Below, piece after piece: positions 1-64,000 of a stretch of 64,000 nucleotides of DNA. The notes beneath the pieces were generated by a model. That model did no database searches, was not told the origin of the DNA, and was given only the letters and a program-made list of their open reading frames with translations. This stretch comes from Thermoplasma acidophilum DSM 1728. GTDB taxonomy: Archaea; Thermoplasmatota; Thermoplasmata; Thermoplasmatales; Thermoplasmataceae. The stretch is from positions 1,235,644 through 1,299,643 of the forward strand of contig NC_002578.1 in assembly GCF_000195915.1 (NCBI RefSeq), written 5' to 3'. The position numbers were made by a program, and so were the translations under genes. The number at the start of each line of letters is the position of its first letter. Position 1 is the stretch's first letter.

Positions 1-926
1 TCGAAATCTATGTGCCGGCCGGGATTGACGCGCGCGATCATGTATCTGAGAAGATCTGGGGGTATGACCTCCATTATCTCGGAAGCTGCAATGGCCAGCC
101 CCGTGGAGGAATGCATGGCACCCTTTCCCTTGAGAATTATGCGCTCATACATAAGTGGAACTGGCGGCTCAATACCGAAAACTTCCCTGGCAATTCTCCT
201 TCCGGTATCGTATGATCCTCCCGGCGCACCGTGGTCCTTGCCGAAAGGTTCAACCGTGACCTTGAGCGCAAACCATTTAGCAGGCCATTCTACCCTCCAC
301 GGCATCTTTCCCTCAGCTTTTCTTATATCGGCAAATCCATGATGCCCGCACTTGCAGGCATACTCGGCATATGGATAGCTGTATGATATCACATGGGTCG
401 TGCTTATCCTGCCACATTTTTCGCACAGCGGCTCATACGGATAGAAATCCCCCTCAATCTTCCTGCCAGATACCGTCTCCAGAATGTCCTTTATCTTTTC
501 CCTGTTGTTTATTGCAATATCGCACGCCTGAGCCAGCATACCGCTCTCATAGAGATCGGACGTTTTTATCACACGCGCAGGAATGTTTGCCTCCTTCATG
601 ACGCGTACGAATGGTTCAAGATAGTAATCTGAATATTTACCAGCCCCCTGTGGAGCGGGAATGTTCTTGAGTGGCTGCCCAACATATCTTTCGTAATCCT
701 TGCTGAGAAAAGGATAGACCTTGCGGAGAGGATCCATATCATCACAGAGATATATGAAATCTGATTCAAGACCCCTCTTTGTTATGGCTTTAAACAGGAT
801 GTCACCGGTGAGTATCTCACGCATATTTCCAACGTGAATAGGCCCGGATGGCGATATACCGGTCGATACACGCTGGGGTCCGGATAGATCCTTGACCAAA
901 GCATCTGCCCAGAACAAACTTATCAC
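1..926 (-). CDS. lysS: Lysyl-tRNA synthetase, class I (N-terminal part; runs off the left edge)
   Basis: Charges tRNA-Lys with lysine in the cytoplasm. The minus-strand frame is open to the window edge. It reads a Rossmann-fold start with PSGPIHVGN, the class I HIGH-type signature, near residue 28, followed by a GNMREILTGD stretch. Four cysteines in two Cys-x2-Cys/Cys-x-Cys pairs (CEKCG, CKCG) form the probable zinc-binding insert typical of archaeal class I LysRS. The only good start is a GTG at 924-926, because an in-frame TGA lies a few codons upstream. The C-terminal half and the KMSKS loop are outside the window. Identity is strong; the start is moderately sure. Confidence 0.9.
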   Translation of the reverse strand, partial: MISLFWADALVKDLSGPQRVSTGISPSGPIHVGNMREILTGDILFKAITKRGLESDFIYLCDDMDPLRKVYPFLSKDYERYVGQPLKNIPAPQGAGKYSDYYLEPFVRVMKEANIPARVIKTSDLYESGMLAQACDIAINNREKIKDILETVSGRKIEGDFYPYEPLCEKCGRISTTHVISYSYPYAEYACKCGHHGFADIRKAEGKMPWRVEWPAKWFALKVTVEPFGKDHGAPGGSYDTGRRIAREVFGIEPPVPLMYERIILKGKGAMHSSTGLAIAASEIMEVIPPDLLRYMIARVNPGRHIDF

Positions 927-1055
927 TGGCAGTGAATGGGGATGTCATAAATAATATTTTCATGCGCTTTTAGGCGCACTATACGGAAAGCTTACAGTTG
1001 TATCGGAATAAATAAAAATGAAATTTTTTAATGCTTCGCGCAACGCCTTAAGACG

Positions 1056-1652
1056 TCAGGACCCGCCAATTACCTGCGTCCTTATGAGTGATCTGACTGG
1101 CACGCCGTTGAGGTCGTTCACGCTCATCTTTGATGCCAGAAGGACACAGAGCACCGGTTTTCCGCCCTCCTTTGTTACATCGGTTATTGTGCGTCTCATG
1201 GTCTCACCTGTACTGGCGACATCGTCTATTATAACGACCCTCTTGCCCTCAACAGATGCAAAGTTGGAGCTGAAAACTCCCTCCTTTCTGGCCGGATGAG
1301 GCCTGTAAACTATCAGTTCCTTATCCATCAGATAAGATACCAGCGTAGCATATGGTATCCCGTTGATTGCAATCCCGAGAATCGAATCCACTTCAAATGA
1401 GTTCTTATTCATTTCTTCCCTTATTATATCACTCATGATCTCAGCTATGCTTATGATCCTGGAACCAAATACGCCAACGCTCCTCCATCCGATCTTAACA
1501 TCCTGAACTGCACCCTCCTTAAGAAATTCCTTGCTGAGAAGCCATGTGACAGTGTTTACCGAAAGGTGAAGTTCAGTTGAGATCTCCTTATCGCTCATGC
1601 CCTTGTTTTTCAGCTCAAGGGCCCTCTTATAGAGTTCCTCGATACTCTTCAT
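1056..1652 (-). CDS. gfcR: GfcR-type transcriptional regulator (HTH plus orotate phosphoribosyltransferase-like domain)
   Basis: A 198-aa protein with an N-terminal helix-turn-helix (about residues 15-45, with the [14 protein letters not shown] stretch) and a C-terminal type I PRTase fold carrying the PRPP-binding motif [13 protein letters not shown] around residues 137-149. This architecture matches the archaeal OPRT-like family, of which GfcR in haloarchaea controls sugar catabolism. It is probably a regulator sensing a phosphorylated metabolite rather than a PyrE enzyme, but enzymatic activity cannot be excluded from sequence. It lies between lysS and a thiamine-type transporter on the same strand with gaps of 129 and about 70 nt, so it is probably transcribed alone. 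Confidence 0.8.
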
Positions 1653-1721
1653 ATCTATACCTCATACCATTGCAGTATTCTAATATAGTTATTTAATTCT
1701 ATTCTACCTATGAACTTTTCT

Positions 1722-2996
1722 TCATCTGGTAAAATCCATGCTAATGTTCTTCGTCTCTATGCCATAGATTGCCCAGAATACTGTGGCAATGAAACCGACT
1801 CCCCAGAGTATCAGGTTGAAAATTATGTACTGATTAAGTGTAAATGATGATGTGGTGTATATGGAGGCGATGTATGCCAGAATGGGAAAGATACGCACCA
1901 GCCCTATTGAGTAGGATCTGTGGCCTGTCCCGAAAAGTTCCGGTTCAAGTGTCGTCCTGGAAGCCCACGCAAACTCAGAAAACATCATGTTCAGGAAGAG
2001 CAGAGGCAGAAACACCGCAGGATCCGATATATACCTTATCAACGCAAGTATCAGGATCATGGTTACCGTTCCGCCGAGATATGAAAGCATAGAATAGCGC
2101 TTTCTTCCCATATTGATAAGGAACATCGCTATGAATCCGGCAACAGATGCCCCTGCCATCGCATAGACAATTATTTCGCTTGTAAAATTGGGCTGGTTGG
2201 AGAAAAAGTATGGGCCTATTATGTAGGCCATCAAGCCGAAGGTTAGATACTGAGAAATCCCTATTATTCCCAGGAAAATCAGAGTGAGCGCATAGTTTGG
2301 CTCTCTCACCGATATACCGTCATCGTTGATTCCCATCTCCCGTCTAATCTCGTCAGCAGCCCTGTCCCTGCCCTTTTCCTTGAGCCACCTGAACGATTCC
2401 GGAACCCTGGCCCTTGTGTATACTGCAAGAAACACGGTTGCAATCCCTAGCAACAGGAAGTAAAGTTTCTGAGTGTGAATGCTGGATGAGTAAAAGTAAA
2501 GAAACAGGAAGGCTATGACGAAGCTTCCAATGTTGTTCATATTTGGAATCAGGACAAGATATCTTCCACGCTTCCTCACAGGCAGATCCTCTGCGATCAG
2601 CGATAGTGCTGTTACTTCTTCACCGCCAACGCCAATTTCGGCCAAAGCTATGCCTATTATAAGCGGAATCACCGAGTAGGCGAAATAGATTATGAATATC
2701 CCAAGGAGATACAGGACTATTGTTGAAACATACACCGCCTTCCTGCCAAACAGATCAGAAAGCCTGCCCAACGACAGATCTCCGATAAGCAGAAAGACCG
2801 ATGGAGCTGCCAGGAAGATCGCCTCATATGATCTTGGTAGCGCTGATATGAATGGCCACTGGGTGGCAAGCGGGGCAACGCTTGCTATTATCCCCCATAT
2901 GAACATCCCCGCGGATGCTGATATCAAAAGGTTCCTTGCGCTATACCTTCGTGTAAAATCTGGTTTTCCACCATTTATTTTGTTCTCATTCATCAT
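1722..2996 (-). CDS. MFS transporter under TPP riboswitch control, probable thiamine transporter
   Basis: About 424 residues with roughly twelve hydrophobic segments and an MFS loop 2-3 motif (GRLSDLFGRK), so a secondary transporter in the cytoplasmic membrane. The substrate is inferred from the mRNA leader: a TPP riboswitch ends at the start codon, as expected for a thiamine or thiamine-precursor uptake gene. The reading frame is open for 43 more codons upstream, but that stretch is the riboswitch itself. The start is therefore ATG 2994-2996 (or the adjacent ATG 2991-2993), preceded by GGAGG. I recall that THI elements before transporter genes have been reported in Thermoplasma. The transported species (thiamine versus HMP) is not visible. 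Confidence 0.82.
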   Translation of the reverse strand: MMNENKINGGKPDFTRRYSARNLLISASAGMFIWGIIASVAPLATQWPFISALPRSYEAIFLAAPSVFLLIGDLSLGRLSDLFGRKAVYVSTIVLYLLGIFIIYFAYSVIPLIIGIALAEIGVGGEEVTALSLIAEDLPVRKRGRYLVLIPNMNNIGSFVIAFLFLYFYSSSIHTQKLYFLLLGIATVFLAVYTRARVPESFRWLKEKGRDRAADEIRREMGINDDGISVREPNYALTLIFLGIIGISQYLTFGLMAYIIGPYFFSNQPNFTSEIIVYAMAGASVAGFIAMFLINMGRKRYSMLSYLGGTVTMILILALIRYISDPAVFLPLLFLNMMFSEFAWASRTTLEPELFGTGHRSYSIGLVRIFPILAYIASIYTTSSFTLNQYIIFNLILWGVGFIATVFWAIYGIETKNISMDFTR

Positions 2997-3096
2997 ACGA
3001 TTCCCTCCGCCGGTATTACCCGGATCAGGTTCCAGGGGTCGATCCATCCGGATCCTCTCAGCCCCCTTATGGAGCTCCCCCTCGCCTAGTTCGCAT
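2995..3096 (-). promoter_or_regulatory. TPP (THI-box) riboswitch
   Basis: Read on the minus strand, this about 102-nt leader has the conserved TPP aptamer blocks in order: the GGGG-x-GCTGAGAGG block (CTGAGA complementary to 3056-3061), then CCTGGAACCTGATCCGGGTAAT (core complementary to 3015-3029), then CCGGCGGAGGGA. A closing helix can form between ATGCGA (3091-3096 complement) and TCGTAT (2995-3000 complement). The 3' strand of that helix contains the first two bases of the start codon and sits next to the GGAGG ribosome binding site. Ligand binding should thus hide the translation start directly, with no extra expression platform. The aptamer is seen directly; the switching mode is inferred. 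Confidence 0.93.
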
Positions 3097-3284
3097 CTAG
3101 CTGCATCTGTCTTTCCAGGAATCACTCCATTTCAGCAGATGCATAGATTAATCGGCATTTATGCATCATAAAACGCTTTATCTACTTTTCGCATCAGAAA
3201 TCAAGATCGGAACTGCATTGAGATTGAAAATGCTTTAGATACAAAAATATATGTAATAAAGCATAATATGAGTTATGAAGTTGA

Positions 3285-3737
3285 GTGATCGAGATGAACG
3301 AAAAGAGCTGTAATTCAAAGGCGATCCAGGTATGGCGCCTTTACGTAGATCTGTGGAAACTCTGGTATAAGAAGACCGAAAGAAACCTGAACACGATAAA
3401 TCTTTCAGTTACAGAGTTTACCATAATGCGACAGCTCTCTGATAATGGGCCCATGTCCATGGCGGCCATTGCAAGCGCCATAAACGTCACCCCGGGGTGG
3501 GTCACTGGCGTTATAGATAAAATGGAGGATAAGGGGCTAGTGATGAGGAAGCGAGAAGAAACCGACAGGAGGATAATAAAGATATCGCTGACAGAACACG
3601 GGAAGGTGACATATGAAGAAGCAAAAGAGAAGCATTTTGCCTTTATAGAGAAGTCCCTCTCCGGTCTGTCAGAGTCGGATCTTGACATGGCCAATGACGT
3701 TCTCACGAAGATGATAGATAGCATAAATTCTGTCTGA
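3285..3737 (+). CDS. MarR-family transcriptional regulator
   Basis: A 150-aa winged-helix protein. The region LSVTEFTIMRQLSDNGPMSM leads into a recognition helix (INVTPGWVTGVIDKMEDKGLV) and the MarR wing REETDRRIIKISLT. The C-terminal helix (about residues 115-150) is the usual dimerization part. The start may be GTG 3285 or ATG 3294; the ATG gives a more normal N-terminus. It is divergent from the thiamine-type transporter with about 190 nt between them, so it could act on itself or on neighbours. The ligand is unknown. Confidence 0.87.
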   Translation: MIEMNEKSCNSKAIQVWRLYVDLWKLWYKKTERNLNTINLSVTEFTIMRQLSDNGPMSMAAIASAINVTPGWVTGVIDKMEDKGLVMRKREETDRRIIKISLTEHGKVTYEEAKEKHFAFIEKSLSGLSESDLDMANDVLTKMIDSINSV

Positions 3738-3961
3738 TATGATTTGAGAGCCTTTCGCCATAACCGATTTGTTAATTGTTCCATCCGGTTTTTAAGGTAT
3801 CGAATCAGATGTTCTCACCCCTGATTCTGAGGCCAGAATGCATCTGATAGCATTATTAATGCATATGATGACGATGGCAACCCGTTGAGATCATGCACGA
3901 AAGGTTTAATTTAGTGCAATTATTACCCTTCTATTCACGCTAAGTGTGCATGAGGGATTAG

Positions 3962-4609
3962 ATGGCTGGCGAAAAAGCACAGAAAAAAGGAAAAGAAAAG
4001 TGGAAGGAGAAGACATGGTATACTGTTGAGTCTCCGCCATATCTCGGATCAAAGGAGGTAACTGTTGCCCTGGGCGAAGACCCTGAGTCAATGGTAAACA
4101 GAATTGTAGAGGTTCCCATATCTGATCTGACGGGGAACTTTAAGAAATCAAATGAAAAGGCACTGTTCAGGATCACGGGTTGTGAGGGGACAAAGTGCAA
4201 AACCATATTCATAGGACATTACATAGGCGATGACTATATTAGAAGGCTTGTAAGGCGCAGGAAAGAAAGGATAGATATCATAGAAGATGTCAAAACGTCA
4301 GACGGTAGCATAATAACCGTAAAGATCGTAGTAGTTAGTGATGGAAAGCTGACAAATACTAAAAAGTCTGAGATCAGGAAAGCCCTGACTTCATTTATAG
4401 TTTCCAAGGGATCTCAGCTAAGCTATGCTGATTTTGTCAGATACCTTATCGGCGATGATTCCTACAACGACATGGTTGAAGCAACGAAGAACATATACCC
4501 GCTGAGGAAGATAGAGATAAGAAAATCAGAGCTTGTCTCGCTATCTGGGATGCAGGAACCTCAGAAAAATGAGCCTGCCCCGGGTGGGGAGGCAATAGCC
4601 CAGAACTGA
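3962..4609 (+). CDS. rps3ae: 30S ribosomal protein S3Ae (eS1)
   Basis: A 215-aa basic protein with the conserved start MAGEKAQKKGKEKWKEKTWY, then PPYLGSKEVTVALGEDPESM, the RRKERIDIIEDVKTSDG segment and the C-terminal YPLRKIEIRKSELV block. These are hallmarks of archaeal and eukaryal eS1 in the small ribosomal subunit. The last 20 residues are a low-complexity tail rich in Pro/Glu/Gly. It is followed within 10 nt by an intron-containing tRNA-Met on the same strand, so the two may share a transcript. Confidence 0.93.
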   Translation: MAGEKAQKKGKEKWKEKTWYTVESPPYLGSKEVTVALGEDPESMVNRIVEVPISDLTGNFKKSNEKALFRITGCEGTKCKTIFIGHYIGDDYIRRLVRRRKERIDIIEDVKTSDGSIITVKIVVVSDGKLTNTKKSEIRKALTSFIVSKGSQLSYADFVRYLIGDDSYNDMVEATKNIYPLRKIEIRKSELVSLSGMQEPQKNEPAPGGEAIAQN

Positions 4610-4616
4610 TATTGAT

Positions 4617-4703
4617 GCCGGGGTGGCTCAGCTGGAGGAGCGCCGGACTCATAAGTTAAACTGAGAAATCCGGAGGTCTCGGGTTCGATCCCCGATCCCG
4701 GCA
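4617..4703 (+). tRNA. tRNA-Met (CAT), probably elongator, with a 14-nt intron
   Basis: Acceptor GCCGGGG pairs with TCCCGGC plus discriminator A (4703). The anticodon stem CCGGA/TCCGG encloses CTCATAA with anticodon CAT at 4650-4652. An intron of about 14 nt (about 4654-4667) sits between positions 37 and 38, the canonical archaeal site cut by EndA at a bulge-helix-bulge. The T arm TCGGG-TTCGATC-CCCGA is perfect. The acceptor start (GCC rather than AGC) argues against initiator tRNA. tRNA-Ile2 with a modified CAU is the alternative, but the body resembles elongator Met. Confidence 0.9.
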
Positions 4704-4737
4704 TACTTTTAAAGGCCTGATCTTTCATAGGAAAGTT

Positions 4738-4795
4738 AGTGGTTTGCGGGAAGCCGTAAAGCTCCGAACTTTAGCTGATAGATATGCCAGCTTCC
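4738..4795 (+). repeat. OmegaRNA-like hairpin, possible remnant of an IS605-type right end
   Basis: Nested hairpins: outer arms GGAAGC (4749-4754) and GCTTCC (4790-4795), inner arms TAAAG (4757-4761) and CTTTA (4769-4773) with loop CTCCGAA. The GCGGGAAGCC...AGCTCCG...CTTTAG pattern resembles the right ends (guide-RNA scaffold) that follow tnpB in archaeal IS200/IS605 elements, as I remember them. It lies just before, not after, a decayed tnpB, so it would belong to a second or rearranged copy. Structure seen; identity inferred. Confidence 0.4.
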
Positions 4796-4811
4796 TCCAA
4801 TATAAAAATGC

Positions 4812-5165
4812 ATGATCATTATCTATTTGCCTATAACAATTCTTACAGCGGCTAGGGTAAGGATATACCCATATGAGGTGTTTAAGGAGAACCTGGAAAG
4901 GCACTTTGCCGTCTGCAGATTCGTCCACAATCATTTTCTGTAAGAACGTGATGAATATCAGACAAACCACAGGGATTAAGAAGAATCACTGCTGAACTAT
5001 ATCGATACCGCGAAAATTCTTATGGAATTGAAAAAAGAACCTGCATGGCTGTACGAGGTCGATCCTCAGTCACTGCAGGCGTCTTTACACTTTCCCGATA
5101 ATGCATCCAAGAACTTCTTCCTCAAAAATGCAAATCACCCTAATAGAAGAGACACCACATCATGA
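4812..5165 (+). pseudogene. Decayed IS605-family OrfB/TnpB transposon protein (N-terminal part)
   Basis: In one frame, interrupted by TAA at 4941 and 4977, the translation reads ARVRIYPYEVFKENLERHFA, then VCRFVHNHFL, then after the stops LKKEPAWLYEVDPQSLQASL and NASKNFFLK. These match in order the typical TnpB N-terminus (RIYP-x-KEQ, FGVCRFVYN, LK-x-EYPWLKEVxSQSLQxAL, A-x-KNFF). The RNA-guided nuclease RuvC core is absent, so the element is inactive. It sits directly downstream of tRNA-Met, a common landing site. A possible C-terminal scrap of the same gene lies near 5343-5395. Confidence 0.75.
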
Positions 5166-5459
5166 AGGAAAAATCCTGTAAAAGCATTGATTCCACTTAC
5201 TGGGTACTTTACAAGAAACATCCTAAGGCGCGTATAACGATCGATGCAATACGCTCTTTAATAATGGTAAATTATTTGCAGGCCCTCGGACCAATCACAT
5301 CAATAGAGAACAAGATTGACAGACATCATGTCATGGAGTCGCGAAATCAATGTTGACCGACTCAATGATATTCACGCAGCTAAGAGAATGGCATAGGTTG
5401 ATGCTCATTTTATAAGACGATATGATGAAGTGGAAGATGTCGATTTTGAATAAATAAAA
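5166..5459 (+). other. Gene-poor stretch, probable further tnpB debris
   Basis: No convincing gene. In the same frame as the tnpB remnant, positions about 5343-5393 read DRLNDIHAAKRMA before a TAG. This is weakly like the DRDxNAAxNI motif at the TnpB C-terminus, so the middle of the gene may have been deleted. An open frame at 5162-5356 (64 codons) resembles nothing I know and is probably chance. An A/T-rich stretch (GAATAAATAAAA, ending about 5459) may be the promoter of the methyltransferase. Confidence 0.35.
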
Positions 5460-6605
5460 ATGCACTTGAGACATATGAGTGGCAGGATGATAGGGGATCA
5501 GAAGACGGTTTTAAAATTCGAAACTATGCTGAATAATGTCATTTCAGGAGATTCTATCGAAATTATGAAGCAGATACCTGACAATAGTGTTGACCTGATC
5601 TTTGCAGATCCGCCATATAATCTGCAATTGGAAAACGAACTGTACAGGCCAAACGAAACAAAGGTCAATGGAGTAAGCGAAGACTGGGATAAATTCAGGT
5701 CATTCCAGGATTATGATGATTTCACCCTTAACTGGTTAAGTCAATGCAAGAGGATTCTGAAAGAGTCAGGAACAATATGGGTTATAGGCACATACCATAA
5801 CATTTTCAGAGTTGGTAAGATAATGCAGGATCTAGGATTTTGGATATTGAACGATATTGTGTGGATTAAAACCAACCCTATGCCGAATTTTAAAGGAACA
5901 CGCTTTAACAATGCCCATGAGACGTTGATTTGGGCTTCGAAAGATAAGGAATCGAAATATACGTTTAACTACAAAACAATGAAGGCATACAACGATGATC
6001 TGCAGATGAGGAGCGATTGGTACATACCTATTTGTCAAGGAGATGAGAGAATAAAGATTAATGGGCAAAAACTTCATCCCACTCAAAAACCGGAGGCATT
6101 ACTATATAGAATAATTACCGCAACATCTAAACCTGGTGATATAGTGTTGGATCCCTTTGCTGGAACAGGAACTACTTTAGTAGTGGCAAAGAAGTTGGGC
6201 AGATCCTTCATTGGCATTGAGAAAGAACCGCTTTATGTCGATGCATGCAGGGAGAGGTTGAAAAATACCGCATCGTATCAACAAAAACTACTGGATTATC
6301 CCTTGGAAATCAGGCCTAAAAGAGTACCTTTTGGCAGTCTGATAGAGAATGGCTATGTCAAAGCCGGAGAATATTTATATTCTCCAGATGGAGAAGCCAG
6401 GGCATTGGTTTTAGCCAACGGAACCTTATCATATGAAGATAAATATGGGTCCATACATAAGATAAGTGCTATGATATTAAATAAACCCGCAAACAACGGC
6501 TGGGCATTTTGGTATGTCAAAAGGGATGGTAAGCTTGTAAGCATAAATGATTTAAGGCAAAAATTGTTGAAGGATCAATATGCCAACCATCATGGAATAC
6601 AGTAA
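5460..6605 (+). CDS. DNA adenine-N6 methyltransferase, CcrM/M.HinfI-like (predicted GANTC specificity)
   Basis: Beta-class amino-methyltransferase: the catalytic motif DPPYNLQ near residue 50 precedes the SAM-binding DPFAGTGTT near residue 217. Stretches such as SVDLIFADPPYNLQ, WVIGTYHNIFRVG, DLGFWILNDIVW, NPMPNFKGTRF and HPTQKPEALLYR are nearly those of CcrM and M.HinfI, which methylate GANTC. The C-terminal about 90 residues (from SLIENGYVKAGEYLY) look like the RAMA domain also found at the CcrM C-terminus. No intact restriction enzyme is adjacent. The first ATG (5460) gives a longer N-terminus than CcrM; ATG 5474 or 5487 are alternatives. Its A/T-rich codons and a neighbouring tnpB remnant suggest acquisition by transfer. 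Confidence 0.9.
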   Translation: MHLRHMSGRMIGDQKTVLKFETMLNNVISGDSIEIMKQIPDNSVDLIFADPPYNLQLENELYRPNETKVNGVSEDWDKFRSFQDYDDFTLNWLSQCKRILKESGTIWVIGTYHNIFRVGKIMQDLGFWILNDIVWIKTNPMPNFKGTRFNNAHETLIWASKDKESKYTFNYKTMKAYNDDLQMRSDWYIPICQGDERIKINGQKLHPTQKPEALLYRIITATSKPGDIVLDPFAGTGTTLVVAKKLGRSFIGIEKEPLYVDACRERLKNTASYQQKLLDYPLEIRPKRVPFGSLIENGYVKAGEYLYSPDGEARALVLANGTLSYEDKYGSIHKISAMILNKPANNGWAFWYVKRDGKLVSINDLRQKLLKDQYANHHGIQ

Positions 6606-6645
6606 ATTCGAGGAGATTTTCAATAGAGAAATATCTAAACAGTAG
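6580..6645 (+). pseudogene. Truncated 21-codon frame overlapping the methyltransferase end
   Basis: An ATG inside the last codons of the methyltransferase opens a short frame (MPTIMEYSKFEEIFNREISK) that stops at TAG 6643. A 26-nt overlap start is typical of a translationally coupled second gene. Several stops follow in the same frame, with open patches between them (about 6730-6850). I suspect the relic of a partner gene, possibly the cognate restriction endonuclease, but no nuclease motif remains. Confidence 0.3.
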
Positions 6646-6926
6646 AAACCTAAATGCCAGAGACTATGGCAAACTGCAGAAGAAATCTGATGATGAGGAT
6701 CTGAATATCGATCAATGTTCTAGAGATTTCAAGACAATATATTTCACGGTCGCACTATTCATCATCCCAATTGTTTGACAATTGATATTACAGGAATACG
6801 TTATAATTTGCCTCTTAATAATAAAGTGATCAAGCCTAATTATTGAACGAGATTATATTAAGTACGAACTTATTCGGGTTGCACCGATCTATGTGAAGTA
6901 TATTTACTAAAACTAAAATAAACTTT
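6646..6926. other. A/T-rich stretch without a gene, downstream of the methyltransferase
   Basis: No intact frame on either strand. Multiple stops interrupt the frame that continues from the truncated second gene. It contains an inverted-looking CCCAATTGTTTGACAATTG around 6767-6785 (CAATTGT/ACAATTG), which could act as a terminator or operator. The right end serves as the promoter region of the nickel/cobalt permease. Confidence 0.4.
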
Positions 6927-6957
6927 AAATCATGCAAAAGCATACGAAATCATGCAA
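6927..6957 (+). promoter_or_regulatory. Direct repeat AAATCATGCAA spanning the NiCoT start
   Basis: The 11-mer AAATCATGCAA occurs at 6927-6937 and again at 6947-6957, 20 nt apart (two helical turns). The second copy includes the ATG of the nickel/cobalt permease. Two in-phase copies at a start could be a metal-responsive operator. The repeat is seen directly; function is inference. Confidence 0.4.
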
Positions 6958-8028
6958 CTACCATCAGAAAATGCAAAGAACTATGTGCTATTATATGGAT
7001 TACTTGCGATTTTCACAGTATTGTTGTTTTACATCCTCACGGTACTTACGAAGAGTATAGGGAATCGCGAAATAAATTCGCCATTCGTAACTGGAACCTT
7101 TTTATCGCTGGGCATCCTTTCTTATTTCTTTGGGGTTAGACATGGATTTGACGCGGATCATCTAGCGGCAATAGACAACGCCACTCGAAAGCTCATGCAG
7201 GAAGGTAAGAAATCAAGATACACAGGCCTTATGTTCTCTCTCGGGCATTCAACCGTTGTGATACTTCTCTCATTGATGCTGATGGTTTCCATCAGGATAA
7301 CAGAAAACGCAATGCCAAAACTTGAGCAGATAGGAACTATCGTTGGAACGCTGGTAAGCGGTTTGTTCTTATTCCTCCTCGGTACGATGAATCTATTCGT
7401 GCTTATTGAACTGAGAAAAGCCTATGAAGCCAGTATTCGTGATGCCATAAGTGATGGGGATCTTGAAGATATATTATCCAAACGCGGATTTATGAACAGA
7501 TATCTAGGAAAACTCTTCAGGATCATAAAAAGTCAGTATTATATGTATCCAATAGGTTTTCTATTTGGTCTCGGGTTTGATACGGCCTCAGAAACAACTC
7601 TTCTAGCTATTTCGGCAGCAACAGCTGGTGTTTTCAACACCATTCCAATATATAGCCTTCTCGTTTTCCCATTTCTCTTCACAGCCGGTATGGTACTAAC
7701 AGATTCAAGCGATGGCTTCTTTATGAATAGCGCTTACGGTTGGGCTTTCACTGGCAACCCGAGAAAGAAACTGTGGTTCAATCTTACCATGACTTCCATA
7801 TCCATAACAATCGCGTATGTAATAGGGAGTCTGGAAACCCTCGGGCTTGTTCAGCAGGAATTTGATTTGAGCGGCTCAATCTGGCATTCAATTTATATAA
7901 TAACCGATCTTGCATGGGGCAATGTCGGGCTTATAATTGTAGCGATCTTCGCGCTTTCTTGGATAATCTCTTATACTAGATACATAAGAATGAAGGAGAT
8001 GGCGGTTTACGAACAGAGACCATCATGA
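6952..8028 (+). CDS. NiCoT-family nickel/cobalt permease (HoxN/NixA-like)
   Basis: A 358-aa membrane protein with about eight hydrophobic segments. It carries the family signature RHGFDADHLAAIDNATRK (about residues 62-79, metal-binding His/Asp in helix II), LGHSTVVIL (about 96) and LGFDTASET (about 207). NiCoT proteins take up Ni2+ and/or Co2+ by secondary transport. In this organism cobalt for cobalamin is plausible, since a cbiA gene lies elsewhere in the window. The start ATG 6952 gives a conventional N-terminus. It stands alone, about 350 nt from the methyltransferase. Confidence 0.92.
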   Translation: MQLPSENAKNYVLLYGLLAIFTVLLFYILTVLTKSIGNREINSPFVTGTFLSLGILSYFFGVRHGFDADHLAAIDNATRKLMQEGKKSRYTGLMFSLGHSTVVILLSLMLMVSIRITENAMPKLEQIGTIVGTLVSGLFLFLLGTMNLFVLIELRKAYEASIRDAISDGDLEDILSKRGFMNRYLGKLFRIIKSQYYMYPIGFLFGLGFDTASETTLLAISAATAGVFNTIPIYSLLVFPFLFTAGMVLTDSSDGFFMNSAYGWAFTGNPRKKLWFNLTMTSISITIAYVIGSLETLGLVQQEFDLSGSIWHSIYIITDLAWGNVGLIIVAIFALSWIISYTRYIRMKEMAVYEQRPS

Positions 8029-8291
8029 ATCTTGATCATTCCTGAACAGAAAATATTGTATTTAAAGTATAATCGCGACTATCTGAAAAAATATCGCTAC
8101 TATCGTGAAATCCCGGATAGATTTAGCCATTCAAGCATATGGCGCCTGAAATGCGATCTAATTCGCCTGATATAAGAAATCATGCCCATCCTGAATCGTC
8201 CAAAAACTAAAGCAATTTTTCATTCATGATTGTTTTCTCAGTATTCAGTTTATATTTGGGAAAAATTGCATTTCTATAGAATCTGTTCTGA

Positions 8292-8528
8292 TTATTTTAC
8301 CTTCTTCATCACTATCTCGTAGTATCCGTTCCTGTCGAACACGCCCACGAGCTCCTGTCCTGACTTCTGTATCCATGCAGGCGCGTCCTTCTTTGTTCCT
8401 GCATCCGTGGAGTACACGGATATTACCTCTCCGACTTTTGCCTGCTTGTACGCCTTTATGAGCTCCATAAGCGGTCCCGGGCAGTAGCTGCCCCTTGCAT
8501 CTATCACACGATCCGGTTTCACATCCAT
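8292..8528 (-). CDS. tusA: TusA/SirA-family sulfur carrier protein
   Basis: A 78-aa protein with the TusA fold signature [17 protein letters not shown]: the Cys of the CPGP motif (about residue 17) carries persulfide sulfur. It is followed by [21 protein letters not shown], typical of the family. It lies 9 nt downstream of a DsrE-like gene on the same strand, so the two form an operon. In sulfur-metabolizing archaea TusA and DsrE proteins pass sulfur between enzymes. No Hdr or Dsr genes are adjacent here, so the role may be sulfur trafficking or tRNA thiolation rather than energy metabolism. Confidence 0.88.
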
Positions 8529-8537
8529 AGCATCACC

Positions 8538-8960
8538 TCATATGAATATGGTTGTGTACGATTCCTCCGTCATGGAGACGAACTCGCCGACGCCGATGAT
8601 GTCCTCGATGATGGGATCTAGGTCATCCTTCTTTATGTCCATGACGTCTGCCATGAGCGCACAGCCGTACACATGAACGTTGCCAACCTCCTTTGCGTTC
8701 CTGATCATCTCTATGCCGCTCTGTATGTGCTTCTCAGCCATCTTCTTCATGACGAAGCTGCTTATCTCCGATCCATCGTAGCTCAGCTTGTTGACCGTAT
8801 CGTCATGCTTCCTGAACTTCATGAGCGCCCAGAACGTAACGAAGATGTTGACGTCAACGCCGTTCGCAACAGCACCGGATGTTATGACGCCAGCAGCGGC
8901 TATCTTATCTATTGTTCCGGAGGCCAGAACAATCGACATGGTCTTTGACATATTTATCAT
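8538..8960 (-). CDS. DsrE-family sulfurtransferase-like protein
   Basis: A 140-aa protein of the DsrE/DsrF fold. It has a beta-alpha start (MSIVLASGTIDKIAAAGVI), a hydrophobic GVDVNIFVTFWAL segment, and a conserved Cys in VYGCALMADVMDI (about residue 100), the expected position of the sulfur-binding cysteine. A TATA-like TTTATTTA (minus strand) lies about 22-25 nt before ATG 8960, supporting a leaderless start there. It is cotranscribed with tusA immediately downstream. The exact subfamily (DsrE2/DsrE3) is not certain. Confidence 0.8.
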   Translation of the reverse strand: MINMSKTMSIVLASGTIDKIAAAGVITSGAVANGVDVNIFVTFWALMKFRKHDDTVNKLSYDGSEISSFVMKKMAEKHIQSGIEMIRNAKEVGNVHVYGCALMADVMDIKKDDLDPIIEDIIGVGEFVSMTEESYTTIFI

Positions 8961-9193
8961 ACCAATATCATACTTTCGTAAATAAATCTTACTATTATGA
9001 CTTTAGATGATCAATACCGGATAAATGATAACGAATTCGATATAATAACAATTTATTATGATATTGAAGATCAGAAAATTGCCTATCTTGCATTTGTGCT
9101 GTCTTAAATACGATATATAATGCTTAAATTCGTAATTTGATGCACATATAAATGAATTTATATACGAATTAAGGATAATGGTTTGGCGATAAT

Positions 9194-9778
9194 ATGAGTG
9201 CCGAATTCATAGACTCATTGGCCGTTATGCTACTTGCGCTTGGTATGACAACCGCCATTGGCGGGATGTATTTCCTTTTCTCTGCCCTTGGCAATGAGAA
9301 GAGGATAGAGGGATTGCTGATGCCGGCTGTGGGCGTAGGTTTATTTGATTTCATGAGTGGGTTTGTGATGTCGTTCACATGGCCACTGCCGTCGAGCTAT
9401 AATATGCTGTTTGGAGATCCACTCCTGATGGCAGGCCTCCTACTGATGATATCTGCCATTGCCTATTACAAGCATTACGACATATCCTCTGTCTCGATAC
9501 TTCTGTTCTTCCTGGGTATATATGTAATAATAGAGGCAGTTGGTATCGTGAACTACCATCTGGAATCCGGAGACAACCTCCTTGCAGCCATGGGCCTGTA
9601 CATCGTGGATGGAATAGCGGCTATTCTCTCTCCGATAATGTACATCGACCAAAAGAAGGGCAAGATAGCTTACATGATAGAAGCCGCGATACTGATAATA
9701 GGTACTCTAATAGCTCTGTTCATAGGATATACGGCAATATATGGCCATCTGCTGGACTTCATAAAATATTTCCCATAA
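9194..9778 (+). CDS. Polytopic membrane protein, DUF981-like
   Basis: A 194-aa protein with about six hydrophobic segments (LAVMLLALGMTTAIGGMYFL, MAGLLLMISAIAYY, ILLFFLGIYVIIEAVGIV, IAYMIEAAILIIGTLIALFI and others). It resembles the archaeal DUF981 family, which has no assigned role. It is divergent from the dsrE-tusA operon with an A/T-rich 230-nt spacer and convergent with a winged-helix regulator that stops 4 nt away. Function unknown. Confidence 0.6.
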   Translation: MSAEFIDSLAVMLLALGMTTAIGGMYFLFSALGNEKRIEGLLMPAVGVGLFDFMSGFVMSFTWPLPSSYNMLFGDPLLMAGLLLMISAIAYYKHYDISSVSILLFFLGIYVIIEAVGIVNYHLESGDNLLAAMGLYIVDGIAAILSPIMYIDQKKGKIAYMIEAAILIIGTLIALFIGYTAIYGHLLDFIKYFP

Positions 9779-9781
9779 AAC

Positions 9782-10087
9782 TCATTTTTTCTCTTTAAAT
9801 TTATTTATAATTTCTAATTTATCAACAAAAGCAGGGCTTATATAATAAATCTTCCCATATTTATCTCCCCTAGAGACAAGCACCCCATTTTCCTCCAGTA
9901 TACGCACATGGTGTTCGGAGGTCCTGTAATTTATTCCCAAATAAAGGCTAATTTGATTCAAATTAGATGGCTTCTCATTTAAATATTCAACTATTCGAAG
10001 CCGCATAGATCCCCCTCTCGTTCCGAAGAATAACCACCAGATAAGACGCCTGTATTCATCATAATAATCGGAATTCGAACCCAACAT
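9782..10087 (-). CDS. Winged-helix transcriptional regulator (ArsR-like)
   Basis: About 101 aa. A helix-turn-helix (LNQISLYLGINYRTSEHHVRIL) is followed by a wing with GVLVSRGDKYGKIYYISP, as in ArsR-type and related archaeal regulators. The frame is open 22 codons further upstream, but on the minus strand a TATA box TTTATATA lies about 25 nt before ATG 10087, so that ATG is the likely leaderless start. No metal-binding cysteines are seen. The C-terminus ends in a run of charged residues. Confidence 0.75.
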   Translation of the reverse strand: MLGSNSDYYDEYRRLIWWLFFGTRGGSMRLRIVEYLNEKPSNLNQISLYLGINYRTSEHHVRILEENGVLVSRGDKYGKIYYISPAFVDKLEIINKFKEKK

Positions 10088-10250
10088 TTGCAGATAAAAG
10101 TATAGTATATAAATCTGAATATAAGAAAATATCAAGATCCATATGCAATGCAAGCCAGAATGATTTGATCCAAACTTCTCTTCGTTGCGGCTGATCTTTC
10201 TGAAAGTAGGACCATAGCACTAAGCTTAATAAGAGACAATTCCATGAAAG

Positions 10251-10709
10251 ATGGTAATTATGTCTCTAGTTGTAACGGACATATTGAAGTACTACGAGCC
10301 TGAAATAAATGATGATCGCATATCAAAGCTATATATAACCACATCCAGAAAGGTTCTTGGCCAGGCCTACAGCCTACAGAACAAGATGATGGTTGTGGGA
10401 AAGCTCCTAGATGTCGCCATAGCGCCAGACAAGGAGAAGATAACAGAAACTGCCGTTCCGGGCAGAGACAGGCTCATAGGTACAAAGCTGGAAGCTTATT
10501 TCTTCACCGCAAACGGGAGCGACAGGGATTATCTGTTCTTCTCATCAAAGTTCAGCCACATACTGACAGAATACGCAATATTTGCAGAAGAGTATGAGGT
10601 AAAGGTCGAATTCATTTACGTCCAGAAGAAGATCGGCAAGATAAAACTATACACCAAGGGCACTGTTATGGACAGCTACAGATCCCAGGAGAGTGAGAGT
10701 GTTGGATGA
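10251..10709 (+). CDS. Unknown protein translationally coupled to a Vps4-like ATPase
   Basis: A 152-aa soluble protein that I do not recognise. It is alpha/beta in appearance, with a central hydrophobic GSDRDYLFFSSKFSHILTEYAIF segment and no signal peptide or membrane span. Its last 17 nt overlap the start of the AAA ATPase gene, so the products are probably made together and may work together as an adaptor or substrate. Starts at ATG 10251 or ATG 10260. A database search with HHpred against ESCRT accessory domains would be informative. Confidence 0.7.
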   Translation: MVIMSLVVTDILKYYEPEINDDRISKLYITTSRKVLGQAYSLQNKMMVVGKLLDVAIAPDKEKITETAVPGRDRLIGTKLEAYFFTANGSDRDYLFFSSKFSHILTEYAIFAEEYEVKVEFIYVQKKIGKIKLYTKGTVMDSYRSQESESVG

Positions 10710-11820
10710 CATCGACGAGAAGATAGATAAAGCGACTAAGCTGCTTCAGGGAGGAATAAAGGAAGAATCCCTAGGCCACAAAGACAAGGCAAAGGAGTAT
10801 TACTTCGCCGCTTACAGACTGATGCTGGAAGCCGCCAACGCGTCCCCCCCAGATCTCAAAAAGAAAAGACTGGATCAGTGCAACATCATTCTAAGTGCCT
10901 ACCAGCGCGTCAATGAAAACAGAACCGCACCAGCTGAAGAGAAGACCAGCGACAGGATATCTGAGGGAGAGGCCCTGCTTGAAGAAATAGGCCTAGAGAA
11001 GCCAGAGATACCGAAGGTAACGTTTGAGGATGTTGCTGGGCTTGATGACGTTAAAAACGAGATCCTCGGGAAGATCGTGTATCCGATGAAATTCAAGGAG
11101 CTGTCCCAGGAATACAATATTCAATTTGGAGGAGGCATGCTGTTGTACGGCCCTCCGGGCACAGGAAAAACCTTCATAGTAAAGGCCATAGCCAATGAGG
11201 TCAGGGCGAGGTTCATCAATGTAAACCCGGCCAGCCTCTACAGCCAGTGGTTCGGTATGTTCGAGAAAAACATATCGAAGCTTTTCCGGGCTGCGGCTTT
11301 GCTCTCTCCTTCAATAATATTCTTCGATGAAATAGATGCCCTTGTGCCGAAACGTGATACCTCAAACTCAGATGCGGCAAAACGGGGCGTTGCGCAACTG
11401 CTGAATGAGGTCGGCGGCATAAATTCACAGAAGAACAAGAATCTGTTCATCATAGCCGCAACGAACAATCCCTGGGAGATAGATGAAGCTATGCTGAGGC
11501 CTGGCCGATTCGATATCAAAATATACGTGCCGCCCCCGGACATTATAGCCAGAAAGAAGATCTTTGAGCTGAACATGGCCAAGGTTAAGCAGGCTGGCAA
11601 TATTGATTACAATTTGCTTGCCCAGCAGACTGAGGGGTACAGCGGTGCAGACATAGAATTCATATGCAAGAAGGCCAGCCAGAACGTATTCATGGAAGCC
11701 GTTAAATCCGGAAAACAGAGGCAGGTGGAGACCAGGGATCTCCTCGACGTGATCGGTAGCATAAAACCGTCAATCGATGCCGATCTGCTCTCGAAATACA
11801 GGGAATTCGCTGGATTCTAA
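10693..11820 (+). CDS. AAA ATPase of the Vps4/katanin (meiotic) clade with an N-terminal MIT-like domain
   Basis: 375 aa. Residues about 5-76 form three predicted helices resembling an MIT domain (EESLGHKDKAKEYYFAAYRLML). A linker leads to one AAA module: Walker A GPPGTGKT (153-160), aromatic pore-loop YSQWFGMFEKN (about 183-193, comparable with KWxGESEK of Vps4), Walker B IIFFDEID (208-215), the ATNNPW-x-ID sensor motif typical of Vps4/katanin, and arginine finger RPGRFD (269-274). Such ATPases extract ESCRT-III subunits. Start GTG 10693 or 10699; GGAG at 10688 fits the latter. An ESCRT-III-like gene lies 5 kb away (16532-17173). Could also be a proteasomal-type unfoldase. Confidence 0.85.
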   Translation: MRVLDDIDEKIDKATKLLQGGIKEESLGHKDKAKEYYFAAYRLMLEAANASPPDLKKKRLDQCNIILSAYQRVNENRTAPAEEKTSDRISEGEALLEEIGLEKPEIPKVTFEDVAGLDDVKNEILGKIVYPMKFKELSQEYNIQFGGGMLLYGPPGTGKTFIVKAIANEVRARFINVNPASLYSQWFGMFEKNISKLFRAAALLSPSIIFFDEIDALVPKRDTSNSDAAKRGVAQLLNEVGGINSQKNKNLFIIAATNNPWEIDEAMLRPGRFDIKIYVPPPDIIARKKIFELNMAKVKQAGNIDYNLLAQQTEGYSGADIEFICKKASQNVFMEAVKSGKQRQVETRDLLDVIGSIKPSIDADLLSKYREFAGF

Positions 11821-11823
11821 GAG

Positions 11824-12291
11824 CTATACGACAGAAAAGCCCTCATCATCCTTTTTCAGGAGCCCCGAATAGACACCCCACTCGATCAGTATGACCTCCA
11901 GATCATGATTGCCGGATGGCGAATTGAAAGTCTGTATACCTTCATTGTTCAGTGATTCCATAAGCTGTTCCAGATCGAAGTGCCGCAGCTTCAATGCCGT
12001 CTTGAATGGTTCGATGTTCTTCAGCGATTCTCTGATTATCTCCTTTCTCCTCCTTATGCCTGAACGGACATATTCCTTCCCCTTATCGGTAATGACTATG
12101 TCGCCTGATTCAGCAGACACGAAACCCAGATTGGAAGCCGTGTAAACTATCGGCATCAGGTCGTCAATGTCCACTTCCATCTCCTTTTCAAGCCTGTAAA
12201 GATCGGTCTTACCTTCAAATATATTATTCATAACATACAATAATCCAACGAGATCGGCAATTCTCGCGTTGGGGTCAACGACTTCAGTCAT
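11824..12291 (-). CDS. Stand-alone ABC-associated C-terminal domain protein (AAA_assoc_C family)
   Basis: A 155-aa protein resembling the archaeal AAA-associated domain found fused to the C-terminus of nitrate/sulfonate-type ABC ATPases. Its N-terminus is winged-helix-like (LYVMNNIFEGKTDLYRLEKEMEVDIDDLM), and it ends with LEVILIEWGVYSGLLKKD. Here it is encoded separately, 72 nt downstream of the permease on the same strand. It probably regulates the transporter, but its biochemical role is not established. Confidence 0.75.
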   Translation of the reverse strand: MTEVVDPNARIADLVGLLYVMNNIFEGKTDLYRLEKEMEVDIDDLMPIVYTASNLGFVSAESGDIVITDKGKEYVRSGIRRRKEIIRESLKNIEPFKTALKLRHFDLEQLMESLNNEGIQTFNSPSGNHDLEVILIEWGVYSGLLKKDDEGFSVV

Positions 12292-12363
12292 CGTCAGTTA
12301 ATGCATTGCACAATATTAAAAGTGTTCTATTCATCGAACATTGCGCGAAAGAGAATTTGGATA

Positions 12364-13989
12364 TCACGCGGCAAATACGCCCTCCTCCGCCACGTATCTT
12401 TTCCTTGCAAGATCCATCATCCTCCTCGTGAACAGTATTGAGTAAACCGCAACAACAATCCCAAAGATGAATGATCCCCATCCTGCCAGCGCAATATTGC
12501 CTGCATTCGTCTCCACATCTATGAATTTCATCAATCCAAAGTGCACCTCCAGGCTGTGCCCTGAGACTATATCCGGCCAGTACTCTCCTATCATCAGCCC
12601 ACCCCATGCGCTGTTGATCGTGGACGATATACCGGAGATCAGATATGGAAAGGTTCCAGGCAGTATGATGCTTCGCATTCTGGAGAAGTATCCCATATTG
12701 AGATTCTTCATGACCTCGAAGTACTCAGCTGGCAGTGCCTTGACACCCATCCAGAATGAGTAAAATATGTAGTAGAATGTACTGACAAACCCGAGCGAAA
12801 GCACATACACTTCGTCCGTAAATGGGCCAAACACGCCATGTATAAATGCGAAGCTAGCCGCAAATATGAATGGAAAGTAGATGGGAGGCGGATAAGCGCT
12901 CAGCGTCTGTATTATGGGGACGCCTATCCCCTCAGCGCGAGAATGCATAGCCAGATAGTATCCGAGGAATATTGAGATGACAAATGATATGGCGAGAATC
13001 ACACCCACTCTCAGATAATCATATAGAAGATACAGCATAATCTTTGGCGTCAGATTGAACAGCCTGCCCCATTCAGAGTGCGGAACCGAAACTATGAGAG
13101 TCACCGCGGAGTAGAGTATGAGACCAAGTATGATCACACCAATGGCCACGCTGATATATCGACTTATCTTCTCCTTTCGCTTTTCGTGCTTCTCGAAGAC
13201 CTCCGGAGGCCTTGACAGCGTTCTGGATCTGTAATATCCTGCAAGCCTTGACAGGGGGTTTCTAGCAACCACTGACAGAAGCCTGGTTGTCTGCTTTACA
13301 TTCAATCTGCCCCTTCTGATAATTGGCGCGTCTGTATCCACTGTGTACTTGGACACGGCATATCTGCTGAACTCCCTCAGGCCTATTATGATCACTATTA
13401 TGACGGCAGCCAGTATGCCCAGGGCAACATATATCAGTCTGATCTGGCCGCTGGCGGCCAGGGAATCCAGAACTGTGCCTATGCCAAATGTCTGGTATGT
13501 GTGTATCCCCACGCTGAAAACTTCACTCACCGTTATATAGAAGAATCCGTCTGATACGCTTGGGAAAAGGTTTGCCGCTATCCTGGGATACGAGAATGGT
13601 ATGAATATCCTCCTCATCTTTGTGAGAAAAGACATCTGGTAGTTTTCAGCAACTTCAAGCATCTCGCGCGGAACTGTCTTGAACGCCTGGTATTCGCCCA
13701 TCCATATGTTCCACACTACGGCCGTGAAAACAAGGAAGTCCGCGGCCATTTCAACTCCAAGAGGGCCACCTATCCTGGTGACAAATATGATCAGCACTAT
13801 TGGAAAGAAGGAGATCACTGGCACAGATTCGAAAACCTCGATTATCGATATATAGATGTTTTCGAAAATTTTGCCCTTTATGGCAGCATAGGCCAGAAAC
13901 CATCCGGTTACTATAGAGATGAGTATCAGCCCTAAAACGCGACCTGCCGTGGCGAGTGCTGCAAGGGTTATCAGCAGGATCTCGTTCAT
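12364..13989 (-). CDS. ABC transporter permease with duplicated BPD domains (anion-type)
   Basis: 541 aa made of two homologous permease halves. Each half has about five to six membrane spans and an EAA-like loop that contacts the ATPase (VPREMLEVAENYQMSF near 115 and LPAEYFEVMKNLNMGYF near 425). A charged linker around residues 235-285 joins the halves. This matches the archaeal duplicated-permease family of TauC/SsuC-type importers. It overlaps the ATPase gene upstream by 4 nt. No periplasmic binding protein gene is nearby, so the substrate (nitrate, sulfonate, phosphonate or other) is not known. Confidence 0.87.
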   Translation of the reverse strand: MNEILLITLAALATAGRVLGLILISIVTGWFLAYAAIKGKIFENIYISIIEVFESVPVISFFPIVLIIFVTRIGGPLGVEMAADFLVFTAVVWNIWMGEYQAFKTVPREMLEVAENYQMSFLTKMRRIFIPFSYPRIAANLFPSVSDGFFYITVSEVFSVGIHTYQTFGIGTVLDSLAASGQIRLIYVALGILAAVIIVIIIGLREFSRYAVSKYTVDTDAPIIRRGRLNVKQTTRLLSVVARNPLSRLAGYYRSRTLSRPPEVFEKHEKRKEKISRYISVAIGVIILGLILYSAVTLIVSVPHSEWGRLFNLTPKIMLYLLYDYLRVGVILAISFVISIFLGYYLAMHSRAEGIGVPIIQTLSAYPPPIYFPFIFAASFAFIHGVFGPFTDEVYVLSLGFVSTFYYIFYSFWMGVKALPAEYFEVMKNLNMGYFSRMRSIILPGTFPYLISGISSTINSAWGGLMIGEYWPDIVSGHSLEVHFGLMKFIDVETNAGNIALAGWGSFIFGIVVAVYSILFTRRMMDLARKRYVAEEGVFAA

Positions 13990-14798
13990 AGTTTCCTCAC
14001 CTTTGGAGGCGTAAGATAGTTGTACAGGGCATCCAGGATCTGGTTGAATTCCTCACTCCTGGGATTCCTGGGCCTTGGAAGGTCCACATGCACCTTTCCA
14101 ACCACTGTTGCCGGCACGTTATTTAGAACATATATTTCATCGGCTAACTCAACAACCTCCGTAAGGTTGTGCGAAACGAGGACGACACCCTTTAGTGGGG
14201 TATCCGGACTGAACAGTATGTTGTATATGTCCTGCCTGAGACCCTCTGCTGTGAGTTCGTCGAGATGCGCAAATGGCTCGTCCATGAGGAAAACAAGCGG
14301 GCTTGCAGCCAGGGCGCGTGCGATTGCCACCCTCTGCCTCATGCCACCGCTCATCTCCTTTGGATAAAGATCCTCAAACCCCTGTAGCCCTACCATTTCG
14401 AGAGCGTTTCTGGCCGCCTTCTCTGCTTCGTCGTCTGAAACGTTTCTTACCTTCAATGAAAGCATCACATTTTCAAGTGCGGTCAGCCATGGGAAGGTAA
14501 CTATGGACTGGTGAATCAGTATTATATCTGGAGTGGGCCTCACTATGGGCCTTCCAAAGAGATACACCATTCCACGGTCCGGCTTCAGAAATCCACCGAG
14601 TATCCTCAAAAGGGTGGATTTTCCAATTCCTGATGGACCAACTATCGCAACAAATTCATTCTGGCCCACATCAATATTCACATTTTCGAATACCTTGTAT
14701 CCATTTTCATAGGAAAAATCAATGCCCACAGCGCTTAGAACATACTGGGCAGCTCTGGCTCGTTGCATTGCATTATCCTTAATGAGATCCTCGTCCAT
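13986..14798 (-). CDS. ABC transporter ATP-binding protein (TauB/SsuB-like)
   Basis: About 270 aa. Walker A GPSGIGKST, Q-loop HQSIVTFPWLTALENV, signature SGGMRQRVAIARALA, Walker B LVFLMDEPFAHLD and H-loop VSHNLTE are all intact. The closest families are nitrate/sulfonate/taurine importers. ATG 14798 has an AAGGTG element 6 nt upstream; GTG 14807 and ATG 14804 lie within or at it and are less likely. First gene of a three-gene operon with the duplicated permease and the AAA_assoc protein. Confidence 0.9.
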   Translation of the reverse strand: MDEDLIKDNAMQRARAAQYVLSAVGIDFSYENGYKVFENVNIDVGQNEFVAIVGPSGIGKSTLLRILGGFLKPDRGMVYLFGRPIVRPTPDIILIHQSIVTFPWLTALENVMLSLKVRNVSDDEAEKAARNALEMVGLQGFEDLYPKEMSGGMRQRVAIARALAASPLVFLMDEPFAHLDELTAEGLRQDIYNILFSPDTPLKGVVLVSHNLTEVVELADEIYVLNNVPATVVGKVHVDLPRPRNPRSEEFNQILDALYNYLTPPKVRKL

Positions 14799-14942
14799 GG
14801 ACATCACCTTATGGAACAGTGAACTCCCCCGATCATGAGGCCAGGCTTCCAGCGCATAGATCTCAGTTCTTTTTCACGGGGCCATCACCGCAAAGCCCGA
14901 TCCCTAGAACATATATAAACACTGTTTTGCGTTCGGCAGACT

Positions 14943-15917
14943 TTATTTCTGCACCTTTGATAAAAGTAATATATCGTTCACCACCGCGCCGGCTGTTTCA
15001 TATGGGCCATCGTATATATCACTTACGTTCACAGTACCGTTGCTGTCGGTTTCAATCTGATAGCCAAGACCATCCATCCCGATGCTCATCAGGAAGTCGT
15101 CCTTATTCAGGGAGATGATGCGCGATACTGCAACTGGCCTGCGATCATCAACGTACACCTCTGTGACAAGGCGATCGTTCGCATTGTATGATCTCTCATC
15201 AACACCGGAATATTCAACATCGTTCAGTGTGTATTCCGTTCCAAATATATGGTTCACAAGTATCACACTCTTTCTGGCAGCATCCAGACCATTCAGGTCA
15301 TCCTGCGGATTGCTTTCTGCGATGCCCTTTTTTATTGCATCATCAACAACATCCCTCAGAGATCTTCCATTTGCCATGTTCCTGATTACATAGTTGATCG
15401 TAGAGCTCACGATGCCCCTGAACCGCTTTACCTTTGAAGGCAGGATTGAGTAATCAAGGACACTGAAAAGGGGCACACCACCAGCAACCGTAGCTTCATA
15501 CCGTATATACTTCGAATTCTGGTTTGCGGAATCCATGATATCATGCCATTTATTAGCTAACCCGGATTTGTTTGCCGTGACAACGTTCATGCCGGATTCG
15601 AACGCCATTCTGTAAAGTGAATATTCACGAACACCGTCTCTCGACGCAGGGGTGCAGTCAACGAGCAAATCGGCAGCTTCGCCCATGAGATCTTCCGGAC
15701 CGGAGAATGCTCGATCCGATATTCTGCCAGTCTTCTCTTTATTGGATATTATGCTCGAGATATCCAGATTTCTCCCAGAAGCATAGCTTCGAGAATCTGA
15801 TACTCCAACCACCTTAATACTAAATGCAGATCTTCTCCGATTGCTCGCATCTATTATTCTGAGAACGTTAAGGCCGACGTTTCCTGTTCCCATCAGTATT
15901 ATTCTGATTTCCTTCAT
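14943..15917 (-). CDS. hom: Homoserine dehydrogenase
   Basis: 324 aa. The NAD(P)-binding start LMGTGNVGLNVLRII, the VDCTPASRDG and NVVTANKSGLA blocks, the YEATVAGGVPLFSVLDY catalytic region and the GIAESNPQDDLNGLDAARKSVIL segment are diagnostic. The enzyme reduces aspartate semialdehyde to homoserine for threonine and methionine synthesis. It lacks the C-terminal ACT domain, so threonine feedback through that domain is not expected. Single gene between the ABC operon and a small membrane protein. Confidence 0.93.
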   Translation of the reverse strand: MKEIRIILMGTGNVGLNVLRIIDASNRRRSAFSIKVVGVSDSRSYASGRNLDISSIISNKEKTGRISDRAFSGPEDLMGEAADLLVDCTPASRDGVREYSLYRMAFESGMNVVTANKSGLANKWHDIMDSANQNSKYIRYEATVAGGVPLFSVLDYSILPSKVKRFRGIVSSTINYVIRNMANGRSLRDVVDDAIKKGIAESNPQDDLNGLDAARKSVILVNHIFGTEYTLNDVEYSGVDERSYNANDRLVTEVYVDDRRPVAVSRIISLNKDDFLMSIGMDGLGYQIETDSNGTVNVSDIYDGPYETAGAVVNDILLLSKVQK

Positions 15918-16093
15918 CCCGCAAATAAATAGCTTTGGCCTATAAAAGCTTCAGTCTCAGCCACAATAGCGGCACGGATCAATAATCTATGTATGCTTAC
16001 TTATTTGAAACTTAATGAAAAACACTTTAAAACCACACCCAACACCGGAATATATACGACAAATTTAAATAGATGCATTATGTTAATCATTCA

Positions 16094-16402
16094 ATGGTTG
16101 AATTAACGGGCTACATCCTTTTGATAGTTGCCCTCATAGACGGCCTGCTGTTTGGGCTGGCGATAAAAAAAGGCGTCACATCATTCATACTGATAGTGAT
16201 AGCGCTGATACTGTCAACATACGTTGGCTTTTCATTCGCTCCGCATGTATCCATCACGAATGTAACTGCAAAACTCCTGCCATATATAAGAAACTATGCC
16301 ACTCAGATCACGAATGATATATCCATAGGATTTGGCGGATCGCTTTCCCTGACGGTGGTTCTGTTCCTTGTCGGTTTGGCCGTTGGGCTATGGAAGGGAT
16401 GA
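16094..16402 (+). CDS. Small membrane protein, unknown
   Basis: About 102 aa with three hydrophobic stretches (YILLIVALIDGLLFGLAI, SFILIVIALILSTYVGFSF and LSLTVVLFLVGLAVGL). A TATA-like AAATTTAAAT at 16061-16070 is about 25 nt before ATG 16094, pointing to a leaderless start there rather than at the in-frame ATG 16073. I do not recognise a family; CvpA-like topology is possible. Divergent from homoserine dehydrogenase, with the ESCRT-III-like gene converging on it. Confidence 0.65.
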   Translation: MVELTGYILLIVALIDGLLFGLAIKKGVTSFILIVIALILSTYVGFSFAPHVSITNVTAKLLPYIRNYATQITNDISIGFGGSLSLTVVLFLVGLAVGLWKG

Positions 16403-16531
16403 ACACATCAAAACAGGATACTTCGATCAAATGCATAATGGGCGATTTCGGCTTTATTTATGCCCTTTTATTTGAATGGCAGTGGTTCCCTAAAAAATCA
16501 CCGCTTTAAAAAATGGACTATAAGACAAAGA

Positions 16532-17173
16532 TCATTTGTTCTGATCATCGTTGCTTTTCACGCCACCAAGTGATTTAAGCAGATCTTCAAGATCCTTGTC
16601 GGTAGACGATGATTCAGCAGGTTCCTGGGCTGCCTGCTTCTCCTGAGGCTTCTGCGATTCACCAGACAGTGACGACAGTATTTTATCGACACTTTCTGGA
16701 TTGTACTCGCCTCTCTGGTTGACCGCAGTGGTTATCTGATCAAGCTGGCTGCTCAGCCTCTCCTGTATCTGATCCGAAGCCGATATTATTTTCTCTACAT
16801 TCTGCTGCATCTGAATTACCTGCTTTTCTGTCAGCTGGCTCTTCAGGAGATCCTCCGATCCCTCCTTGAGGGATGCCCACACCTTCTTTGTCGTATCCGC
16901 AAACTGAAGGTTCAGGTCTATATTTTCAAGGAAAAGCTTGTAATCCTTCAGGCCACGTATGGCACTCTCCAGCGAAACTATGTTTGAAGCAAAGACGCGG
17001 GCTTTTTCTATATTCCCATCCTTCAGTGATATCTTGGCGTTCTGTATGTTCATCTCCCTGTTCTTCTCATACTGCCTGATTGCACGGTCTATATCGGATT
17101 TCCACTTGTTTATCCTGGAACGCCTTTCCAGCATTTTTTCCTCTTCACTCTTTCCAAACTTGAATAACACCAT
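16532..17173 (-). CDS. ESCRT-III/Snf7-like (CdvB-type) coiled-coil protein, candidate
   Basis: 213 aa, almost entirely helical. A basic N-terminal half (ERRSRINKWKSDIDRAIRQY, with AKISLKDGNIEKARVFASNI around 46-65) is followed by an acidic second half, a Gln/Glu/Ser-rich linker (172-192) and a short terminal motif DKDLEDLLKSLGGVK (192-206). That order (basic alpha1-alpha2 hairpin, acidic helices, linker, Leu-rich MIM-like tail) is the ESCRT-III layout, and the tail resembles MIT-interacting motifs. Start ATG 17173 has GGAG 6 nt upstream. A generic coiled coil (PspA/IM30-like) is the main alternative; PspA is itself an ESCRT-III relative. Confidence 0.6.
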   Translation of the reverse strand: MVLFKFGKSEEEKMLERRSRINKWKSDIDRAIRQYEKNREMNIQNAKISLKDGNIEKARVFASNIVSLESAIRGLKDYKLFLENIDLNLQFADTTKKVWASLKEGSEDLLKSQLTEKQVIQMQQNVEKIISASDQIQERLSSQLDQITTAVNQRGEYNPESVDKILSSLSGESQKPQEKQAAQEPAESSSTDKDLEDLLKSLGGVKSNDDQNK

Positions 17174-17313
17174 AATAATCTCCTTCAATACATCTGCTTT
17201 TCTTATCTGTTAAAATATTAATTTAACGTCAGATATAAACTTTTATGCGCAGACCGCCCCATGCTTTTCAAGAACCGTTACATTAACGTTGGTCATGCAT
17301 CTCAGCTACGCCG

Positions 17314-18279
17314 TCATATGCTGTTTGCATAGATGTCCTTCACAGCCCTCAGATCTCTGAGGGCCAATTCCGGGTCGAACGGTACAGGCGTATCATCAAC
17401 CACGCTCTTCAGAAATCCCGATGCTTCGTCAACAAAGATATCGTGCGGGCCGAGGTCTATGAGGTCTCCGTTGAGTAATGGATCTCCATAGGCCCTTTTT
17501 CCCTTTGGTGCCTCAAAATTGCTGGGCTTGCTCCTGAGATCCTCAAGTATGCTTCCATCAGTTCCGATGATCTCGAAGGATGGCAGCGAGGGAGGATATG
17601 GATAACCCCATGAATAGAAGAAAAGGCCGTTGGAACCATCTTTAAATTTGAAAATAGCTTCCACCGTGTCAGGTTCCTCTATGGAGGCCACCGAACGGTA
17701 GAAGTTCGAACGCACAGAGATGTATTCTCCGGCAAGGTTGAGCATGGTGTCGATGAAATGTATTCCGCCGTCTATCAGCGGACCGCCACCCATGATGGAT
17801 GCCTGCGATCTCCATCCATGCCAGTTGTACTTTCTCTGGTCCCTTATTATGATCGTGTGGACAGATCCGATCTTTCCGGAATCCATGATCTCTTTGGCTT
17901 TCCAGACACTGGGATCGAAATAATACTGATCGGCAACCATGAATTTTCGTCTGTTTTGGACCGCCGTTCTTATCATTTCCCTGGCGTCTGAAATATCAGT
18001 GGCGATGGGTTTCTCCACCATGACGTGCTTTCCCATGGCCAGGGATTTGACCGTTACATCGTGGTGAAGGTTGTGTGGCAGCACAAGATCGAATATCTCT
18101 GCATCCGAATTGAAGGCTTCTTCCAGGCTGCTGTTCACCTTGACTATATCATACCTGGACAGAAGATCCCTGACCACCTCAGCTTTTCTTTCTGTTATTT
18201 CTATATCAACATCAAGCTTCGACCAGGCTTCTATATGGCGCTTTCCAAACCCATTGAGACCTATTATATTTACCTTCAT
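17314..18279 (-). CDS. Gfo/Idh/MocA-family NAD(P)-dependent oxidoreductase
   Basis: 321 aa. The Rossmann start IIGLNGFGKRHIEAW, the HNLHHDVTVKSLAMGKHVMV block and the EKPIATD motif (catalytic Lys of the family) lead into a C-terminal alpha/beta domain with GGGPLIDGGIHFIDTMLNLAG. These enzymes oxidize or reduce sugars, inositols or related hydroxy compounds. The substrate cannot be read from sequence. It is transcribed alone, ahead of the divergent DUF211 gene. Confidence 0.87.
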   Translation of the reverse strand: MKVNIIGLNGFGKRHIEAWSKLDVDIEITERKAEVVRDLLSRYDIVKVNSSLEEAFNSDAEIFDLVLPHNLHHDVTVKSLAMGKHVMVEKPIATDISDAREMIRTAVQNRRKFMVADQYYFDPSVWKAKEIMDSGKIGSVHTIIIRDQRKYNWHGWRSQASIMGGGPLIDGGIHFIDTMLNLAGEYISVRSNFYRSVASIEEPDTVEAIFKFKDGSNGLFFYSWGYPYPPSLPSFEIIGTDGSILEDLRSKPSNFEAPKGKRAYGDPLLNGDLIDLGPHDIFVDEASGFLKSVVDDTPVPFDPELALRDLRAVKDIYANSI

Positions 18280-18534
18280 GCATCAGATCACTGCTTAATA
18301 GTTAATTAAATTTGGCTCAGCGGTATGCACTGGGATAGTAAACGATGAACGCAGGCTTTGAAGACCAATGTTCAGACGGTACCAGCATATATCTGATTTT
18401 TCATATTAGCGTTCAGAAATATTTTTTAACGATTTTCTGATATTGCCTTAGCATAGTGGATGGTGCTTGAAAACGCTGGATTTCAGCATATATTATATCT
18501 ATGTATTTGAATAATATAAATTACGGGAGTGATG

Positions 18535-18828
18535 ATGGATTTGAATATACGCCGTGTGGTGCTTGATGTTGACAAGGGCCTGAATAGACCGACCCTGGTT
18601 GAACTTGCCGCCGCAATAGAGAAGGTTCAGGGAGTTGAAGCTGTGAACATAATCGTCACGGAGATGGATATGGAGACCATGGGAACGAACATAACCGTTG
18701 AAGGTACAAACATAAACTACGATGAACTTATAGAGACTATTGAAAATACAGGTTCCGCCATACATTCAGTTGATGAAATCGCGGTGGGCAAGAGGCTCAT
18801 TGAAAACGTGAGGAGAAACCAGAATTGA
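18535..18828 (+). CDS. DUF211 family protein
   Basis: About 97 aa, ferredoxin-like fold expected. RRVVLDVDKGLNRPTLVELA, GVEAVNIIVTEMDMETMGTN and GSAIHSVDEIAVG are typical of the archaeal DUF211 family, which forms ring-like oligomers in known structures but has no proven role. GGGAG at 18525-18529 favours ATG 18535 (or 18532) over GTG 18529. It overlaps the next gene, a VIT1-like transporter, by 4 nt, so the two probably act together in metal handling. Confidence 0.85.
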   Translation: MDLNIRRVVLDVDKGLNRPTLVELAAAIEKVQGVEAVNIIVTEMDMETMGTNITVEGTNINYDELIETIENTGSAIHSVDEIAVGKRLIENVRRNQN

Positions 18829-19349
18829 AAGATCGGACGCTCTTCTCAATAACTCTTGGTCTTTCCGATGGGATAATAACATCATTGATGATAGCGGCGG
18901 CTGCACTTTCTTCTCTCACCTCGATCGGCATGACCGAAGCCCTCAGAATCGGCGCTGGATCTGCGACGGTTGGAGGTTTCAGCTTCTTTATAGCGGAATA
19001 TGCCAGGCTTCGCGGTGAGGTGTTCAGGATGTCCAGGCAGCTTGCAATGGATTCTCCAAGGAGACTGATGAGGAGCAGGATAGGAGTTGAGATCACAGAG
19101 GAGGCCCTGGAGGGCACTGCTATAGCCGGCGTATCGGGCTTTCTCGGTTCGATGATTCCGCTTGCCACCGATGCGCTGCTGCCAGATTACCATATACTGC
19201 CGTTTTCCGTCGCAATCATCGCACTGGCTTTCCTTGGCATAGGGCTTGCCAGATCAATTTCTGGTAACTATACAATCTGGGCCGTAGGCATGTCAGCAGT
19301 GGGTATTGTTATGTCGTACGTTGGGATCTTTCTCCACATAGTATCATGA
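18825..19349 (+). CDS. VIT1/CCC1-family (iron/manganese) transporter-like membrane protein
   Basis: 174 aa with about four to five membrane spans. The N-terminus FSITLGLSDGIITSLMIAAA resembles the first helix of CCC1/VIT1 transporters, and the cytoplasmic EITEEALEGTA stretch recalls their metal-binding region, though it is shorter than in plant VIT1. Start TTG 18825 overlaps the DUF211 stop (TTGA) with GGAG upstream. Likely moves Fe2+ or Mn2+; direction unknown. Confidence 0.7.
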   Translation: MKDRTLFSITLGLSDGIITSLMIAAAALSSLTSIGMTEALRIGAGSATVGGFSFFIAEYARLRGEVFRMSRQLAMDSPRRLMRSRIGVEITEEALEGTAIAGVSGFLGSMIPLATDALLPDYHILPFSVAIIALAFLGIGLARSISGNYTIWAVGMSAVGIVMSYVGIFLHIVS

Positions 19350-19428
19350 GCTTTACAATGAATTTTGGCGAAACGGGGATAGAGATCTCGATGAACAAGT
19401 TTATTTATGATTGCGATGATGTGAGTCA

Positions 19429-20622
19429 GTGATAACTGCCATCCTGACACAGATACTGATACTGTTATCTGTATCGATGCTTCTGGGCGTTCTGCTGGAC
19501 AGGTTCAGAATACCTGAGGTTGTGGCGTACATAGTCTCTGGTATCATCGTCGGCGCAGGGGTTCTCCGTATAATCATGCCATCACAGACCATTTCCGATA
19601 TCGAGAGCATATCGCTTTTCTTCATAATACTGTCCATAGGTGTTGAGGCAAATACGGAGTACATATATGGTAACCTCAAGAGATCCATTCTCTTCACCAT
19701 ATCCGGCTTCATATTCCCAATGATACTTGGCCTTGCGGTATTGAATTTCATCAGCCCATTCGGATTTATACCATCATTTGTTGTTTCGCTTTCGGTCAGT
19801 GTGCCGTCAATTTCCATAATATCAGTTCTTCTCATGAAGTATGATCTGCTCAAGGTAAACGGTGGCCGACTCATTCTGTCTTCGGTTGTACTGACCGATA
19901 TAGTCGCCTTCATAATGCTGTCGGCTACTACGGAGAATGTTTACCACGTCCTGGAATCGCTTGGCTTTGTCATTCTCTTTTTCGTCGTTATAGCGATATT
20001 TGATATCATCATAAGGCGGAGGGCCATCGGCATAATGGCCTGGATAGAAAAGAGAGAGGAAAAGACCAACATGGAGTATATCCTCTTTTCCATGATCATA
20101 ATAGCCGGGCTGCTTGTGTCCATAATCTTTGAGGTAATAGGCATAACCTACGTGCTCGGTTCCTTCTTCGCTGGCATACTGATACACGAAGCTTCTGTTG
20201 GGGAAAAATACCACCGCATTCTCGTGAATACATTGAAAAGGATCAACGACTCATTCTTCATTCCTCTGTTTTTCTCAATAGCTGGAATCAGCGTGGTTTT
20301 TCCACATTTGGACACGTTCATCATATTCCTGCCCGCGTTGATCGTCATAATCGTATCTGGAACGCTTCTAAATTATGCACTATCGAAGAGATTCATAAGG
20401 AGTATAACCCCCCTCACGACCATGTCTGTACTTGGAGGAAGAGGGGCTGTCGGTGTGATAATAGCAGCGATAGCCTATGACACAGGCATCATCACCTCAA
20501 TACAGTATTCGCTTGCAATTCTTGGGACGGTTCTCATATCCTTAATAATAACCCCCTTGATCTCACTTGCTGTTGCCCGACGTGACGGCGAAATGGGCCA
20601 TGCGAATGCACGAAGGGAATGA
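19429..20622 (+). CDS. Cation:proton antiporter, CPA2 (Kef/NapA) family
   Basis: 397 aa with about eleven to twelve membrane segments. It has the CPA2 start LLGVLLDRFRIPEVVAYIVSGIIVGAG, the FFIILSIGVEAN segment and GITYVLGSFFAGILIHEAS. A cytoplasmic RCK/TrkA domain is absent. Start GTG 19429 is about 25 nt after a TTTATTTA box (19401-19408), so it may be leaderless. Probably exchanges Na+ or K+ for H+, relevant to a cell living at low pH. Confidence 0.87.
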   Translation: MITAILTQILILLSVSMLLGVLLDRFRIPEVVAYIVSGIIVGAGVLRIIMPSQTISDIESISLFFIILSIGVEANTEYIYGNLKRSILFTISGFIFPMILGLAVLNFISPFGFIPSFVVSLSVSVPSISIISVLLMKYDLLKVNGGRLILSSVVLTDIVAFIMLSATTENVYHVLESLGFVILFFVVIAIFDIIIRRRAIGIMAWIEKREEKTNMEYILFSMIIIAGLLVSIIFEVIGITYVLGSFFAGILIHEASVGEKYHRILVNTLKRINDSFFIPLFFSIAGISVVFPHLDTFIIFLPALIVIIVSGTLLNYALSKRFIRSITPLTTMSVLGGRGAVGVIIAAIAYDTGIITSIQYSLAILGTVLISLIITPLISLAVARRDGEMGHANARRE

Positions 20623-20749
20623 AAATGGAACTGCACGGTATTTTTCTTAACGCTTTAAGAAATATTTGTTATGACACAGGCCATCAGTCTGATGACATTT
20701 CTATACTTTGTAATAGAAAAAGTTAATTAAGTTAAACTGCTGCTGAACT

Positions 20750-21400
20750 ATGGATCAGGAACGGATTCAGGACAGCTATCCTACGGAATCAAGGATACTG
20801 ATGGCACTCAAGAAATCAGATGGAATGACTCTTCAGGAGATTGCCCAGCAGATGGGCCTATCAAAGATGGCCATACTGAAACACATGCAGGTCCTTGAGA
20901 ACAGGCACCTGGTAGAAAGAAGAATAGCCAAGGGCGATATGGGAAGGCCCTTTTACAGGTTTTACCTCCTCAGAGATTCCTCCGAGGCCTTTGGGTCCTC
21001 TGGTGATAAGGTTCTCACAGATCTCATCGACTTTCTTGACAGCACGGGCAACAGAGACCTGGTTGTAAAATTCCTTGAGAAGCGGTACAAAGATGTTGCA
21101 GAATCCTACAGGCTAATAATCGGAGGGGTTAGGGACGATGAAAGAGTGGAAAAGCTCACACAACTGCGGTATGAAGAGAATTATGTTCCTGAACTGAAGA
21201 AGGTAGGAAACGGTAAGTACGAACTGCTAGAGTACAACTGCCCCATCTTCACTGTGTCTAGAAAGTTCGGGGAGGCTTGTGCTTTGGAATGCCATCTATT
21301 CGAATCTGTCCTCGGTATGAAAGTTGTGTCATCGCACACGCAGGTCAATGGCCATGGCACGTGCAAATTCATCATAGAACGAGAGAAAAAGGAGCCCTGA
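20750..21400 (+). CDS. SufR-like HTH regulator with C-terminal cysteine cluster (probable Fe-S sensor)
   Basis: 216 aa. N-terminal winged helix (MTLQEIAQQMGLSKMAILKHMQVL, then GRPFYRFYL). The C-terminal domain has LLEYNCPIFTVSRKFGEAC, then CHLFESVLG and NGHGTCKF, the cysteine pattern of SufR/COG2345 regulators that bind a [4Fe-4S] cluster and control Fe-S assembly genes. A TTAATTAA box about 25 nt before ATG 20750 marks a leaderless start and is embedded in a GTTAATTAAGTTAA repeat, a candidate autoregulatory site. Adjacent MFS gene may be a target. Confidence 0.78.
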   Translation: MDQERIQDSYPTESRILMALKKSDGMTLQEIAQQMGLSKMAILKHMQVLENRHLVERRIAKGDMGRPFYRFYLLRDSSEAFGSSGDKVLTDLIDFLDSTGNRDLVVKFLEKRYKDVAESYRLIIGGVRDDERVEKLTQLRYEENYVPELKKVGNGKYELLEYNCPIFTVSRKFGEACALECHLFESVLGMKVVSSHTQVNGHGTCKFIIEREKKEP

Positions 21401-21517
21401 ATCTGATTCTTGTTTCCGAATAGATATTCGGCCTTTCCGGGCCAACGAGATGCGTAGAACAGTATTTATAAAATTTATAAATGATTTAGTTTATCAATTT
21501 GGCGAAAATCTAGTCCT

Positions 21518-22738
21518 ATGAATTCGAACAGGAGGAACAAGACTCTCTTCAATGCATCCAAGGTCGTGTTTATTTCATCAAGCATCCCAGTTGAAATATA
21601 TACGATATTCCTTCTGAGCTCCAGCGACGGGGGCAAGATCATCTTTGGCCTGCTGATGATGGGTTCTCTCGCCATACTGATAGGCCTTCAGCCGGCAATT
21701 GGCCGTATGATAGATGCAGTAAAGAGAAGAACACTGATACGCTGGTTGCAGCTATCATCACTTGTCATAGAGGTTTTCATTTTCATAGCCTGGTATCTAA
21801 ATGCAGTACCATCGATCATACTTCTTTCCGGATTCCTGATGTACGTGGACGTGAGCGAAGCCTTCTACTTCAATGCAATGAGCGCACTTCTCCAGACCAT
21901 TTCTGGAACAGGATCGTATGTCAGATCCAACGGGTTATCCGAAATATCCGGTCAGCTTCCATCCATGATCGGACCTGCAATGGCCATTCCTGTTTTGCAC
22001 TTTCTGGGCCCCAGAATCTCGCTTCTACTTTCAGCGTCGCTGGCATCTGTTTCCCTGTTGCTGATATCGTTCTTAAATGAGGATTACATACCACCGAGGC
22101 GTGTCAGAGGACGCAATGATAAGATGGCCGGGACAATATCCGTTATCATGGCGTTTCCAAAGCAGGTTGTCCTGATCTACCTCCTGAATTTCCCTTTCAT
22201 AATGGTCATGGTCGGCAATCTGGTGAAACCCGTGTTCATAGTGAGTGTCCTGCATGGCGGGGTTGCTGACCTTTCCCTATCTGAAATGGGATATGCTGCA
22301 TTTGCGGCCATGACCGGTCTCTTCATGTCAATTTTTCCGGTCAAGAATGAGATGGCCAGTGCTTTCCTATTCTTCTCCATATATCTGGCTGGGATCATTC
22401 TGATGCCCTTTGCCTCTGAATTTGCGATCTATATGATACTACAGAGCCTGCATGGAATTGGAAATCCAGGGACAAGGATAAGCAGAAACTCGTTTGTGAT
22501 GAGGCATGTGCCCAGGGAGCTCCATGGCAGGTTCTCTTCCAGTGTATCAATGTTTTCCAACATAACTAGAATAAGCATCCTTGCAGTGTTCACAGCTGAG
22601 ATAAATCTGGTAAGTCCAGTTGATCTTCTGCTGACAATGGGAATCATAACGGCTGCGGCGCTTCTCATGGCCGCCGTTCTTAAAAGATCCGTGGACATGA
22701 GGCCGCTCTCTTCGGGCATTCCACTGCCGGTAAAGTGA
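21518..22738 (+). CDS. MFS transporter
   Basis: 406 aa with about twelve hydrophobic segments and the MFS-type loop (QPAIGRMIDAVKRR between helices 2 and 3). The C-terminal half has a motif RISRNSFVMRHVPRELHGRFSS comparable to loops in drug or enterobactin exporters. The substrate is unknown; the family resemblance is to multidrug or siderophore-type MFS. Start ATG 21518. Two TTTATAAA-like boxes lie at 21464-21483. Its end is 20 nt from the end of another convergent MFS gene. Confidence 0.82.
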   Translation: MNSNRRNKTLFNASKVVFISSSIPVEIYTIFLLSSSDGGKIIFGLLMMGSLAILIGLQPAIGRMIDAVKRRTLIRWLQLSSLVIEVFIFIAWYLNAVPSIILLSGFLMYVDVSEAFYFNAMSALLQTISGTGSYVRSNGLSEISGQLPSMIGPAMAIPVLHFLGPRISLLLSASLASVSLLLISFLNEDYIPPRRVRGRNDKMAGTISVIMAFPKQVVLIYLLNFPFIMVMVGNLVKPVFIVSVLHGGVADLSLSEMGYAAFAAMTGLFMSIFPVKNEMASAFLFFSIYLAGIILMPFASEFAIYMILQSLHGIGNPGTRISRNSFVMRHVPRELHGRFSSSVSMFSNITRISILAVFTAEINLVSPVDLLLTMGIITAAALLMAAVLKRSVDMRPLSSGIPLPVK

Positions 22739-22758
22739 AAAACCAGTGTGGAAGGTGA

Positions 22759-23940
22759 TCAGGATTTCCTCCTGAAGGAGTCTCTGAAGAGCATGTAGTA
22801 GAGAAGCGGATCGGCTGCGGTTATTATCCCACCGATCAGTGGCGGATAGATACTGCTTATGGAAAGCAGGTCACCGGCCAAGGGCGGAGAAACCGCAGAG
22901 AAACCGGTTCGGGTCATAGATGTAACTCCTGAAGCTGTGGCTCTCTCAGTGCTGTCAACGATGCCCATCGAGAATGACTGGCGAACCGGAACAGCGCCCA
23001 TCTGCAATCCCTGCCTCAATATATAAACCAGCGCGGCAATCTGAAGAAATGGTATAAAAGCCAGTGCAACGAGGAGCATGGATGATGCCGCTCTTGTCCA
23101 CACGATGGCGTTCAGCTCTGATTCCGACCTGATGATCCTAGGTATGACTATCATAAAAATCAATACAAATATATTTGATATACCGAATATCACGCCTATT
23201 TCGCCCGACGATATTCCAAATCTCAGATGAAACCACAGTGAAAAGATTGGGGATACGAATCCAGCCCCTATTCCATTTGGTATGGTCGGAATCGAGAGTC
23301 GTATCATCTTTTTCCAGGATATCGACGGAAGCAGCTTTCTGCTTCTGATGCCGTTATCATTGAGAAAAACCGTGATAAGCATACCGACAATGCCCATGAT
23401 GCCCGCCAGATAGAAGAGCCTGTAGACATCACCGCCTATCCTCTCAACAACATCGATCAGAAAGGATCCAGCGCTCGAGGCCAAAAGCCCAACAGCCGAT
23501 GCGGTAGAAAGTACCCTTGAAAATCTGTTCTTCTCTGTGAATTCCGTTATCAGTGCAGTCTGTACCGCTCCAAATGCGCCTCCGGATCCTATTGGCCCGC
23601 CGCCGGATCCAGTGAAGCTTCCAAGACCGCTGAGCAGAATGAGGATGAACATCTCCTTTGAGACGAGAAAACCGAAAGCAGAAACCGCAAATATAAGATA
23701 GAGAACTATCAGCAATGACTTTCGGCCATAGTGGTCGGCAAGCATGGCCATGAAAAAGGTCAGGATGGAACTGATCACAATGGCAGAACCCAGGATTACA
23801 CCAACAGTGAACAGCGAATATCCGATATGGTGAAGGTAGAGACTCACGAGTACATTCAAGAAACCATAGCTAAAACTCAGGAACGCCCTGGCGGATATGA
23901 TGTTAGCAAGGTTGAAAGTAGAATCAGAAGTCAATTCCAT
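22759..23940 (-). CDS. MFS transporter
   Basis: 393 aa, about twelve membrane spans, with the MFS signature MAMLADHYGRKSLLIVLY between helices 2 and 3 and a glycine-rich loop GGGPIGSGGAFGAVQTALI in helix 4. The C-terminal half contains VPVRQSFSMGIVDSTERATASG, as in drug-efflux type MFS. Substrate unknown. It starts about 30 nt from the tRNA-Arg gene and is convergent with the other MFS gene. Confidence 0.82.
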   Translation of the reverse strand: MELTSDSTFNLANIISARAFLSFSYGFLNVLVSLYLHHIGYSLFTVGVILGSAIVISSILTFFMAMLADHYGRKSLLIVLYLIFAVSAFGFLVSKEMFILILLSGLGSFTGSGGGPIGSGGAFGAVQTALITEFTEKNRFSRVLSTASAVGLLASSAGSFLIDVVERIGGDVYRLFYLAGIMGIVGMLITVFLNDNGIRSRKLLPSISWKKMIRLSIPTIPNGIGAGFVSPIFSLWFHLRFGISSGEIGVIFGISNIFVLIFMIVIPRIIRSESELNAIVWTRAASSMLLVALAFIPFLQIAALVYILRQGLQMGAVPVRQSFSMGIVDSTERATASGVTSMTRTGFSAVSPPLAGDLLSISSIYPPLIGGIITAADPLLYYMLFRDSFRRKS

Positions 23941-23968
23941 GCCTCAGGCAGTTCTGTTTCTGCCATAA

Positions 23969-24042
23969 TGCCCGGGCCGGGATTTGAACCCGGATCTGAG
24001 GCTCCGCAGGCCTCCAGGATATCCAAATTACCCCACTCGGGC
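23969..24042 (-). tRNA. tRNA-Arg (GCG)
   Basis: On the minus strand, acceptor GCCCGAG pairs with CCCGGGC plus discriminator A. The anticodon stem GAGGC/GCCTC encloses CTGCGGA, giving anticodon GCG. The T arm CCGGG-TTCAAAT-CCCGG is perfect. No intron. Position 6-67 is an A-C mismatch, unusual in an otherwise G/C acceptor stem. The 74-nt length excludes CCA, which is not encoded. Confidence 0.93.
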
Positions 24043-24207
24043 ATTCTCGGTATTCATTTTACATATTTATAGTGACGTCAGGATCCAACCCTGACGCCAT
24101 TGGAGGTTTCAAACGCTTTAACATAACGGTTAAAAAATTCGGTTTACAGTCAGGGAATTGAAGATACGAAAAATTGTGGTAAAGATCGAAAATTTGGCTT
24201 CTATTTC

Positions 24208-25389
24208 TCATATTATATGCAACTTTTTGCCGAGATCTGTGAATGCGTCAACAGCTACCTTTATGTCAGCGTCCGTGTGTACAGCGGACGGCATGAGCCT
24301 TATCCTGGCAGTACCCTTTGGCACGGTAGGATACACTATGGGGGAAGCAAAGACATCCTTCTCATCGTACAGCATCTTGCTCAGCTCCACAGTCTTCTTT
24401 TCATCGCCTATTATGACCGGCGTTATTGGGGTCTTGCTGTGTCCGGTATTATAGCCAACATCAGAGAGCGATTTTTTCAATATATCCGAATTGTGCCACA
24501 GTTTCTTTATCAGAGAATCGTCCTTCTCCAGTATCTCTATCGCCTTGAGAACGGCGGCTGCATCGCCCGGATTAAGCGCACTGCTGAACAAGAAAGGCCT
24601 GGCCTTCTGCTTGAGAAGATCTATTAGATCTGCAGAACCTGCAACAAAACCGCCCATTGAACCCAGCGCCTTCGAGAATGTACCCATCTCAATATCAACA
24701 CGATCCTCCAGATGGAAGTAGTTGACAATTCCCCTGCCATGATCGCCAAGCACACCCTCTCCGTGGGCATCGTCCACATAGACCATAACATCGTTTTTCT
24801 CCGCGACCTCCGTGATCTCGGGCAATGGCGCAATGTCTCCGTCCATGCTGAAGACACCATCCGTTATCACCAGTGCCTTCTTGAAGGCGGAACGGTTTTC
24901 CCTGATCTGCTTTTCCAGGTCCTCTACGGAAAGGTGCTTGTACACTATCCTCTTGGCAGAGCTCAGCCTTGTGCCGTCGATAATGCTCGCATGATTCAGC
25001 TCTTCTGAGAATATGACGTCATCCTTTCCGACTAGTGCCGGTATGGTTCCAACATTGGCCAGAAGACCGCCCTGATACACCAGTGCCGATTCCATATGCT
25101 TGAACTTGGCTATCTTCTCCTCCAGCCTAGCATGTATCTCATCCGTGCCGGCTATGGATCTAACCGCACCGGCCCCAACACCGTACTGCTCAATGGCCTC
25201 AATTGCTGCCTTCTTCGTCTCCGGATGATTTGCAAAACCGAGGTAGTTGTTTGAACACATGTTCAGTACTTTCTTGCCCCCTATTGTTACCCATGAACCC
25301 TGAGCACTCTCTATCGTTCTTATCGGGACGTATCTTCCCTCAGCCTTCAGGGCTGAGAGCTCTTCCTCCACCCAGCTCAATCTTTGCAT
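24208..25389 (-). CDS. kbl: 2-amino-3-ketobutyrate CoA ligase (glycine C-acetyltransferase)
   Basis: 393 aa, alpha-oxoamine synthase family. It has NMCSNNYLGFANHPE at the N-terminus, the VDDAHGEGVLGDHGRG PLP-pocket block (about 205-220) and the PLP-binding Lys240 in GTFSKALGSMGGF. The enzyme converts glycine plus acetyl-CoA to 2-amino-3-ketobutyrate and, with threonine dehydrogenase, degrades threonine. BioF (8-amino-7-oxononanoate synthase) is the close alternative; the absence of biotin genes favours Kbl. Single gene, with ATG 25389 start. Confidence 0.87.
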   Translation of the reverse strand: MQRLSWVEEELSALKAEGRYVPIRTIESAQGSWVTIGGKKVLNMCSNNYLGFANHPETKKAAIEAIEQYGVGAGAVRSIAGTDEIHARLEEKIAKFKHMESALVYQGGLLANVGTIPALVGKDDVIFSEELNHASIIDGTRLSSAKRIVYKHLSVEDLEKQIRENRSAFKKALVITDGVFSMDGDIAPLPEITEVAEKNDVMVYVDDAHGEGVLGDHGRGIVNYFHLEDRVDIEMGTFSKALGSMGGFVAGSADLIDLLKQKARPFLFSSALNPGDAAAVLKAIEILEKDDSLIKKLWHNSDILKKSLSDVGYNTGHSKTPITPVIIGDEKKTVELSKMLYDEKDVFASPIVYPTVPKGTARIRLMPSAVHTDADIKVAVDAFTDLGKKLHII

Positions 25390-25611
25390 ATTTATTTAAT
25401 CGGTAGAGCCTATATAACTATTTCACAGTATAATGCAGCCTGCCACATATTTGCTTGCCCATCGCTGGATTGATCATCATTAACCGTAATGCCGTAGATC
25501 ACCGATCTGACCTTCACAAATTGCTATATACCTGAAAGCTATCAACTCATAGAGCAGGTAGTGAAAACCCTCGCGTACTTAAAGGTAAAGTCATATTGAA
25601 TAGGTGATCAG

Positions 25612-27077
<1,466 letters not shown>

Positions 27078-27584
27078 CTACTTCCTCAACACATTCCTGC
27101 TTATTATCCTATCAACAATGCTGTCCAGTATCCCTTCGAAACCTGTCCCATCCTTGCAGGAAACCATGTAGTAGGTCGAACCGAATTTGCTGCTGAGCTT
27201 TTCGAGATCCTCCTTCCATATCTGGGCTTCGTATTTCAGATCTGTCTTGTTCCCTATTATGTACACGTTGATCTTGTTCATTCCATATGCCCTTGCAATT
27301 ACCCTTTCTGCAAATTCGAGGCTTCTGTAGTCCGTGAGGTCTATCACGACGATCATGCCTGTTGCTGTCCCTATAACCCTCTCTGCGTCATCATCCGCCT
27401 CCTGAAATAGGATGTCAACGCTGTACCTGATTCCATCTATTTCACGGGTGACGGTCTTCTTGATCATGGCCCTCGGAATTCCCGGGGACATCTCTCCATA
27501 GACCATGTATGATATGAAGGATGACTTTCCTGATCCCTTTGAACCTATCACTAGGAACTTCCAAGCTAGTTTCTGAATGGGCAT
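27078..27584 (-). CDS. Ras-like small GTPase-fold protein, atypical
   Basis: 168 aa. P-loop GSKGSGKSS (residues 14-22), a hydrophobic strand MIVVIDLTD, the guanine-specificity motif NKTD (112-115) and a G5-like SCKD support a small GTPase fold. The usual G3 motif DxxG is missing: the equivalent region reads [12 protein letters not shown]. Activity may therefore be altered. Encoded directly before endA on the same strand, which raises the possibility of a link with tRNA processing. Archaeal small GTPases of this sort mostly have no known role. Confidence 0.75.
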
Positions 27585-27752
27585 TGGGCATCAATAGGTA
27601 CCTTTTAGTTATACTTTTTCCTATGAAGCCAATTCGGGCGGTGATGCGGGATCCATGATCGCTGACAGCAGAGCGCATGTAGAGATTGGAAAAATCCAAT
27701 CTGCTAAATAATGGCACTATAATTTTATATATTTACATGATATTTAATAGTC

Positions 27753-28961
27753 ATGGAATACAGATTTTCTGACATATTTCGGTACATAAAGCCCTCCGAG
27801 ATTAGATCGTTATTGAAATACACCTCCGATCCGGAACTCATTTCTTTCGGCGGCGGAATGCCAAATCCGGAATCATTTCCGATCAAAGAAATGAAGGAGA
27901 TACTGAACGATGTGATAGATAATTACGGTAAAAAGGCCCTCCAGTACGGGACGACCGAGGGCCTAGATCCGCTCAGGGACGAACTGGCCAAATACGTGGA
28001 GAAGACCGAGGGAATCAGGGCAAAGAGGGAGGAGATCATACTCACCACCGGATCGCAGCAGGCCCTTTACGCGATTGGAAAGATATTCACGAATCCAGGA
28101 GAAACAGTCATAACGGAGGGGCCAACCTATGTCGGCGCCATATCGGCCTTCAATTCCAACAAGGCTGAGATGATCGCGATAGATCTCGATGACAAGGGAA
28201 TGGACGTGGATGCTCTGGAGGAAAGGATAAGGAATTTTATGGCCAACGGAACGAAACCAAAGTTCATCTACGTCATACCGACATTCCAGAACCCTGCTGG
28301 CACCACGATGGTGCTTGACAGGAGAAAGCAGCTGCTCGAAATTTCAAAAAGGTATGAGATACCAATTGTGGAAGATAATCCGTACGGACAGTTGAGATAC
28401 GATGGGGATCCTGTTCCATCCATCAAGAGCATGGACGATGACGGAAATGTGATCTACCTGGGGACATTCTCAAAGGTCATGGCTCCGGGCCTGAGGCTTG
28501 GATACGTCATAGCGGACAGGCAGATAGTGGAGAAGATAAATCTGGTGAAGCAGGGCCTGGATCTTGCATCGGACTCCCTGTCTGAGTACATCGCATATGA
28601 ATACCTGAAGCGCGGAGACATATACAGGCAGATACCCAAGACGGTCAGCCTGTACAGGAAGAAGCGCGACCTGATGCTGAAATCGATAGCTGAGTATTTC
28701 CCTGAAGGGGTTAAATACACAAAGCCAAACGGCGGCATGTTCCTCTGGGTCTCTCTCGATGAGAAGATCGACACAACCAGGATGCTGGAGAGGGCTTTGA
28801 AGGCAAAGGTCGCGTACGTTAGCGGAGCTGCCTTCTATCCGCATGGCGAAAAGCACAACAGCATGAGACTGAACTTCACGTATTCTGACGATGACAAGAT
28901 CGTCGAGGGAATAAAACGCCTAGCATACGTGATAAATGAGGAGATGGAGGTCGTCGAGTAA
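27753..28961 (+). CDS. PLP-dependent aminotransferase, class I (LysN/2-aminoadipate type)
   Basis: 402 aa, fold type I. ISFGGGMPNPESFP, LQYGTTEGLDPLRDELA, TTGSQQALYAIGKIF, PTFQNPAGTTM, VEDNPYGQLRY and GTFSKVMAPGLRLGYV (PLP Lys241) match the LysN / 2-aminoadipate aminotransferase group with wide substrate range in archaea. Likely substrates are 2-aminoadipate, branched or aromatic amino acids. A TATA-like TTTTATATATTT box lies about 25 nt before ATG 27753. Single gene; exact substrate not visible. Confidence 0.88.
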   Translation: MEYRFSDIFRYIKPSEIRSLLKYTSDPELISFGGGMPNPESFPIKEMKEILNDVIDNYGKKALQYGTTEGLDPLRDELAKYVEKTEGIRAKREEIILTTGSQQALYAIGKIFTNPGETVITEGPTYVGAISAFNSNKAEMIAIDLDDKGMDVDALEERIRNFMANGTKPKFIYVIPTFQNPAGTTMVLDRRKQLLEISKRYEIPIVEDNPYGQLRYDGDPVPSIKSMDDDGNVIYLGTFSKVMAPGLRLGYVIADRQIVEKINLVKQGLDLASDSLSEYIAYEYLKRGDIYRQIPKTVSLYRKKRDLMLKSIAEYFPEGVKYTKPNGGMFLWVSLDEKIDTTRMLERALKAKVAYVSGAAFYPHGEKHNSMRLNFTYSDDDKIVEGIKRLAYVINEEMEVVE

Positions 28962-29027
28962 CCTCCATTTTATTGATTTTGCCGCTTAAAGCCAAATATA
29001 TTTTATTCTTCATGCCATAACGTCTGG

Positions 29028-30014
29028 ATGATAACCGTTGTAGGGGGGACATTTTCAAAGCTTCACAAGGGGCATAAGGCGCTGCTCAACACGGCCATTG
29101 ATACAGGAAATGAGGTTGTTATCGGCCTTACAAGCGACGAATACGTAAAAAAGAACAAGGTTTATCCGGCCATACCCTACAGTGTGCGGTACAGAACTCT
29201 GTACAACTACATGATAAAGCGCACGAACAAGTTCCGGATAAGGCAGATAGATGACAGGAATGGAAATGCCCCCTATGAGAAGGACTACGAGGTGATAGTG
29301 GTATCCCCTGAAACGTATCCCAGGTCGTTGAAGATCAATGAGATCAGGATCAGCAATGGCCTACCGCCACTGAAGATCATCAGGGTTCCTTACGTCCTCG
29401 CACAGGATCTATTTCCAATAAGTTCAACGCGGATAATAAATGGAGAGATAGACACTAATGGCAAGAGAATCACCCCACTCAAGGTCGGCATATCCACCAG
29501 AAATGAGGCAAAGATACAGGCTGTCGAGAAATTTGTAAGGAGGCTTGTGAAGAATTACCAGATTGTGAAAAACGAGAACTACAATCTGAAGACACAGCAG
29601 CCATTTGGGGAGGAGACAATGGAGCTGGCAACCCAGCGTGCCATGGAAGCCCTTAAGGACAATGACTACTCCGTTGGTATCGAATCCGGAATAATATACG
29701 AAAGCTTTTCCAAAAAGTATTACGACGTGCACTACTGCGTCGTCATAGATAGATTCGGCAATGTGACCAGAGGGATGAGCAGCGGCTTTGAGATACCGGA
29801 TCACATAGTGGATCGCATGAAGCGCGATCGCACTTTCTCCGAAGCATACTCTGGATATCTCAACGTTCAGGAGATAGATCAGTCCGAGGGCATAATCGGG
29901 AAGATATCTGAGGGAAAGTTGAGGAGGATCGACCTCATAGAGGAATCTATCCGGAATGCGTTCATCCTCAGGCTGGATCCTGACTTTTACGATTCCACGT
30001 ACACACCACCTTAG
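29028..30014 (+). CDS. coaD: Fusion: phosphopantetheine adenylyltransferase (CoaD) plus DUF84 inosine/xanthosine triphosphatase
   Basis: 328 aa with two domains. Residues 1-150 are an archaeal-type nucleotidyltransferase: VGGTFSKLHKGHKALL with the HxGH-like HKGH, and ISSTRIINGEID. This makes dephospho-CoA from 4'-phosphopantetheine. Residues about 160-328 are a DUF84/YjjX domain beginning VGISTRNEAKIQAVEKFV, with VGIESGIIY and the GIIGKISEGKLRR stretch. It should hydrolyse non-canonical purine NTPs (ITP/XTP). The two activities have no obvious metabolic link except nucleotide handling. The frame is continuous, so this is a real fusion in the sequence. Confidence 0.87.
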   Translation: MITVVGGTFSKLHKGHKALLNTAIDTGNEVVIGLTSDEYVKKNKVYPAIPYSVRYRTLYNYMIKRTNKFRIRQIDDRNGNAPYEKDYEVIVVSPETYPRSLKINEIRISNGLPPLKIIRVPYVLAQDLFPISSTRIINGEIDTNGKRITPLKVGISTRNEAKIQAVEKFVRRLVKNYQIVKNENYNLKTQQPFGEETMELATQRAMEALKDNDYSVGIESGIIYESFSKKYYDVHYCVVIDRFGNVTRGMSSGFEIPDHIVDRMKRDRTFSEAYSGYLNVQEIDQSEGIIGKISEGKLRRIDLIEESIRNAFILRLDPDFYDSTYTPP

Positions 30015-30049
30015 CACCTGATCGCAATACCTGCATGCATACGTTCAGG

Positions 30050-30982
30050 TCAGTGGATATTGCTTCTCCCCTGCGATTTTCTGGACATGATTCCGAGAAA
30101 CAGTACAAGGAGCGACATGACCAGTATTGCAAGGAGCATGTAGAAGATATCGCTGAAGCCAGTTGGCTCAGACACGATTATAATGCCCGGTATTAGGCTC
30201 ATCTTGTAAACAGTGCTCCCGGTGAAGATGCCCATGCTGACCACCTTCCTCCCACCCCTGAGCGAAACGAGTATCATTATTATCTCCGGAAATGATGACA
30301 CCATGCCAATACCGTACGCACTGAGATCGACCAGGTTTATTCCGGTGTAGGAAGCGATGCCTATGGTGCTCCTGACAAGGGTATCGGATGACAGGAATAT
30401 GAGAAAGAAGCTTACGATCAATACGATATTAGAATATTCCTGCGGCCCGTATCCTGCTTCCTTACTCCCTCCGGCCTTGATCACCAGGTATACAACGAAT
30501 GGCACGAATAACGCGATGCTGTAAAACCAGGGTATGTGCACGAAGATCTCGGCAAATACCATCGAGAGGATGGTGAGCACCAGGATTACTATCATGTCCA
30601 GGGTGAATTCTCCGGCAACTTCCAGATAGCTTACCGCGACGATAACCGTGAAGAATGCCATCGTTATGAGATTCGAACCCTCCACAGCGCCTATGCCTAT
30701 TTCCGGGTGACGGAATATGAGCGAAGATGCGGAAAGCGCTATCTCATCCAGAACGGAGGCAAATCCAACGAATATGGTTCCGGCATACATATCCCCGATG
30801 CCCCTGGAACGGAACATGGGCACCGCATTGTCAAAGAACGCGTCGCTGGAGAAAACAAGGATGATCAGCGATGCGATAAAAAATAACAGAAGATATATTA
30901 TGGAACTGGCGGCTGATAAAAACATCAGCACCGATAATACCGCCAGAACTGATAGTATTTCAATGGAGTGCGGCTTCCTCAA
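30050..30982 (-). CDS. Sodium/calcium exchanger-family (CaCA) membrane protein
   Basis: 310 aa, about ten to eleven membrane segments, with two alpha-repeat-like regions: GTIFVGFASVLDEIALSASS near residue 68 ending in EGSNLI, and GIGMVSSFPEIIMILVSLRG near 232 ending in GSTVYK. These match the inverted repeats of Ca2+/cation antiporters, with acidic residues at the ion site (Asp/Glu, Glu). The start TTG 30982 overlaps the end of speD by 23 nt, suggesting coupling. The transported ion is not certain. Confidence 0.75.
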   Translation of the reverse strand: MRKPHSIEILSVLAVLSVLMFLSAASSIIYLLLFFIASLIILVFSSDAFFDNAVPMFRSRGIGDMYAGTIFVGFASVLDEIALSASSLIFRHPEIGIGAVEGSNLITMAFFTVIVAVSYLEVAGEFTLDMIVILVLTILSMVFAEIFVHIPWFYSIALFVPFVVYLVIKAGGSKEAGYGPQEYSNIVLIVSFFLIFLSSDTLVRSTIGIASYTGINLVDLSAYGIGMVSSFPEIIMILVSLRGGRKVVSMGIFTGSTVYKMSLIPGIIIVSEPTGFSDIFYMLLAILVMSLLVLFLGIMSRKSQGRSNIH

Positions 30983-31355
30983 TCTGGTTCTCTCCCGCCT
31001 CCTCTATCATGTCCCCGCGTACGATTTTTCTGGTGGATATTGACGTGGGCCGAAGCTTGTCAACAAGGTATGCGAAGGCATCGTCGGCGGTCTTCGGGTC
31101 TCCGCATGTATAAATATCCAGAGTGACGAGCCCGTACTCCGGCCAGGTGTGGAACGACAGGTGCGATTCGGCAAGAAGCACTATGCCACTGGCACCCTTT
31201 GGCCGGAACTGGTAATAGTCAGACGATATCTTAGTTAACCGGCCGTACTCTACAGCGCCCTCTATGATAGGATACATGCGTTCTGTAGTAGCTATCAGTT
31301 CTGAATCCACCCCGTAGAAATCTGCAATGATATGAATTCCTACTCCCACTTCCAT
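30960..31355 (-). CDS. speD: S-adenosylmethionine decarboxylase proenzyme
   Basis: 131 aa. The self-cleavage site lies in ESHLSFHTWPE: cleavage before Ser64 would leave the pyruvoyl group. DIYTCGD (Cys proton donor about residue 83) completes the class 1B archaeal/bacterial type. It supplies decarboxylated SAM for spermidine-type polyamines. An A/T-rich region with TATA-like motifs lies upstream (31380-31540). Downstream, a cation exchanger gene overlaps it. Confidence 0.92.
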   Translation of the reverse strand: MEVGVGIHIIADFYGVDSELIATTERMYPIIEGAVEYGRLTKISSDYYQFRPKGASGIVLLAESHLSFHTWPEYGLVTLDIYTCGDPKTADDAFAYLVDKLRPTSISTRKIVRGDMIEEAGENQIEEAALH

Positions 31356-31541
31356 CGTCCTCCATACAGGTTTTCACCCCTTAGGTTAAAGAAAGAATTA
31401 ATATGTTGTATTTAAATATTTTACATAGCCTAAGCATATGTATAAAATTTATGAATAGTTATTATTTTAGCAAATCCATTGCCAGTTATTCATAATTTAT
31501 TTAAGATAATATTAAAATTATAATATCTGACTTCAAAATAT

Positions 31542-32300
31542 TCATGAAAGGTCTGTTATGTTCGCTTTCACTGGATTATAACGGTTTTCCAGCTGTGGTA
31601 TCTCGGCCATGGAATAGTGAAGTCGCCTTCTTGAAGTGACAAGAACCACGTTCTGCCCTCGAACGCTGGCTTCAAATGCGGCCTGCAGAGCTGAGTATTC
31701 TATATCTGGTTCTATCCCTATGTTTTTCAGGGCCACGTAGCCCGCCTCGCCCATGGCTGCGAAGAGTGCGGGGCTCAGATCCGCTGCAGCCTTTTTCAGT
31801 CTCTCACTGATTCCGCCATCTATGGAATCAGGAATGACGATTATAGAGAGCTTTCCGAAATTTACATCGATAAGCCCGGATAGGTTGGTTATGCCGACCA
31901 GGCCTCCGGCCTGTGAGTCATTCACAGCCCTGCCTGTTGCACCTCCACCAGACAGGAACGCATAAAGATAACCGCCCTTCATCCTGAGGTGTACTGTTGA
32001 ACCTGCGGTGATATCCTCCGCAGCTATGGCCTCCCACACCATAAGGCTATCCAGATCCAGTATGTTGGATGTTATGAACTCGCGCATATCTGATAGCTGC
32101 CTGTAGAGGAAATCAAAACCCTTCTTCGTTATCCTGTTCTCTTCATCTATGAGTCCGTCCCTGCGCAGGTTCTTCATGTGATAGATCACGCCCTGAAGGG
32201 TTATGTCCATCTCCCTCGCTATCTCCGATGGCTTCTTCTTCCCGTGGTATATGTTGAGCAGGACGATTATCTGGTTGATCTGATCGGGTTTTGGTAGCAT
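31542..32300 (-). CDS. Archaeal HTH regulator, COG1497-like
   Basis: 252 aa. A winged helix at the N-terminus (KPSEIAREMDITLQGVIYHM, then NLRRDGLIDEENRITKKGF) is followed by a C-terminal domain of about 170 residues with VWEAIAAEDITAGSTVHLRM and an SGGGATGRAVNDSQAGGLVG glycine-rich loop. This resembles the COG1497 family of predicted archaeal regulators. The C-terminal domain may bind a small ligand; none is known to me. Start ATG 32300. Confidence 0.72.
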   Translation of the reverse strand: MLPKPDQINQIIVLLNIYHGKKKPSEIAREMDITLQGVIYHMKNLRRDGLIDEENRITKKGFDFLYRQLSDMREFITSNILDLDSLMVWEAIAAEDITAGSTVHLRMKGGYLYAFLSGGGATGRAVNDSQAGGLVGITNLSGLIDVNFGKLSIIVIPDSIDGGISERLKKAAADLSPALFAAMGEAGYVALKNIGIEPDIEYSALQAAFEASVRGQNVVLVTSRRRLHYSMAEIPQLENRYNPVKANITDLS

Positions 32301-32375
32301 ATTGTCTAATATATAAATGAAATTAATAATTTTTTGCTATTTCAACGATACCGCTCCTTCTATCACGATGACGCC

Positions 32376-33236
32376 CTACATTCTGATAGGGAAAACTATG
32401 CCCAGTATCAGCGAAATGAGGTACAGGAACCCGATAAACGAATTTGCATTGAAGAAGGATCTTCTAACCGTTTCTGGCTTCGATGGGTCCAGTATCACAT
32501 GCTGGTATACCACCAGGAAGCTTATGACAATCATCGCGGCAAGGTACCAGTACGTCCTGACGTATAACATTACGGCCCAGAATGATATGAGCGTTACAGC
32601 ATGGAAGATGATCGATATCTGCAATCCGCGTTTGAGCCCGTACCTGACCATCAGCGTTTTGAGGCCGTTGATCCTGTCATATTCTATGTCCGGTATGACA
32701 TATATGACATCGAACCCCGCTATCCAGAACGAGGACCCGATGAATATGAGATAGATCGTCAGTTCCCTTGGAAACGCAGGTATTACCGCCAGATAGCCCG
32801 CCAATACGCCAACACCTATCGTTGACCCCATGTATACGTGCCGCCATGGAGTTATCCTCTTAAGGAGCGGGTCGGTCAGGAACAGGAATATGACCACGGG
32901 CGAGAGGATAAACACGAGGCGGTTCAGGAAATACGTTGCCATCTCGAACAGAGCAATGAAGAAAATGGTCATGGCAATGGCCTCCCTCTTGGATATCCTG
33001 CCGGATACAAGTGCCCAATCCTTCTTTCTAGGATTTATGACATCGTAACGCAGGCCCTCTATCCTGTTTATGGACATGGCCGAGGCCCTGGCGGAGACGG
33101 CGGCTATGAGGATCAGCAGTATCTTGATCGGATAGATGTACCGGCCAGCGGCAAGAACATACCCTGTGAATATGAAGGGCAGATCAAATACGGTATGTTC
33201 AAGCTTTATGTAATCGACGATGTCCCTGAAGTTCAT
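32376..33236 (-). CDS. ubiA: UbiA-family prenyltransferase
   Basis: About 286 aa with eight to nine membrane segments. The first Mg-diphosphate motif region is INRIEGLRYDVINPR (N-x4-5-D type, about residue 60) and the second VIYVIPDIEYDRINGLKTL (about 185). The protein attaches an isoprenoid tail to an aromatic acid. Next to a UbiD-type decarboxylase it fits menaquinone/thermoplasmaquinone synthesis, probably through the futalosine route. AGGTG about 9 nt before ATG 33236 favours that start over GTG 33248. Confidence 0.85.
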   Translation of the reverse strand: MNFRDIVDYIKLEHTVFDLPFIFTGYVLAAGRYIYPIKILLILIAAVSARASAMSINRIEGLRYDVINPRKKDWALVSGRISKREAIAMTIFFIALFEMATYFLNRLVFILSPVVIFLFLTDPLLKRITPWRHVYMGSTIGVGVLAGYLAVIPAFPRELTIYLIFIGSSFWIAGFDVIYVIPDIEYDRINGLKTLMVRYGLKRGLQISIIFHAVTLISFWAVMLYVRTYWYLAAMIVISFLVVYQHVILDPSKPETVRRSFFNANSFIGFLYLISLILGIVFPIRM

Positions 33237-33272
33237 AGATATGCACACCTTACACGAAATTTCGGTATATCT

Positions 33273-34718
33273 TCACTGAGTCATTCCGTTCTTCTTCATC
33301 AGATCTCTCACACGGTTCGTTACATCCTCCGGCATTTCAAGGACGTCCGGCCAGCGTCTCTGGTATCCCTCATCCGGTCTCTTCTTCGTGGCGTCTATGC
33401 CCATCTTCGATCCGTAATTGAATATGGGCGATGCATGGTCGAGGCTGTCCGTAACAGTTCCGGGTATTATTATGACGTCCCTGTCCGGATCTATCCTCGT
33501 GGTCATGGCCCATATGACCTCCTTCCTGTTGTGCACGTTTATATCGTCGTCCACAACCACTATGATCTTGGAGAACATCATCTGCCCCATGCCCCAGAGT
33601 CCGAACATGACCTTCTTTGCGTGCCCAGGATACCTCTTCTTGATGGAAACGATGACCATGTTGTGGAAAACTGCCTCCTCCATTGTGTTTATGTCAACGA
33701 CCTCCGGCATGACCATCTGTATCAGCGGCAGGAACATCCTCTCTATCGTCTTTCCCATTATGACGTCTTCATGCCATAGTTTCCCGACTATTGTCGTCGG
33801 GTATATTCTGTCCCTGCGTTCAATGATCTTCTTTATGTGAAAGACCGGAAACTGCTCCTCAAGTGAGTAATAGCCGGTATGATCTCCAAACGGCCCTTCT
33901 ATCCTTGTCTCGGCCGGATCTATGTAACCTTCCAGCACTATCTCAAAGTTTCTCGGATATTCCAGATTCACGGTTTTTCCCTTCACAAGATCGAAACGCT
34001 TCTTGGAGACGAGGCCACGGAACATGAATTCGTCTATGCCGTTTGGAAGCGGTGCCACAGCGGAAAAAATTGTGAGAGGATCGGATCCTATGACAACAGC
34101 TACGTCCATGACCTCATGCTTCTGCGCCTCCTTCTGGAAATTTTCTGATCCGCCCTTATGGATGTGCCAGTGCATACCTGTTGTCTCGCTGTCGTAGACC
34201 TGCATCCTGTACATGCCCATGTTTCTTGTTCCGGTTTCCGGATCCTTCGTTATAACCAGGGGCAGCGTTATGAATTTTCCACCGTCCTGGGGCCAGGTCT
34301 TGCATATGGGGTATCTGAACAGATCGACCCTGTCAAGCTCATCGTAGTTGGATGGAAGGCTGCCTGCTATCTTCGGTCTCAGCCCTCCGAGTTCTCTCAT
34401 CATCTCTATACCCTTCCCTATGAAGCTCTCGCTGTCTCCAGGCGGCTGCGCTATCTCAACTATCCTGCGACCTATCTGGTATGGATCATCACCTAGCACC
34501 GTCTTCATCTTCTCATATGTAGAGAACAGGTTGCCTACAGCCGGAACCTCACTTCCCTTAACCCTGTTGAACTGAATCGTGCGTCCCCGGCCTATCCGCT
34601 CCTCCTCGCTGAGAATGTATGTGAGTTCCAGATCGGGATCTACCTGGTCGTTCACCGTTATGAGATCGTTTTTCCTGGCGAGAAAATCGAGATACTCATG
34701 CAGATCATCGAACAACAT
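33273..34718 (-). CDS. ubiD: UbiD-family prenylated-FMN decarboxylase
   Basis: 481 aa, full length for UbiD. Conserved stretches include GMYRMQVYDSETTGMHWHIH (prFMN/Mn region), EGPFGDHTGYYS, DVAVVIGSDPLT and the late region HASPIFNYGSKMGIDATKK. UbiD enzymes decarboxylate aromatic or alpha,beta-unsaturated acids with prFMN supplied by a UbiX flavin prenyltransferase. Ends 37 nt before ubiA starts, same operon. Likely step: decarboxylation in quinone synthesis. Confidence 0.9.
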   Translation of the reverse strand: MLFDDLHEYLDFLARKNDLITVNDQVDPDLELTYILSEEERIGRGRTIQFNRVKGSEVPAVGNLFSTYEKMKTVLGDDPYQIGRRIVEIAQPPGDSESFIGKGIEMMRELGGLRPKIAGSLPSNYDELDRVDLFRYPICKTWPQDGGKFITLPLVITKDPETGTRNMGMYRMQVYDSETTGMHWHIHKGGSENFQKEAQKHEVMDVAVVIGSDPLTIFSAVAPLPNGIDEFMFRGLVSKKRFDLVKGKTVNLEYPRNFEIVLEGYIDPAETRIEGPFGDHTGYYSLEEQFPVFHIKKIIERRDRIYPTTIVGKLWHEDVIMGKTIERMFLPLIQMVMPEVVDINTMEEAVFHNMVIVSIKKRYPGHAKKVMFGLWGMGQMMFSKIIVVVDDDINVHNRKEVIWAMTTRIDPDRDVIIIPGTVTDSLDHASPIFNYGSKMGIDATKKRPDEGYQRRWPDVLEMPEDVTNRVRDLMKKNGMTQ

Positions 34719-34794
34719 AACAGCTTATGCCAACTTACATTAAGAAATTTAGCGATCCTTCAAAGGCAAAGATGCCTTAAAAATTGTTCTGAAC

Positions 34795-36126
34795 TCATGC
34801 AATCAGAAGATTCTCAGCAACGCGAGGGTTGGAGAGAAAGTGTATGTGGGCGTATGTTGCCGTAACACTGCCACTTGAAAAACCGTCTTCAAACGATGAT
34901 GACCTGCTTTTCAGCACGAAGGGGTGATCGTAGGGCCCATCGAACCTTATTCTGGACTTGTGGAATTCGTGACCCCTCGCAGTTTCACCTGCCCTCAGGA
35001 TGCTGGTATCTCTCTTTGCGCTTATTTCTCTGTAGCCTATGACCAGGCTTGCATCCATATAAACCGATGCCGGAATAATGCCAACACCACCATAGATATG
35101 ACCGTCCGTGCTCTCGAGCGATCTGCAGAGAAACATGTAACCGCCGCATTCAGCGTAAACTCCTGTTCCGATGCTGGCAGCGTGCCTTATTGCCTCAATG
35201 GTATCGGTCGCAGATTGTAGTTTCCCGGCAAAGACCTCAGGATAGCCACCACCCAGGTATATAAGATCGCTGTCAGCATCCGGCACCTCATTCCCCATGG
35301 GCGAGAAATACCTGATCGATGCCCCCATCCTCTTCAGCATCCTCAGATTTTCCTCGTAATAGAAATCGAAGGCGCTGTCCATGGCAACGGACACCTTGAA
35401 TGTGCCCAGGCGCTCTATCTCTGGAGAATACAAAGTTTCAAGCTTATCTGCCGATCTTGCTATATCTATGATCTGATGCATATCGATAACTGTGCTTGAA
35501 TCGATTGCACCAAATATCTCTCTTATCTCATCGATCTCGTATGCCTGTACGAGCCCAAGATGCCTACTTTCAAGTACAGCCTTCTCGTTCCTTATCATGT
35601 ATCCCAGCACCGGCACGCCTGTTTTTTCCTCAACAGCATCCCTGATCAAGCGGTAGTGCGATTCACCGGAAACCCTTGTGACGATTACACCACGCAGCAG
35701 TTCTCCAGCGTATGCCTTGATGCCAGAAACTATGGCAGCAGCGGTTGCCGATATTCCGTAACCGTCGATGACCAGCACTATCGGGGTCCCGGTTCTCCGT
35801 GCCAGGTCATAGGTACTGCCTGTGAAATCTGAACCGGCACCATCGAACAGACCCATGACCCCTTCGATCACCGAGATGTCAAATTCCCGCGATCCCTCGA
35901 TCAGAAGATACCTTATCTGATCGTCATTCATCATCCACAGATCCAGATTCTCGCTTGGAACACCAGAGGCAAGCCTGTGGAACTGTGGATCTATGTAGTC
36001 AGGGCCAATCTTGTATGGTTTGACCTTCATCTGATTGGCTAAAAGCTTCAGTATAATTGAAATTGTAATGGTTGTCTTCCCGGCCCCGCTCTCAGTGCCG
36101 GCCACGATCAACCTAGGGACTTTCAT
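34795..36126 (-). CDS. cbiA: Cobyrinic acid a,c-diamide synthase
   Basis: 443 aa. The ATP-binding N-terminus (LIVAGTESGAGKTTITISII), YKIGPDYIDPQFH, VIEGVMGLFDG, and a C-terminal triad-type glutamine amidotransferase domain with YLGGGYPE and the nucleophile Cys in YAECGGYMFLC. It amidates cobyrinate with glutamine in cobalamin synthesis. ATG 36124-36126 overlaps the stop of the upstream PAC2 gene (ATGA). The frame is open further upstream to 36327, but that part lies inside the PAC2 gene and is not conserved. Confidence 0.92.
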   Translation of the reverse strand: MKVPRLIVAGTESGAGKTTITISIILKLLANQMKVKPYKIGPDYIDPQFHRLASGVPSENLDLWMMNDDQIRYLLIEGSREFDISVIEGVMGLFDGAGSDFTGSTYDLARRTGTPIVLVIDGYGISATAAAIVSGIKAYAGELLRGVIVTRVSGESHYRLIRDAVEEKTGVPVLGYMIRNEKAVLESRHLGLVQAYEIDEIREIFGAIDSSTVIDMHQIIDIARSADKLETLYSPEIERLGTFKVSVAMDSAFDFYYEENLRMLKRMGASIRYFSPMGNEVPDADSDLIYLGGGYPEVFAGKLQSATDTIEAIRHAASIGTGVYAECGGYMFLCRSLESTDGHIYGGVGIIPASVYMDASLVIGYREISAKRDTSILRAGETARGHEFHKSRIRFDGPYDHPFVLKSRSSSFEDGFSSGSVTATYAHIHFLSNPRVAENLLIA

Positions 36127-36878
36127 CCAAAATAACCCAGATCCTCTTTGTTCTGCTTGTTCTGGAACTCCTCTGCCATCTTTCCAGTTATCTGTTCTAT
36201 CTGCTTGCTGCGTGTCTCTATATCGCTCATGTCTATCTTGATTCCAAGCTGCCTCTGAAGAACGTTTAGAACTTCCATTGCACTCTTGGGATCCGCAAAA
36301 TATCCCGATGTTTCTCCCATCAGGCATGCCCCATTCATATTGAAAAGCTCCATTCCAAGGCCAAGGATCAGACCTGCAGATCCTACGATGCCTCCGCCGG
36401 GTTCGCCCTTTGGAAAAACAACGCCGTTCTTTTCAAGATCCGCTACGAGGTTCTTGTCCGTCACCGCACCCAGAACTCTTGGCTTATCGACGATCTTTCC
36501 TATGCTGTAGCCTCCAAGCGTGTATATCATGGAAACTCCGATCTCCTTGGCTATCTGCAGCACCTGATATGAAAGCTCATACTGAGCTTCCTGGGTTGTA
36601 CCCTGGAAGTCTCCGGCAAGAATAACCAGATCATGCTTTCCACGCATCTTCTTGTAATAGATCGAATTCCTCACAAGATGTACGACGCTGTCGTCATTGA
36701 TAAAAACCTGGGGCGGTAAATACTGCGAGAATATATCGTACATTTTGGTCATGTTCAGCTTTTCTACGATGTAATCCGCCGCTATCTTCCCCACGTTCCC
36801 GATACCTGGCAACCCACCTATTAGTATCGGGGATTTCAGTTTGATATCCTTATATTTGATCACCACTATTTTCTCCAT
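36123..36878 (-). CDS. PAC2-family protein (PbaB-like proteasome assembly chaperone)
   Basis: About 251 aa. GGLPGIGNVGKIAADYI at the N-terminus, the LVILAGDFQGTTQEAQYELS segment, GGYSIGK, GGGIVGSAGLILGLG and FADPKSAMEVLNVL are typical of archaeal PAC2/COG2047 proteins. Some members (PbaB) help 20S proteasome assembly; T. acidophilum is the classic proteasome organism. The C-terminus is a charged helix and ends GYFG. GAGGTG six nt before ATG 36878 supports that start. Overlaps nop10 upstream and cbiA downstream. Confidence 0.8.
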   Translation of the reverse strand: MEKIVVIKYKDIKLKSPILIGGLPGIGNVGKIAADYIVEKLNMTKMYDIFSQYLPPQVFINDDSVVHLVRNSIYYKKMRGKHDLVILAGDFQGTTQEAQYELSYQVLQIAKEIGVSMIYTLGGYSIGKIVDKPRVLGAVTDKNLVADLEKNGVVFPKGEPGGGIVGSAGLILGLGMELFNMNGACLMGETSGYFADPKSAMEVLNVLQRQLGIKIDMSDIETRSKQIEQITGKMAEEFQNKQNKEDLGYFG

Positions 36879-37038
36879 CAATTTCACCTCTCAACTCTTC
36901 AATCCTGTATTTTCTGAACCTGTCCACAGGGGAATAACGTGGCGGTACAGCTATATAAGTGTCTGAACCGCATTTTGGGCATTTCTCTTCCATTGTGTAG
37001 GCATGGCACCTGGGACATTTTCTGATGAGGGACTTCAT
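36850..37038 (-). CDS. nop10: Nop10, H/ACA ribonucleoprotein component
   Basis: 62 aa. A zinc ribbon with CPRCHAYTMEEKCPKCG (four Cys) followed by PPRYSPVDRFRKYRIEE, the Nop10 linker and helix that bind Cbf5. Works in rRNA pseudouridylation. Overlaps the aIF2-alpha stop by 4 nt and runs 29 nt into the PAC2 gene, a conserved archaeal gene order. Confidence 0.92.
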   Translation of the reverse strand: MKSLIRKCPRCHAYTMEEKCPKCGSDTYIAVPPRYSPVDRFRKYRIEELRGEIDGENSGDQI

Positions 37039-37799
37039 TGCTTGTTGAACTCCACTTCCACCTGTAGCTTCTTGGCCTTCTCGTTAACTATCTGCACAAC
37101 CTTTTTAAGAATTTCTTCGGCCTTTTTGTAGTCCTTGTCCTTCACCACTATTCTGTACCTCGGAGCGCCAACATACTCAAGTTCAACCTTTCCCGTATCC
37201 TCAGGTATTGTGAGAACTTCCTTTATCCTCTCAACACCATCTGAAGCTAAAGAATAGACCTCAAAGTATCCGGAGACGGAAACCTCTGGGATCGTTATGT
37301 TCTCCTTGGCGATCTCCACAAACACATTCTTCCAGTCGCCATTCATCTCTGGAAGCCATTCTCCATTTGACTGCGCTGCACTTTCAAAGGCAGCGAAAAG
37401 CGTTCCAAACAGCTCAACAAGCCTCCTACCGAACTGCTCCTTGCATTCTTCAGGATTTCTATTAAGCCTGCTGCACACTATCTCGAACAACTTATCTGCC
37501 TTCTGTTCGTTCTTCCACTCAGCTATCTTCTCCCTGCTCTGGTGCTGGTTTACCCTCTTCAGCGAAAGATCGACAACCTTCCGCTCGGGATTGACGCCTA
37601 TAACCTTGCATACGACACGCTGCCCCTCACGGAGATAACTCCTTATATGCTTGACCCAGCCAGTGGCGACCTCTGAGATGTGTATGTAACCTTCCACGCC
37701 AGGGTATTCCTCCAGAACACCGTTTGCTCCGAAGTTTTTAACTTCTGTTATCTTGACGACAACAAGATCTCCATTATCCGGTAGGGGTTTAATATTCAT
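37035..37799 (-). CDS. eif2a: Translation initiation factor 2 subunit alpha
   Basis: 254 aa. N-terminal S1 domain (GDLVVVKITEVKNFGANGVL, GYIHISEV, RKVVDLSLKRV), middle helical domain and C-terminal alpha/beta domain with YVGAPRYRIVVKDKDYKKAEE binding the gamma subunit. Forms the aIF2 heterotrimer that brings initiator tRNA to the ribosome. Overlaps S27e upstream by 4 nt. Confidence 0.95.
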   Translation of the reverse strand: MNIKPLPDNGDLVVVKITEVKNFGANGVLEEYPGVEGYIHISEVATGWVKHIRSYLREGQRVVCKVIGVNPERKVVDLSLKRVNQHQSREKIAEWKNEQKADKLFEIVCSRLNRNPEECKEQFGRRLVELFGTLFAAFESAAQSNGEWLPEMNGDWKNVFVEIAKENITIPEVSVSGYFEVYSLASDGVERIKEVLTIPEDTGKVELEYVGAPRYRIVVKDKDYKKAEEILKKVVQIVNEKAKKLQVEVEFNKQ

Positions 37800-37993
37800 A
37801 GTACCTCTACTACCTCACCCGAGGTTGCAAGTATTCCCCCTGTTGGTTTTGCGATCGTAGCACCGCAGATGTTGCAGGTCACGGTGGAAGATGGCCTCGC
37901 GAAGACCACCTGCACGTTTCCGCAGTCTCTGCATTTTATCTTAACAAAATGGCCGTTTATATTCTTGGGCTTTACGAATTTAACATCCGCCAT
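37796..37993 (-). CDS. rps27e: 30S ribosomal protein S27e
   Basis: 65 aa. KFVKPKNINGHFVKIKCRDC begins the protein; two Cys-x2-Cys pairs (CRDC and CNIC) form the zinc ribbon of eS27. The frame extends 22 codons upstream into the L44e gene end, but the conserved start is ATG 37993. Two nt separate it from L44e. Confidence 0.94.
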   Translation of the reverse strand: MADVKFVKPKNINGHFVKIKCRDCGNVQVVFARPSSTVTCNICGATIAKPTGGILATSGEVVEVL

Positions 37994-37995
37994 GA

Positions 37996-38271
37996 TCACG
38001 CCTCCACGATCTCGAACTTCTTTGCCCTTATTCCAGGTGGAGTAATTGCTTTGTGACACTCATCGCAAACAAGCCTCAGAGCTATCCTCTTTGTTGGTTT
38101 TTCCCTTCCCTCGAACTTTGGCCTCGGGAAACCTCCATAACCGGATGTGACTCTCCTGAATCTCCTCTGCCCGGCTTTAAGTTCGCTTGCTTTTCGCTTT
38201 CTTACCCTCTCCACTGAATGGCTTGTATGCTTTTTGCAGTATGGGCAATACGTCATTATCTTCTTAGGCAT
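37996..38271 (-). CDS. rpl44e: 50S ribosomal protein L44e (eL42)
   Basis: 91 aa. [20 protein letters not shown] at the start, [20 protein letters not shown] in the middle, and CDECHKAI, with four zinc-binding cysteines. ATG 38271 is the conserved start; TTG 38277 two codons earlier is unlikely. First gene of the L44e-S27e-aIF2alpha-nop10-PAC2-cbiA operon. Confidence 0.95.
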
Positions 38272-38408
38272 CTTCAAATAGATTCACCTTGATGTGCAAG
38301 TATTTCAATCTATTATTTTTACCTTTTTGCCGTCGCTGGTGATGAGGCCTTTGAAAGTACCTAATTTTCATTCAAGAACTGGAACCATCCGAAAGCAAAT
38401 GATAAAAA

Positions 38409-38696
38409 TCAGAGTTTATCTATTACATTTCTCAGCACATCACCCGGATTAATCCCAACTTTCTGTGCTTCCTGTGATGCTTCAACCACCTTGGCTGATA
38501 GCATGTCATCCAGGGTTTTAACTCCCATAACGCGCACTGCTATGTCTCCCACCTTGTTCGATGTCTCCATGTTAAGATAACCGCACATGGCATACCCCTT
38601 GCTGCCTTTTATGAAAAGAAGCGGCGCATTTCCAAGGTCACTTTTGAAAAACTGATAGACCTTACCGCCTATCTCGATAGAATCTATCTGCATCAT
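38409..38696 (-). CDS. DUF1805 (YunC-like) protein
   Basis: 95 aa. GKVYQFFKSDLGNAPLLFIKG, then KGYAMCGYLNMETSNKVGD and AVRVMGVKTLDDML fit the DUF1805/YunC family of small proteins of unknown role. Transcribed alone ahead of the ribosomal operon. The Cys in YAMCGYL is conserved in the family as I remember it. Confidence 0.75.
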   Translation of the reverse strand: MMQIDSIEIGGKVYQFFKSDLGNAPLLFIKGSKGYAMCGYLNMETSNKVGDIAVRVMGVKTLDDMLSAKVVEASQEAQKVGINPGDVLRNVIDKL

Positions 38697-40006
<1,310 letters not shown>

Positions 40007-40117
40007 AGAACTTTGCAGCTAAAATTTATTTTCAGGCAAAATCTGTATAGATATTGCGCACCATATACTATTTATCAAACGCCCTTATGATTGATACATG
40101 CACCTTCACGACAATGA

Positions 40118-40930
40118 TCAGATCAGCTTGAATGCATCCACATCTAGGACATCATACACATCCGTGCGGCGATGCTTTAGAACTGGCACCTCTTCGCGAT
40201 ATTTTTCAACAAGGGAGAAATCGATATCGAATGTTATGACTCCCTCATCCGTTCCCATCTCCGCCAGAACATCGCCGTACGGAGAGATCACCATGGAATG
40301 CCCTGTGAACCTATGGCCGGTCTGGGCAGCCCCAATTACAAATACGCCGTTTTCCATTGCTCTGGCCTTCAGAAGCGTCTTCCACTGGTCATACTTACGT
40401 TCACCTGCAAACCAGCCCGCCTGATAGATGATCAACTTGGCGCCGTCCAGGGCAAGCATCCTGGCCGGTTCCGGGAACCTGAGATCATAGCATATCAGAA
40501 CCCCAAGCGGATCTCCGGATCCATTGAAAATAGCTGGCCTGGCATCTCCTTTTTCGAATACGCTGCTTTCCCTGAAGCCGAATGCGTCGAAGAGATGCAG
40601 CTTTCTGTACTTCAGGATCAAACCGAGTTCATCTATGTAAATTGCCGTATTGAATGGCTTCAGATTGTACTGATTCCGTTCCGGTATGTTCAGTATGATC
40701 TTCTGGCTCTCACTTCTTGCTATTTCAGTTATGCTCTTCACAAATTTTCCATCCAGAGGTTCCGATATGGTTTTCATATCATCCTTTCCGTCAAAAGCCG
40801 GTGCATATATCTGATATTCCGGAAACACAACAAGATCAGAATTTTTTGCCTTTTCCAGCAATCTGTAGGACGCTTCTATGTTCTTTTCCCTGTCAGTGCT
40901 TGATTCCATCTGTACTACAGCAACCTTCAT
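40118..40930 (-). CDS. Carbon-nitrogen hydrolase (nitrilase superfamily amidase)
   Basis: About 270 aa with the Glu-Lys-Cys triad: Glu in VFPEYQIYAP, Lys in LKYRKLHLFDAFGF and Cys in GVLICYDLRFPEPAR. The closest group is omega-amidase/Nit-type or a general C-N hydrolase that splits amides. ATG 40930 is preferred over GTG 40939. Single gene; substrate not known. Confidence 0.86.
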   Translation of the reverse strand: MKVAVVQMESSTDREKNIEASYRLLEKAKNSDLVVFPEYQIYAPAFDGKDDMKTISEPLDGKFVKSITEIARSESQKIILNIPERNQYNLKPFNTAIYIDELGLILKYRKLHLFDAFGFRESSVFEKGDARPAIFNGSGDPLGVLICYDLRFPEPARMLALDGAKLIIYQAGWFAGERKYDQWKTLLKARAMENGVFVIGAAQTGHRFTGHSMVISPYGDVLAEMGTDEGVITFDIDFSLVEKYREEVPVLKHRRTDVYDVLDVDAFKLI

Positions 40931-41289
40931 AAACGACACCCATCAAACGCTAAGCGGAGATCCTTCGATTTTATATCGTACAATAATATTTTAAGGTATT
41001 CAGGAACTGGCATAATTCGACAGAACATAACTCTTGAGGGCTGGTCTTAAAGACATCTGCCGAAATATCGCATGAAAACGTGGACCTTATTCTATCTGCC
41101 GAAGTTCGCCGGTTTGCCTGTTACAAAAGAAGATTCTTCCTGCTAGGACACATCCAGTAGAAGCCCCAAGGAAAATTCCAGGGGAATGAGTTCGGAGTAT
41201 CCCGCCGCATCCTCCTTGTACTGATAAGCGATAAGCATAGGCACACTTTTCATTGAGCATATCCATAGCATACTACTAGAAGATGAAGT
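40931..41289. other. 359-nt stretch without a supported gene
   Basis: A 59-codon minus-strand frame (41087-41266) exists, but its codons are unlike the neighbours and nothing resembles a known protein. No rRNA, SRP or RNase P signature is visible. The segment 41160-41190 has CCCAAGGAAAATTCCAGGGG, a weak stem. Purpose unknown; it may hold the otsB operon terminator. Confidence 0.4.
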
Positions 41290-42033
41290 TTATTGCTTTT
41301 TCTGAACTCCTAACATTTCTATGAACTTAAGTATTTTTCGCATTTCTATGTAATCTGCCACGTGAAACTTTGCGTGCGTTTCTCCTTCTCCGACTTTTAT
41401 TGTAAGCGCGTCATCATTGGCTTCGAAGGCCGCCTCGTCGGTAGCATCATCGCCTGCTATTATGGCCGGCCTTTCTCCTCTTACAGACCTTATTGCAGAT
41501 CCCTTGTTAACGCCGGGAACACGGAGCTCTATGATCATCTTCCCGTAATATGTTTCCACTCCAAATATTCTGGCTATCTCTTCGATCCTCGATCTTAATT
41601 TTGGCTTCATATCCGCCCCCATAAGTCCGAGATGATACAGCACTGCAAGATTCTTCCTATATATCCTGAGCCCCGGGAAATCAGATACCCATGACCTTGT
41701 ATCTTCGTATATTCTGTCGAAGACTCCAAGGAAGCGATCTGATCCATTGTTGTAAACGATCTGCCCATTGATCTTCGAACATGCGCCATGATAGCAGATC
41801 ATATTTATGTCAAGTGGCAGAAACCTGCTTATTTCCTCGGGAGATCTTCCCGTAACGATATAGGTATCAAATCTTTCTTTAAGATCGGATATCAGCGAGA
41901 GGAGACCAGCATCAGCATAGCTCTCCTCCGGGTTCATTATTATCGGCACAAGCGTGCCGTCATAATCGAGGAATATCATGGGGTTCTGCGTTACTATGGC
42001 ATAAAGTGCATCTTCAAGTGACTGTTCTATCAT
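41290..42033 (-). CDS. otsB: Trehalose-6-phosphate phosphatase
   Basis: 247 aa HAD-superfamily phosphatase: nucleophile motif FLDYDGTLVPI near residue 22, motif II VTGRS, Lys in the GVNKGSAIR block, and acidic motif GDDATDEAAF. It removes phosphate from trehalose-6-phosphate. Starts 20 nt inside the otsA end, so it is coupled. I recall a solved structure for the T. acidophilum protein (TA1209), which also supports the species guess. Confidence 0.93.
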   Translation of the reverse strand: MIEQSLEDALYAIVTQNPMIFLDYDGTLVPIIMNPEESYADAGLLSLISDLKERFDTYIVTGRSPEEISRFLPLDINMICYHGACSKINGQIVYNNGSDRFLGVFDRIYEDTRSWVSDFPGLRIYRKNLAVLYHLGLMGADMKPKLRSRIEEIARIFGVETYYGKMIIELRVPGVNKGSAIRSVRGERPAIIAGDDATDEAAFEANDDALTIKVGEGETHAKFHVADYIEMRKILKFIEMLGVQKKQ

Positions 42034-43339
42034 TTATCTTCCTCTTTGCTATCGCATTGATTCGTCGGATCCACCAGTCAGTATCTCTCCTTGACACCTC
42101 TTCCTTCATCTTCCTGAGCCTTTCCCGGATCTCATCCTCGCCCATATTCATGGCGCTGTATATCGCTTCCGCAACTTCGCCAAGGCTATTTGGATTCACG
42201 ACCACGGCTCCGTCCAGGCAGTTTGAAGCACCGGCAAATCTTGAAAGTATCAGGATACCCTTATCGGATGATGCTACAAACTCCTTTGAAACCAGGTTCA
42301 GGCCATCGATCAGTGGTGTTATGAGAGCTATATCCGCATTCTTGTAATACGATACCAGCATCTTATCGGAGATCTTCCTGTACATGTATAGTATCGGCAT
42401 CCAGCTGATCGATCCGAACTCTCCATTTATTCTGCCTATATGCATCTCGAGTTCGCGCTTCATGGCCACATAATCTGACACGGTTGTCCTGCTGGGTGTG
42501 ACTATCATAACGTAAACGAACTTGCCCACGAGATCGGGGTGCCTTCTAAGCAGCTCCTCGATTGAAAGAACCCGATTCACCAGGCCCTTCGTGTAATCCA
42601 GTCTGTCTATGGAAAATATAAGCTTTCTGTCCATGAGCGCATAGCTCTTTATGTCCGTACCCCTTGTCTTGCTGAAGTAGCGGTAATCTATTCCGAGAGG
42701 TATAACCAGGCTCTTTGCTCTCGAGTTCTCGTCCAGAAGATCTGTAAAGTTCTTCCTGTAGGTTTCGGTATGGAATGTTATGAAGTCAGATCTCGAAAGG
42801 CTGTCGATTATATCCCTGCTCTCAGGCAGCGTCTCGAACATCTCCTTGGAAACCCATGGTATGTGCCAGGTGAATATTATCCGGTTTGTTATTCCTCGAT
42901 CCCGGAGCATCTTAGGAACAAGGGAAAGCTGGTAATCATGTATCCATATAACGTCCTCCGGAGATAACGACTGAACGATCATGTTGGTGAATTTTTCGTT
43001 GACACGCCTGTAGATTTCGTAGCCATTGTCTGTGTACTTGACCCTCTCCCTGAAGTAATGGAATAGCGGCCACAGCGTTCTGTTAGAGTAAAGATCATAA
43101 TAGCCATGTTTTTCAGGCACACTGAGCATGACCCTGCGGATTCTGTATTTCCCAACGTCCTCATCCAGATATTTGCCATCCAGCTTGCCGTCTCCCCAGC
43201 AAATCCAAGTGCCACCGTATTTTTCCATCGCTCTCCGCAGGGCTGTAGCAACCCCGCCAACATTTTCCTTTATGATCTCCTTTCCTGCAGCCTTATCATG
43301 GGAAAATGGGCATCTGCTGGAGACGACTATGTACTTCAT
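42014..43339 (-). CDS. otsA: Trehalose-6-phosphate synthase (GT20)
   Basis: 441 aa. GGVATALRRAMEKYGGTWICW, VIWIHDYQLSLVPKMLR, RIIFTWHIPWVSKEMFETLP, FITFHTETYRKNF, FSIDRLDYTKGLVNRVL and the C-terminal SRFAGASNCLDGAVVVNP are OtsA motifs for glucose-6-phosphate and nucleotide-sugar binding. Forms an otsA-otsB operon making trehalose, a compatible solute for heat and acid stress. Confidence 0.94.
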   Translation of the reverse strand: MKYIVVSSRCPFSHDKAAGKEIIKENVGGVATALRRAMEKYGGTWICWGDGKLDGKYLDEDVGKYRIRRVMLSVPEKHGYYDLYSNRTLWPLFHYFRERVKYTDNGYEIYRRVNEKFTNMIVQSLSPEDVIWIHDYQLSLVPKMLRDRGITNRIIFTWHIPWVSKEMFETLPESRDIIDSLSRSDFITFHTETYRKNFTDLLDENSRAKSLVIPLGIDYRYFSKTRGTDIKSYALMDRKLIFSIDRLDYTKGLVNRVLSIEELLRRHPDLVGKFVYVMIVTPSRTTVSDYVAMKRELEMHIGRINGEFGSISWMPILYMYRKISDKMLVSYYKNADIALITPLIDGLNLVSKEFVASSDKGILILSRFAGASNCLDGAVVVNPNSLGEVAEAIYSAMNMGEDEIRERLRKMKEEVSRRDTDWWIRRINAIAKRKINDRTVT

Positions 43340-43465
43340 GCATCCATATTATCTTATGATATTAAAATGCTAAAGCGCATGATCGCTTCGGAAGGAATAT
43401 CGACAGGGCGAGATTCGCTGTCTCATAATCGCCCGGATCTGCGCTGAAGCCGTAAAATCACGAAA

Positions 43466-43476
43466 ATCTTATATAG
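43466..43476 (+). promoter_or_regulatory. TATA box of the 5S rRNA gene
   Basis: ATCTTATATAG lies about 26 nt upstream of the mature 5S 5' end (43497), the normal archaeal box A to start distance. The preceding AATC/AAAA purines could be the BRE. A second TATATA at 43486-43490 is too close to the start to be the main box. Confidence 0.75.
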
Positions 43477-43496
43477 ATGTGTTCTATATAGTGTTC

Positions 43497-43618
43497 GGCA
43501 ACGGTCATAGCAGCAGGGAAACACCAGATCCCATTCCGAACTCGACGGTTAAGCCTGCTGCGTATTGCGTTGTACTGTATGCCGCGAGGGTACGGGAAGC
43601 GCAATATGCTGTTACCAC
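43497..43618 (+). rRNA. rrf: 5S ribosomal RNA, stand-alone gene
   Basis: About 122 nt starting GGCAACGGTCATAGCAGCAG, with the loop B/C core CCCATTCCGAACTCGACGG and AGCCTGCTGCG, and the loop E region GCGAGGGTACGGGAAGC. Terminal helix GGCAACGG pairs with CTGTTACC. Matches my memory of T. acidophilum 5S. No 16S or 23S is adjacent, fitting the scattered single rRNA genes known in Thermoplasma. A T run at 43633-43638 may end transcription. Confidence 0.95.
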
Positions 43619-43656
43619 TTTTGAAATGAAAGTTTTTTACATCTATCTTTAATTCA

Positions 43657-44943
43657 GTGGCAATGATTAATCCTTGGTCATCATCTGATTTCTTCGACTA
43701 TGAGAGGCTAAAGAGAGAATTCGGCATAGGCGATATGAACGTTCCCTTCGATCATTTTCTCTTCAGGAGGCACCTTATACTTGGCCAGCGATCCATAGAC
43801 TATATCGACTACGCTTTAAAGCATCACATGAAATTCAACGTTATGACTGGCCTCATGCCTTCAGGAGAGATGCATCTTGGCAACAAGAGCGCCATAGACC
43901 AGGTCATCTTCTTCCAGAAGCTTGGCGGCAGGGTTTCCATAGCGGTGGCTGATCTCGAATCTTATTCGACGAGGGGGATAAGCCTTGAACGGGCCAGGGA
44001 AGTTGCCATAGAGAAGTACATATTGAACTACATTGCCATGGGCCTGGAGCCATGCGAGATATATTTTCAGTCCAGAAACAGCGACGTGCAGTTCCTGGCT
44101 TACATGCTGGGGAACAGAACCAACATGAGTGAGCTCAGATCGCTCTATGGGTTCACTGACACCCACGATCTGCTTCATATCAATGCGCCGCTGATACAGG
44201 CCGCAGACGTACTGCACACCCAGATGAAAAAATATGGGGGCCCAGCTCCTACCGTCGTGCCTGTTGGCTTCGATCAGGACCCGCACCTGAGATTGATGAG
44301 GGACCTTGCCAAGAGGATGAGGATATTCAACATACAGTTAGAAAATGATCTGGTGGTATCCGTCAGAGGAAAGGACGACCCGAAAGAGTACATAGACATG
44401 GCCTACGAATATCTCTCCAGTAGGTACACGAACGTGAAGAAGGACTATGAATACAGGGTTGTAAGGGCTGATGGAGTCGATCAGCAGGACCTTGTGGGCA
44501 TAGACCTGGACCTCGCCCATATGGAGACCAAGTACAACGATTTCGCCTTTATAGCTCCGTCTGCAACATACCAGAAGTTGATGAAGGGCCTCAAGGGCGG
44601 GAAGATGTCTTCATCCGTACCGGATTCGCTCATATCCCTGAACGATGACCCGAAGGAGGCCAGAAGAAAGATAATGGCCGGCATGACGGGCGGGAGAGAC
44701 ACAGAAGAGGAGCAGCGCAGGCTTGGAGGGGAGCCAGACAGATGCCCGATATTCGACCTGTACAATTATGAGATTGATGACGACAAGCATGTAAAGGAGG
44801 TTTACGACGACTGCAGGAACGGGAAGAGAATGTGTGGGTTCTGCAAGCGCGAAATAGCTGACAGGATGGCCAGCTGGCTATCCGATCTTTCAAAAAAGAG
44901 GGAAGAGGCGAGAGAAAAACTCTCACTTTATATTCATGAATAG
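43657..44943 (+). CDS. trpS: Tryptophanyl-tRNA synthetase
   Basis: 428 aa, class I archaeal/eukaryal TrpRS. HIGH-like GLMPSGEMHLGNKSAIDQ near residue 68, AVADLESYS and the VPVGFDQDPHLRLMRDLA block, and KMSSS as the KMSKS loop (about residue 315). A Cys-rich C-terminal segment (RMCGFCKREIADRM) is present. Start GTG 43657 or ATG 43663. It is convergent with mtnA, overlapping its end by 21 nt. Confidence 0.93.
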   Translation: MAMINPWSSSDFFDYERLKREFGIGDMNVPFDHFLFRRHLILGQRSIDYIDYALKHHMKFNVMTGLMPSGEMHLGNKSAIDQVIFFQKLGGRVSIAVADLESYSTRGISLERAREVAIEKYILNYIAMGLEPCEIYFQSRNSDVQFLAYMLGNRTNMSELRSLYGFTDTHDLLHINAPLIQAADVLHTQMKKYGGPAPTVVPVGFDQDPHLRLMRDLAKRMRIFNIQLENDLVVSVRGKDDPKEYIDMAYEYLSSRYTNVKKDYEYRVVRADGVDQQDLVGIDLDLAHMETKYNDFAFIAPSATYQKLMKGLKGGKMSSSVPDSLISLNDDPKEARRKIMAGMTGGRDTEEEQRRLGGEPDRCPIFDLYNYEIDDDKHVKEVYDDCRNGKRMCGFCKREIADRMASWLSDLSKKREEAREKLSLYIHE

Positions 44944-45945
44944 ATCTTTTTCCATGAGCTCCTTCAACTTGCCCAGTTCCGACGGCTTGAATATGCCATA
45001 TTCCGTTATGAAACCGGTCACATATTCGTTTGGCGTGACGTCGAAGGCTGGATTCCTGCTGTGGCTTTCAACCGGTCCTATTCTCGTGCCATTTATCTCA
45101 AGCACCTCGTTCTCGTCGCGTTCCTCTATCGGTATCTCATCGCCGCTCTTTATGCTGAAATCGAATGTGCTTCCCGGTGCCGCAACGTAAAACGGTATGC
45201 CGTTGGTCTTAGCGAGCACAGCCTTCTCATATGTGCCTATCTTGTTGGCGAAATCGCCGTTGCTTGCTATGCGGTCCGCACCGACTATCACCAGATCAAC
45301 TTCCTTTCTCCTCATGTAGAATCCGGCTGCATTGTCGGCTATTATGGCGTGATCTATGCCCTCCTGGGCAAGTTCCCATGCGGTAAGCTTTGCGCCCTGG
45401 AGCCTGGGTCTCGTTTCATCCACAAAGACAAAGATGTTCTTGCCGTCGCCGTGTGCCATCCTTATTGGGGCCAGCGCCGTGCCCCAGTCTACCACTGCGA
45501 GTGCGCCTGCGTTGCAGTGCGTAAGAATCCTGGCATTCTGGCCTATCAGCTGGTTTCCTATCTCACCGATCTTCCTGCTTCTTCCCGATATCTCCATGGC
45601 GTATCTTCTGGCGGAGTTCATGTCAAAATCGTTGATCTGCATGTATCTGATGGCCTTGAACAGGTCATACGCTGTTGGCCTGGTCGATCCTATCTTTCTG
45701 ACAGCTTCGTCCATATTCTCCCCTTTTTTCTTCGCCATGGCCAGGCCATAGGCCGCAGTGACACCTATGGCAGGAGCACCCCTGACAACCATGTTCTTGA
45801 TCGCATAGGCTATGTCATCGGAATTCTTGGCTTCGAATATCTCGATCTTCTCTGGAAGCTTTCGCTGATCTATCAACTTTACCTCATCATCCTCATACCA
45901 GACGGCTTTCAAAGTTCTGACTTCACCATCTATGACTACCTTCAT
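44923..45945 (-). CDS. mtnA: Methylthioribose-1-phosphate isomerase (eIF2B-like family)
   Basis: 340 aa. MVVRGAPAIGVTAAYGLAMA, LTHCNAGALAVVDWGTAL (catalytic Cys), FVDETRPRLQGAKLTAWEL, IVGADRIASNGDFANKIGTY (catalytic Asp) and PFYVAAPGSTFD are all MtnA blocks. It converts methylthioribose-1-P to methylthioribulose-1-P in methionine salvage, or in archaea the related ribose-1,5-bisphosphate isomerase in AMP turnover. The motif set fits MtnA better. Confidence 0.88.
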   Translation of the reverse strand: MKVVIDGEVRTLKAVWYEDDEVKLIDQRKLPEKIEIFEAKNSDDIAYAIKNMVVRGAPAIGVTAAYGLAMAKKKGENMDEAVRKIGSTRPTAYDLFKAIRYMQINDFDMNSARRYAMEISGRSRKIGEIGNQLIGQNARILTHCNAGALAVVDWGTALAPIRMAHGDGKNIFVFVDETRPRLQGAKLTAWELAQEGIDHAIIADNAAGFYMRRKEVDLVIVGADRIASNGDFANKIGTYEKAVLAKTNGIPFYVAAPGSTFDFSIKSGDEIPIEERDENEVLEINGTRIGPVESHSRNPAFDVTPNEYVTGFITEYGIFKPSELGKLKELMEKDLFMNIK

Positions 45946-46101
45946 CGTGCATTACCTTTTTCTTCATTTTCAAGAGATATTTAACAGATTCCCATGCTTC
46001 CACAGATGAAGCACTTTGGAATGAAGCGGTCTCTGAATTGCGGCCATCATTATTTCGGAATCACCGATAAGCTGCGTATACCATTGTCTGCCACGATCAT
46101 C

Positions 46102-47499
46102 TCATTCCGCTACAGTATCCGACCTGTTTTCCTCCTGCGCAGCCTGCTTCTTCTGCACAGCCTTCAGCACCAATATGAATACCGCTGTGCCTGCCAGGGA
46201 GCCAAAAATATCCTGCGGAACGTAGAGAAACAGCGCATTCAGGAGATTGATGTGGATCAGATTGAGTATCACGCCAACGATAAGCCCGGATATTCCAGCC
46301 AGATTTACGTTTCCGAGACCGTTCTTCGGTATAGAGTAAAAATCTGCACTGTTTGCTGAATGCCGGTTCATCATGAACCAGTCGGCTATGAGAACGAATG
46401 TGAACGGGAATATGATCGAACCGCTGAGATTCAGGAAGCCTGAAGCATAGTTAAGGATGCCTGCGTAGGCCAGAACCGCCCCAAGTGTGCCCAGTATCGC
46501 CGTTGAAATGGGCTGCGCGAACTTCCTCAGTCTCTTGTTGAACAGACCCTCAATAGCGGAGAGTAGATCTGCCGTTGCAGGATACAGATTCATGGAATTG
46601 GTGTGAATTATGGCCAGCGACGCGCCTATGGACGCTATTATGGCCACAGCGCCTCCGATGCTGCCCAAGCCACTGAACCTGACCGCTGCAAGATTCCAGT
46701 TTTCTGCGGCAGCCTCCGATATCAGTCCGAGAGATCCCATAACATATACAGGTACGATTATGCCGATCGACGGTGCCATGAAGAAGCCTGATCTTTCCAA
46801 AGCTGGTTCTCCGGCTTCCCTCTTTCTGGCAAATCTGCTTATGGTGGATACCTTATAGGCCCAGGCCAGTATGGAGAAGGCCAGTACAAGGCCTATGGCC
46901 GAACCCCAGTTCACCGCGGTTGACGGATGCAGTACAGCGTACATATCTGGACGATAAACCCTGAACAGGAGATATGTCAGGATTCCGTAACTGAAAACCA
47001 GCAGTATGGCCGTGTATCTGTAGAATTTCTCAAGGTATTTTGCACCAAACAGAACGAGCATTATCTGAACAATAGCCATGAACGATATCCATATGATGGG
47101 GGAAGAGGAAGTTACCGATGCAAGTATGAGACCACCGGTTATATCGTTCAGGCCGAACCATCCAAGATTAACGAAGGTGAATATCAGGGACATGACGCTG
47201 GAGGATGCGTAACCAAGTGTCTTTCTTGATATGATCATTGCAGGTACGGGTATGGTCCTTCCCATCTCAGAAAATATTCCCACCGGTACGAAACCGATCA
47301 GAAATGCAATCGATATCGCTATCAGCATATCTATCAGGCCAAGCGGATAAAGCAGATAGCCTATGAGCGGCGTCAGCGCAGAAGCGCTTGCCATAGACCA
47401 GAAAACCGTCATCTTCCACGGTCCCATTATCCTGGAAGTACCCGGAATTGGATCCACGCCTATTATCTCAATCCCATGATCACTAACGCCTGTGTCCAT
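46102..47499 (-). CDS. NCS1-family nucleobase/nucleoside permease
   Basis: 465 aa with twelve hydrophobic segments. N-terminal GIEIIGVDPIPGTSRIMGPW and FVNLGWFGLNDITGG fit NCS1 (cytosine/purine/allantoin permease) proteins. A TATA-like AAATAAAATATA (minus strand) lies about 25 nt before ATG 47499, so this is the likely start. GTG 47583, which overlaps the tdk stop, would add 28 residues with no match to the family. Neighbouring tdk suggests the substrate is a pyrimidine base or nucleoside. Confidence 0.82.
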   Translation of the reverse strand: MDTGVSDHGIEIIGVDPIPGTSRIMGPWKMTVFWSMASASALTPLIGYLLYPLGLIDMLIAISIAFLIGFVPVGIFSEMGRTIPVPAMIISRKTLGYASSSVMSLIFTFVNLGWFGLNDITGGLILASVTSSSPIIWISFMAIVQIMLVLFGAKYLEKFYRYTAILLVFSYGILTYLLFRVYRPDMYAVLHPSTAVNWGSAIGLVLAFSILAWAYKVSTISRFARKREAGEPALERSGFFMAPSIGIIVPVYVMGSLGLISEAAAENWNLAAVRFSGLGSIGGAVAIIASIGASLAIIHTNSMNLYPATADLLSAIEGLFNKRLRKFAQPISTAILGTLGAVLAYAGILNYASGFLNLSGSIIFPFTFVLIADWFMMNRHSANSADFYSIPKNGLGNVNLAGISGLIVGVILNLIHINLLNALFLYVPQDIFGSLAGTAVFILVLKAVQKKQAAQEENRSDTVAE

Positions 47500-47579
47500 T
47501 GAAATGAAAATACGTCTGTATATTTTATTTATCGCTAATTGCATACCATAAATTTGAGAAACTATTTCACCATCGCTGT

Positions 47580-48182
47580 TCACAGGTCAGTTATCCGCTT
47601 CTGAGCGGATGGCCATACAAAGCAGTTTCTGCATCTTGGTTCGTACAGATCCTTGCCGCCGATCCTTATTATTTCACCAAAGGCCGGCGATCCGTTTATT
47701 ATTCTCTGCGTGAATATCGCATCGCTTCCGCATCTTGAGCACACGGCACTCAGAGTGTATATCTCATCAGATATCGCCAGGATATCCACCGTCATACGGA
47801 ATGGGTTTCCGAAGTGATCCCTGTTCAGGGCGGCCACGTATACTGTCCTTCCGCTGTTGGCCAGATCCTCTAGGTGCTGTGGTAACCTTGAGGATGGCTT
47901 CCAGAACTGTGCTTCGTCGAACCCCAGAACATTTGAGTCCCTTGTCCGTGCTGCCAGGAATTCTCCAAACCTCTCATCGGTCGGGGCGATCACAGCGGGC
48001 AGCTTTATGCCCTTGTGTGTCACGACTTCATTTTCAGAATATCTGGAATCTATTTCCGGCTTGAAGAGCGTGACCTTTCTGCCGGCCAGTATGTGCCTCT
48101 CCATGAGCTCAATGAGCCTGGAAGTCTTACCAGAGAACATCGGGCCGGTTATGGTTATTATCTTACCTGGATTTCCAGTCAT
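47580..48182 (-). CDS. tdk: Thymidine kinase (type II)
   Basis: 200 aa. P-loop ITGPMFSGKTSRLI (about residues 12-25), DEAQF Walker B-like motif, VYVAALNRDHFGNPF lasso region and two Cys pairs (CSRCG, CRNC) for zinc. Phosphorylates thymidine for salvage. Upstream of and probably cotranscribed with the NCS1 permease. Confidence 0.93.
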   Translation of the reverse strand: MTGNPGKIITITGPMFSGKTSRLIELMERHILAGRKVTLFKPEIDSRYSENEVVTHKGIKLPAVIAPTDERFGEFLAARTRDSNVLGFDEAQFWKPSSRLPQHLEDLANSGRTVYVAALNRDHFGNPFRMTVDILAISDEIYTLSAVCSRCGSDAIFTQRIINGSPAFGEIIRIGGKDLYEPRCRNCFVWPSAQKRITDL

Positions 48183-48507
48183 CCAACGTTAATGGATCTT
48201 CATATGAAAAACTTATTTGGAAAAATATCATGCGAAGATGATGACCCTCCGTCATATAGCCTTCTATCGCTCATTCCAACATCGTAAGCTCAACCTCTGG
48301 AAGTTGCCCGTTCGCTGAATTCGTATGCCCTTGAATTTAGGGGTTTCGCCAGGGCTATATGCATAGATTCTTTAGTACAGATGTTGATATGGCTTATGTA
48401 AATTATAACATAATGGAAAATGCTGTAAGAGTTTTTATTGTTTTTAATACGTAGTACAGGATTAATTTATATGATAACCTAAATATAAATCTTCAATATT
48501 TACCCGC
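48183..48507. other. 325-nt intergenic stretch between tdk and the TraG/HerA-like locus
   Basis: No gene seen. ATGATGA at 48237 and CTGA at 48315 recall C/D box motifs, but their spacing is too long and there is no paired C'/D' set. The right part (48390-48490) is very A/T rich and holds probable promoters, with TTAATTTATATG near 48460 as a TATA candidate for the following gene. Confidence 0.4.
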
Positions 48508-49134
48508 ATGATCCGTTTCGGAAAGATCGTATTTACAAATGCGGATATCGGGACAGATTTCAAGATATACCGTTCTTTCTCGCATCTACTGCTGCCAACG
48601 GGCAGATCCACAAATTACTTCATAATGCAGTGCAGTGGTGGTCAGGTGCACTTCTTTCTGGGAAGCGATGACCTGACGGGCTTCAACTTTATCAGCAAAT
48701 TCTTTGTGAGGCTATACCCCAGCTACATCGTAGAGGAAGAACCTGATATGCAGGAATATTCATTCAGGCGCTATATCACGAGGATCGGGGACAGGCGATC
48801 TGGTGAGTTCTATTTTCCGGATCTGATCGATGACATAGTATCGTTTCACAGCACATTTCCGGATATTCCCCTGTTGTACGCATGCGGTATAATATCCGGC
48901 AGGACGCACACTGGAAAGAGGTATTCGGTATACATTGACATAGGTATCGGGCCTTCGGGTCTCAGATCAGATAGCATATTTGGGGTTTTTGAGGAAACAC
49001 TCAATTCCTTAAAGACAAGGCATGGCGTGAGGCTGAGAAGGGTGAGGCTGAACTCGCTGATGATGGACGACAATATGCGGTTTCCATTCAACCTCATAAA
49101 TTTTGTTAGAGTACCGGCTGATGTGAATGTTTGA
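48508..49134 (+). CDS. Unknown protein, probable partner domain of the following ATPase
   Basis: 208 aa, soluble. VHFFLGSDDLTGFNFISKFF followed by VRLYPSYIVEEEPDMQEYSF resembles the N-terminal region of TraG/VirB4-like ATPases in archaea and Gram-positives, where an alpha/beta domain reading out ...KFxExxLYAxYPxxxIxEVxD precedes the ATPase. Here it would be a separate gene, since it overlaps the ATPase start by 8 nt. No catalytic motif. The assignment as a split N-terminal domain is inference. Confidence 0.6.
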   Translation: MIRFGKIVFTNADIGTDFKIYRSFSHLLLPTGRSTNYFIMQCSGGQVHFFLGSDDLTGFNFISKFFVRLYPSYIVEEEPDMQEYSFRRYITRIGDRRSGEFYFPDLIDDIVSFHSTFPDIPLLYACGIISGRTHTGKRYSVYIDIGIGPSGLRSDSIFGVFEETLNSLKTRHGVRLRRVRLNSLMMDDNMRFPFNLINFVRVPADVNV

Positions 49135-51040
49135 CTACGACCCCTCAGTAAATATCAGAGGAAGAACAAAATCCGGCATTCTGTTGGGCTATCAGAATGA
49201 CGGATCGCCTTACTTCATGCCAGATGATATGCTTACGGGGCATCTCTCGATAACCGGCAAGACGGGTACTGGAAAATCCAGCTACCTCCGCTTTCTGATA
49301 AGAAACATGGACAATGTGGCCGGCAATCTGGTCATAATCGATCCTCATGGAACGCTCATGGATTCTCTGTACAGCTCAGGGAGGGATGTGGTCTATCTTG
49401 GGCTCGATACCGCCATGGAGGACGGAACGGAGAGAAAGATCAGGATGAACGTGCTCGATCAGGACGCCGATCCTGACATGATAGCAGGATGGATCAGATC
49501 AATATTTTCTTCCTCCTCCTTCTCCAATAACACCTGGGGCCCAAGGTTAGACGTGATGTTCAGGTCTGTCCTGGCGGAATACATAAGGAATGCGGAGTAC
49601 CCAACCATATCCGAATTCTTCAGCCTGATTGCCAGCCCAGTCAAAACGAGGCAGTTCATTTCAGGCCTGCAAGATGGTCCCGTGAAGGATCTAATCCAGA
49701 TGTTCATATCCGACCGATCATACTGGAGGGAGTATACCGCATCAACACTCAATAAGATAATACCGGTCATATCCTCGAAGAATCTTTCAGATCTTGTTTC
49801 ATCTAGGAATCCCTTAGACCTGTATTCCGTAATGTCGGAAGGCGATAGGATAGTGTTCGTCGATGTGGCAAAGGGAAAGATGCCGGCCGATGTATCATCG
49901 CAGGTATCGTATCTCATGCTGATGAAATTCTGGTTCGATTCGCTCAAGAGATACAGGGAAGGAAAGGTTGTGAACACATACATATTCGTGGATGAGGCCC
50001 AGAATATACCAACTGGCATACTTGAGACGATATTGAGTGAGGGGAGAAAATATGGCATGAGATTGATACTCTCTAATCAATACCTGGATCAAGCTTCAGC
50101 CTACCAGGCTGCACTCTTCGGAAACGTCAGGAACTACATATCTTTTCAGGTTTCTCCATCGGATGCGGCTATGCTTTCCAGAACGATAAACGAAAGATCC
50201 AGGGCCCGTATGACCAGCGTACTCACATCGCAGCATTTGCACAGGTTTATCGTCTGGTCAAGTGATCAGGTGCTTGGCCCCACGTCGTTGAAATTTTCGC
50301 CACCTTCGTTCACTGCTGACGATCGTATAAGCAGAAGCATAATCAAGTATGGGTCTGTTGAGGCACCCGAAAAGGACAGGGAATCGCAAAATAGCCTCCA
50401 TGCGCAGCTGATCATGTCATTTGCCCAGTTTCTTGAAGGCAATGGCATCAAGGTTCAGTTTGGCCATTTCTCCAATCTCATACCCGATGCCCACTTCTAT
50501 CTAAACGGGAGAGTTTACATAATTGAGGCTGAGGTATCTGATATAGATCATCCTGCGCGGATACTGGACAAAATCAGAAATTATCGGAACTACAACGTTA
50601 TATTCATAACCGATGATACCAGGATACAGGATCTTTACAATCTTGTGTACGCAAGGAGAGAGATAAGCAGCGATGGCACGATCCAGTTCGCAGGATCCAT
50701 AAGATCACACATATCCGAAGTCTCCGGCATATTCGAGAGAACATGGATCGTATCGCCACAGGATAGGCCGAAGTTTCATTTTTCTGGAAGGAACAGAAAG
50801 TTGACGATCTCAGCCTTGGATGAGACTCCATTCATGAGAAGACTCAGGCAAAGCAAATATGGCCCGACACTGATAGCTATCTACGATCTTATGAAGTCCA
50901 CGAACACATATATATTCAGAAAGGATGAAATTATTTCATTTTTCAATTTTGACACTGATTTTATAGAATCAATTTTTGACAAAAACGGAACTATTTCATT
51001 GTATGACATTTTTTTAAATACAAATCTGAAATTTCACTAG
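49127..51040 (+). CDS. TraG/HerA-like ATPase fused to a PD-(D/E)xK/relaxation-like domain
   Basis: 637 aa. Residues 1-410 are a TraG/HerA-type motor: LSITGKTGTGKSSYLRFLIR (Walker A 44-51), VIIDPHGTLMDSL, TYIFVDEAQNIP (Walker B, about 284-294), ILSNQYLDQ. Residues about 420-545 read HAQLIMSFAQFLEGNGIKVQ, then PDAHFYLNGRVYIIEAEVS (about 453-470) and a Lys-rich KIRNYRNYNVIFIT. This looks like a nuclease-fold domain of the replication-relaxation or PD-(D/E)xK class (Asp, Glu). A winged-helix-like tail (about 560-637) follows. Mobile element transfer, DNA processing or defence are possible. Single frame, no breaks. Overlaps its partner gene by 8 nt. Confidence 0.75.
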   Translation: MFDYDPSVNIRGRTKSGILLGYQNDGSPYFMPDDMLTGHLSITGKTGTGKSSYLRFLIRNMDNVAGNLVIIDPHGTLMDSLYSSGRDVVYLGLDTAMEDGTERKIRMNVLDQDADPDMIAGWIRSIFSSSSFSNNTWGPRLDVMFRSVLAEYIRNAEYPTISEFFSLIASPVKTRQFISGLQDGPVKDLIQMFISDRSYWREYTASTLNKIIPVISSKNLSDLVSSRNPLDLYSVMSEGDRIVFVDVAKGKMPADVSSQVSYLMLMKFWFDSLKRYREGKVVNTYIFVDEAQNIPTGILETILSEGRKYGMRLILSNQYLDQASAYQAALFGNVRNYISFQVSPSDAAMLSRTINERSRARMTSVLTSQHLHRFIVWSSDQVLGPTSLKFSPPSFTADDRISRSIIKYGSVEAPEKDRESQNSLHAQLIMSFAQFLEGNGIKVQFGHFSNLIPDAHFYLNGRVYIIEAEVSDIDHPARILDKIRNYRNYNVIFITDDTRIQDLYNLVYARREISSDGTIQFAGSIRSHISEVSGIFERTWIVSPQDRPKFHFSGRNRKLTISALDETPFMRRLRQSKYGPTLIAIYDLMKSTNTYIFRKDEIISFFNFDTDFIESIFDKNGTISLYDIFLNTNLKFH

Positions 51041-51077
51041 GAAAAAAGATTATACTACTTCTTAATAGTGTCTTGAT

Positions 51078-51248
51078 ATGACTGACAACAAGAAGATAAT
51101 GGATATCGCCAGAATGACAAAAAGAGGTGCTTCTGTCAGAGTAACAATTCCCAAGAAAGTACTGAAAAAATTGAACTTCAAGGATGAAGATCTAATAGCA
51201 TTTTATGAATCAGAAGATGGCCGCATATACATCGACCTTTTGAAGTGA
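51078..51248 (+). CDS. Small AbrB/SpoVT-type DNA-binding protein
   Basis: 56 aa with the swapped-hairpin signature RGASVRVTIPKKVLKKLNFK and DLIAFYESEDGRIYI. AbrB proteins act as regulators or antitoxins. It follows the ATPase by 37 nt on the same strand and starts after a TTAATAG box, so it could be its regulator or a separate unit. No toxin gene lies next to it. Confidence 0.85.
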   Translation: MTDNKKIMDIARMTKRGASVRVTIPKKVLKKLNFKDEDLIAFYESEDGRIYIDLLK

Positions 51249-51377
51249 GGTGTTGTAGATATCGATATTTGCTTGACATGATCCCGCAATTTGCGATATT
51301 TGATTCTGCATTATCCTGCCAAATCCGTCTGACATGCACAGACAAATGTTTTTAGTTCCATGTTGCGATACTTGCAC

Positions 51378-51893
51378 ATGACGTTGCCAAACCTCAGCAA
51401 GCGAGAATTGCTTGTACTGAGGGCGCTTTACAGAAATTCCAGACTGTCGATAGAGGAAATATCCGGGGAAACCGGAATAAGCAGAAATACAGTTGCACAG
51501 ATCATAAAGAAGCTTGAAAATGAAGGAACAATACAGGGCTACACAGTCAGGATGAACGATGATAAGCTGGAAACCGTGATAGCCGTGGTGAATGGCCCCA
51601 TTGATATTCCTGATCACATGGTTTATGAGGATTACTCATTGAGCAATGGGAAACATCTGCTGGTAATGGATAGATCCGCTCTATCAATGAACTTCCCGTA
51701 TGAATACCTCTGGGTATCCACTGGAAGAAGATATGGCAAGGCAATGGAGGCTAGGACTGCACGTATATGCGATTATTGCGGCAAGATAATTGTATCTGAT
51801 CCGATCATAGTTCACAGCCACAACAGGGATTATTACGTATGCTGCCCAAACTGCGAACACGATCTCAAAAAAAGATTGAAAATGGAAAGCTGA
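51378..51893 (+). CDS. HTH regulator with C-terminal TRASH metal-binding domain
   Basis: About 171 aa. Lrp-like HTH (LRALYRNSRLSIEEISGETG, then ISRNTVAQIIKKLENEGTIQ), a middle ligand-like domain, and a C-terminal TRASH domain ICDYCGKII...YYVCCPNCEHDL (about residues 135-170) whose Cys residues bind copper or other metal. In archaea such proteins control metal export (CopR/CopT type). ATG 51378 lies about 25 nt after a TTTTTAG box, so the start is likely leaderless; ATG 51360 is in frame. No copper ATPase is in the window. It converges on the Rieske/cytochrome b operon, 4 nt from its last gene. Confidence 0.85.
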   Translation: MTLPNLSKRELLVLRALYRNSRLSIEEISGETGISRNTVAQIIKKLENEGTIQGYTVRMNDDKLETVIAVVNGPIDIPDHMVYEDYSLSNGKHLLVMDRSALSMNFPYEYLWVSTGRRYGKAMEARTARICDYCGKIIVSDPIIVHSHNRDYYVCCPNCEHDLKKRLKMES

Positions 51894-51897
51894 AAAA

Positions 51898-52125
51898 TCA
51901 CAGATCCAGTTCTCCCAGGCCCATGATTATCAGCACGAAGCCTATGAATGAGAACAACAGCGCCAACCAGCTGCCTATCTGATGCGGGCCTACTTCGCTA
52001 TTTATGGTCGGAAATACCTGATAATCAAGGAAAACCGGTATGGCTATTATAAGTAGGATTATGCCCGCTATGATCTTTCCTGAAGATCTTTTTTTCTCCT
52101 TTAAGAGTTCAACAAGGCTATTCAA
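51898..52125 (-). CDS. Small membrane protein of the first Rieske/cytochrome b operon
   Basis: 75 aa with two hydrophobic segments (IIAGIILLIIAIPVFLDY and WLALLFSFIGFVLIIMGLG). No known family recognised. Last gene of the operon, overlapping the previous gene by 4 nt. Probably a small subunit of the complex. Confidence 0.7.
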   Translation of the reverse strand: MNSLVELLKEKKRSSGKIIAGIILLIIAIPVFLDYQVFPTINSEVGPHQIGSWLALLFSFIGFVLIIMGLGELDL

Positions 52126-52460
52126 AAGCCACTCACCCCCAGAAGCACGAACGCAAACACATAGAGCAGTATGGGTGTTATTAAAGTCTTCATCGACATC
52201 TTCCCCCTCCTAGAGTAATTGTGATAGATGGAGATGGCGTAGAGTATAAGCGATGCAATCATGATGATCAACGTGAAGAGTTCAAGAGAAAATAGATATC
52301 GGCCGTAGTTTCCAAAAACGGGAGAGGTCATCTGGTTTATCTGCTCGTGATACATTATTGCTATGGGCTTTATTATGAGCGTATATAGAACCAGGGTTAT
52401 CGATCCGAAAATGTAGACCATCATGGAGGAATAGTATAATTTCAACGAGAATCTGTCCAA
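52122..52460 (-). CDS. Membrane protein of the first Rieske/cytochrome b operon
   Basis: 112 aa with three hydrophobic segments, including YIFGSITLVLYTLIIKPIAI and a terminal LITPILLYVFAFVLLGVSGF. Family not recognised. It lies between two other small membrane proteins with 4-nt overlap or no gap. Likely accessory subunit. Confidence 0.7.
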   Translation of the reverse strand: MDRFSLKLYYSSMMVYIFGSITLVLYTLIIKPIAIMYHEQINQMTSPVFGNYGRYLFSLELFTLIIMIASLILYAISIYHNYSRRGKMSMKTLITPILLYVFAFVLLGVSGF

Positions 52461-52652
52461 TTATCTCACCTCCATCTCATGCCTCATTATTATGAACGCT
52501 ATAGCTCCGCTAAGGATAAGATCGATTGCGAATACCACTGCCCATATTCGCTGATCGCCTGTGCTGTTGCTCAGCGCTATGATCCACAGAACTATTGCTA
52601 TGATGAACTGCAGGCCTCCTATTGAATATACTGCCTTTACCGATCCGTTCAT
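52461..52652 (-). CDS. Small membrane protein of the first Rieske/cytochrome b operon
   Basis: 63 aa with two hydrophobic spans (GLQFIIAIVLWIIALS and VVFAIDLILSGAIAFIIM). Overlaps the cytochrome b gene end by 4 nt and abuts the next membrane gene, so it is tightly coupled. Unknown family. Confidence 0.7.
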   Translation of the reverse strand: MNGSVKAVYSIGGLQFIIAIVLWIIALSNSTGDQRIWAVVFAIDLILSGAIAFIIMRHEMEVR

Positions 52653-53821
52653 CTTTCCTCACCATCCTTCCTTGCAAACCTCATGGCGTATACTGTTGCG
52701 AAGGAAACGAATGTTATGCCCCACCACATGAACATGGTCAGCAGCCTTGTTTGAGAAAGCCCGGGCTGGCTAGCACCCCAGAGAGCCATGACCGGAATGC
52801 CTACGATTATAAACACACCGAAAGCGGTGATTGCTGGCCTGTCCAGGGGATGCGTTCCACTGTACCTGTCAATGAACGGGAGTATCAGTAGAAATATGAA
52901 GAAGACTATAACAAGTGGAACACCACCCGTGGTGAGCCCGTATCCGGCTGTATCCATGAGCTTGTAAACGGGCAATATATACCAGTCAGGAAAAGGAGTT
53001 GTTCCATACACAGGCAGTCCGTAAGCGCTTGGAATAACCTGCGGGAACGCGGCGGAGAAGACAAGTATTACTCCTATGAACATCAGCGAGAGAAATATGG
53101 TATAAAGAAGGTTCACTGGGAACCAGGGAACGAGTTTCTCATTCTTCTCGTACTTTACGCCATAAGGACCTGATTTTTCGAAGAGAAAGAAGTGTATGAA
53201 TGCGACAGCTATTATCAGTGTGGAAAGTATCATAACATGAAGGCCAAGTATATGCGAGAATGTCTGGGCTGTGGTTCCATTTCCAACCAGAATTGATATG
53301 AGCCAGTTAGAAAGGCCTGGAAGAAGCCTGCCTATTATGCTGCGTTCTATGAGCAGCTCACCAACATGTGTTGCAGCCACGCTTATATATGTATAAGTGA
53401 GCATGTATCCAACTATCGCCGTGGTATACACAAGGATGAAAAGCACAACACCAAGTATCCACTGAAGCCACCTCCACTTTCCCTTGTAGGCCCCAATAAA
53501 GTAATTTCTGAGCATGTGGGCATAAACAAGCACGATCATGGCATATGCCATGTACAGATGCGATGTGAGCAGGGCATAGCCAAATGGCACCGTACTCGTT
53601 ATTGCCAGGGTGGAAGAATAAGGATGGCCGCTCTGGTAGTAATAGAATAGAAGCATTCCCGAAACAGCAAGGTATGCAACAGCTGCCATCAAAAAGGATC
53701 CTGTCCAGTAATCGAGCCTGAACTCCTTCCGCGATATTGGCCGCAGCACCACCTTGTATGATCCGGGATATTCCGTGTCCTCCTCCATGAGTTTCGTTAT
53801 ATCGTATTCATTTTTCTCCAT
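52649..53821 (-). CDS. Cytochrome b subunit of a Rieske/cytochrome b complex (first operon)
   Basis: 390 aa, about eight to nine membrane segments. Two heme-binding His pairs: TSHLYMAYAMIVLVYAHMLR (His-x13-His) and HVMILSTLIIAVAFIH (His-x14-His). The quinol-site motif is PDWY in FPDWYILPVYKL, a variant of PEWY. It passes electrons from menaquinol-type quinones. Start ATG 53821 has GGGAGGT before it; the upstream frame lies in the Rieske gene. Cotranscribed behind the Rieske gene. Confidence 0.9.
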   Translation of the reverse strand: MEKNEYDITKLMEEDTEYPGSYKVVLRPISRKEFRLDYWTGSFLMAAVAYLAVSGMLLFYYYQSGHPYSSTLAITSTVPFGYALLTSHLYMAYAMIVLVYAHMLRNYFIGAYKGKWRWLQWILGVVLFILVYTTAIVGYMLTYTYISVAATHVGELLIERSIIGRLLPGLSNWLISILVGNGTTAQTFSHILGLHVMILSTLIIAVAFIHFFLFEKSGPYGVKYEKNEKLVPWFPVNLLYTIFLSLMFIGVILVFSAAFPQVIPSAYGLPVYGTTPFPDWYILPVYKLMDTAGYGLTTGGVPLVIVFFIFLLILPFIDRYSGTHPLDRPAITAFGVFIIVGIPVMALWGASQPGLSQTRLLTMFMWWGITFVSFATVYAMRFARKDGEER

Positions 53822-53822
53822 A

Positions 53823-54665
53823 TCAGAACCTCCCGCTCCACTTGAAATTGGAGCTGGATACAACTACGGTCTTGTAATTTCCAAGGGAATCGTCGTAGGG
53901 CAGAGCCGAACCGCCGGACAGGTTCTCCTGAACAACCTCAGGCCCATACACTTCGCCGTTTGGTTGCCAGAGATGCGTTCGGATAACTGCATTTACAGGA
54001 TTCATGCCTATGGCGTATATGTAATCCGTTGTAGTATCGTGATAGAATAGGACTTGCGGTAGGGAATGGTTGGCTGGGCTCGGCGCCGGGCCGGAATTGT
54101 ACAGGTTATGCGGGCCTTCAATCGGATTGTACTGGCTTCCATGGCACTTGCAGTAAATGAGCCCATAGGTCGGCCAGTTGGATTTGTTGTATCCTATGAG
54201 CTGGGCCTCAAATGGGATTGAGTTTCCGGGATGGTAGTCAAGCAGGGGAACTGTGCATCCAAGATGCTGACATATGCCGCTATAAGCCGTGATGCTGTCA
54301 ATACCACCACTTGAATTCTTTATGTGAATCGCCTTGGGTATATTCACATTTCTAAGCCTGATGAGTATATTTGGTTCATCCTGAAGCGGATAGTTGAACA
54401 CCAATATTGGATAGCTACTGCTTGAAGGCGTCGCATATGGTATCTCTGAAGCGGTTATCGGATTATCATCCGGATCCACTAAGATTGCCGTCGGGTATTT
54501 TCCATCATATGATGTTACTGGTACATTTCTCGTGGTCGGAACGAAGAATCTCTCAAGGGAGATGCCTCCAAGGGCAACGGAAAACAATGATATCATCGCA
54601 CCCTTGAGAAAAGATCTCCTACTCTCATCAACAGAATCTTTGGACTGCCCGGAATTGTTCCGCAT
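53823..54665 (-). CDS. Rieske iron-sulfur protein (first operon)
   Basis: About 280 aa. N-terminal Tat signal ESRRSFLKGAMISLFSVALG (SRRxFLK) and one membrane anchor. The [2Fe-2S] ligands are in ICQHLGCTVPL and IYCKCHGSQYNP (Cys, His, Cys, His). Electron transfer from quinol to a downstream acceptor on the outside of the membrane. A TATA-like box about 25 nt upstream supports ATG 54665, so the mRNA is probably leaderless. tatA-tatC lie on the other side of the intergenic region. Confidence 0.92.
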   Translation of the reverse strand: MRNNSGQSKDSVDESRRSFLKGAMISLFSVALGGISLERFFVPTTRNVPVTSYDGKYPTAILVDPDDNPITASEIPYATPSSSSYPILVFNYPLQDEPNILIRLRNVNIPKAIHIKNSSGGIDSITAYSGICQHLGCTVPLLDYHPGNSIPFEAQLIGYNKSNWPTYGLIYCKCHGSQYNPIEGPHNLYNSGPAPSPANHSLPQVLFYHDTTTDYIYAIGMNPVNAVIRTHLWQPNGEVYGPEVVQENLSGGSALPYDDSLGNYKTVVVSSSNFKWSGRF

Positions 54666-55058
54666 GATCAACTACAAAAAATTATTATACTTAATTATTG
54701 TGTAATAATTATCCGAAATATTATTTTGATTATCGATTATATATGTAAATAATCGATATTATTAAAAATACCCCAGGATATTATCTTCAATCAATTAACT
54801 ATTGTAAATTATAATATGAAAATATCGTAATGCCCGAAGCAGGGCTTGCTACATTTATTTGATAGTATAAATATTTTTAGTTAATCTGAAAAATTTGCGC
54901 CAGTCAATTTTTACATCTTAGCATATAATAATAATTCAACGTCATACGTGCATGCAAAATAAGGCCAAAATATGAATGCCCTAGGCTTGTTATCGAAGTT
55001 GCACCTATCCTTTTAGAGGCAAAGATTAAATATGGTGATTTGCTGATAGAATGATTAT
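54666..55058. promoter_or_regulatory. Divergent promoter region between the Rieske operon and tatAC
   Basis: About 390 nt, very A/T rich, no gene. A perfect 8-bp inverted repeat TATCGATT (54731-54738) / AATCGATA (54751-54758) with a 12-nt spacer sits about 66-93 nt before the Rieske start. GATTAAATATGG near 55024 is a TATA candidate for tatA. The inverted repeat may be a redox or metal regulator site. Confidence 0.5.
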
Positions 55059-55361
55059 ATGCTTGATTCGGCCATTGAATGGTTAATAGTCATCGTTGCA
55101 ATCCTGGTCCTGTTTGGAAGCGCAAAGAAGGTTCCTGAACTGGCCAAAAACATAGGGAGAGCCACAGGCGAATTCAAAAGGGGCCAGATGGAAGTTGAAG
55201 AGGAAATCAGGAAGGCCATGTATTCCAAACCAGCGCAGACCACTTCCGCATCTGGCGTGGATTATATAGCAGTTGCAAAGACCATGGGAATAGACACCGA
55301 TGGGAAGAGCATAGATGAGCTGAAATCTGAGATACAGGAAAAACTTCAGCATGCCCAGTGA
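55059..55361 (+). CDS. tatA: Sec-independent (Tat) translocase TatA/E family subunit
   Basis: 100 aa. IEWLIVIVAILVLFGSAKKV followed by PELAKNIGRATGEFKRG is the TatA membrane helix, hinge and amphipathic helix. The C-terminal part is charged. Forms the protein-conducting pore that exports folded proteins, here Rieske subunits. The tatC start lies inside its last codons (11-nt overlap). Confidence 0.92.
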   Translation: MLDSAIEWLIVIVAILVLFGSAKKVPELAKNIGRATGEFKRGQMEVEEEIRKAMYSKPAQTTSASGVDYIAVAKTMGIDTDGKSIDELKSEIQEKLQHAQ

Positions 55362-56166
55362 ACTATTAGATATAATACAGAAAAATATAGATGAACTTCG
55401 TATGAGGGCAGTACGTGCCCTTATAGCTTTTTTTGTTTTTTTTCTTATATTTTTCACCTTCAAATTCGAATACGTTACCTTTCTTGGCCACAGGATAGTT
55501 ATACTATATCCAGATCCTTATGATAATGCCGGTGCGCAGTTCCTTAGGCTTTCGGAATATCACGTGCTTCCTAAAGATGTGGAACTAATAGCGTTAAAAC
55601 CAACGGATGCTATGGTGGCTGACATATACAGTGTCATGTTCCTGGCCCTTCTATTCAGTATGCCAGTGATCGTAATGGAAGCGGCAAAATTCATTTCACC
55701 AGGTTTAAAGAAGCGGGAGATCCAGACAATAAGAAGCCTTGGGATACCGGCCGCAGCACTGTTCGCTGTTGGGAGTCTCTTCGGGTTCTGGTACGTTTTT
55801 CCAGTACTGTTCAGGATATTCTTCTATTTTGATTTCGCAGTTGGATCTTCTCCGACCATGGGGATTGCCAATTACACTTCATTTTTCTTCATTTACATAG
55901 TGTCATTCGGCCTGTCCTTCGAGATGCCCGTCATAATGGTAGCACTGACAAAACTGAAAATAGTTCCAGCCAGTTTCTGGCTGAGAAACTGGAGATATGC
56001 GGTTGTAGGTTCGCTGATATTCGGTCTTGTATTCTCGCCTGGGGTACTTGGCGTGAGCATGATGATAATGGCAATACCGATGATGGCCCTCTACTTTGTC
56101 GGAGCATTCATCGCGAAAAGGGTCGAGAAAAGGGATCAGGCCATGTACAACATCGCGGCAGATTGA
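55351..56166 (+). CDS. tatC: Tat translocase TatC subunit
   Basis: 271 aa with six membrane segments. It starts with a cytoplasmic helix containing NIDELRMRAVRALIAFF and has FISPGLKKREIQTIR and FGLSFEMPVIMVALTKL, TatC motifs (P-x-F-E-x-P-type glutamate in the third helix region). It binds twin-arginine signals. A large extracellular loop (about residues 50-85) is longer than in E. coli TatC. Confidence 0.92.
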   Translation: MPSELLDIIQKNIDELRMRAVRALIAFFVFFLIFFTFKFEYVTFLGHRIVILYPDPYDNAGAQFLRLSEYHVLPKDVELIALKPTDAMVADIYSVMFLALLFSMPVIVMEAAKFISPGLKKREIQTIRSLGIPAAALFAVGSLFGFWYVFPVLFRIFFYFDFAVGSSPTMGIANYTSFFFIYIVSFGLSFEMPVIMVALTKLKIVPASFWLRNWRYAVVGSLIFGLVFSPGVLGVSMMIMAIPMMALYFVGAFIAKRVEKRDQAMYNIAAD

Positions 56167-56325
56167 ATCAATCTGAATCTTGAACTATGATTATCGAAGT
56201 TTTTGGATTTCGCTAAAGGTAGCCATACTCCTGCAACATCATTGTTCATTTTTTAAATCGGCGATCAATAAAACCGAACGATCCATTTCCCCAATTCATT
56301 TATAAATGCACGCTATAACCATACC

Positions 56326-57645
56326 ATGGATTCTGTAGTCAAGGAGATAAAGAACTATGCCGATAGCGTTTCCTATTCAAGCATGAAAGAGGAAGAGAAG
56401 GAGGCTCTGAAGATGCGGGTGGCCGACTCCATAATAACTGCCTATACTGCACGAAGATCTCCACCTGTTAATGCACTTATGCAGGTTCTTGGGGATGTAA
56501 GTTCGAAGGAAGTCACGCCGTTATACTTCAGGGATCATCGGATCTTCTCGCCTTATGCTGTTATGATAAATGGATGCATGACCAGATATATGGACTATAA
56601 CGATACATATCTATCAAAGGAGGCACTGCATCCATCAGACAATGTTCCACCCATCCTCGCCGCTGCACAGATGATGGAGGCCGATGGGAGAGAAGTGCTC
56701 AGGGGCCTTAAGATAGCCTACGATGTCGTCTGCTCTCTGGCTGATGCAGTTTCAATACGGGATCGCGGCTGGGACCATGTGAATTACGATTCCATCTCGT
56801 CATCGGCCGGCATAGCATCCATCTTTGACCTGGATGATGATAAGTTTGAAAATGCGGTATCTCTGGGGATAATAAACAACATAAGCATGAGGCAAACGCG
56901 CGCCGGAAAGCTAAGCATGTGGAAGGGATGCACTGTGGCCTATCAAACCATGTCATCCCTGCTGGCCGCCATGAATGCCAGATCTGGCCTCACTGGTCCC
57001 TCGGATATATTCGACGGTGAGATGGGCTTCAAAAAGCAGGTCTCCGGCCCATTTGATCTGAAGATATCGCCACACGTTATGAAGACGATGATAAAGAACT
57101 ATCCTGTAGAGTATCATGCCATGAGCGCTGCCCAGGCTGCCGCTGAGATTCGTAGGAAGGTCAAGGGCAAGATAAGATCCGTAAAGGTTGATACCTTCAA
57201 GGTAGCGCACACCATCATAATAAAGGATCCTGAAAAGCTGAGGCCTGAGAACAAGGAAACAGCGGATCACAGCATGCCGTACATCATAGCCTACACGCTT
57301 CTTTACGGAGAGCCGGACGTGAATTCCTACGATGCGAGGTACCTCAGAGACCAGAAGATCCTGGATCTTATAGATAGGATGACCTTCAACGTAACGAAGA
57401 GGTTCGATGAGATGTATCCCGAATACCTGCCAGTCAGGATAGAAGTGGAGGATGATGAGGGCAAGAAGGATGTTGAGATCGATGTTCCAAAGGGACATTT
57501 CAGGAACCAGTACACCTGGTCTGATGTGATCAATAAGGCAGAACGGGTAGACGAAAAGCTCGTGGATATAGTAAAGGATCTCAGGGATCTTGAGAAGATG
57601 AGCGCCAGTGAGATCTTTGAGGTGATAAACCGTGTCAAGGCTTAA
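56326..57645 (+). CDS. prpD: MmgE/PrpD family protein, probable 2-methylcitrate dehydratase
   Basis: 439 aa. MRVADSIITAYTARRSP, the CMTRYMDYNDTYLSKEALHP block, YDVVCSLADAVSIRDRGWDH and KSISVKVDTFK-type C-terminal beta region fit PrpD. It dehydrates 2-methylcitrate in propionate oxidation. Overlaps prpB by 14 nt. A methylcitrate synthase is not adjacent; a citrate synthase elsewhere may serve. Confidence 0.88.
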   Translation: MDSVVKEIKNYADSVSYSSMKEEEKEALKMRVADSIITAYTARRSPPVNALMQVLGDVSSKEVTPLYFRDHRIFSPYAVMINGCMTRYMDYNDTYLSKEALHPSDNVPPILAAAQMMEADGREVLRGLKIAYDVVCSLADAVSIRDRGWDHVNYDSISSSAGIASIFDLDDDKFENAVSLGIINNISMRQTRAGKLSMWKGCTVAYQTMSSLLAAMNARSGLTGPSDIFDGEMGFKKQVSGPFDLKISPHVMKTMIKNYPVEYHAMSAAQAAAEIRRKVKGKIRSVKVDTFKVAHTIIIKDPEKLRPENKETADHSMPYIIAYTLLYGEPDVNSYDARYLRDQKILDLIDRMTFNVTKRFDEMYPEYLPVRIEVEDDEGKKDVEIDVPKGHFRNQYTWSDVINKAERVDEKLVDIVKDLRDLEKMSASEIFEVINRVKA

Positions 57646-58516
57646 GGATAACATCAACCGCGGCCCTGCGACCTTAAGAGATCTCATAAAGAAGGATATT
57701 GTTGTGGCGCCCGGAGTTTTCAGCGGTATTTCAGCGCTGATGGCTGAAAGGGCGGGATTTCAGGCATCTTATCTCTCAGGATCTGGAGTTGCCGGCATGA
57801 TGGGGCTTCCGGATCTATCAGTTACAACGTTGCCAGAGATTGCGGCTGAGGCCTACAGAATAACCACGGTATCAAGTTTGCCCCTCATAGTGGACGTCGA
57901 TACAGGTTTCGGAGAGACAGTGAATGTTATGCGCACCGTCAGGATGATGGAAGACGCAGGAGCAGCGGCTATACATATAGAGGATCAGGAGCAACCAAAG
58001 AAGTGTGGCCATCTAAACGGCAAGCGAGTTATAGACAGAGATAACATGGTCAGGAAGATAAGGGCTGCTGTATCAACTAGGAAAGATGAGGATTTCATGA
58101 TCATAGCAAGGACGGATGCTAGATCGGTAAACGGGCTGGAAGATGCCATAGACAGGGCAAACGCTTATCTGGAAGCTGGTGCAGATGCGGTGTTCACCGA
58201 AGCTCTTGAGAGCAGAGAAGAATTCGTAGAGATGAGAAAGAAGGTCAAGGGCTATCTCATGGCAAACATGACCGAGGACGGAAAATCACCTCTGCTCTCA
58301 GTTGCAGAACTGCGTGAAATTGGATATGACATAGTAATATTCCCTCTCACCGCTTTTCGTGGCATGCTGAAGGCAATCGGCGACATTTACAGGGATCTTC
58401 TGAAGGATGGAACGCAGAGGAATTTCCTGGACAGGATAATGCGACGTTCTGAATTCTATGACGTCATCGGTTACTATGACTACGAGAAGGAAGATAACGT
58501 ATTTTATAAAATATAA
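57632..58516 (+). CDS. prpB: 2-methylisocitrate lyase
   Basis: 294 aa, isocitrate lyase superfamily. It has VVAPGVFSGISALMAERAGF, the IVDVDTGFGETVNVMRTV metal site, the catalytic KKCGHLNGKRVI loop and DFMIIARTDARSVNGLEDAI. It cleaves 2-methylisocitrate to pyruvate and succinate. GTG start at 57632 inside the prpD end. Confidence 0.91.
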   Translation: MSRLKDNINRGPATLRDLIKKDIVVAPGVFSGISALMAERAGFQASYLSGSGVAGMMGLPDLSVTTLPEIAAEAYRITTVSSLPLIVDVDTGFGETVNVMRTVRMMEDAGAAAIHIEDQEQPKKCGHLNGKRVIDRDNMVRKIRAAVSTRKDEDFMIIARTDARSVNGLEDAIDRANAYLEAGADAVFTEALESREEFVEMRKKVKGYLMANMTEDGKSPLLSVAELREIGYDIVIFPLTAFRGMLKAIGDIYRDLLKDGTQRNFLDRIMRRSEFYDVIGYYDYEKEDNVFYKI

Positions 58517-58521
58517 AATAT

Positions 58522-60135
58522 TTATTCATTATATGTTATTTTTCTGTATATCTTGGTTATTGCGCCCAGCGAAAGCATGATTATTCCTATAGAGAGCGAG
58601 TAAAACGCTTCATCTGTTATCGATGTTGGGTTCATCACCGATACTATGGTAGCCAAGAACAGAGAGAAGAAACCGAGAACCGCAGCTATCGCTATGTAGA
58701 AGTATCTGTTCGGTTCTCTATTCACTGCGCTGGATCTGAAGTAGCCGGCTGATTTCATAAGTATCAGCAGTATCAACGCTATCAAGACGGCCAGGAATAT
58801 CGATGCCTCGAGATATATACCACCAAGCCCCCTGAAGTATCCCGGCAGGATGATGCCAAGCTCAAAGGCAAAAAAGCCTATCACTGGCGCAGCGCCTATA
58901 ACAGCTATGTGATTATAATTAAGCCTTCCCTTCCTGAAGTATTTCGCAACGATGCTTGTTATAGGCAGGACGATTACCAGTGGCAATATGAAGAAGAGAA
59001 GTGCATATCCCGTGGGGATTTGAATGCCTGGGGTGAGTGCTCCCCATACGGAAAGACCGATCAGGTAGAATATGCCGGTTATGGCAAGGCCTGTGAAAAT
59101 TGGTCTGTCAGAGAGTTTAAGAGAGAACGTATTGTCTATGTATGGCAGTATAATGAGATACACTAGCGGGAAGCCAGCAAATATAACGGTGGCCCAGAAA
59201 GGCCCTATGCCCTGCGCAAACTGGAAGTCAAGTTCCTTGTACATGAAGAGCAGGAACCATGGAGGATAAGCGGGTACAGCCGATGCCGCTGGATTTCCAG
59301 GCGCGACCTGCGGGAATGGCGAGAACAGTGTTGGTACCCCAGGAAGCAGTGCTGCAATGGCTGGCAGTATGAATATGGTGGCAAAGGAGAAGAAGCCCAG
59401 CTCTACCATGTATATCATATTGTATGGATACCATGGCTTGTAGTCCGGCTTCTCCCTATCTATAGCCGGGGCCATGTAGTTGCTTTCGCTTCTCTTAGGC
59501 ATTATTGTCCTTGCCTCTGCAAGGAAGAAGTGGGCTGCAACGACAACCGCAATCAAACCGGCGAGGAGGATGTGCCAGGCCAGCAGCCTGTGAAAGAGAT
59601 CAGTCTGCGTACCATTGCCGAATATTATCTCCATTATGTAATTGCCTATGACTGGGAACCCCTGGGCTATTCCACGACCAACATCCGTCGCGTCTGCAGA
59701 TAGCACGTCTCCGCTGAGGGAATAGCCGAAGTATCCCACGCCAAGCGTGAGCAGGAGCAAGAGTATTCCAGAAAGGAACTGGTCGCGCCTCGGCCTTTTG
59801 TAAGCACCCACGAACACATTTCTCAAAAGGTGAATGTAGAGAAGTCCTATCATTATGTATGCACCATAGAGGTGCGTCGTAAGTATGATTTCACCGTACG
59901 GAACGCTGTGGAGAAAGTTTTCTGTGCTCGTGTATGCGTTGGACGGCTGATAGTAGAAAAGCATTATGAGGCCTGTGATGACCTCATATATGAATGCGAA
60001 CATGGTGAGCGCGCCGGTCCAGTACCATACGCCTCCTTTCTTCCTCATATAATCCGGAACGCGCCTTGGCAGTGGTTCCGGCTTGTTTATGATATTCACG
60101 ATGCTCTCATAATCTTCTGGCTTTTTTTCGTCCAT
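58522..60135 (-). CDS. Cytochrome b subunit of a second Rieske/cytochrome b complex
   Basis: 537 aa with about twelve membrane segments, longer than the first copy by about 150 residues at the C-terminus (extra four hydrophobic segments). His pairs THLYGAYIMIGLLYIH and HILLAGLIAVVVAAHFF bind hemes b. The quinol-site motif reads PPWF in YPPWFLLFMYKELDF instead of PEWY. It lies 9 nt downstream of its Rieske gene. The different length and motif from the first complex suggest a different quinone or acceptor. Confidence 0.9.
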   Translation of the reverse strand: MDEKKPEDYESIVNIINKPEPLPRRVPDYMRKKGGVWYWTGALTMFAFIYEVITGLIMLFYYQPSNAYTSTENFLHSVPYGEIILTTHLYGAYIMIGLLYIHLLRNVFVGAYKRPRRDQFLSGILLLLLTLGVGYFGYSLSGDVLSADATDVGRGIAQGFPVIGNYIMEIIFGNGTQTDLFHRLLAWHILLAGLIAVVVAAHFFLAEARTIMPKRSESNYMAPAIDREKPDYKPWYPYNMIYMVELGFFSFATIFILPAIAALLPGVPTLFSPFPQVAPGNPAASAVPAYPPWFLLFMYKELDFQFAQGIGPFWATVIFAGFPLVYLIILPYIDNTFSLKLSDRPIFTGLAITGIFYLIGLSVWGALTPGIQIPTGYALLFFILPLVIVLPITSIVAKYFRKGRLNYNHIAVIGAAPVIGFFAFELGIILPGYFRGLGGIYLEASIFLAVLIALILLILMKSAGYFRSSAVNREPNRYFYIAIAAVLGFFSLFLATIVSVMNPTSITDEAFYSLSIGIIMLSLGAITKIYRKITYNE

Positions 60136-60144
60136 TTAGACACC

Positions 60145-60870
60145 TCATGTTGACGGGGTACCCTCGTTCACAACCTCAGTGCTAGTGCCTGAGATTGCGC
60201 TTCCACCCGAAAGATCGCTGCTATGGCCGTATATGGTTGGCCCAACCATGGATACAGCCTTGTACGTATCGCTTGAAGAATCATAGGAAAGCACAACGCT
60301 CGGCAATGGATGCGTGGTCGGACCTGTCACAACGGAGAACCCATTTATAGGATCATAAGTGCTTCCGTGACAGTTGCAGTGAATTAGGCCGTGGTTTGAT
60401 GATCCCGATATGCCAGTGTTTGGTATCGATGTTCCTGGCGGATAATAGTGGATCTCAGGCGGTACGCACCCGAGATGCTGGCATATCGCACTTGACGCCA
60501 CAACAGACTTATAAGGGCCAACACCCCCAGGCGATGTGTAGGTCTGCCCCGTAGCCGGTATCTTTACCGTAACTGATTTTATAGCTATATCCTGACCAGA
60601 TGAATTTCCCAATCTGAGCAAAAAATTGGGTTCGTTTTGCAGCGGATAATTGAAGACAACTATCTCGGGGGAGTTTACTGTCAGATCGCTTGTTTTGATG
60701 GGCTGGCCTGTCTTGCTATTCACCAGCGTCAGCGTGGGGAACGTAGAGGAAGTAACCTCCTGCGGCGGTATGATGTTCTGGATCAGGCTGCGAAGGGAAA
60801 GACCGGCCACTGCCGCAATGGAAATTATGCCCATTGCCTTTATGAAATTTCTGCGGCCGGGATCGTTCAC
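60145..60870 (-). CDS. Rieske iron-sulfur protein (second complex)
   Basis: 241 aa. Tat-like N-terminus PGRRNFIKAMGIISIAAVAG and one transmembrane anchor. Cluster ligands in AICQHLGCVPPE and IHCNCHGSTYDP. The C-terminus after residue 195 is Ser/Gly/Thr-rich. Start GTG 60870 is the only start codon in frame before the Tat motif; the upstream stretch has no ATG. Confidence 0.9.
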   Translation of the reverse strand: MNDPGRRNFIKAMGIISIAAVAGLSLRSLIQNIIPPQEVTSSTFPTLTLVNSKTGQPIKTSDLTVNSPEIVVFNYPLQNEPNFLLRLGNSSGQDIAIKSVTVKIPATGQTYTSPGGVGPYKSVVASSAICQHLGCVPPEIHYYPPGTSIPNTGISGSSNHGLIHCNCHGSTYDPINGFSVVTGPTTHPLPSVVLSYDSSSDTYKAVSMVGPTIYGHSSDLSGGSAISGTSTEVVNEGTPST

Positions 60871-61098
60871 AGCATCCTGATCTTGATTGTTGTTGCATTT
60901 CTTATCCTTGGGAGTTTCTGCCGTGTTATAACACCTCCAGATTCATAGTATTCCCTAATCGATTCGTCTAAACCAGCTGATGAAATAAAGTCTTAACCTA
61001 ACTATTCAGGTCATTATTTTCATCATCAAGTATATCGATGCGATAAATGCCTAACAATTAAGATTATGATGTTTTATCTCTTTATGTCATGGAAAACC

Positions 61099-61686
61099 AT
61101 GAAAACACAGACATGCAATTATGTGATATGCCCTGAAAGATCTCAGGTTAGTTTCACGATATCGCATCTTGTTCTCTCAAAGGTGTCTGGGCAGTTCACC
61201 AGATTGCATGGATGTGCCGCAGTGCGTGATCTGGAATTCGTGGATTATGCCCTTTTGAAGATAGATGTTTCAAGCATAAGGACAGGAAACAGCATAAGGG
61301 ATAGAAACCTCATGAAGAAAGACTATTTCAACGCAGCTACCTATAAGTTTATAGAATGCTGCGTACGAGATCTTGACATAAAGAACTTCCCCGATCAACC
61401 TGTTGATTTCCACATAAAGATAAAGGATATAGAAGAGATCGTACCGCTTAACGTATTCGTGATTTCCACCAACAATGAAACGGTCAGCCTTAGAATAACC
61501 GGAAAGATAAGAACCCAGGATTTCGGACTGAAATGGCAGTCTCCATTCAAGCCGGGACTAATGGTCGGATCAGAGGTGAATTTGAATGTATACCTTTCAC
61601 TGTTCAAAGGCCAGACTACGCCAGAGAGTCTCGGAAATAATCCATCACAATCTTCTTCAGCCCCCGCCGCATCACATCGGAAATAG
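61099..61686 (+). CDS. YceI-family lipid-binding protein
   Basis: About 195 aa. SQVSFTISHLVLSKVSGQFT, LLKIDVSSIRTGNSIRDRNL, then MKKDYFNAATYKFIE and ITGKIRTQDFGLKW fit the YceI lipocalin-like fold that binds isoprenoid chains. No signal peptide, so probably cytoplasmic. A TTTTAT box about 25 nt before ATG 61099 marks the likely start; ATG 61066 is in frame. The last 71 nt overlap the end of the convergent Bat-type regulator gene, giving a C-terminal tail of Pro/Ser/Ala residues. Confidence 0.8.
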   Translation: MKTQTCNYVICPERSQVSFTISHLVLSKVSGQFTRLHGCAAVRDLEFVDYALLKIDVSSIRTGNSIRDRNLMKKDYFNAATYKFIECCVRDLDIKNFPDQPVDFHIKIKDIEEIVPLNVFVISTNNETVSLRITGKIRTQDFGLKWQSPFKPGLMVGSEVNLNVYLSLFKGQTTPESLGNNPSQSSSAPAASHRK

Positions 61687-62245
61687 ACGAGGTCTTTATG
61701 CCGAAGCTTTTTGCAAGATCCTTCATGGATATCTGCCTGTCTATATCGAAATAGCCAAGCTTCAGGGCACTCATTATGACCTCCCTTTCCCTAGGCGTAA
61801 GATCGTTTTTGGAGTACTCATTTATCGATATCACGATTACGTTTATCTCCTCTTCCTTGAGCTTTCTGAGGGCTCTGTTGAACTCTGCCTTCGTTGGTGC
61901 TATGATTCTGTATCTGACCTTGTCGAAACCAATGGATTTTCCGCCCATCACCATCATGTTGAATGACTCCAGAATACGACAAGCTGTGCAGCTCTTGCCC
62001 TCAGCCCATATGGCGTCTTTTCCGCTGAGATTTGCCTTGAGAACATAGCCAGGATATTTCTTTATCTCGTTGAAGAGTGTTCGCCTGTCCAAGGAGGGCT
62101 TTATCAGATGTATCGTTGTATTTTCACCTATTCTGAGGCGCTCTATAGCTGCCTGTGGATCCCTGTCCAGAACAAGATTCGTTACCCAGCAGTCCTCTCT
62201 CTCCACCTCTATTATTGCCTCAATCGACGGGTTGTTTCCTTTCAA
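61616..62245 (-). CDS. Bat-type HTH_10 transcriptional regulator
   Basis: 209 aa. An N-terminal sensor-like domain with a CTACRIL segment (two Cys) and a C-terminal HTH_10: LTPREREVIMSALKLGYFDI followed by KDLAKSFGIKTSSISDVMRR, as in bacterio-opsin activator relatives. Members respond to redox or metabolites. Divergent from a crotonase-like gene with a 55-nt spacer, so it may control it. Confidence 0.88.
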   Translation of the reverse strand: MKGNNPSIEAIIEVEREDCWVTNLVLDRDPQAAIERLRIGENTTIHLIKPSLDRRTLFNEIKKYPGYVLKANLSGKDAIWAEGKSCTACRILESFNMMVMGGKSIGFDKVRYRIIAPTKAEFNRALRKLKEEEINVIVISINEYSKNDLTPREREVIMSALKLGYFDIDRQISMKDLAKSFGIKTSSISDVMRRGLKKIVMDYFRDSLA

Positions 62246-62300
62246 TCTAACATGTTAGGCATCCATGAAATATAAGTATTGCCCTTTGTGTCTCGATAAG

Positions 62301-62960
62301 ATGACAGACATCAGAGTAAGGGGCTACAAAAGCATCTCGTTCTGGCAGGAAGAAGGCATAGGCCTGATAGTTATACGGAGCGACAGCCATGGCAGATTTG
62401 ACCTGAATACGCTTGGAGAGATAACCGCAGCAATTGGCATAGCGGCAATGGATGGAAGCGTAAGGGCTGTGGCATTGACAGGTATGAACAACATTTTCGG
62501 ACGGCAGCTTGTAATTGGACAATTATCAAATAATACTGTTTATAATGTAATGCAGTCCTCATCTTCGCTGATATCCATGATCTATACATTCGAAAAACCA
62601 ATATTCTCAATACTTAACGGTGATGCTATCGATGAAGGTTACGAGATAGCGCTCCTAGCCGACCGGATAATAAGCGCGGACGACATAAAGGTTGGATTCA
62701 GCAGGGATTACGAATTCAAGATCGGAGGTTCATTCACATCGCTGCGAATGACAAAAACAGACATATCAGGCCCGGCCGAAGGTATAAATGTAGATCGCGT
62801 TGTGAAACATGAAAGCCTGCTCGAAGATGCCAAGAATATCATAAAGGAAACAGCAGACATAAACTTCCCAATGAGGAGAAGGCAAAGATATAGGTACATA
62901 AGTGAACTTATAAACGCAGAAAAGATAAACTTCTACGAGCATTATCTTGCGCGCAGCTGA
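62301..62960 (+). CDS. Divergent crotonase-fold (enoyl-CoA hydratase-like) protein
   Basis: About 219 aa. The order of segments recalls the crotonase fold: IGLIVIRSDSHGRFDLNTLG, VRAVALTGMNNIFGRQL and FSILNGDAIDEGYEIALLAD, RIISADDIKVGFS. The usual oxyanion hole (AG-x-DL) reads FGRQLVI, and the catalytic glutamates are not evident, so activity is doubtful. A TATA-like AAATATAAG at 62268-62276 puts a leaderless start at ATG 62301, although the frame opens at 62265. Confidence 0.6.
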   Translation: MTDIRVRGYKSISFWQEEGIGLIVIRSDSHGRFDLNTLGEITAAIGIAAMDGSVRAVALTGMNNIFGRQLVIGQLSNNTVYNVMQSSSSLISMIYTFEKPIFSILNGDAIDEGYEIALLADRIISADDIKVGFSRDYEFKIGGSFTSLRMTKTDISGPAEGINVDRVVKHESLLEDAKNIIKETADINFPMRRRQRYRYISELINAEKINFYEHYLARS

Positions 62961-63017
62961 ACAAGAAGTTTGAAGCATGCCGATCGGTATCCAACGATTT
63001 CAACTGCCCAATAGCCC

Positions 63018-63848
63018 TTATTTTTTCTTCAATCTCTGCCTTAACTCGGAAAGTACATTCCTAACGTCATAGAAGTATATGTTATCATATGGACATGCCA
63101 GCACGCAAGAACCGGATCCAACGCACTTTGAACTTTTGAAGTAGCCCTGTTTTATAAATTGTCCTGCCAGATCACCAGCACCAACTTCACACGCCGTGAC
63201 GCAGGCCTTCGTTTCACATTTCACGCACTGCGATGGATCATGCACCTTCAACCTGAACAGCCCTATCCTGCTGAAGAATCCCACAAATGTACCGGTTGTG
63301 CACCAACCATACCTTCTGCAGGGGCTCATTCCTACTAGCGGAATACTCATGAAGAAGATGTACCAGATCACGTTCCACACCGTAACCGAATAGATTACGG
63401 CAGGATCTACACCATACGGATCTGCGAAACGGCCACCGGTATTAGCCAGATACGAGAAGTATGCCGCTATTAATATGAGTATCCATGCAGAACCGATGAT
63501 CGGATACAGAGACTCCTTGAATTTGCTGCCTATGTGCTTTCTGCTAGCCGGAGCAGAATAATTGTATTTTATCATGGCCTGCCCAAGCGTCCCTCCGTAC
63601 ATAACTGCAGATGGGCAAAGCGTGCTGCAGTAACTCCTTCTGCCGAACAGGAGTGCGAGGCCTGCATAAAGTGCATAGCTGCCTATGAGCGCGGCCAGTA
63701 TGCCTGGATAGACCGGGCCGAGGCTTCCGATATTGCCCCAGAATGGGAGTACTCTGTAATATTTTGGATCAACGAAATTGGGGAAATACACCGTGTAAAG
63801 GGTATATGCAACTAGGGCGAATGTGAGATTCCATTTTTTTCTTTCCAT
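63018..63848 (-). CDS. NapH-like membrane 4Fe-4S ferredoxin
   Basis: 276 aa. Four to five membrane segments, with a CSTLCPSAVMYGG loop and MSPCRRYGWC, as in NapH/NosR-type proteins, then a C-terminal dicluster ferredoxin: CVKCETKACVTACEVGAG and KCVGSGSCVLACPYD (the second site has Cys-x5-Cys, not Cys-x2-Cys). It may pass electrons from quinol or to a reductase. It follows a partial membrane protein gene on the same strand (overlap 37 nt). Confidence 0.82.
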   Translation of the reverse strand: MERKKWNLTFALVAYTLYTVYFPNFVDPKYYRVLPFWGNIGSLGPVYPGILAALIGSYALYAGLALLFGRRSYCSTLCPSAVMYGGTLGQAMIKYNYSAPASRKHIGSKFKESLYPIIGSAWILILIAAYFSYLANTGGRFADPYGVDPAVIYSVTVWNVIWYIFFMSIPLVGMSPCRRYGWCTTGTFVGFFSRIGLFRLKVHDPSQCVKCETKACVTACEVGAGDLAGQFIKQGYFKSSKCVGSGSCVLACPYDNIYFYDVRNVLSELRQRLKKK

Positions 63849-64000
63849 CTCAGCCTACCTATCCTTACTATGACAAGCGAGGCCATCTCCACGCCCATTA
63901 TAATCAGAAAGACGTATGAATTCGTGACAGAACCGAATATAAAGATCGCATTCAGAATTGCCGGCACAATCCCGCTATAAACACCAACACCGAAATTGCT
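63812..64000 (-). CDS. Membrane protein, C-terminal part (runs off the right edge)
   Basis: Only the last 62 codons are in the window: GIVPAILNAIFIFGSVTNSYVF-type hydrophobic stretch, then VFLIIMGVEMASLVIVRIGR and a basic tail. The stop is TAG at 63812. Two membrane spans are visible. Family cannot be named from this. It overlaps the NapH-like gene start, so they are one operon. Confidence 0.6.
   Translation of the reverse strand, partial: SNFGVGVYSGIVPAILNAIFIFGSVTNSYVFLIIMGVEMASLVIVRIGRLRWKEKNGISHSP

Follow-up and report, generated by a model that had tools for sequence, protein, structure and literature searches.

A putative TPP riboswitch with a Shine-Dalgarno sequence inside its aptamer core in Thermoplasma acidophilum and other Thermoplasmatales

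A TPP riboswitch in the genome of Thermoplasma acidophilum DSM 1728 probably prevents translation of the gene behind it, a presumed thiamine transporter, by occluding the Shine-Dalgarno (SD) site directly, a reading to which we assign a probability of about 0.8. The element lies in a 64,000-nucleotide stretch of contig NC_002578.1 (the window). Its SD sequence is part of the conserved aptamer core and the start codon follows 7 nt on, leaving no space for another expression platform. When TPP is scarce, the P4 strand would be free and 16S rRNA could pair with GGAGG. When TPP is bound, the folded core (P2-P4-P5) would keep GGAGG in P4 and the adjoining bulge and block the 30S subunit. The aptamer alone would suffice, a separate expression platform being unneeded. 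Within the T. acidophilum clade, this block may be strengthened by an accessory, a short P1 whose end falls on the start codon. As far as sequence conservation can tell, what is conserved is the SD site within the core together with its spacing to the start codon, rather than closure of the start codon by P1. For the order Thermoplasmatales as a whole, we see roughly even odds that in most copies the aptamer forms the mRNA 5' end, P1 being missing or a mere vestige and ribosomes binding at the core itself, with about one third of copies gating a leader ORF of 12-42 codons that feeds an overlapping transporter start by termination-reinitiation.

The aptamer and its Shine-Dalgarno site

A covariance-model search with RF00059 identified a full TPP aptamer on the minus strand, spanning model positions 1-105 of 105 and scoring 78.3 bits, above the gathering score of 54.3 bits (window E-value 9e-14); it bears out the TPP aptamer proposed in a preliminary description of this DNA. 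The match was reproduced under laxer search settings and is the sole Rfam match with E up to 1 between positions 2900 and 3300 (Table 1). The genome (1,564,906 bases) holds two TPP aptamer copies. Elsewhere in the window, a tRNA gene at 4617-4703 (+) is interrupted near the anticodon by an insertion that may be an intron, its anticodon not being named by ARAGORN, and a 5S rRNA gene at 43497-43617 (+) is the only rRNA match.

Table 1. Features of the riboswitch locus (window positions)
Feature	Position	Strand	Remarks
MFS transporter, 424 aa	1722..2996	-	MFS_1 match; substrate presumed
Start codon ATG	2994..2996	-	7 nt after GGAGG; first ATG, kept in orthologues
TPP riboswitch aptamer	2984..3091	-	RF00059 match, flanks included
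P1 3' strand TCGTA (Rfam)	2996..3000	-	ends on the start-codon A, opposite G
GGAGG, SD site within aptamer core	3004..3008	-	five-base match to CCTCC at the 16S rRNA 3' end of T. acidophilum
P4 5' strand CCU	3027..3029	-	pairs with AGG of the SD site; covariance-model structure line
P1 5' strand GGCGA (Rfam)	3082..3086	-	covariance-model structure line; kept in L003, L044
ATGCGA, distal P1 strand of the preliminary description	3091..3096	-	some folds pair it with TCGTAT; unconserved
TTTTATGATGC, weak TATA-like site	3163..3173	-	aligned with TATATAATAC in Thermoplasma sp. FL; predicted start near 3143
AAAAGTAGATAAAG block	3176..3189	-	belongs to 16 nt conserved in Thermoplasma sp. FL; putative upstream promoter element

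GGAGG consists of one bulge base and the four-base 3' strand of P4. Its AGG (3006-3004) pairs with the CCU strand and the first base of the P4 3' strand faces a G, so that the fourth pair of P4 is G.G in the window copy and three of the five SD bases are in Watson-Crick pairing within the aptamer. GGAGG had been described as lying next to the P1 strand TCGTAT; it is present, and it sits inside the core, as P4 3' strand plus bulge, and not beside the aptamer. Structural statements here are predictions, with folding computed at 37 °C, below the growth temperature of T. acidophilum. The 16S rRNA of the organism ends in GGATCACCTCC and GGAGG is therefore a five-base match to the anti-SD sequence. 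Since leaderless mRNAs are in wide use in Thermoplasma, according to the available excerpts of PMC7531240, we infer SD use at the window copy rather than take it as given.

The gene behind the SD site encodes an MFS protein, presumed from the riboswitch to transport thiamine or a precursor. Two orthologues (L003 and L044) have the same first ATG at identical spacing and in L010, which we take to be the T. volcanium copy, it is one nucleotide closer. The longest ORF in the transporter frame runs from a GTG at 3125 to 1722 (-), encodes 467 aa and reads across the aptamer, a trap for annotation; this GTG was rejected as the true gene start because the orthologues keep the ATG behind the SD site. 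The closest named relative found is Thermoplasma sp. FL (87% protein identity). Order-wide, 88 of 122 downstream proteins fall into one cluster, of which four were scanned and all matched MFS_1. A second cluster holds 33 proteins; of four scanned, two scored above the cut-off of a solute-binding family, one below it, and one gave no match.

A survey of 117 genomes from the order, many of them metagenome bins, with RF00059 gave 123 matches in 86 genomes, 118 above the cut-off. All 123 aptamers and their flanks were read by script, the counts being of loci and not of independent events. The core contains GGAGG in 103 of the 123 aptamers, and 87 of these 103 have an ATG 3-8 nt past the last core base; when the downstream 30 nt were shuffled 300 times, 16 had one on average and never more than 27. 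Only 4 of the 20 aptamers without GGAGG have an ATG at that distance. Most of these 20 carry a GAAGG(A/G)A core and, some 40 nt further along, an ATG preceded by an SD-like site; 14 of the 20 possess a three-pair P1. Outside the order, 62 genomes had a match and 20 aptamers from other Thermoplasmatota were read by eye. The main ATG lies 3-6 nt away in all nine GGAGG cores and 40-50 nt away in 10 of the 11 cores without GGAGG, the eleventh (L170) having in-frame ATGs at both 4 and 40.

By script, the aptamers of the order were sorted into classes A (52), B (44, with leader ORFs), C (20) and C? (7), and this sorting underlies the P1, AUG-pairing, flank and TATA counts given below. Correction by hand gave 53 A, 41 B, 19 C and 7 C?, with three set aside: L042 moved to A, L118 to C, and the three aptamers of one genome, G097 (L005, L041, L045), were removed. 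Their flanks are unlike the rest and two have a GCGTAGGGA core, G097 possibly being a mixed bin. Two further pairs of loci are identical across taxa, in transporter rows for L108 and L110 (genomes G111 and G039, two families) and in flanks for L091 and L097 (genomes G052 and G071, different genera), apparently through misbinned contigs or recent transfer.

Promoter position, P1 and the start codon

TATA-like 6-mers cluster about 32 nt before P2 across the order. As a reference we used 269 genes of four genomes that have free DNA upstream, many presumably leaderless, in which the 6-mer starts on average at -31.3 relative to the ATG (95% interval -32.3 to -30.4) and is found in 39% of genes over a background of 18%. 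Measured relative to P2, the mean is -31.6 (-32.7 to -30.5) in class A, where 75% of 52 copies have a site against 15% of background windows; -33.7 in class B (51% of 43, background 21%); -30.1 in class C (50% of 20, background 10%); and -29.4 in C?, where all seven have a site but the background is 57%. Taken over all 122 copies, 64% possess a near TATA-like site compared with 19% in the background, and 36% lack one; for the 20 aptamers elsewhere in the phylum the figures are 30% and 0. A near site places the predicted start within a few nucleotides of P2, so that such transcripts would contain hardly any of the P1 5' strand. A hand-made TATA weight matrix applied from -110 to -12 located the best site near P2 (-42 to -22) in 76 of 122 copies and elsewhere in 46. 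L010 is among the 46, yet by eye has TTAAATAT at the near position. The gene-calibrated 6-mer count is better evidence than this matrix.

At the near-P2 position, the window copy and L003 have no TATA-like 6-mer. Their best matrix sites are found about 92 nt before P2, beside the 16-nt conserved block, and P1 is therefore predicted to be transcribed there. The start predicted for the window copy relies on a TATA-to-start distance calibrated on genes. A transcription start inside the aptamer, which the preliminary description had held out as evidence against its model, is not predicted for the window copy, while for many relatives promoter position comes near to predicting it. Immediately upstream of the riboswitch promoter region lies a divergent gene (3285-3737, +) that by eye has the look of a MarR-type regulator.

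The main control could instead be P1 formation upon TPP binding that buries the start codon, which we consider unlikely. As had been observed, TCGTAT (3000-2995) does contain the first two bases of the ATG, and it pairs with ATGCGA when 3098-2991 or the predicted leader (from about 3142) is folded to minimum energy. This helix is different from, and more distant than, the Rfam P1, GGCGA/TCGTA, which forms four of five pairs, the fifth being a G.A mismatch at the first base of the ATG. ATGCGA/TCGTAT is absent from the minimum-energy fold of 3130-2964, and Thermoplasma sp. FL has not kept its distal 5' strand, although the aligned leader there retains TAGGCGAG, almost the entire core and TCGTATGATGAA.

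Compared over 95 class A and B rows, AUG pairing to the flank on its 5' side is barely above that for shuffled flanks (0.24 versus 0.22). The genus Thermoplasma exceeds its shuffles, in favor of start-codon closure, at 0.24 versus 0.13 (n = 9); other class A copies give 0.19 versus 0.23 (n = 43) and class B 0.29 versus 0.22 (n = 43). At most one of 20 shuffles was as good in one, three and seven aptamers of these groups, respectively, where about 9 of 95 would be expected. An adjacent P1 of at least 4 bp is found in 19 of the 123 aptamers of the order, 15% compared with 10% for mismatched partners (8/52 A, 8/44 B, 3/20 C, 0/7 C?). Six class A aptamers have a P1 of at least 5 bp, and consistent with start-codon closure the 3' strand enters the ATG in five of them (L010, L013, L002, L054 and L059, pairs by eye), the sixth being L044. 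Many relatives, however, are predicted barely to transcribe the 5' strand. P1 as a conserved lock on the start codon was consequently rejected as a general rule, on the near-shuffled AUG pairing, the scarcity of P1 helices of at least 4 bp and the helix broken in Thermoplasma sp. FL. The preliminary description had proposed a ligand-gated block of translation in an archaeon, with the aptamer as its own expression platform and P1 closing the start codon; the aptamer as its own platform and translation as the likely controlled step are supported, whereas the P1 closure is not supported as a general mechanism.

P1 has nevertheless likely not been lost completely. Core-adjacent pairs (of 5) exceed those of permuted partners in class A (3.33 versus 3.11, sd 0.08) and class B (3.67 versus 3.38, sd 0.09), so that a short residual P1 is likely in both classes; class C is not above its permuted value (3.58 versus 3.70). 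These comparisons covered 51 rows of class A, 42 of B and 19 of C, with L081, the C? rows and duplicates dropped. In the same rows flank complementarity showed no general excess, the longest helix versus permuted being 5.59/5.46, 5.45/5.33 and 5.05/5.22, respectively. The extremes are illustrated by the T. acidophilum copy, which has a short P1, and L022, which has no P1 pairs.

A strand exchange, in which the roughly 60-nt leader upstream of the aptamer competes with P3 in the unbound state through pairing of ATGGAG (3130-3125) with CTCCAT, appears improbable. This pairing does occur in the minimum-energy fold of 3130-2964, and promoter-like elements are located upstream of ATGGAG, but with the predicted start near 3143 the minimum-energy fold forms the aptamer core instead. 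The leader is also poorly conserved in the closest relative and many relatives seem to be without one. The upstream anti-aptamer pairing was set aside as a weak candidate. Control of transcription through termination or RNA decay, with the overlap of SD site and aptamer incidental, is very improbable, since there is no space for a terminator between aptamer and gene, the ATG lying inside the Rfam match, and a GGAGG core accompanies an immediate start codon order-wide.

Leader ORFs overlapping the transporter start

Direct occlusion of the SD site within the core may also act through a second gene arrangement. In 41 of the 123 aptamers the start codon beside the aptamer SD opens a short ORF of 12-42 codons and not the transporter. 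All 39 leader ORFs examined run into the transporter start, compared with 6.2 of 39 expected from shuffling the intervening DNA, where the main starts of both were the same ones chosen by hand among in-frame starts, a choice that favors short overlap in a few GTG/TTG cases. The leaders end 0, 1, 4, 7, 8, 11, 14 or 17 nt past the first base of the transporter start, and common joints are TAATG, TGATG and ATGA. Outside the 39 are L009, whose 42-codon leader begins with GTG and ends 17 nt past an ATG, and L026, which ends at a contig edge. Just before the transporter start, inside the leader, a run of at least 4 SD bases is present in 35 of 39 loci; such runs are found in 45% of shuffled stretches and in 4 of 39 stretches 20 nt further up. 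Five loci show a variant (L120, L125, L126, L129 and L130): an ATG one nucleotide after the core opens a 15-codon ORF, and ACG stands where the transporter ATG would normally be.

Mapped onto a tree built from 86 transporter proteins, the leader type requires 7 changes versus 28.8 when shuffled, counting the five loci with an ATG one nucleotide after the core as leader type, and has therefore arisen or disappeared more than once. Where related leaders have the same length, they keep the frame while their peptides drift, with a pooled pN of 0.199 versus a pS of 0.298 over 15 pairs that are not independent and a ratio of 1.19 for the pair L014 and L021. Leader peptides also differ between groups. 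A role of the leader peptide as sensor is not supported by these substitution ratios and between-group differences; what is kept is the open frame and the overlap.

The arrangement suggests riboswitch-gated translational coupling in archaea. In class B, TPP would gate initiation on the leader ORF, and ribosomes finishing the leader would reinitiate on the overlapping transporter start. If this is true, translating the leader, and not its peptide, would be the working part of an archaeal termination-reinitiation riboswitch.

Relation to known riboswitches

More than 100 compact candidate riboswitches are thus found in one order, most without a strong P1 and with two apparent routes by which the signal reaches the ribosome, directly or via an overlapping leader ORF. 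For comparison, the fluoride switch was the only natural archaeal riboswitch determined by experiment as of 2021, according to the available portion of PMC8241225. Among the matches listed in a literature search, judged by title and start of abstract and drawn largely from outside subscription literature, no paper dealt with leader ORFs or short-P1 TPP riboswitches in archaea. The lineage-wide pattern is new as far as could be seen. Direct SD occlusion by TPP aptamers is already in print, and the window element, considered by itself, belongs to an established kind.

The term 'direct translation attenuation' has been used for TPP riboswitches in which, as in the window copy, the purine-rich 3' part of the core is the ribosome-binding site (Barrick and Breaker 2007, PMC2258182). 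The available excerpts of that study report TPP riboswitches in euryarchaea and draw P1 as the switching element; they describe this type as commonest in Actinobacteria and Cyanobacteria, whereas the present set is archaeal, and contain no mention that we found of leader ORFs, promoter position or a loss of P1 in archaea. A reviewer's remark in the accessible part of PMC2974657 refers to Thermoplasma THI elements, which are probably the same elements, the window copy probably among them. The direct-occlusion riboswitches SAM-II, SAM-III and preQ1-II resemble the window copy in having the SD site embedded in or adjoining the ligand-binding fold, but their ligands and folds are other than those of the TPP aptamer, and the review that treats them (PMC10907184), in the sections available, files TPP under strand exchange.

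For class B, coupling of overlapping genes has been shown in the archaeon Haloferax volcanii, as excerpted from PMC7531240. A closer counterpart is the B12 riboswitch of Mycobacterium tuberculosis ppe2, where a translated, riboswitch-controlled uORF overlaps the main start and most of the main protein arises by termination-reinitiation, according to the text available of PMC11260477. The ppe2 system responds to B12 through another aptamer, belongs to a bacterium and has been tested at the bench, while in class B the SD site of the short ORF lies inside the aptamer core and the arrangement is known from sequence. Both place a short ORF across the main start, and class B may work alike.

Follow-up and report, generated by a model that had tools for sequence, protein, structure and literature searches.

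A minimal ESCRT system consisting of Vps4, ESCRT-III, and an arCOG07400 beta-barrel protein was reported for the Thermoplasmata in mBio in 2024 (PMC10936438), and that report names Thermoplasma acidophilum as carrying it alongside FtsZ and suggests a role in division, with other roles possible. A PLoS One survey from 2022 listed Q9HIZ5 as the CdvB of T. acidophilum, reported no interaction domain or motif in euryarchaeal Cdv proteins, and found MIM1 in Asgard archaea only (PMC8970359), and reports of a helical MIM1-MIT handshake in archaea are confined to Asgard lineages (PMC8970359, PMC7240154). We analyzed a 64,000-nucleotide stretch (the window) of the T. acidophilum DSM 1728 genome, which is a complete single contig of 1,564,906 bases. 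The window carries the same genes as the published minimal system, and the available text of that account describes neither an MIT-binding tail nor an operon-splitting inversion in the T. acidophilum lineage. A first-pass annotation of the window had correctly proposed an ESCRT pair but overlooked that the set is already known from this organism (PMC10936438). Among the papers searched, none joined Thermoplasmata, ESCRT-III, and MIM1, and the MIM1-like tail of Thermoplasmata ESCRT-III appears to be undescribed; this tail, an ancestral operon with a lineage-specific inversion, and tight co-inheritance of the genes are what we add here.

The locus shares features with three described systems. 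The core of its ESCRT-III protein is closest to CHMP3/Vps24 within the eukaryotic Vps2/24/46 class (CHMP3/Vps24, CHMP1, CHMP2), with which it also has in common a C-terminal amphipathic helix with the MIM1 spacing of 0, +4, and +7; unlike eukaryotic MIM1, the helix has Leu for Arg at +3 and Gly for Arg/Lys at +8, and the protein is a single subunit. With crenarchaeal CdvB/CdvC the locus shares the combination of an ESCRT-III protein and an MIT-bearing Vps4-like ATPase, but the protein ends in a linker and one short helix, without the CdvA-binding winged-helix extension or the proline-rich MIM2 of CdvB, and the ATPase scores below the cut-off for CdvC equivalogs. The Asgard Vps2/24/46-type proteins similarly combine a Leu/Ile-rich, MIM1-like C-terminal helix with an MIT-bearing Vps4 (PMC7240154), whereas the window set has one ESCRT-III alone.

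Identity of the ESCRT-III protein and its ATPase

The ESCRT-III (Snf7-superfamily) gene lies on the minus strand at 16532..17173, with its ATG at 17173, and encodes 213 amino acids; the plus strand across the same interval is full of stops. The first-pass annotation had the interval right and left the strand unstated, and its description of a helical protein with a basic N-terminal half, an acidic remainder, a linker, and a terminal stretch agrees with the net charges (+6 in residues 1-106, -8 in residues 107-213) and with the AlphaFold2 model. This model, of moderate confidence (mean pLDDT 72), predicts a long hairpin (helices 10-51 and 55-110), shorter helices at 116-154 and 159-170, and, after residue 170, a disordered linker followed by an isolated helix at 190-202. 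The Snf7 domain spans residues 18-186 (16616..17122, minus strand), with a Pfam match (PF03357) of 44.7 bits and an E value of 1.5e-11 against a gathering cut-off of 27.3 bits; at an E value of ≤1e-6, Snf7 had zero matches across 14 control genomes. A family profile built from 19 relatives (A1) matched human CHMP3 (E 4.5e-7) and yeast Vps24 (E 5.5e-6) in the PDB, with alignments spanning nearly the entire core. The top Foldseek matches to the model form a consistent list (CHMP2A/CHMP3, CHMP1B, CdvB, CdvB2, and Asgard ESCRT-IIIB), with modest E values (best 0.016, others worse), probably because the angles between the long helices in the model differ from those in filament structures.

These results identify the 213-amino-acid protein as a true ESCRT-III, with the layout of this family (a long helix 1-2 hairpin, shorter helices next, a basic first half and an acidic second half), as the annotation had claimed in calling it ESCRT-III/CdvB-like. 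The annotation had named an Snf7 profile match as an outcome in favor of its reading and a plain two-helix coiled coil as one against it; the match was found, and the plain coiled coil is excluded. A coiled-coil protein unrelated to ESCRT-III would share the helical and charged composition, but we give this reading practically no credence, given an Snf7 score over the cut-off, the CHMP3/Vps24 profile match, and a model in which the hairpin is followed by shorter helices and which retrieves ESCRT-III folds. The closest named relatives, from Thermoplasma sp., have ESCRT-III proteins that are 92% identical, and a narrow alignment search yielded 9 named loci. We note that among 300 genomes a single match outside the family, of the same class (f7), had Snf7 above the cut-off at an E value of ≤1e-6 (L141, in G037).

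The ATPase gene lies 4.7 kb away on the plus strand (10693..11820) and encodes 375 amino acids with a single AAA domain (Pfam AAA, E 3.2e-40), the core of which (residues 149-280; 11137..11532) contains a good Walker A (GPPGTGKT) and Walker B (IIFFDEID). The CdvC equivalog model NF041006 aligns to residues 13-372 with 226 bits, missing its cut-off of 650, and we therefore call the protein Vps4-like, in line with its co-occurrence with ESCRT-III, and not a CdvC equivalog. Vps4_C (PF09336) scores 16.4 bits against a cut-off of 21.3, with the last part of the domain alone aligned. The MIT domain (residues 2-75; 10696..10917) is likewise weak by sequence (Pfam 15.8 bits, cut-off 30). In the predicted structure, however, the N-terminal 75 residues are a clear three-helix MIT domain (helices 2-26, 30-50, and 53-75; mean pLDDT 86.5), and with a probability of 1.00 Foldseek matched them to the MIT domains of VPS4A, VPS4B, and yeast Vps4 and to two from Sulfolobus, most of these superposing at 1.2-2 Å. 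The Vps4-clade ATPase with an MIT-like N terminus that the annotation had placed about 5 kb from the ESCRT-III gene is thus borne out.

A conserved MIM1-like tail

The C-terminal tail of the ESCRT-III protein (residues 192-206, DKDLEDLLKSLGGVK; 16556..16600, minus strand) overlaps the predicted isolated helix. In the homologue alignments (A1, A7) the core is followed by a mostly unalignable Ser/Gln/Glu linker and then by a conserved last helix, which is retained even among homologues only about 25% identical. The motif phi-x-x-x-phi-x-x-phi occurs in the last 30 residues of 24 of the 27 nonredundant homologues, against 1.8 expected from shuffling each tail, a count that measures retention, since the proteins share ancestry, and not 27 independent events. 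The tail hydrophobics are leucines at 0, +4, and +7, preserving the three leucine-type positions of MIM1; in yeast Did2 the corresponding contacts are L195, L199, and L202, with arginines at R198 (+3) and R203 (+8), the first of which bonds acidic residues on MIT helix 3 (PMC5141497). Both arginines are absent from the window protein, and for this reason we term the tail MIM1-like and not MIM1; the MIM tail of the first-pass annotation accordingly stands as a conserved helix at MIM1 hydrophobic spacing but not as a canonical MIM1. MIM2, with its proline-rich phi-P-x-phi-P core, was rejected, as residues 192-213 contain zero proline. A search of the 22-residue tail against the PDB gave zero matches.

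On the MIT side, the L64D substitution in human VPS4A blocks MIM1 binding (PMC11218997). The residue that we equated by eye with L64, Leu67 of the window ATPase, is invariant in a ten-sequence MIT alignment; hhalign of the MIT alignment against human VPS4A aligned helices 1-2 alone, and MAFFT misplaced the human helix 3. The VPS4A sequence used agrees with the published V13 and L64. At the MIT position equated with E68, most of the main ESCRT-III/Vps4 pairs carry Gln, Lys, Asn, Arg, or Leu, such that the facing glutamate is usually lost; these pairs have Leu ahead of the second tail leucine and mostly no acid on the MIT domain. In three adjacent paralogue pairs of groups g4 and g10, Arg or Lys precedes the second tail leucine, and the MIT helix opposite carries Asp. 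Six Ferroplasma-like genomes have a degenerate tail, with the MIT leucine replaced by Lys in the three of these tabulated. Covariation of tail and MIT domain is suggestive only, as read from these aligned sequences with helix 3 placed by eye and with exceptions at L094, L122, and L129 (the Vps4s of L094 and L129 are without the groove leucine).

The paralogous pairs are located at L095:2582-4370, L097:2295-4056, and L125:5500-7289, with a basic tail of the form phi-x-K-[RK]-phi, and just upstream of pairs of this type lies another Vps4-like ATPase, whose N terminus differs.

Ancestral operon and co-inheritance

A third gene, on the plus strand at 10251..10709, overlaps the start of the ATPase gene, is a conserved neighbor in relatives, and encodes 152 amino acids for which we found no Pfam match and no PDB match. 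By its position it is most likely the arCOG07400 barrel protein of the published minimal system, a number inferred from PMC10936438. In 15 genomes from six genera of the family (g1, g3, g4, g11, g13, and g92), the barrel, Vps4, and ESCRT-III genes sit side by side in the same orientation, separated by <500 bases; 13 of the 15 have them in the order barrel, Vps4, ESCRT-III. In a second Thermoplasma (G075, locus L086), Vps4 is followed by ESCRT-III, a small membrane protein, a homoserine-dehydrogenase-like gene, an ABC ATPase, and an ABC permease, and the window carries exactly this five-gene block (12364..17188) reversed in order and orientation. A single local inversion that split the ancestral operon accounts for the distance and the opposite strand of the ESCRT-III gene, and the split arrangement is common to G043, G133, and G198. 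The 5-kb pairing in the first-pass annotation was right; the third gene, the ancestral operon, and the inversion went unnoticed there. In one half-complete genome (G320; L118:5488-6510) a stop interrupts the Vps4 gene adjoining an intact ESCRT-III and barrel gene, representing either an error or decay.

Among 77 genomes of the family, with Vps4-type ATPases counted at an E value of ≤1e-85, ESCRT-III and Vps4 were each found in 41: 40 genomes have both, 35 have neither, and 2, each about 85% complete, have one alone (ESCRT-III in G273, Vps4 in G294). The barrel gene was detected in 23 of the 77, every one of which has both partners. ESCRT-III seemed from the first searches to be absent from six FtsZ-less g3 genomes, a result that was overturned when a wider profile recovered a divergent ESCRT-III at the same operon place in all six. 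Very divergent proteins of this kind (L112-L117, in G034, G052, G096, G178, G307, and G309), invisible to searches with the window protein or the first profile, lie in or beside the Vps4 operon of FtsZ-less genomes and have a degenerate MIM-like tail.

Two FtsZ over the cut-off and SepF are present in the host genome, in keeping with the expectation in the first-pass annotation that this organism divides with FtsZ. FtsZ is missing throughout g3 (10 genomes) and g11 (3 genomes), and all 13 of these keep ESCRT-III and Vps4; g2 (2 genomes), presumably Picrophilus, is without both FtsZ and ESCRT-III. ESCRT-III is present in 28 of the 62 genomes with a tubulin/FtsZ match (Fisher p = 0.004 for the association, computed over related genomes that represent few independent events). 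We also observed a weak tubulin/FtsZ-like match of 25.9 bits, below the cut-off, in an open frame of ∼260 codons (L027; G000:C1:639179-639454), and comparably weak matches, in frames of 240-284 codons, turn up repeatedly in the family in addition to the two full FtsZ genes; judging from sequence, these frames may possibly encode a third, shortened tubulin-superfamily protein.

Proposed mechanism and cellular role

The best overall explanation, which we consider fairly likely, is that the product of the gene at 16532..17173 is the only ESCRT-III subunit in a minimal ESCRT of three genes (barrel, Vps4, and ESCRT-III) working as follows, by analogy with the ESCRT-III and Vps4 families. The basic helical core and the hydrophobic-basic N terminus (MVLFKFGK) most likely polymerize on the inner face of the membrane, and the polymer would narrow a membrane neck. 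The C-terminal helix, on its flexible linker, would dock in MIM1 fashion in the helix 2-3 groove of the MIT domains of a Vps4 ring, which would then pull subunits from the filament, leading to constriction or recycling. The cellular event would be either the last scission step of division, alongside FtsZ, or the release of vesicles. That the two proteins form a membrane-remodeling pair, as proposed in the first-pass annotation, is supported by their identities, the predicted MIT fold, conservation of the tail, the ancestral operon, and joint inheritance.

The absence of the MIM1 arginines leaves room for another use of the tail, either as a helix folding back on the core in autoinhibition or as a binding site for the barrel protein, with Vps4 recruited otherwise. 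We regard this as unlikely, in that the tail is attached by a disordered linker, that ESCRT-III and Vps4 are inherited together, and that the tail is also kept where the barrel gene is undetected, which makes Vps4 the more likely partner; the conserved tail is probably how the filament protein grips its Vps4 motor. Alternatively, the genes could be degenerate Cdv remnants without a working interaction, as proposed for Euryarchaeota (PMC8970359), and the weak MIT and Vps4_C family scores and the reported long branch are in keeping with such decay. The conserved operon, co-inheritance, and a tail that persists despite deep divergence indicate instead lasting selection on the ESCRT-III/Vps4 pair; this reading is largely contradicted already and very improbable, and the conserved tail together with the predicted MIT fold argues against an absence of interaction in Euryarchaeota.

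It is a closer matter whether the pair acts mainly in outward vesicle budding from a cell without an S-layer and not in division. The FtsZ and SepF genes of the host make a division role unnecessary, the absence of ESCRT from many FtsZ-containing relatives suggests that it is dispensable when FtsZ is present, and Sulfolobus ESCRT-III and Vps4 occur in secreted vesicles (PMC6524685). We hold a vesicle role to be quite conceivable, though not the expected one: division is slightly favored because every genome of the FtsZ-lacking g3 and g11 keeps the pair, a better fit to division that represents few independent events. We lean neither way on the fuller proposition that Thermoplasmata ESCRT-III recruits Vps4 through an undescribed MIM1 variant, in which the Arg-Glu salt bridge has been replaced on both sides, that helical MIT-binding tails extend beyond the Asgard-eukaryote branch, and that a minimal ESCRT works in a wall-less archaeon that also contains FtsZ.

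If true, a MIM1-like tail in Thermoplasmata would push the MIM1-MIT handshake, or a parallel invention of it, beyond the Asgard branch. The set in the window is related to the machinery with which human cells cut membranes, but it is small: with one filament protein, one motor, and one small extra protein, it is about the smallest ESCRT described. It stands beside FtsZ in some genomes and without FtsZ in others, which, together with its small size, makes it well suited as a natural test of ESCRT function in archaea.
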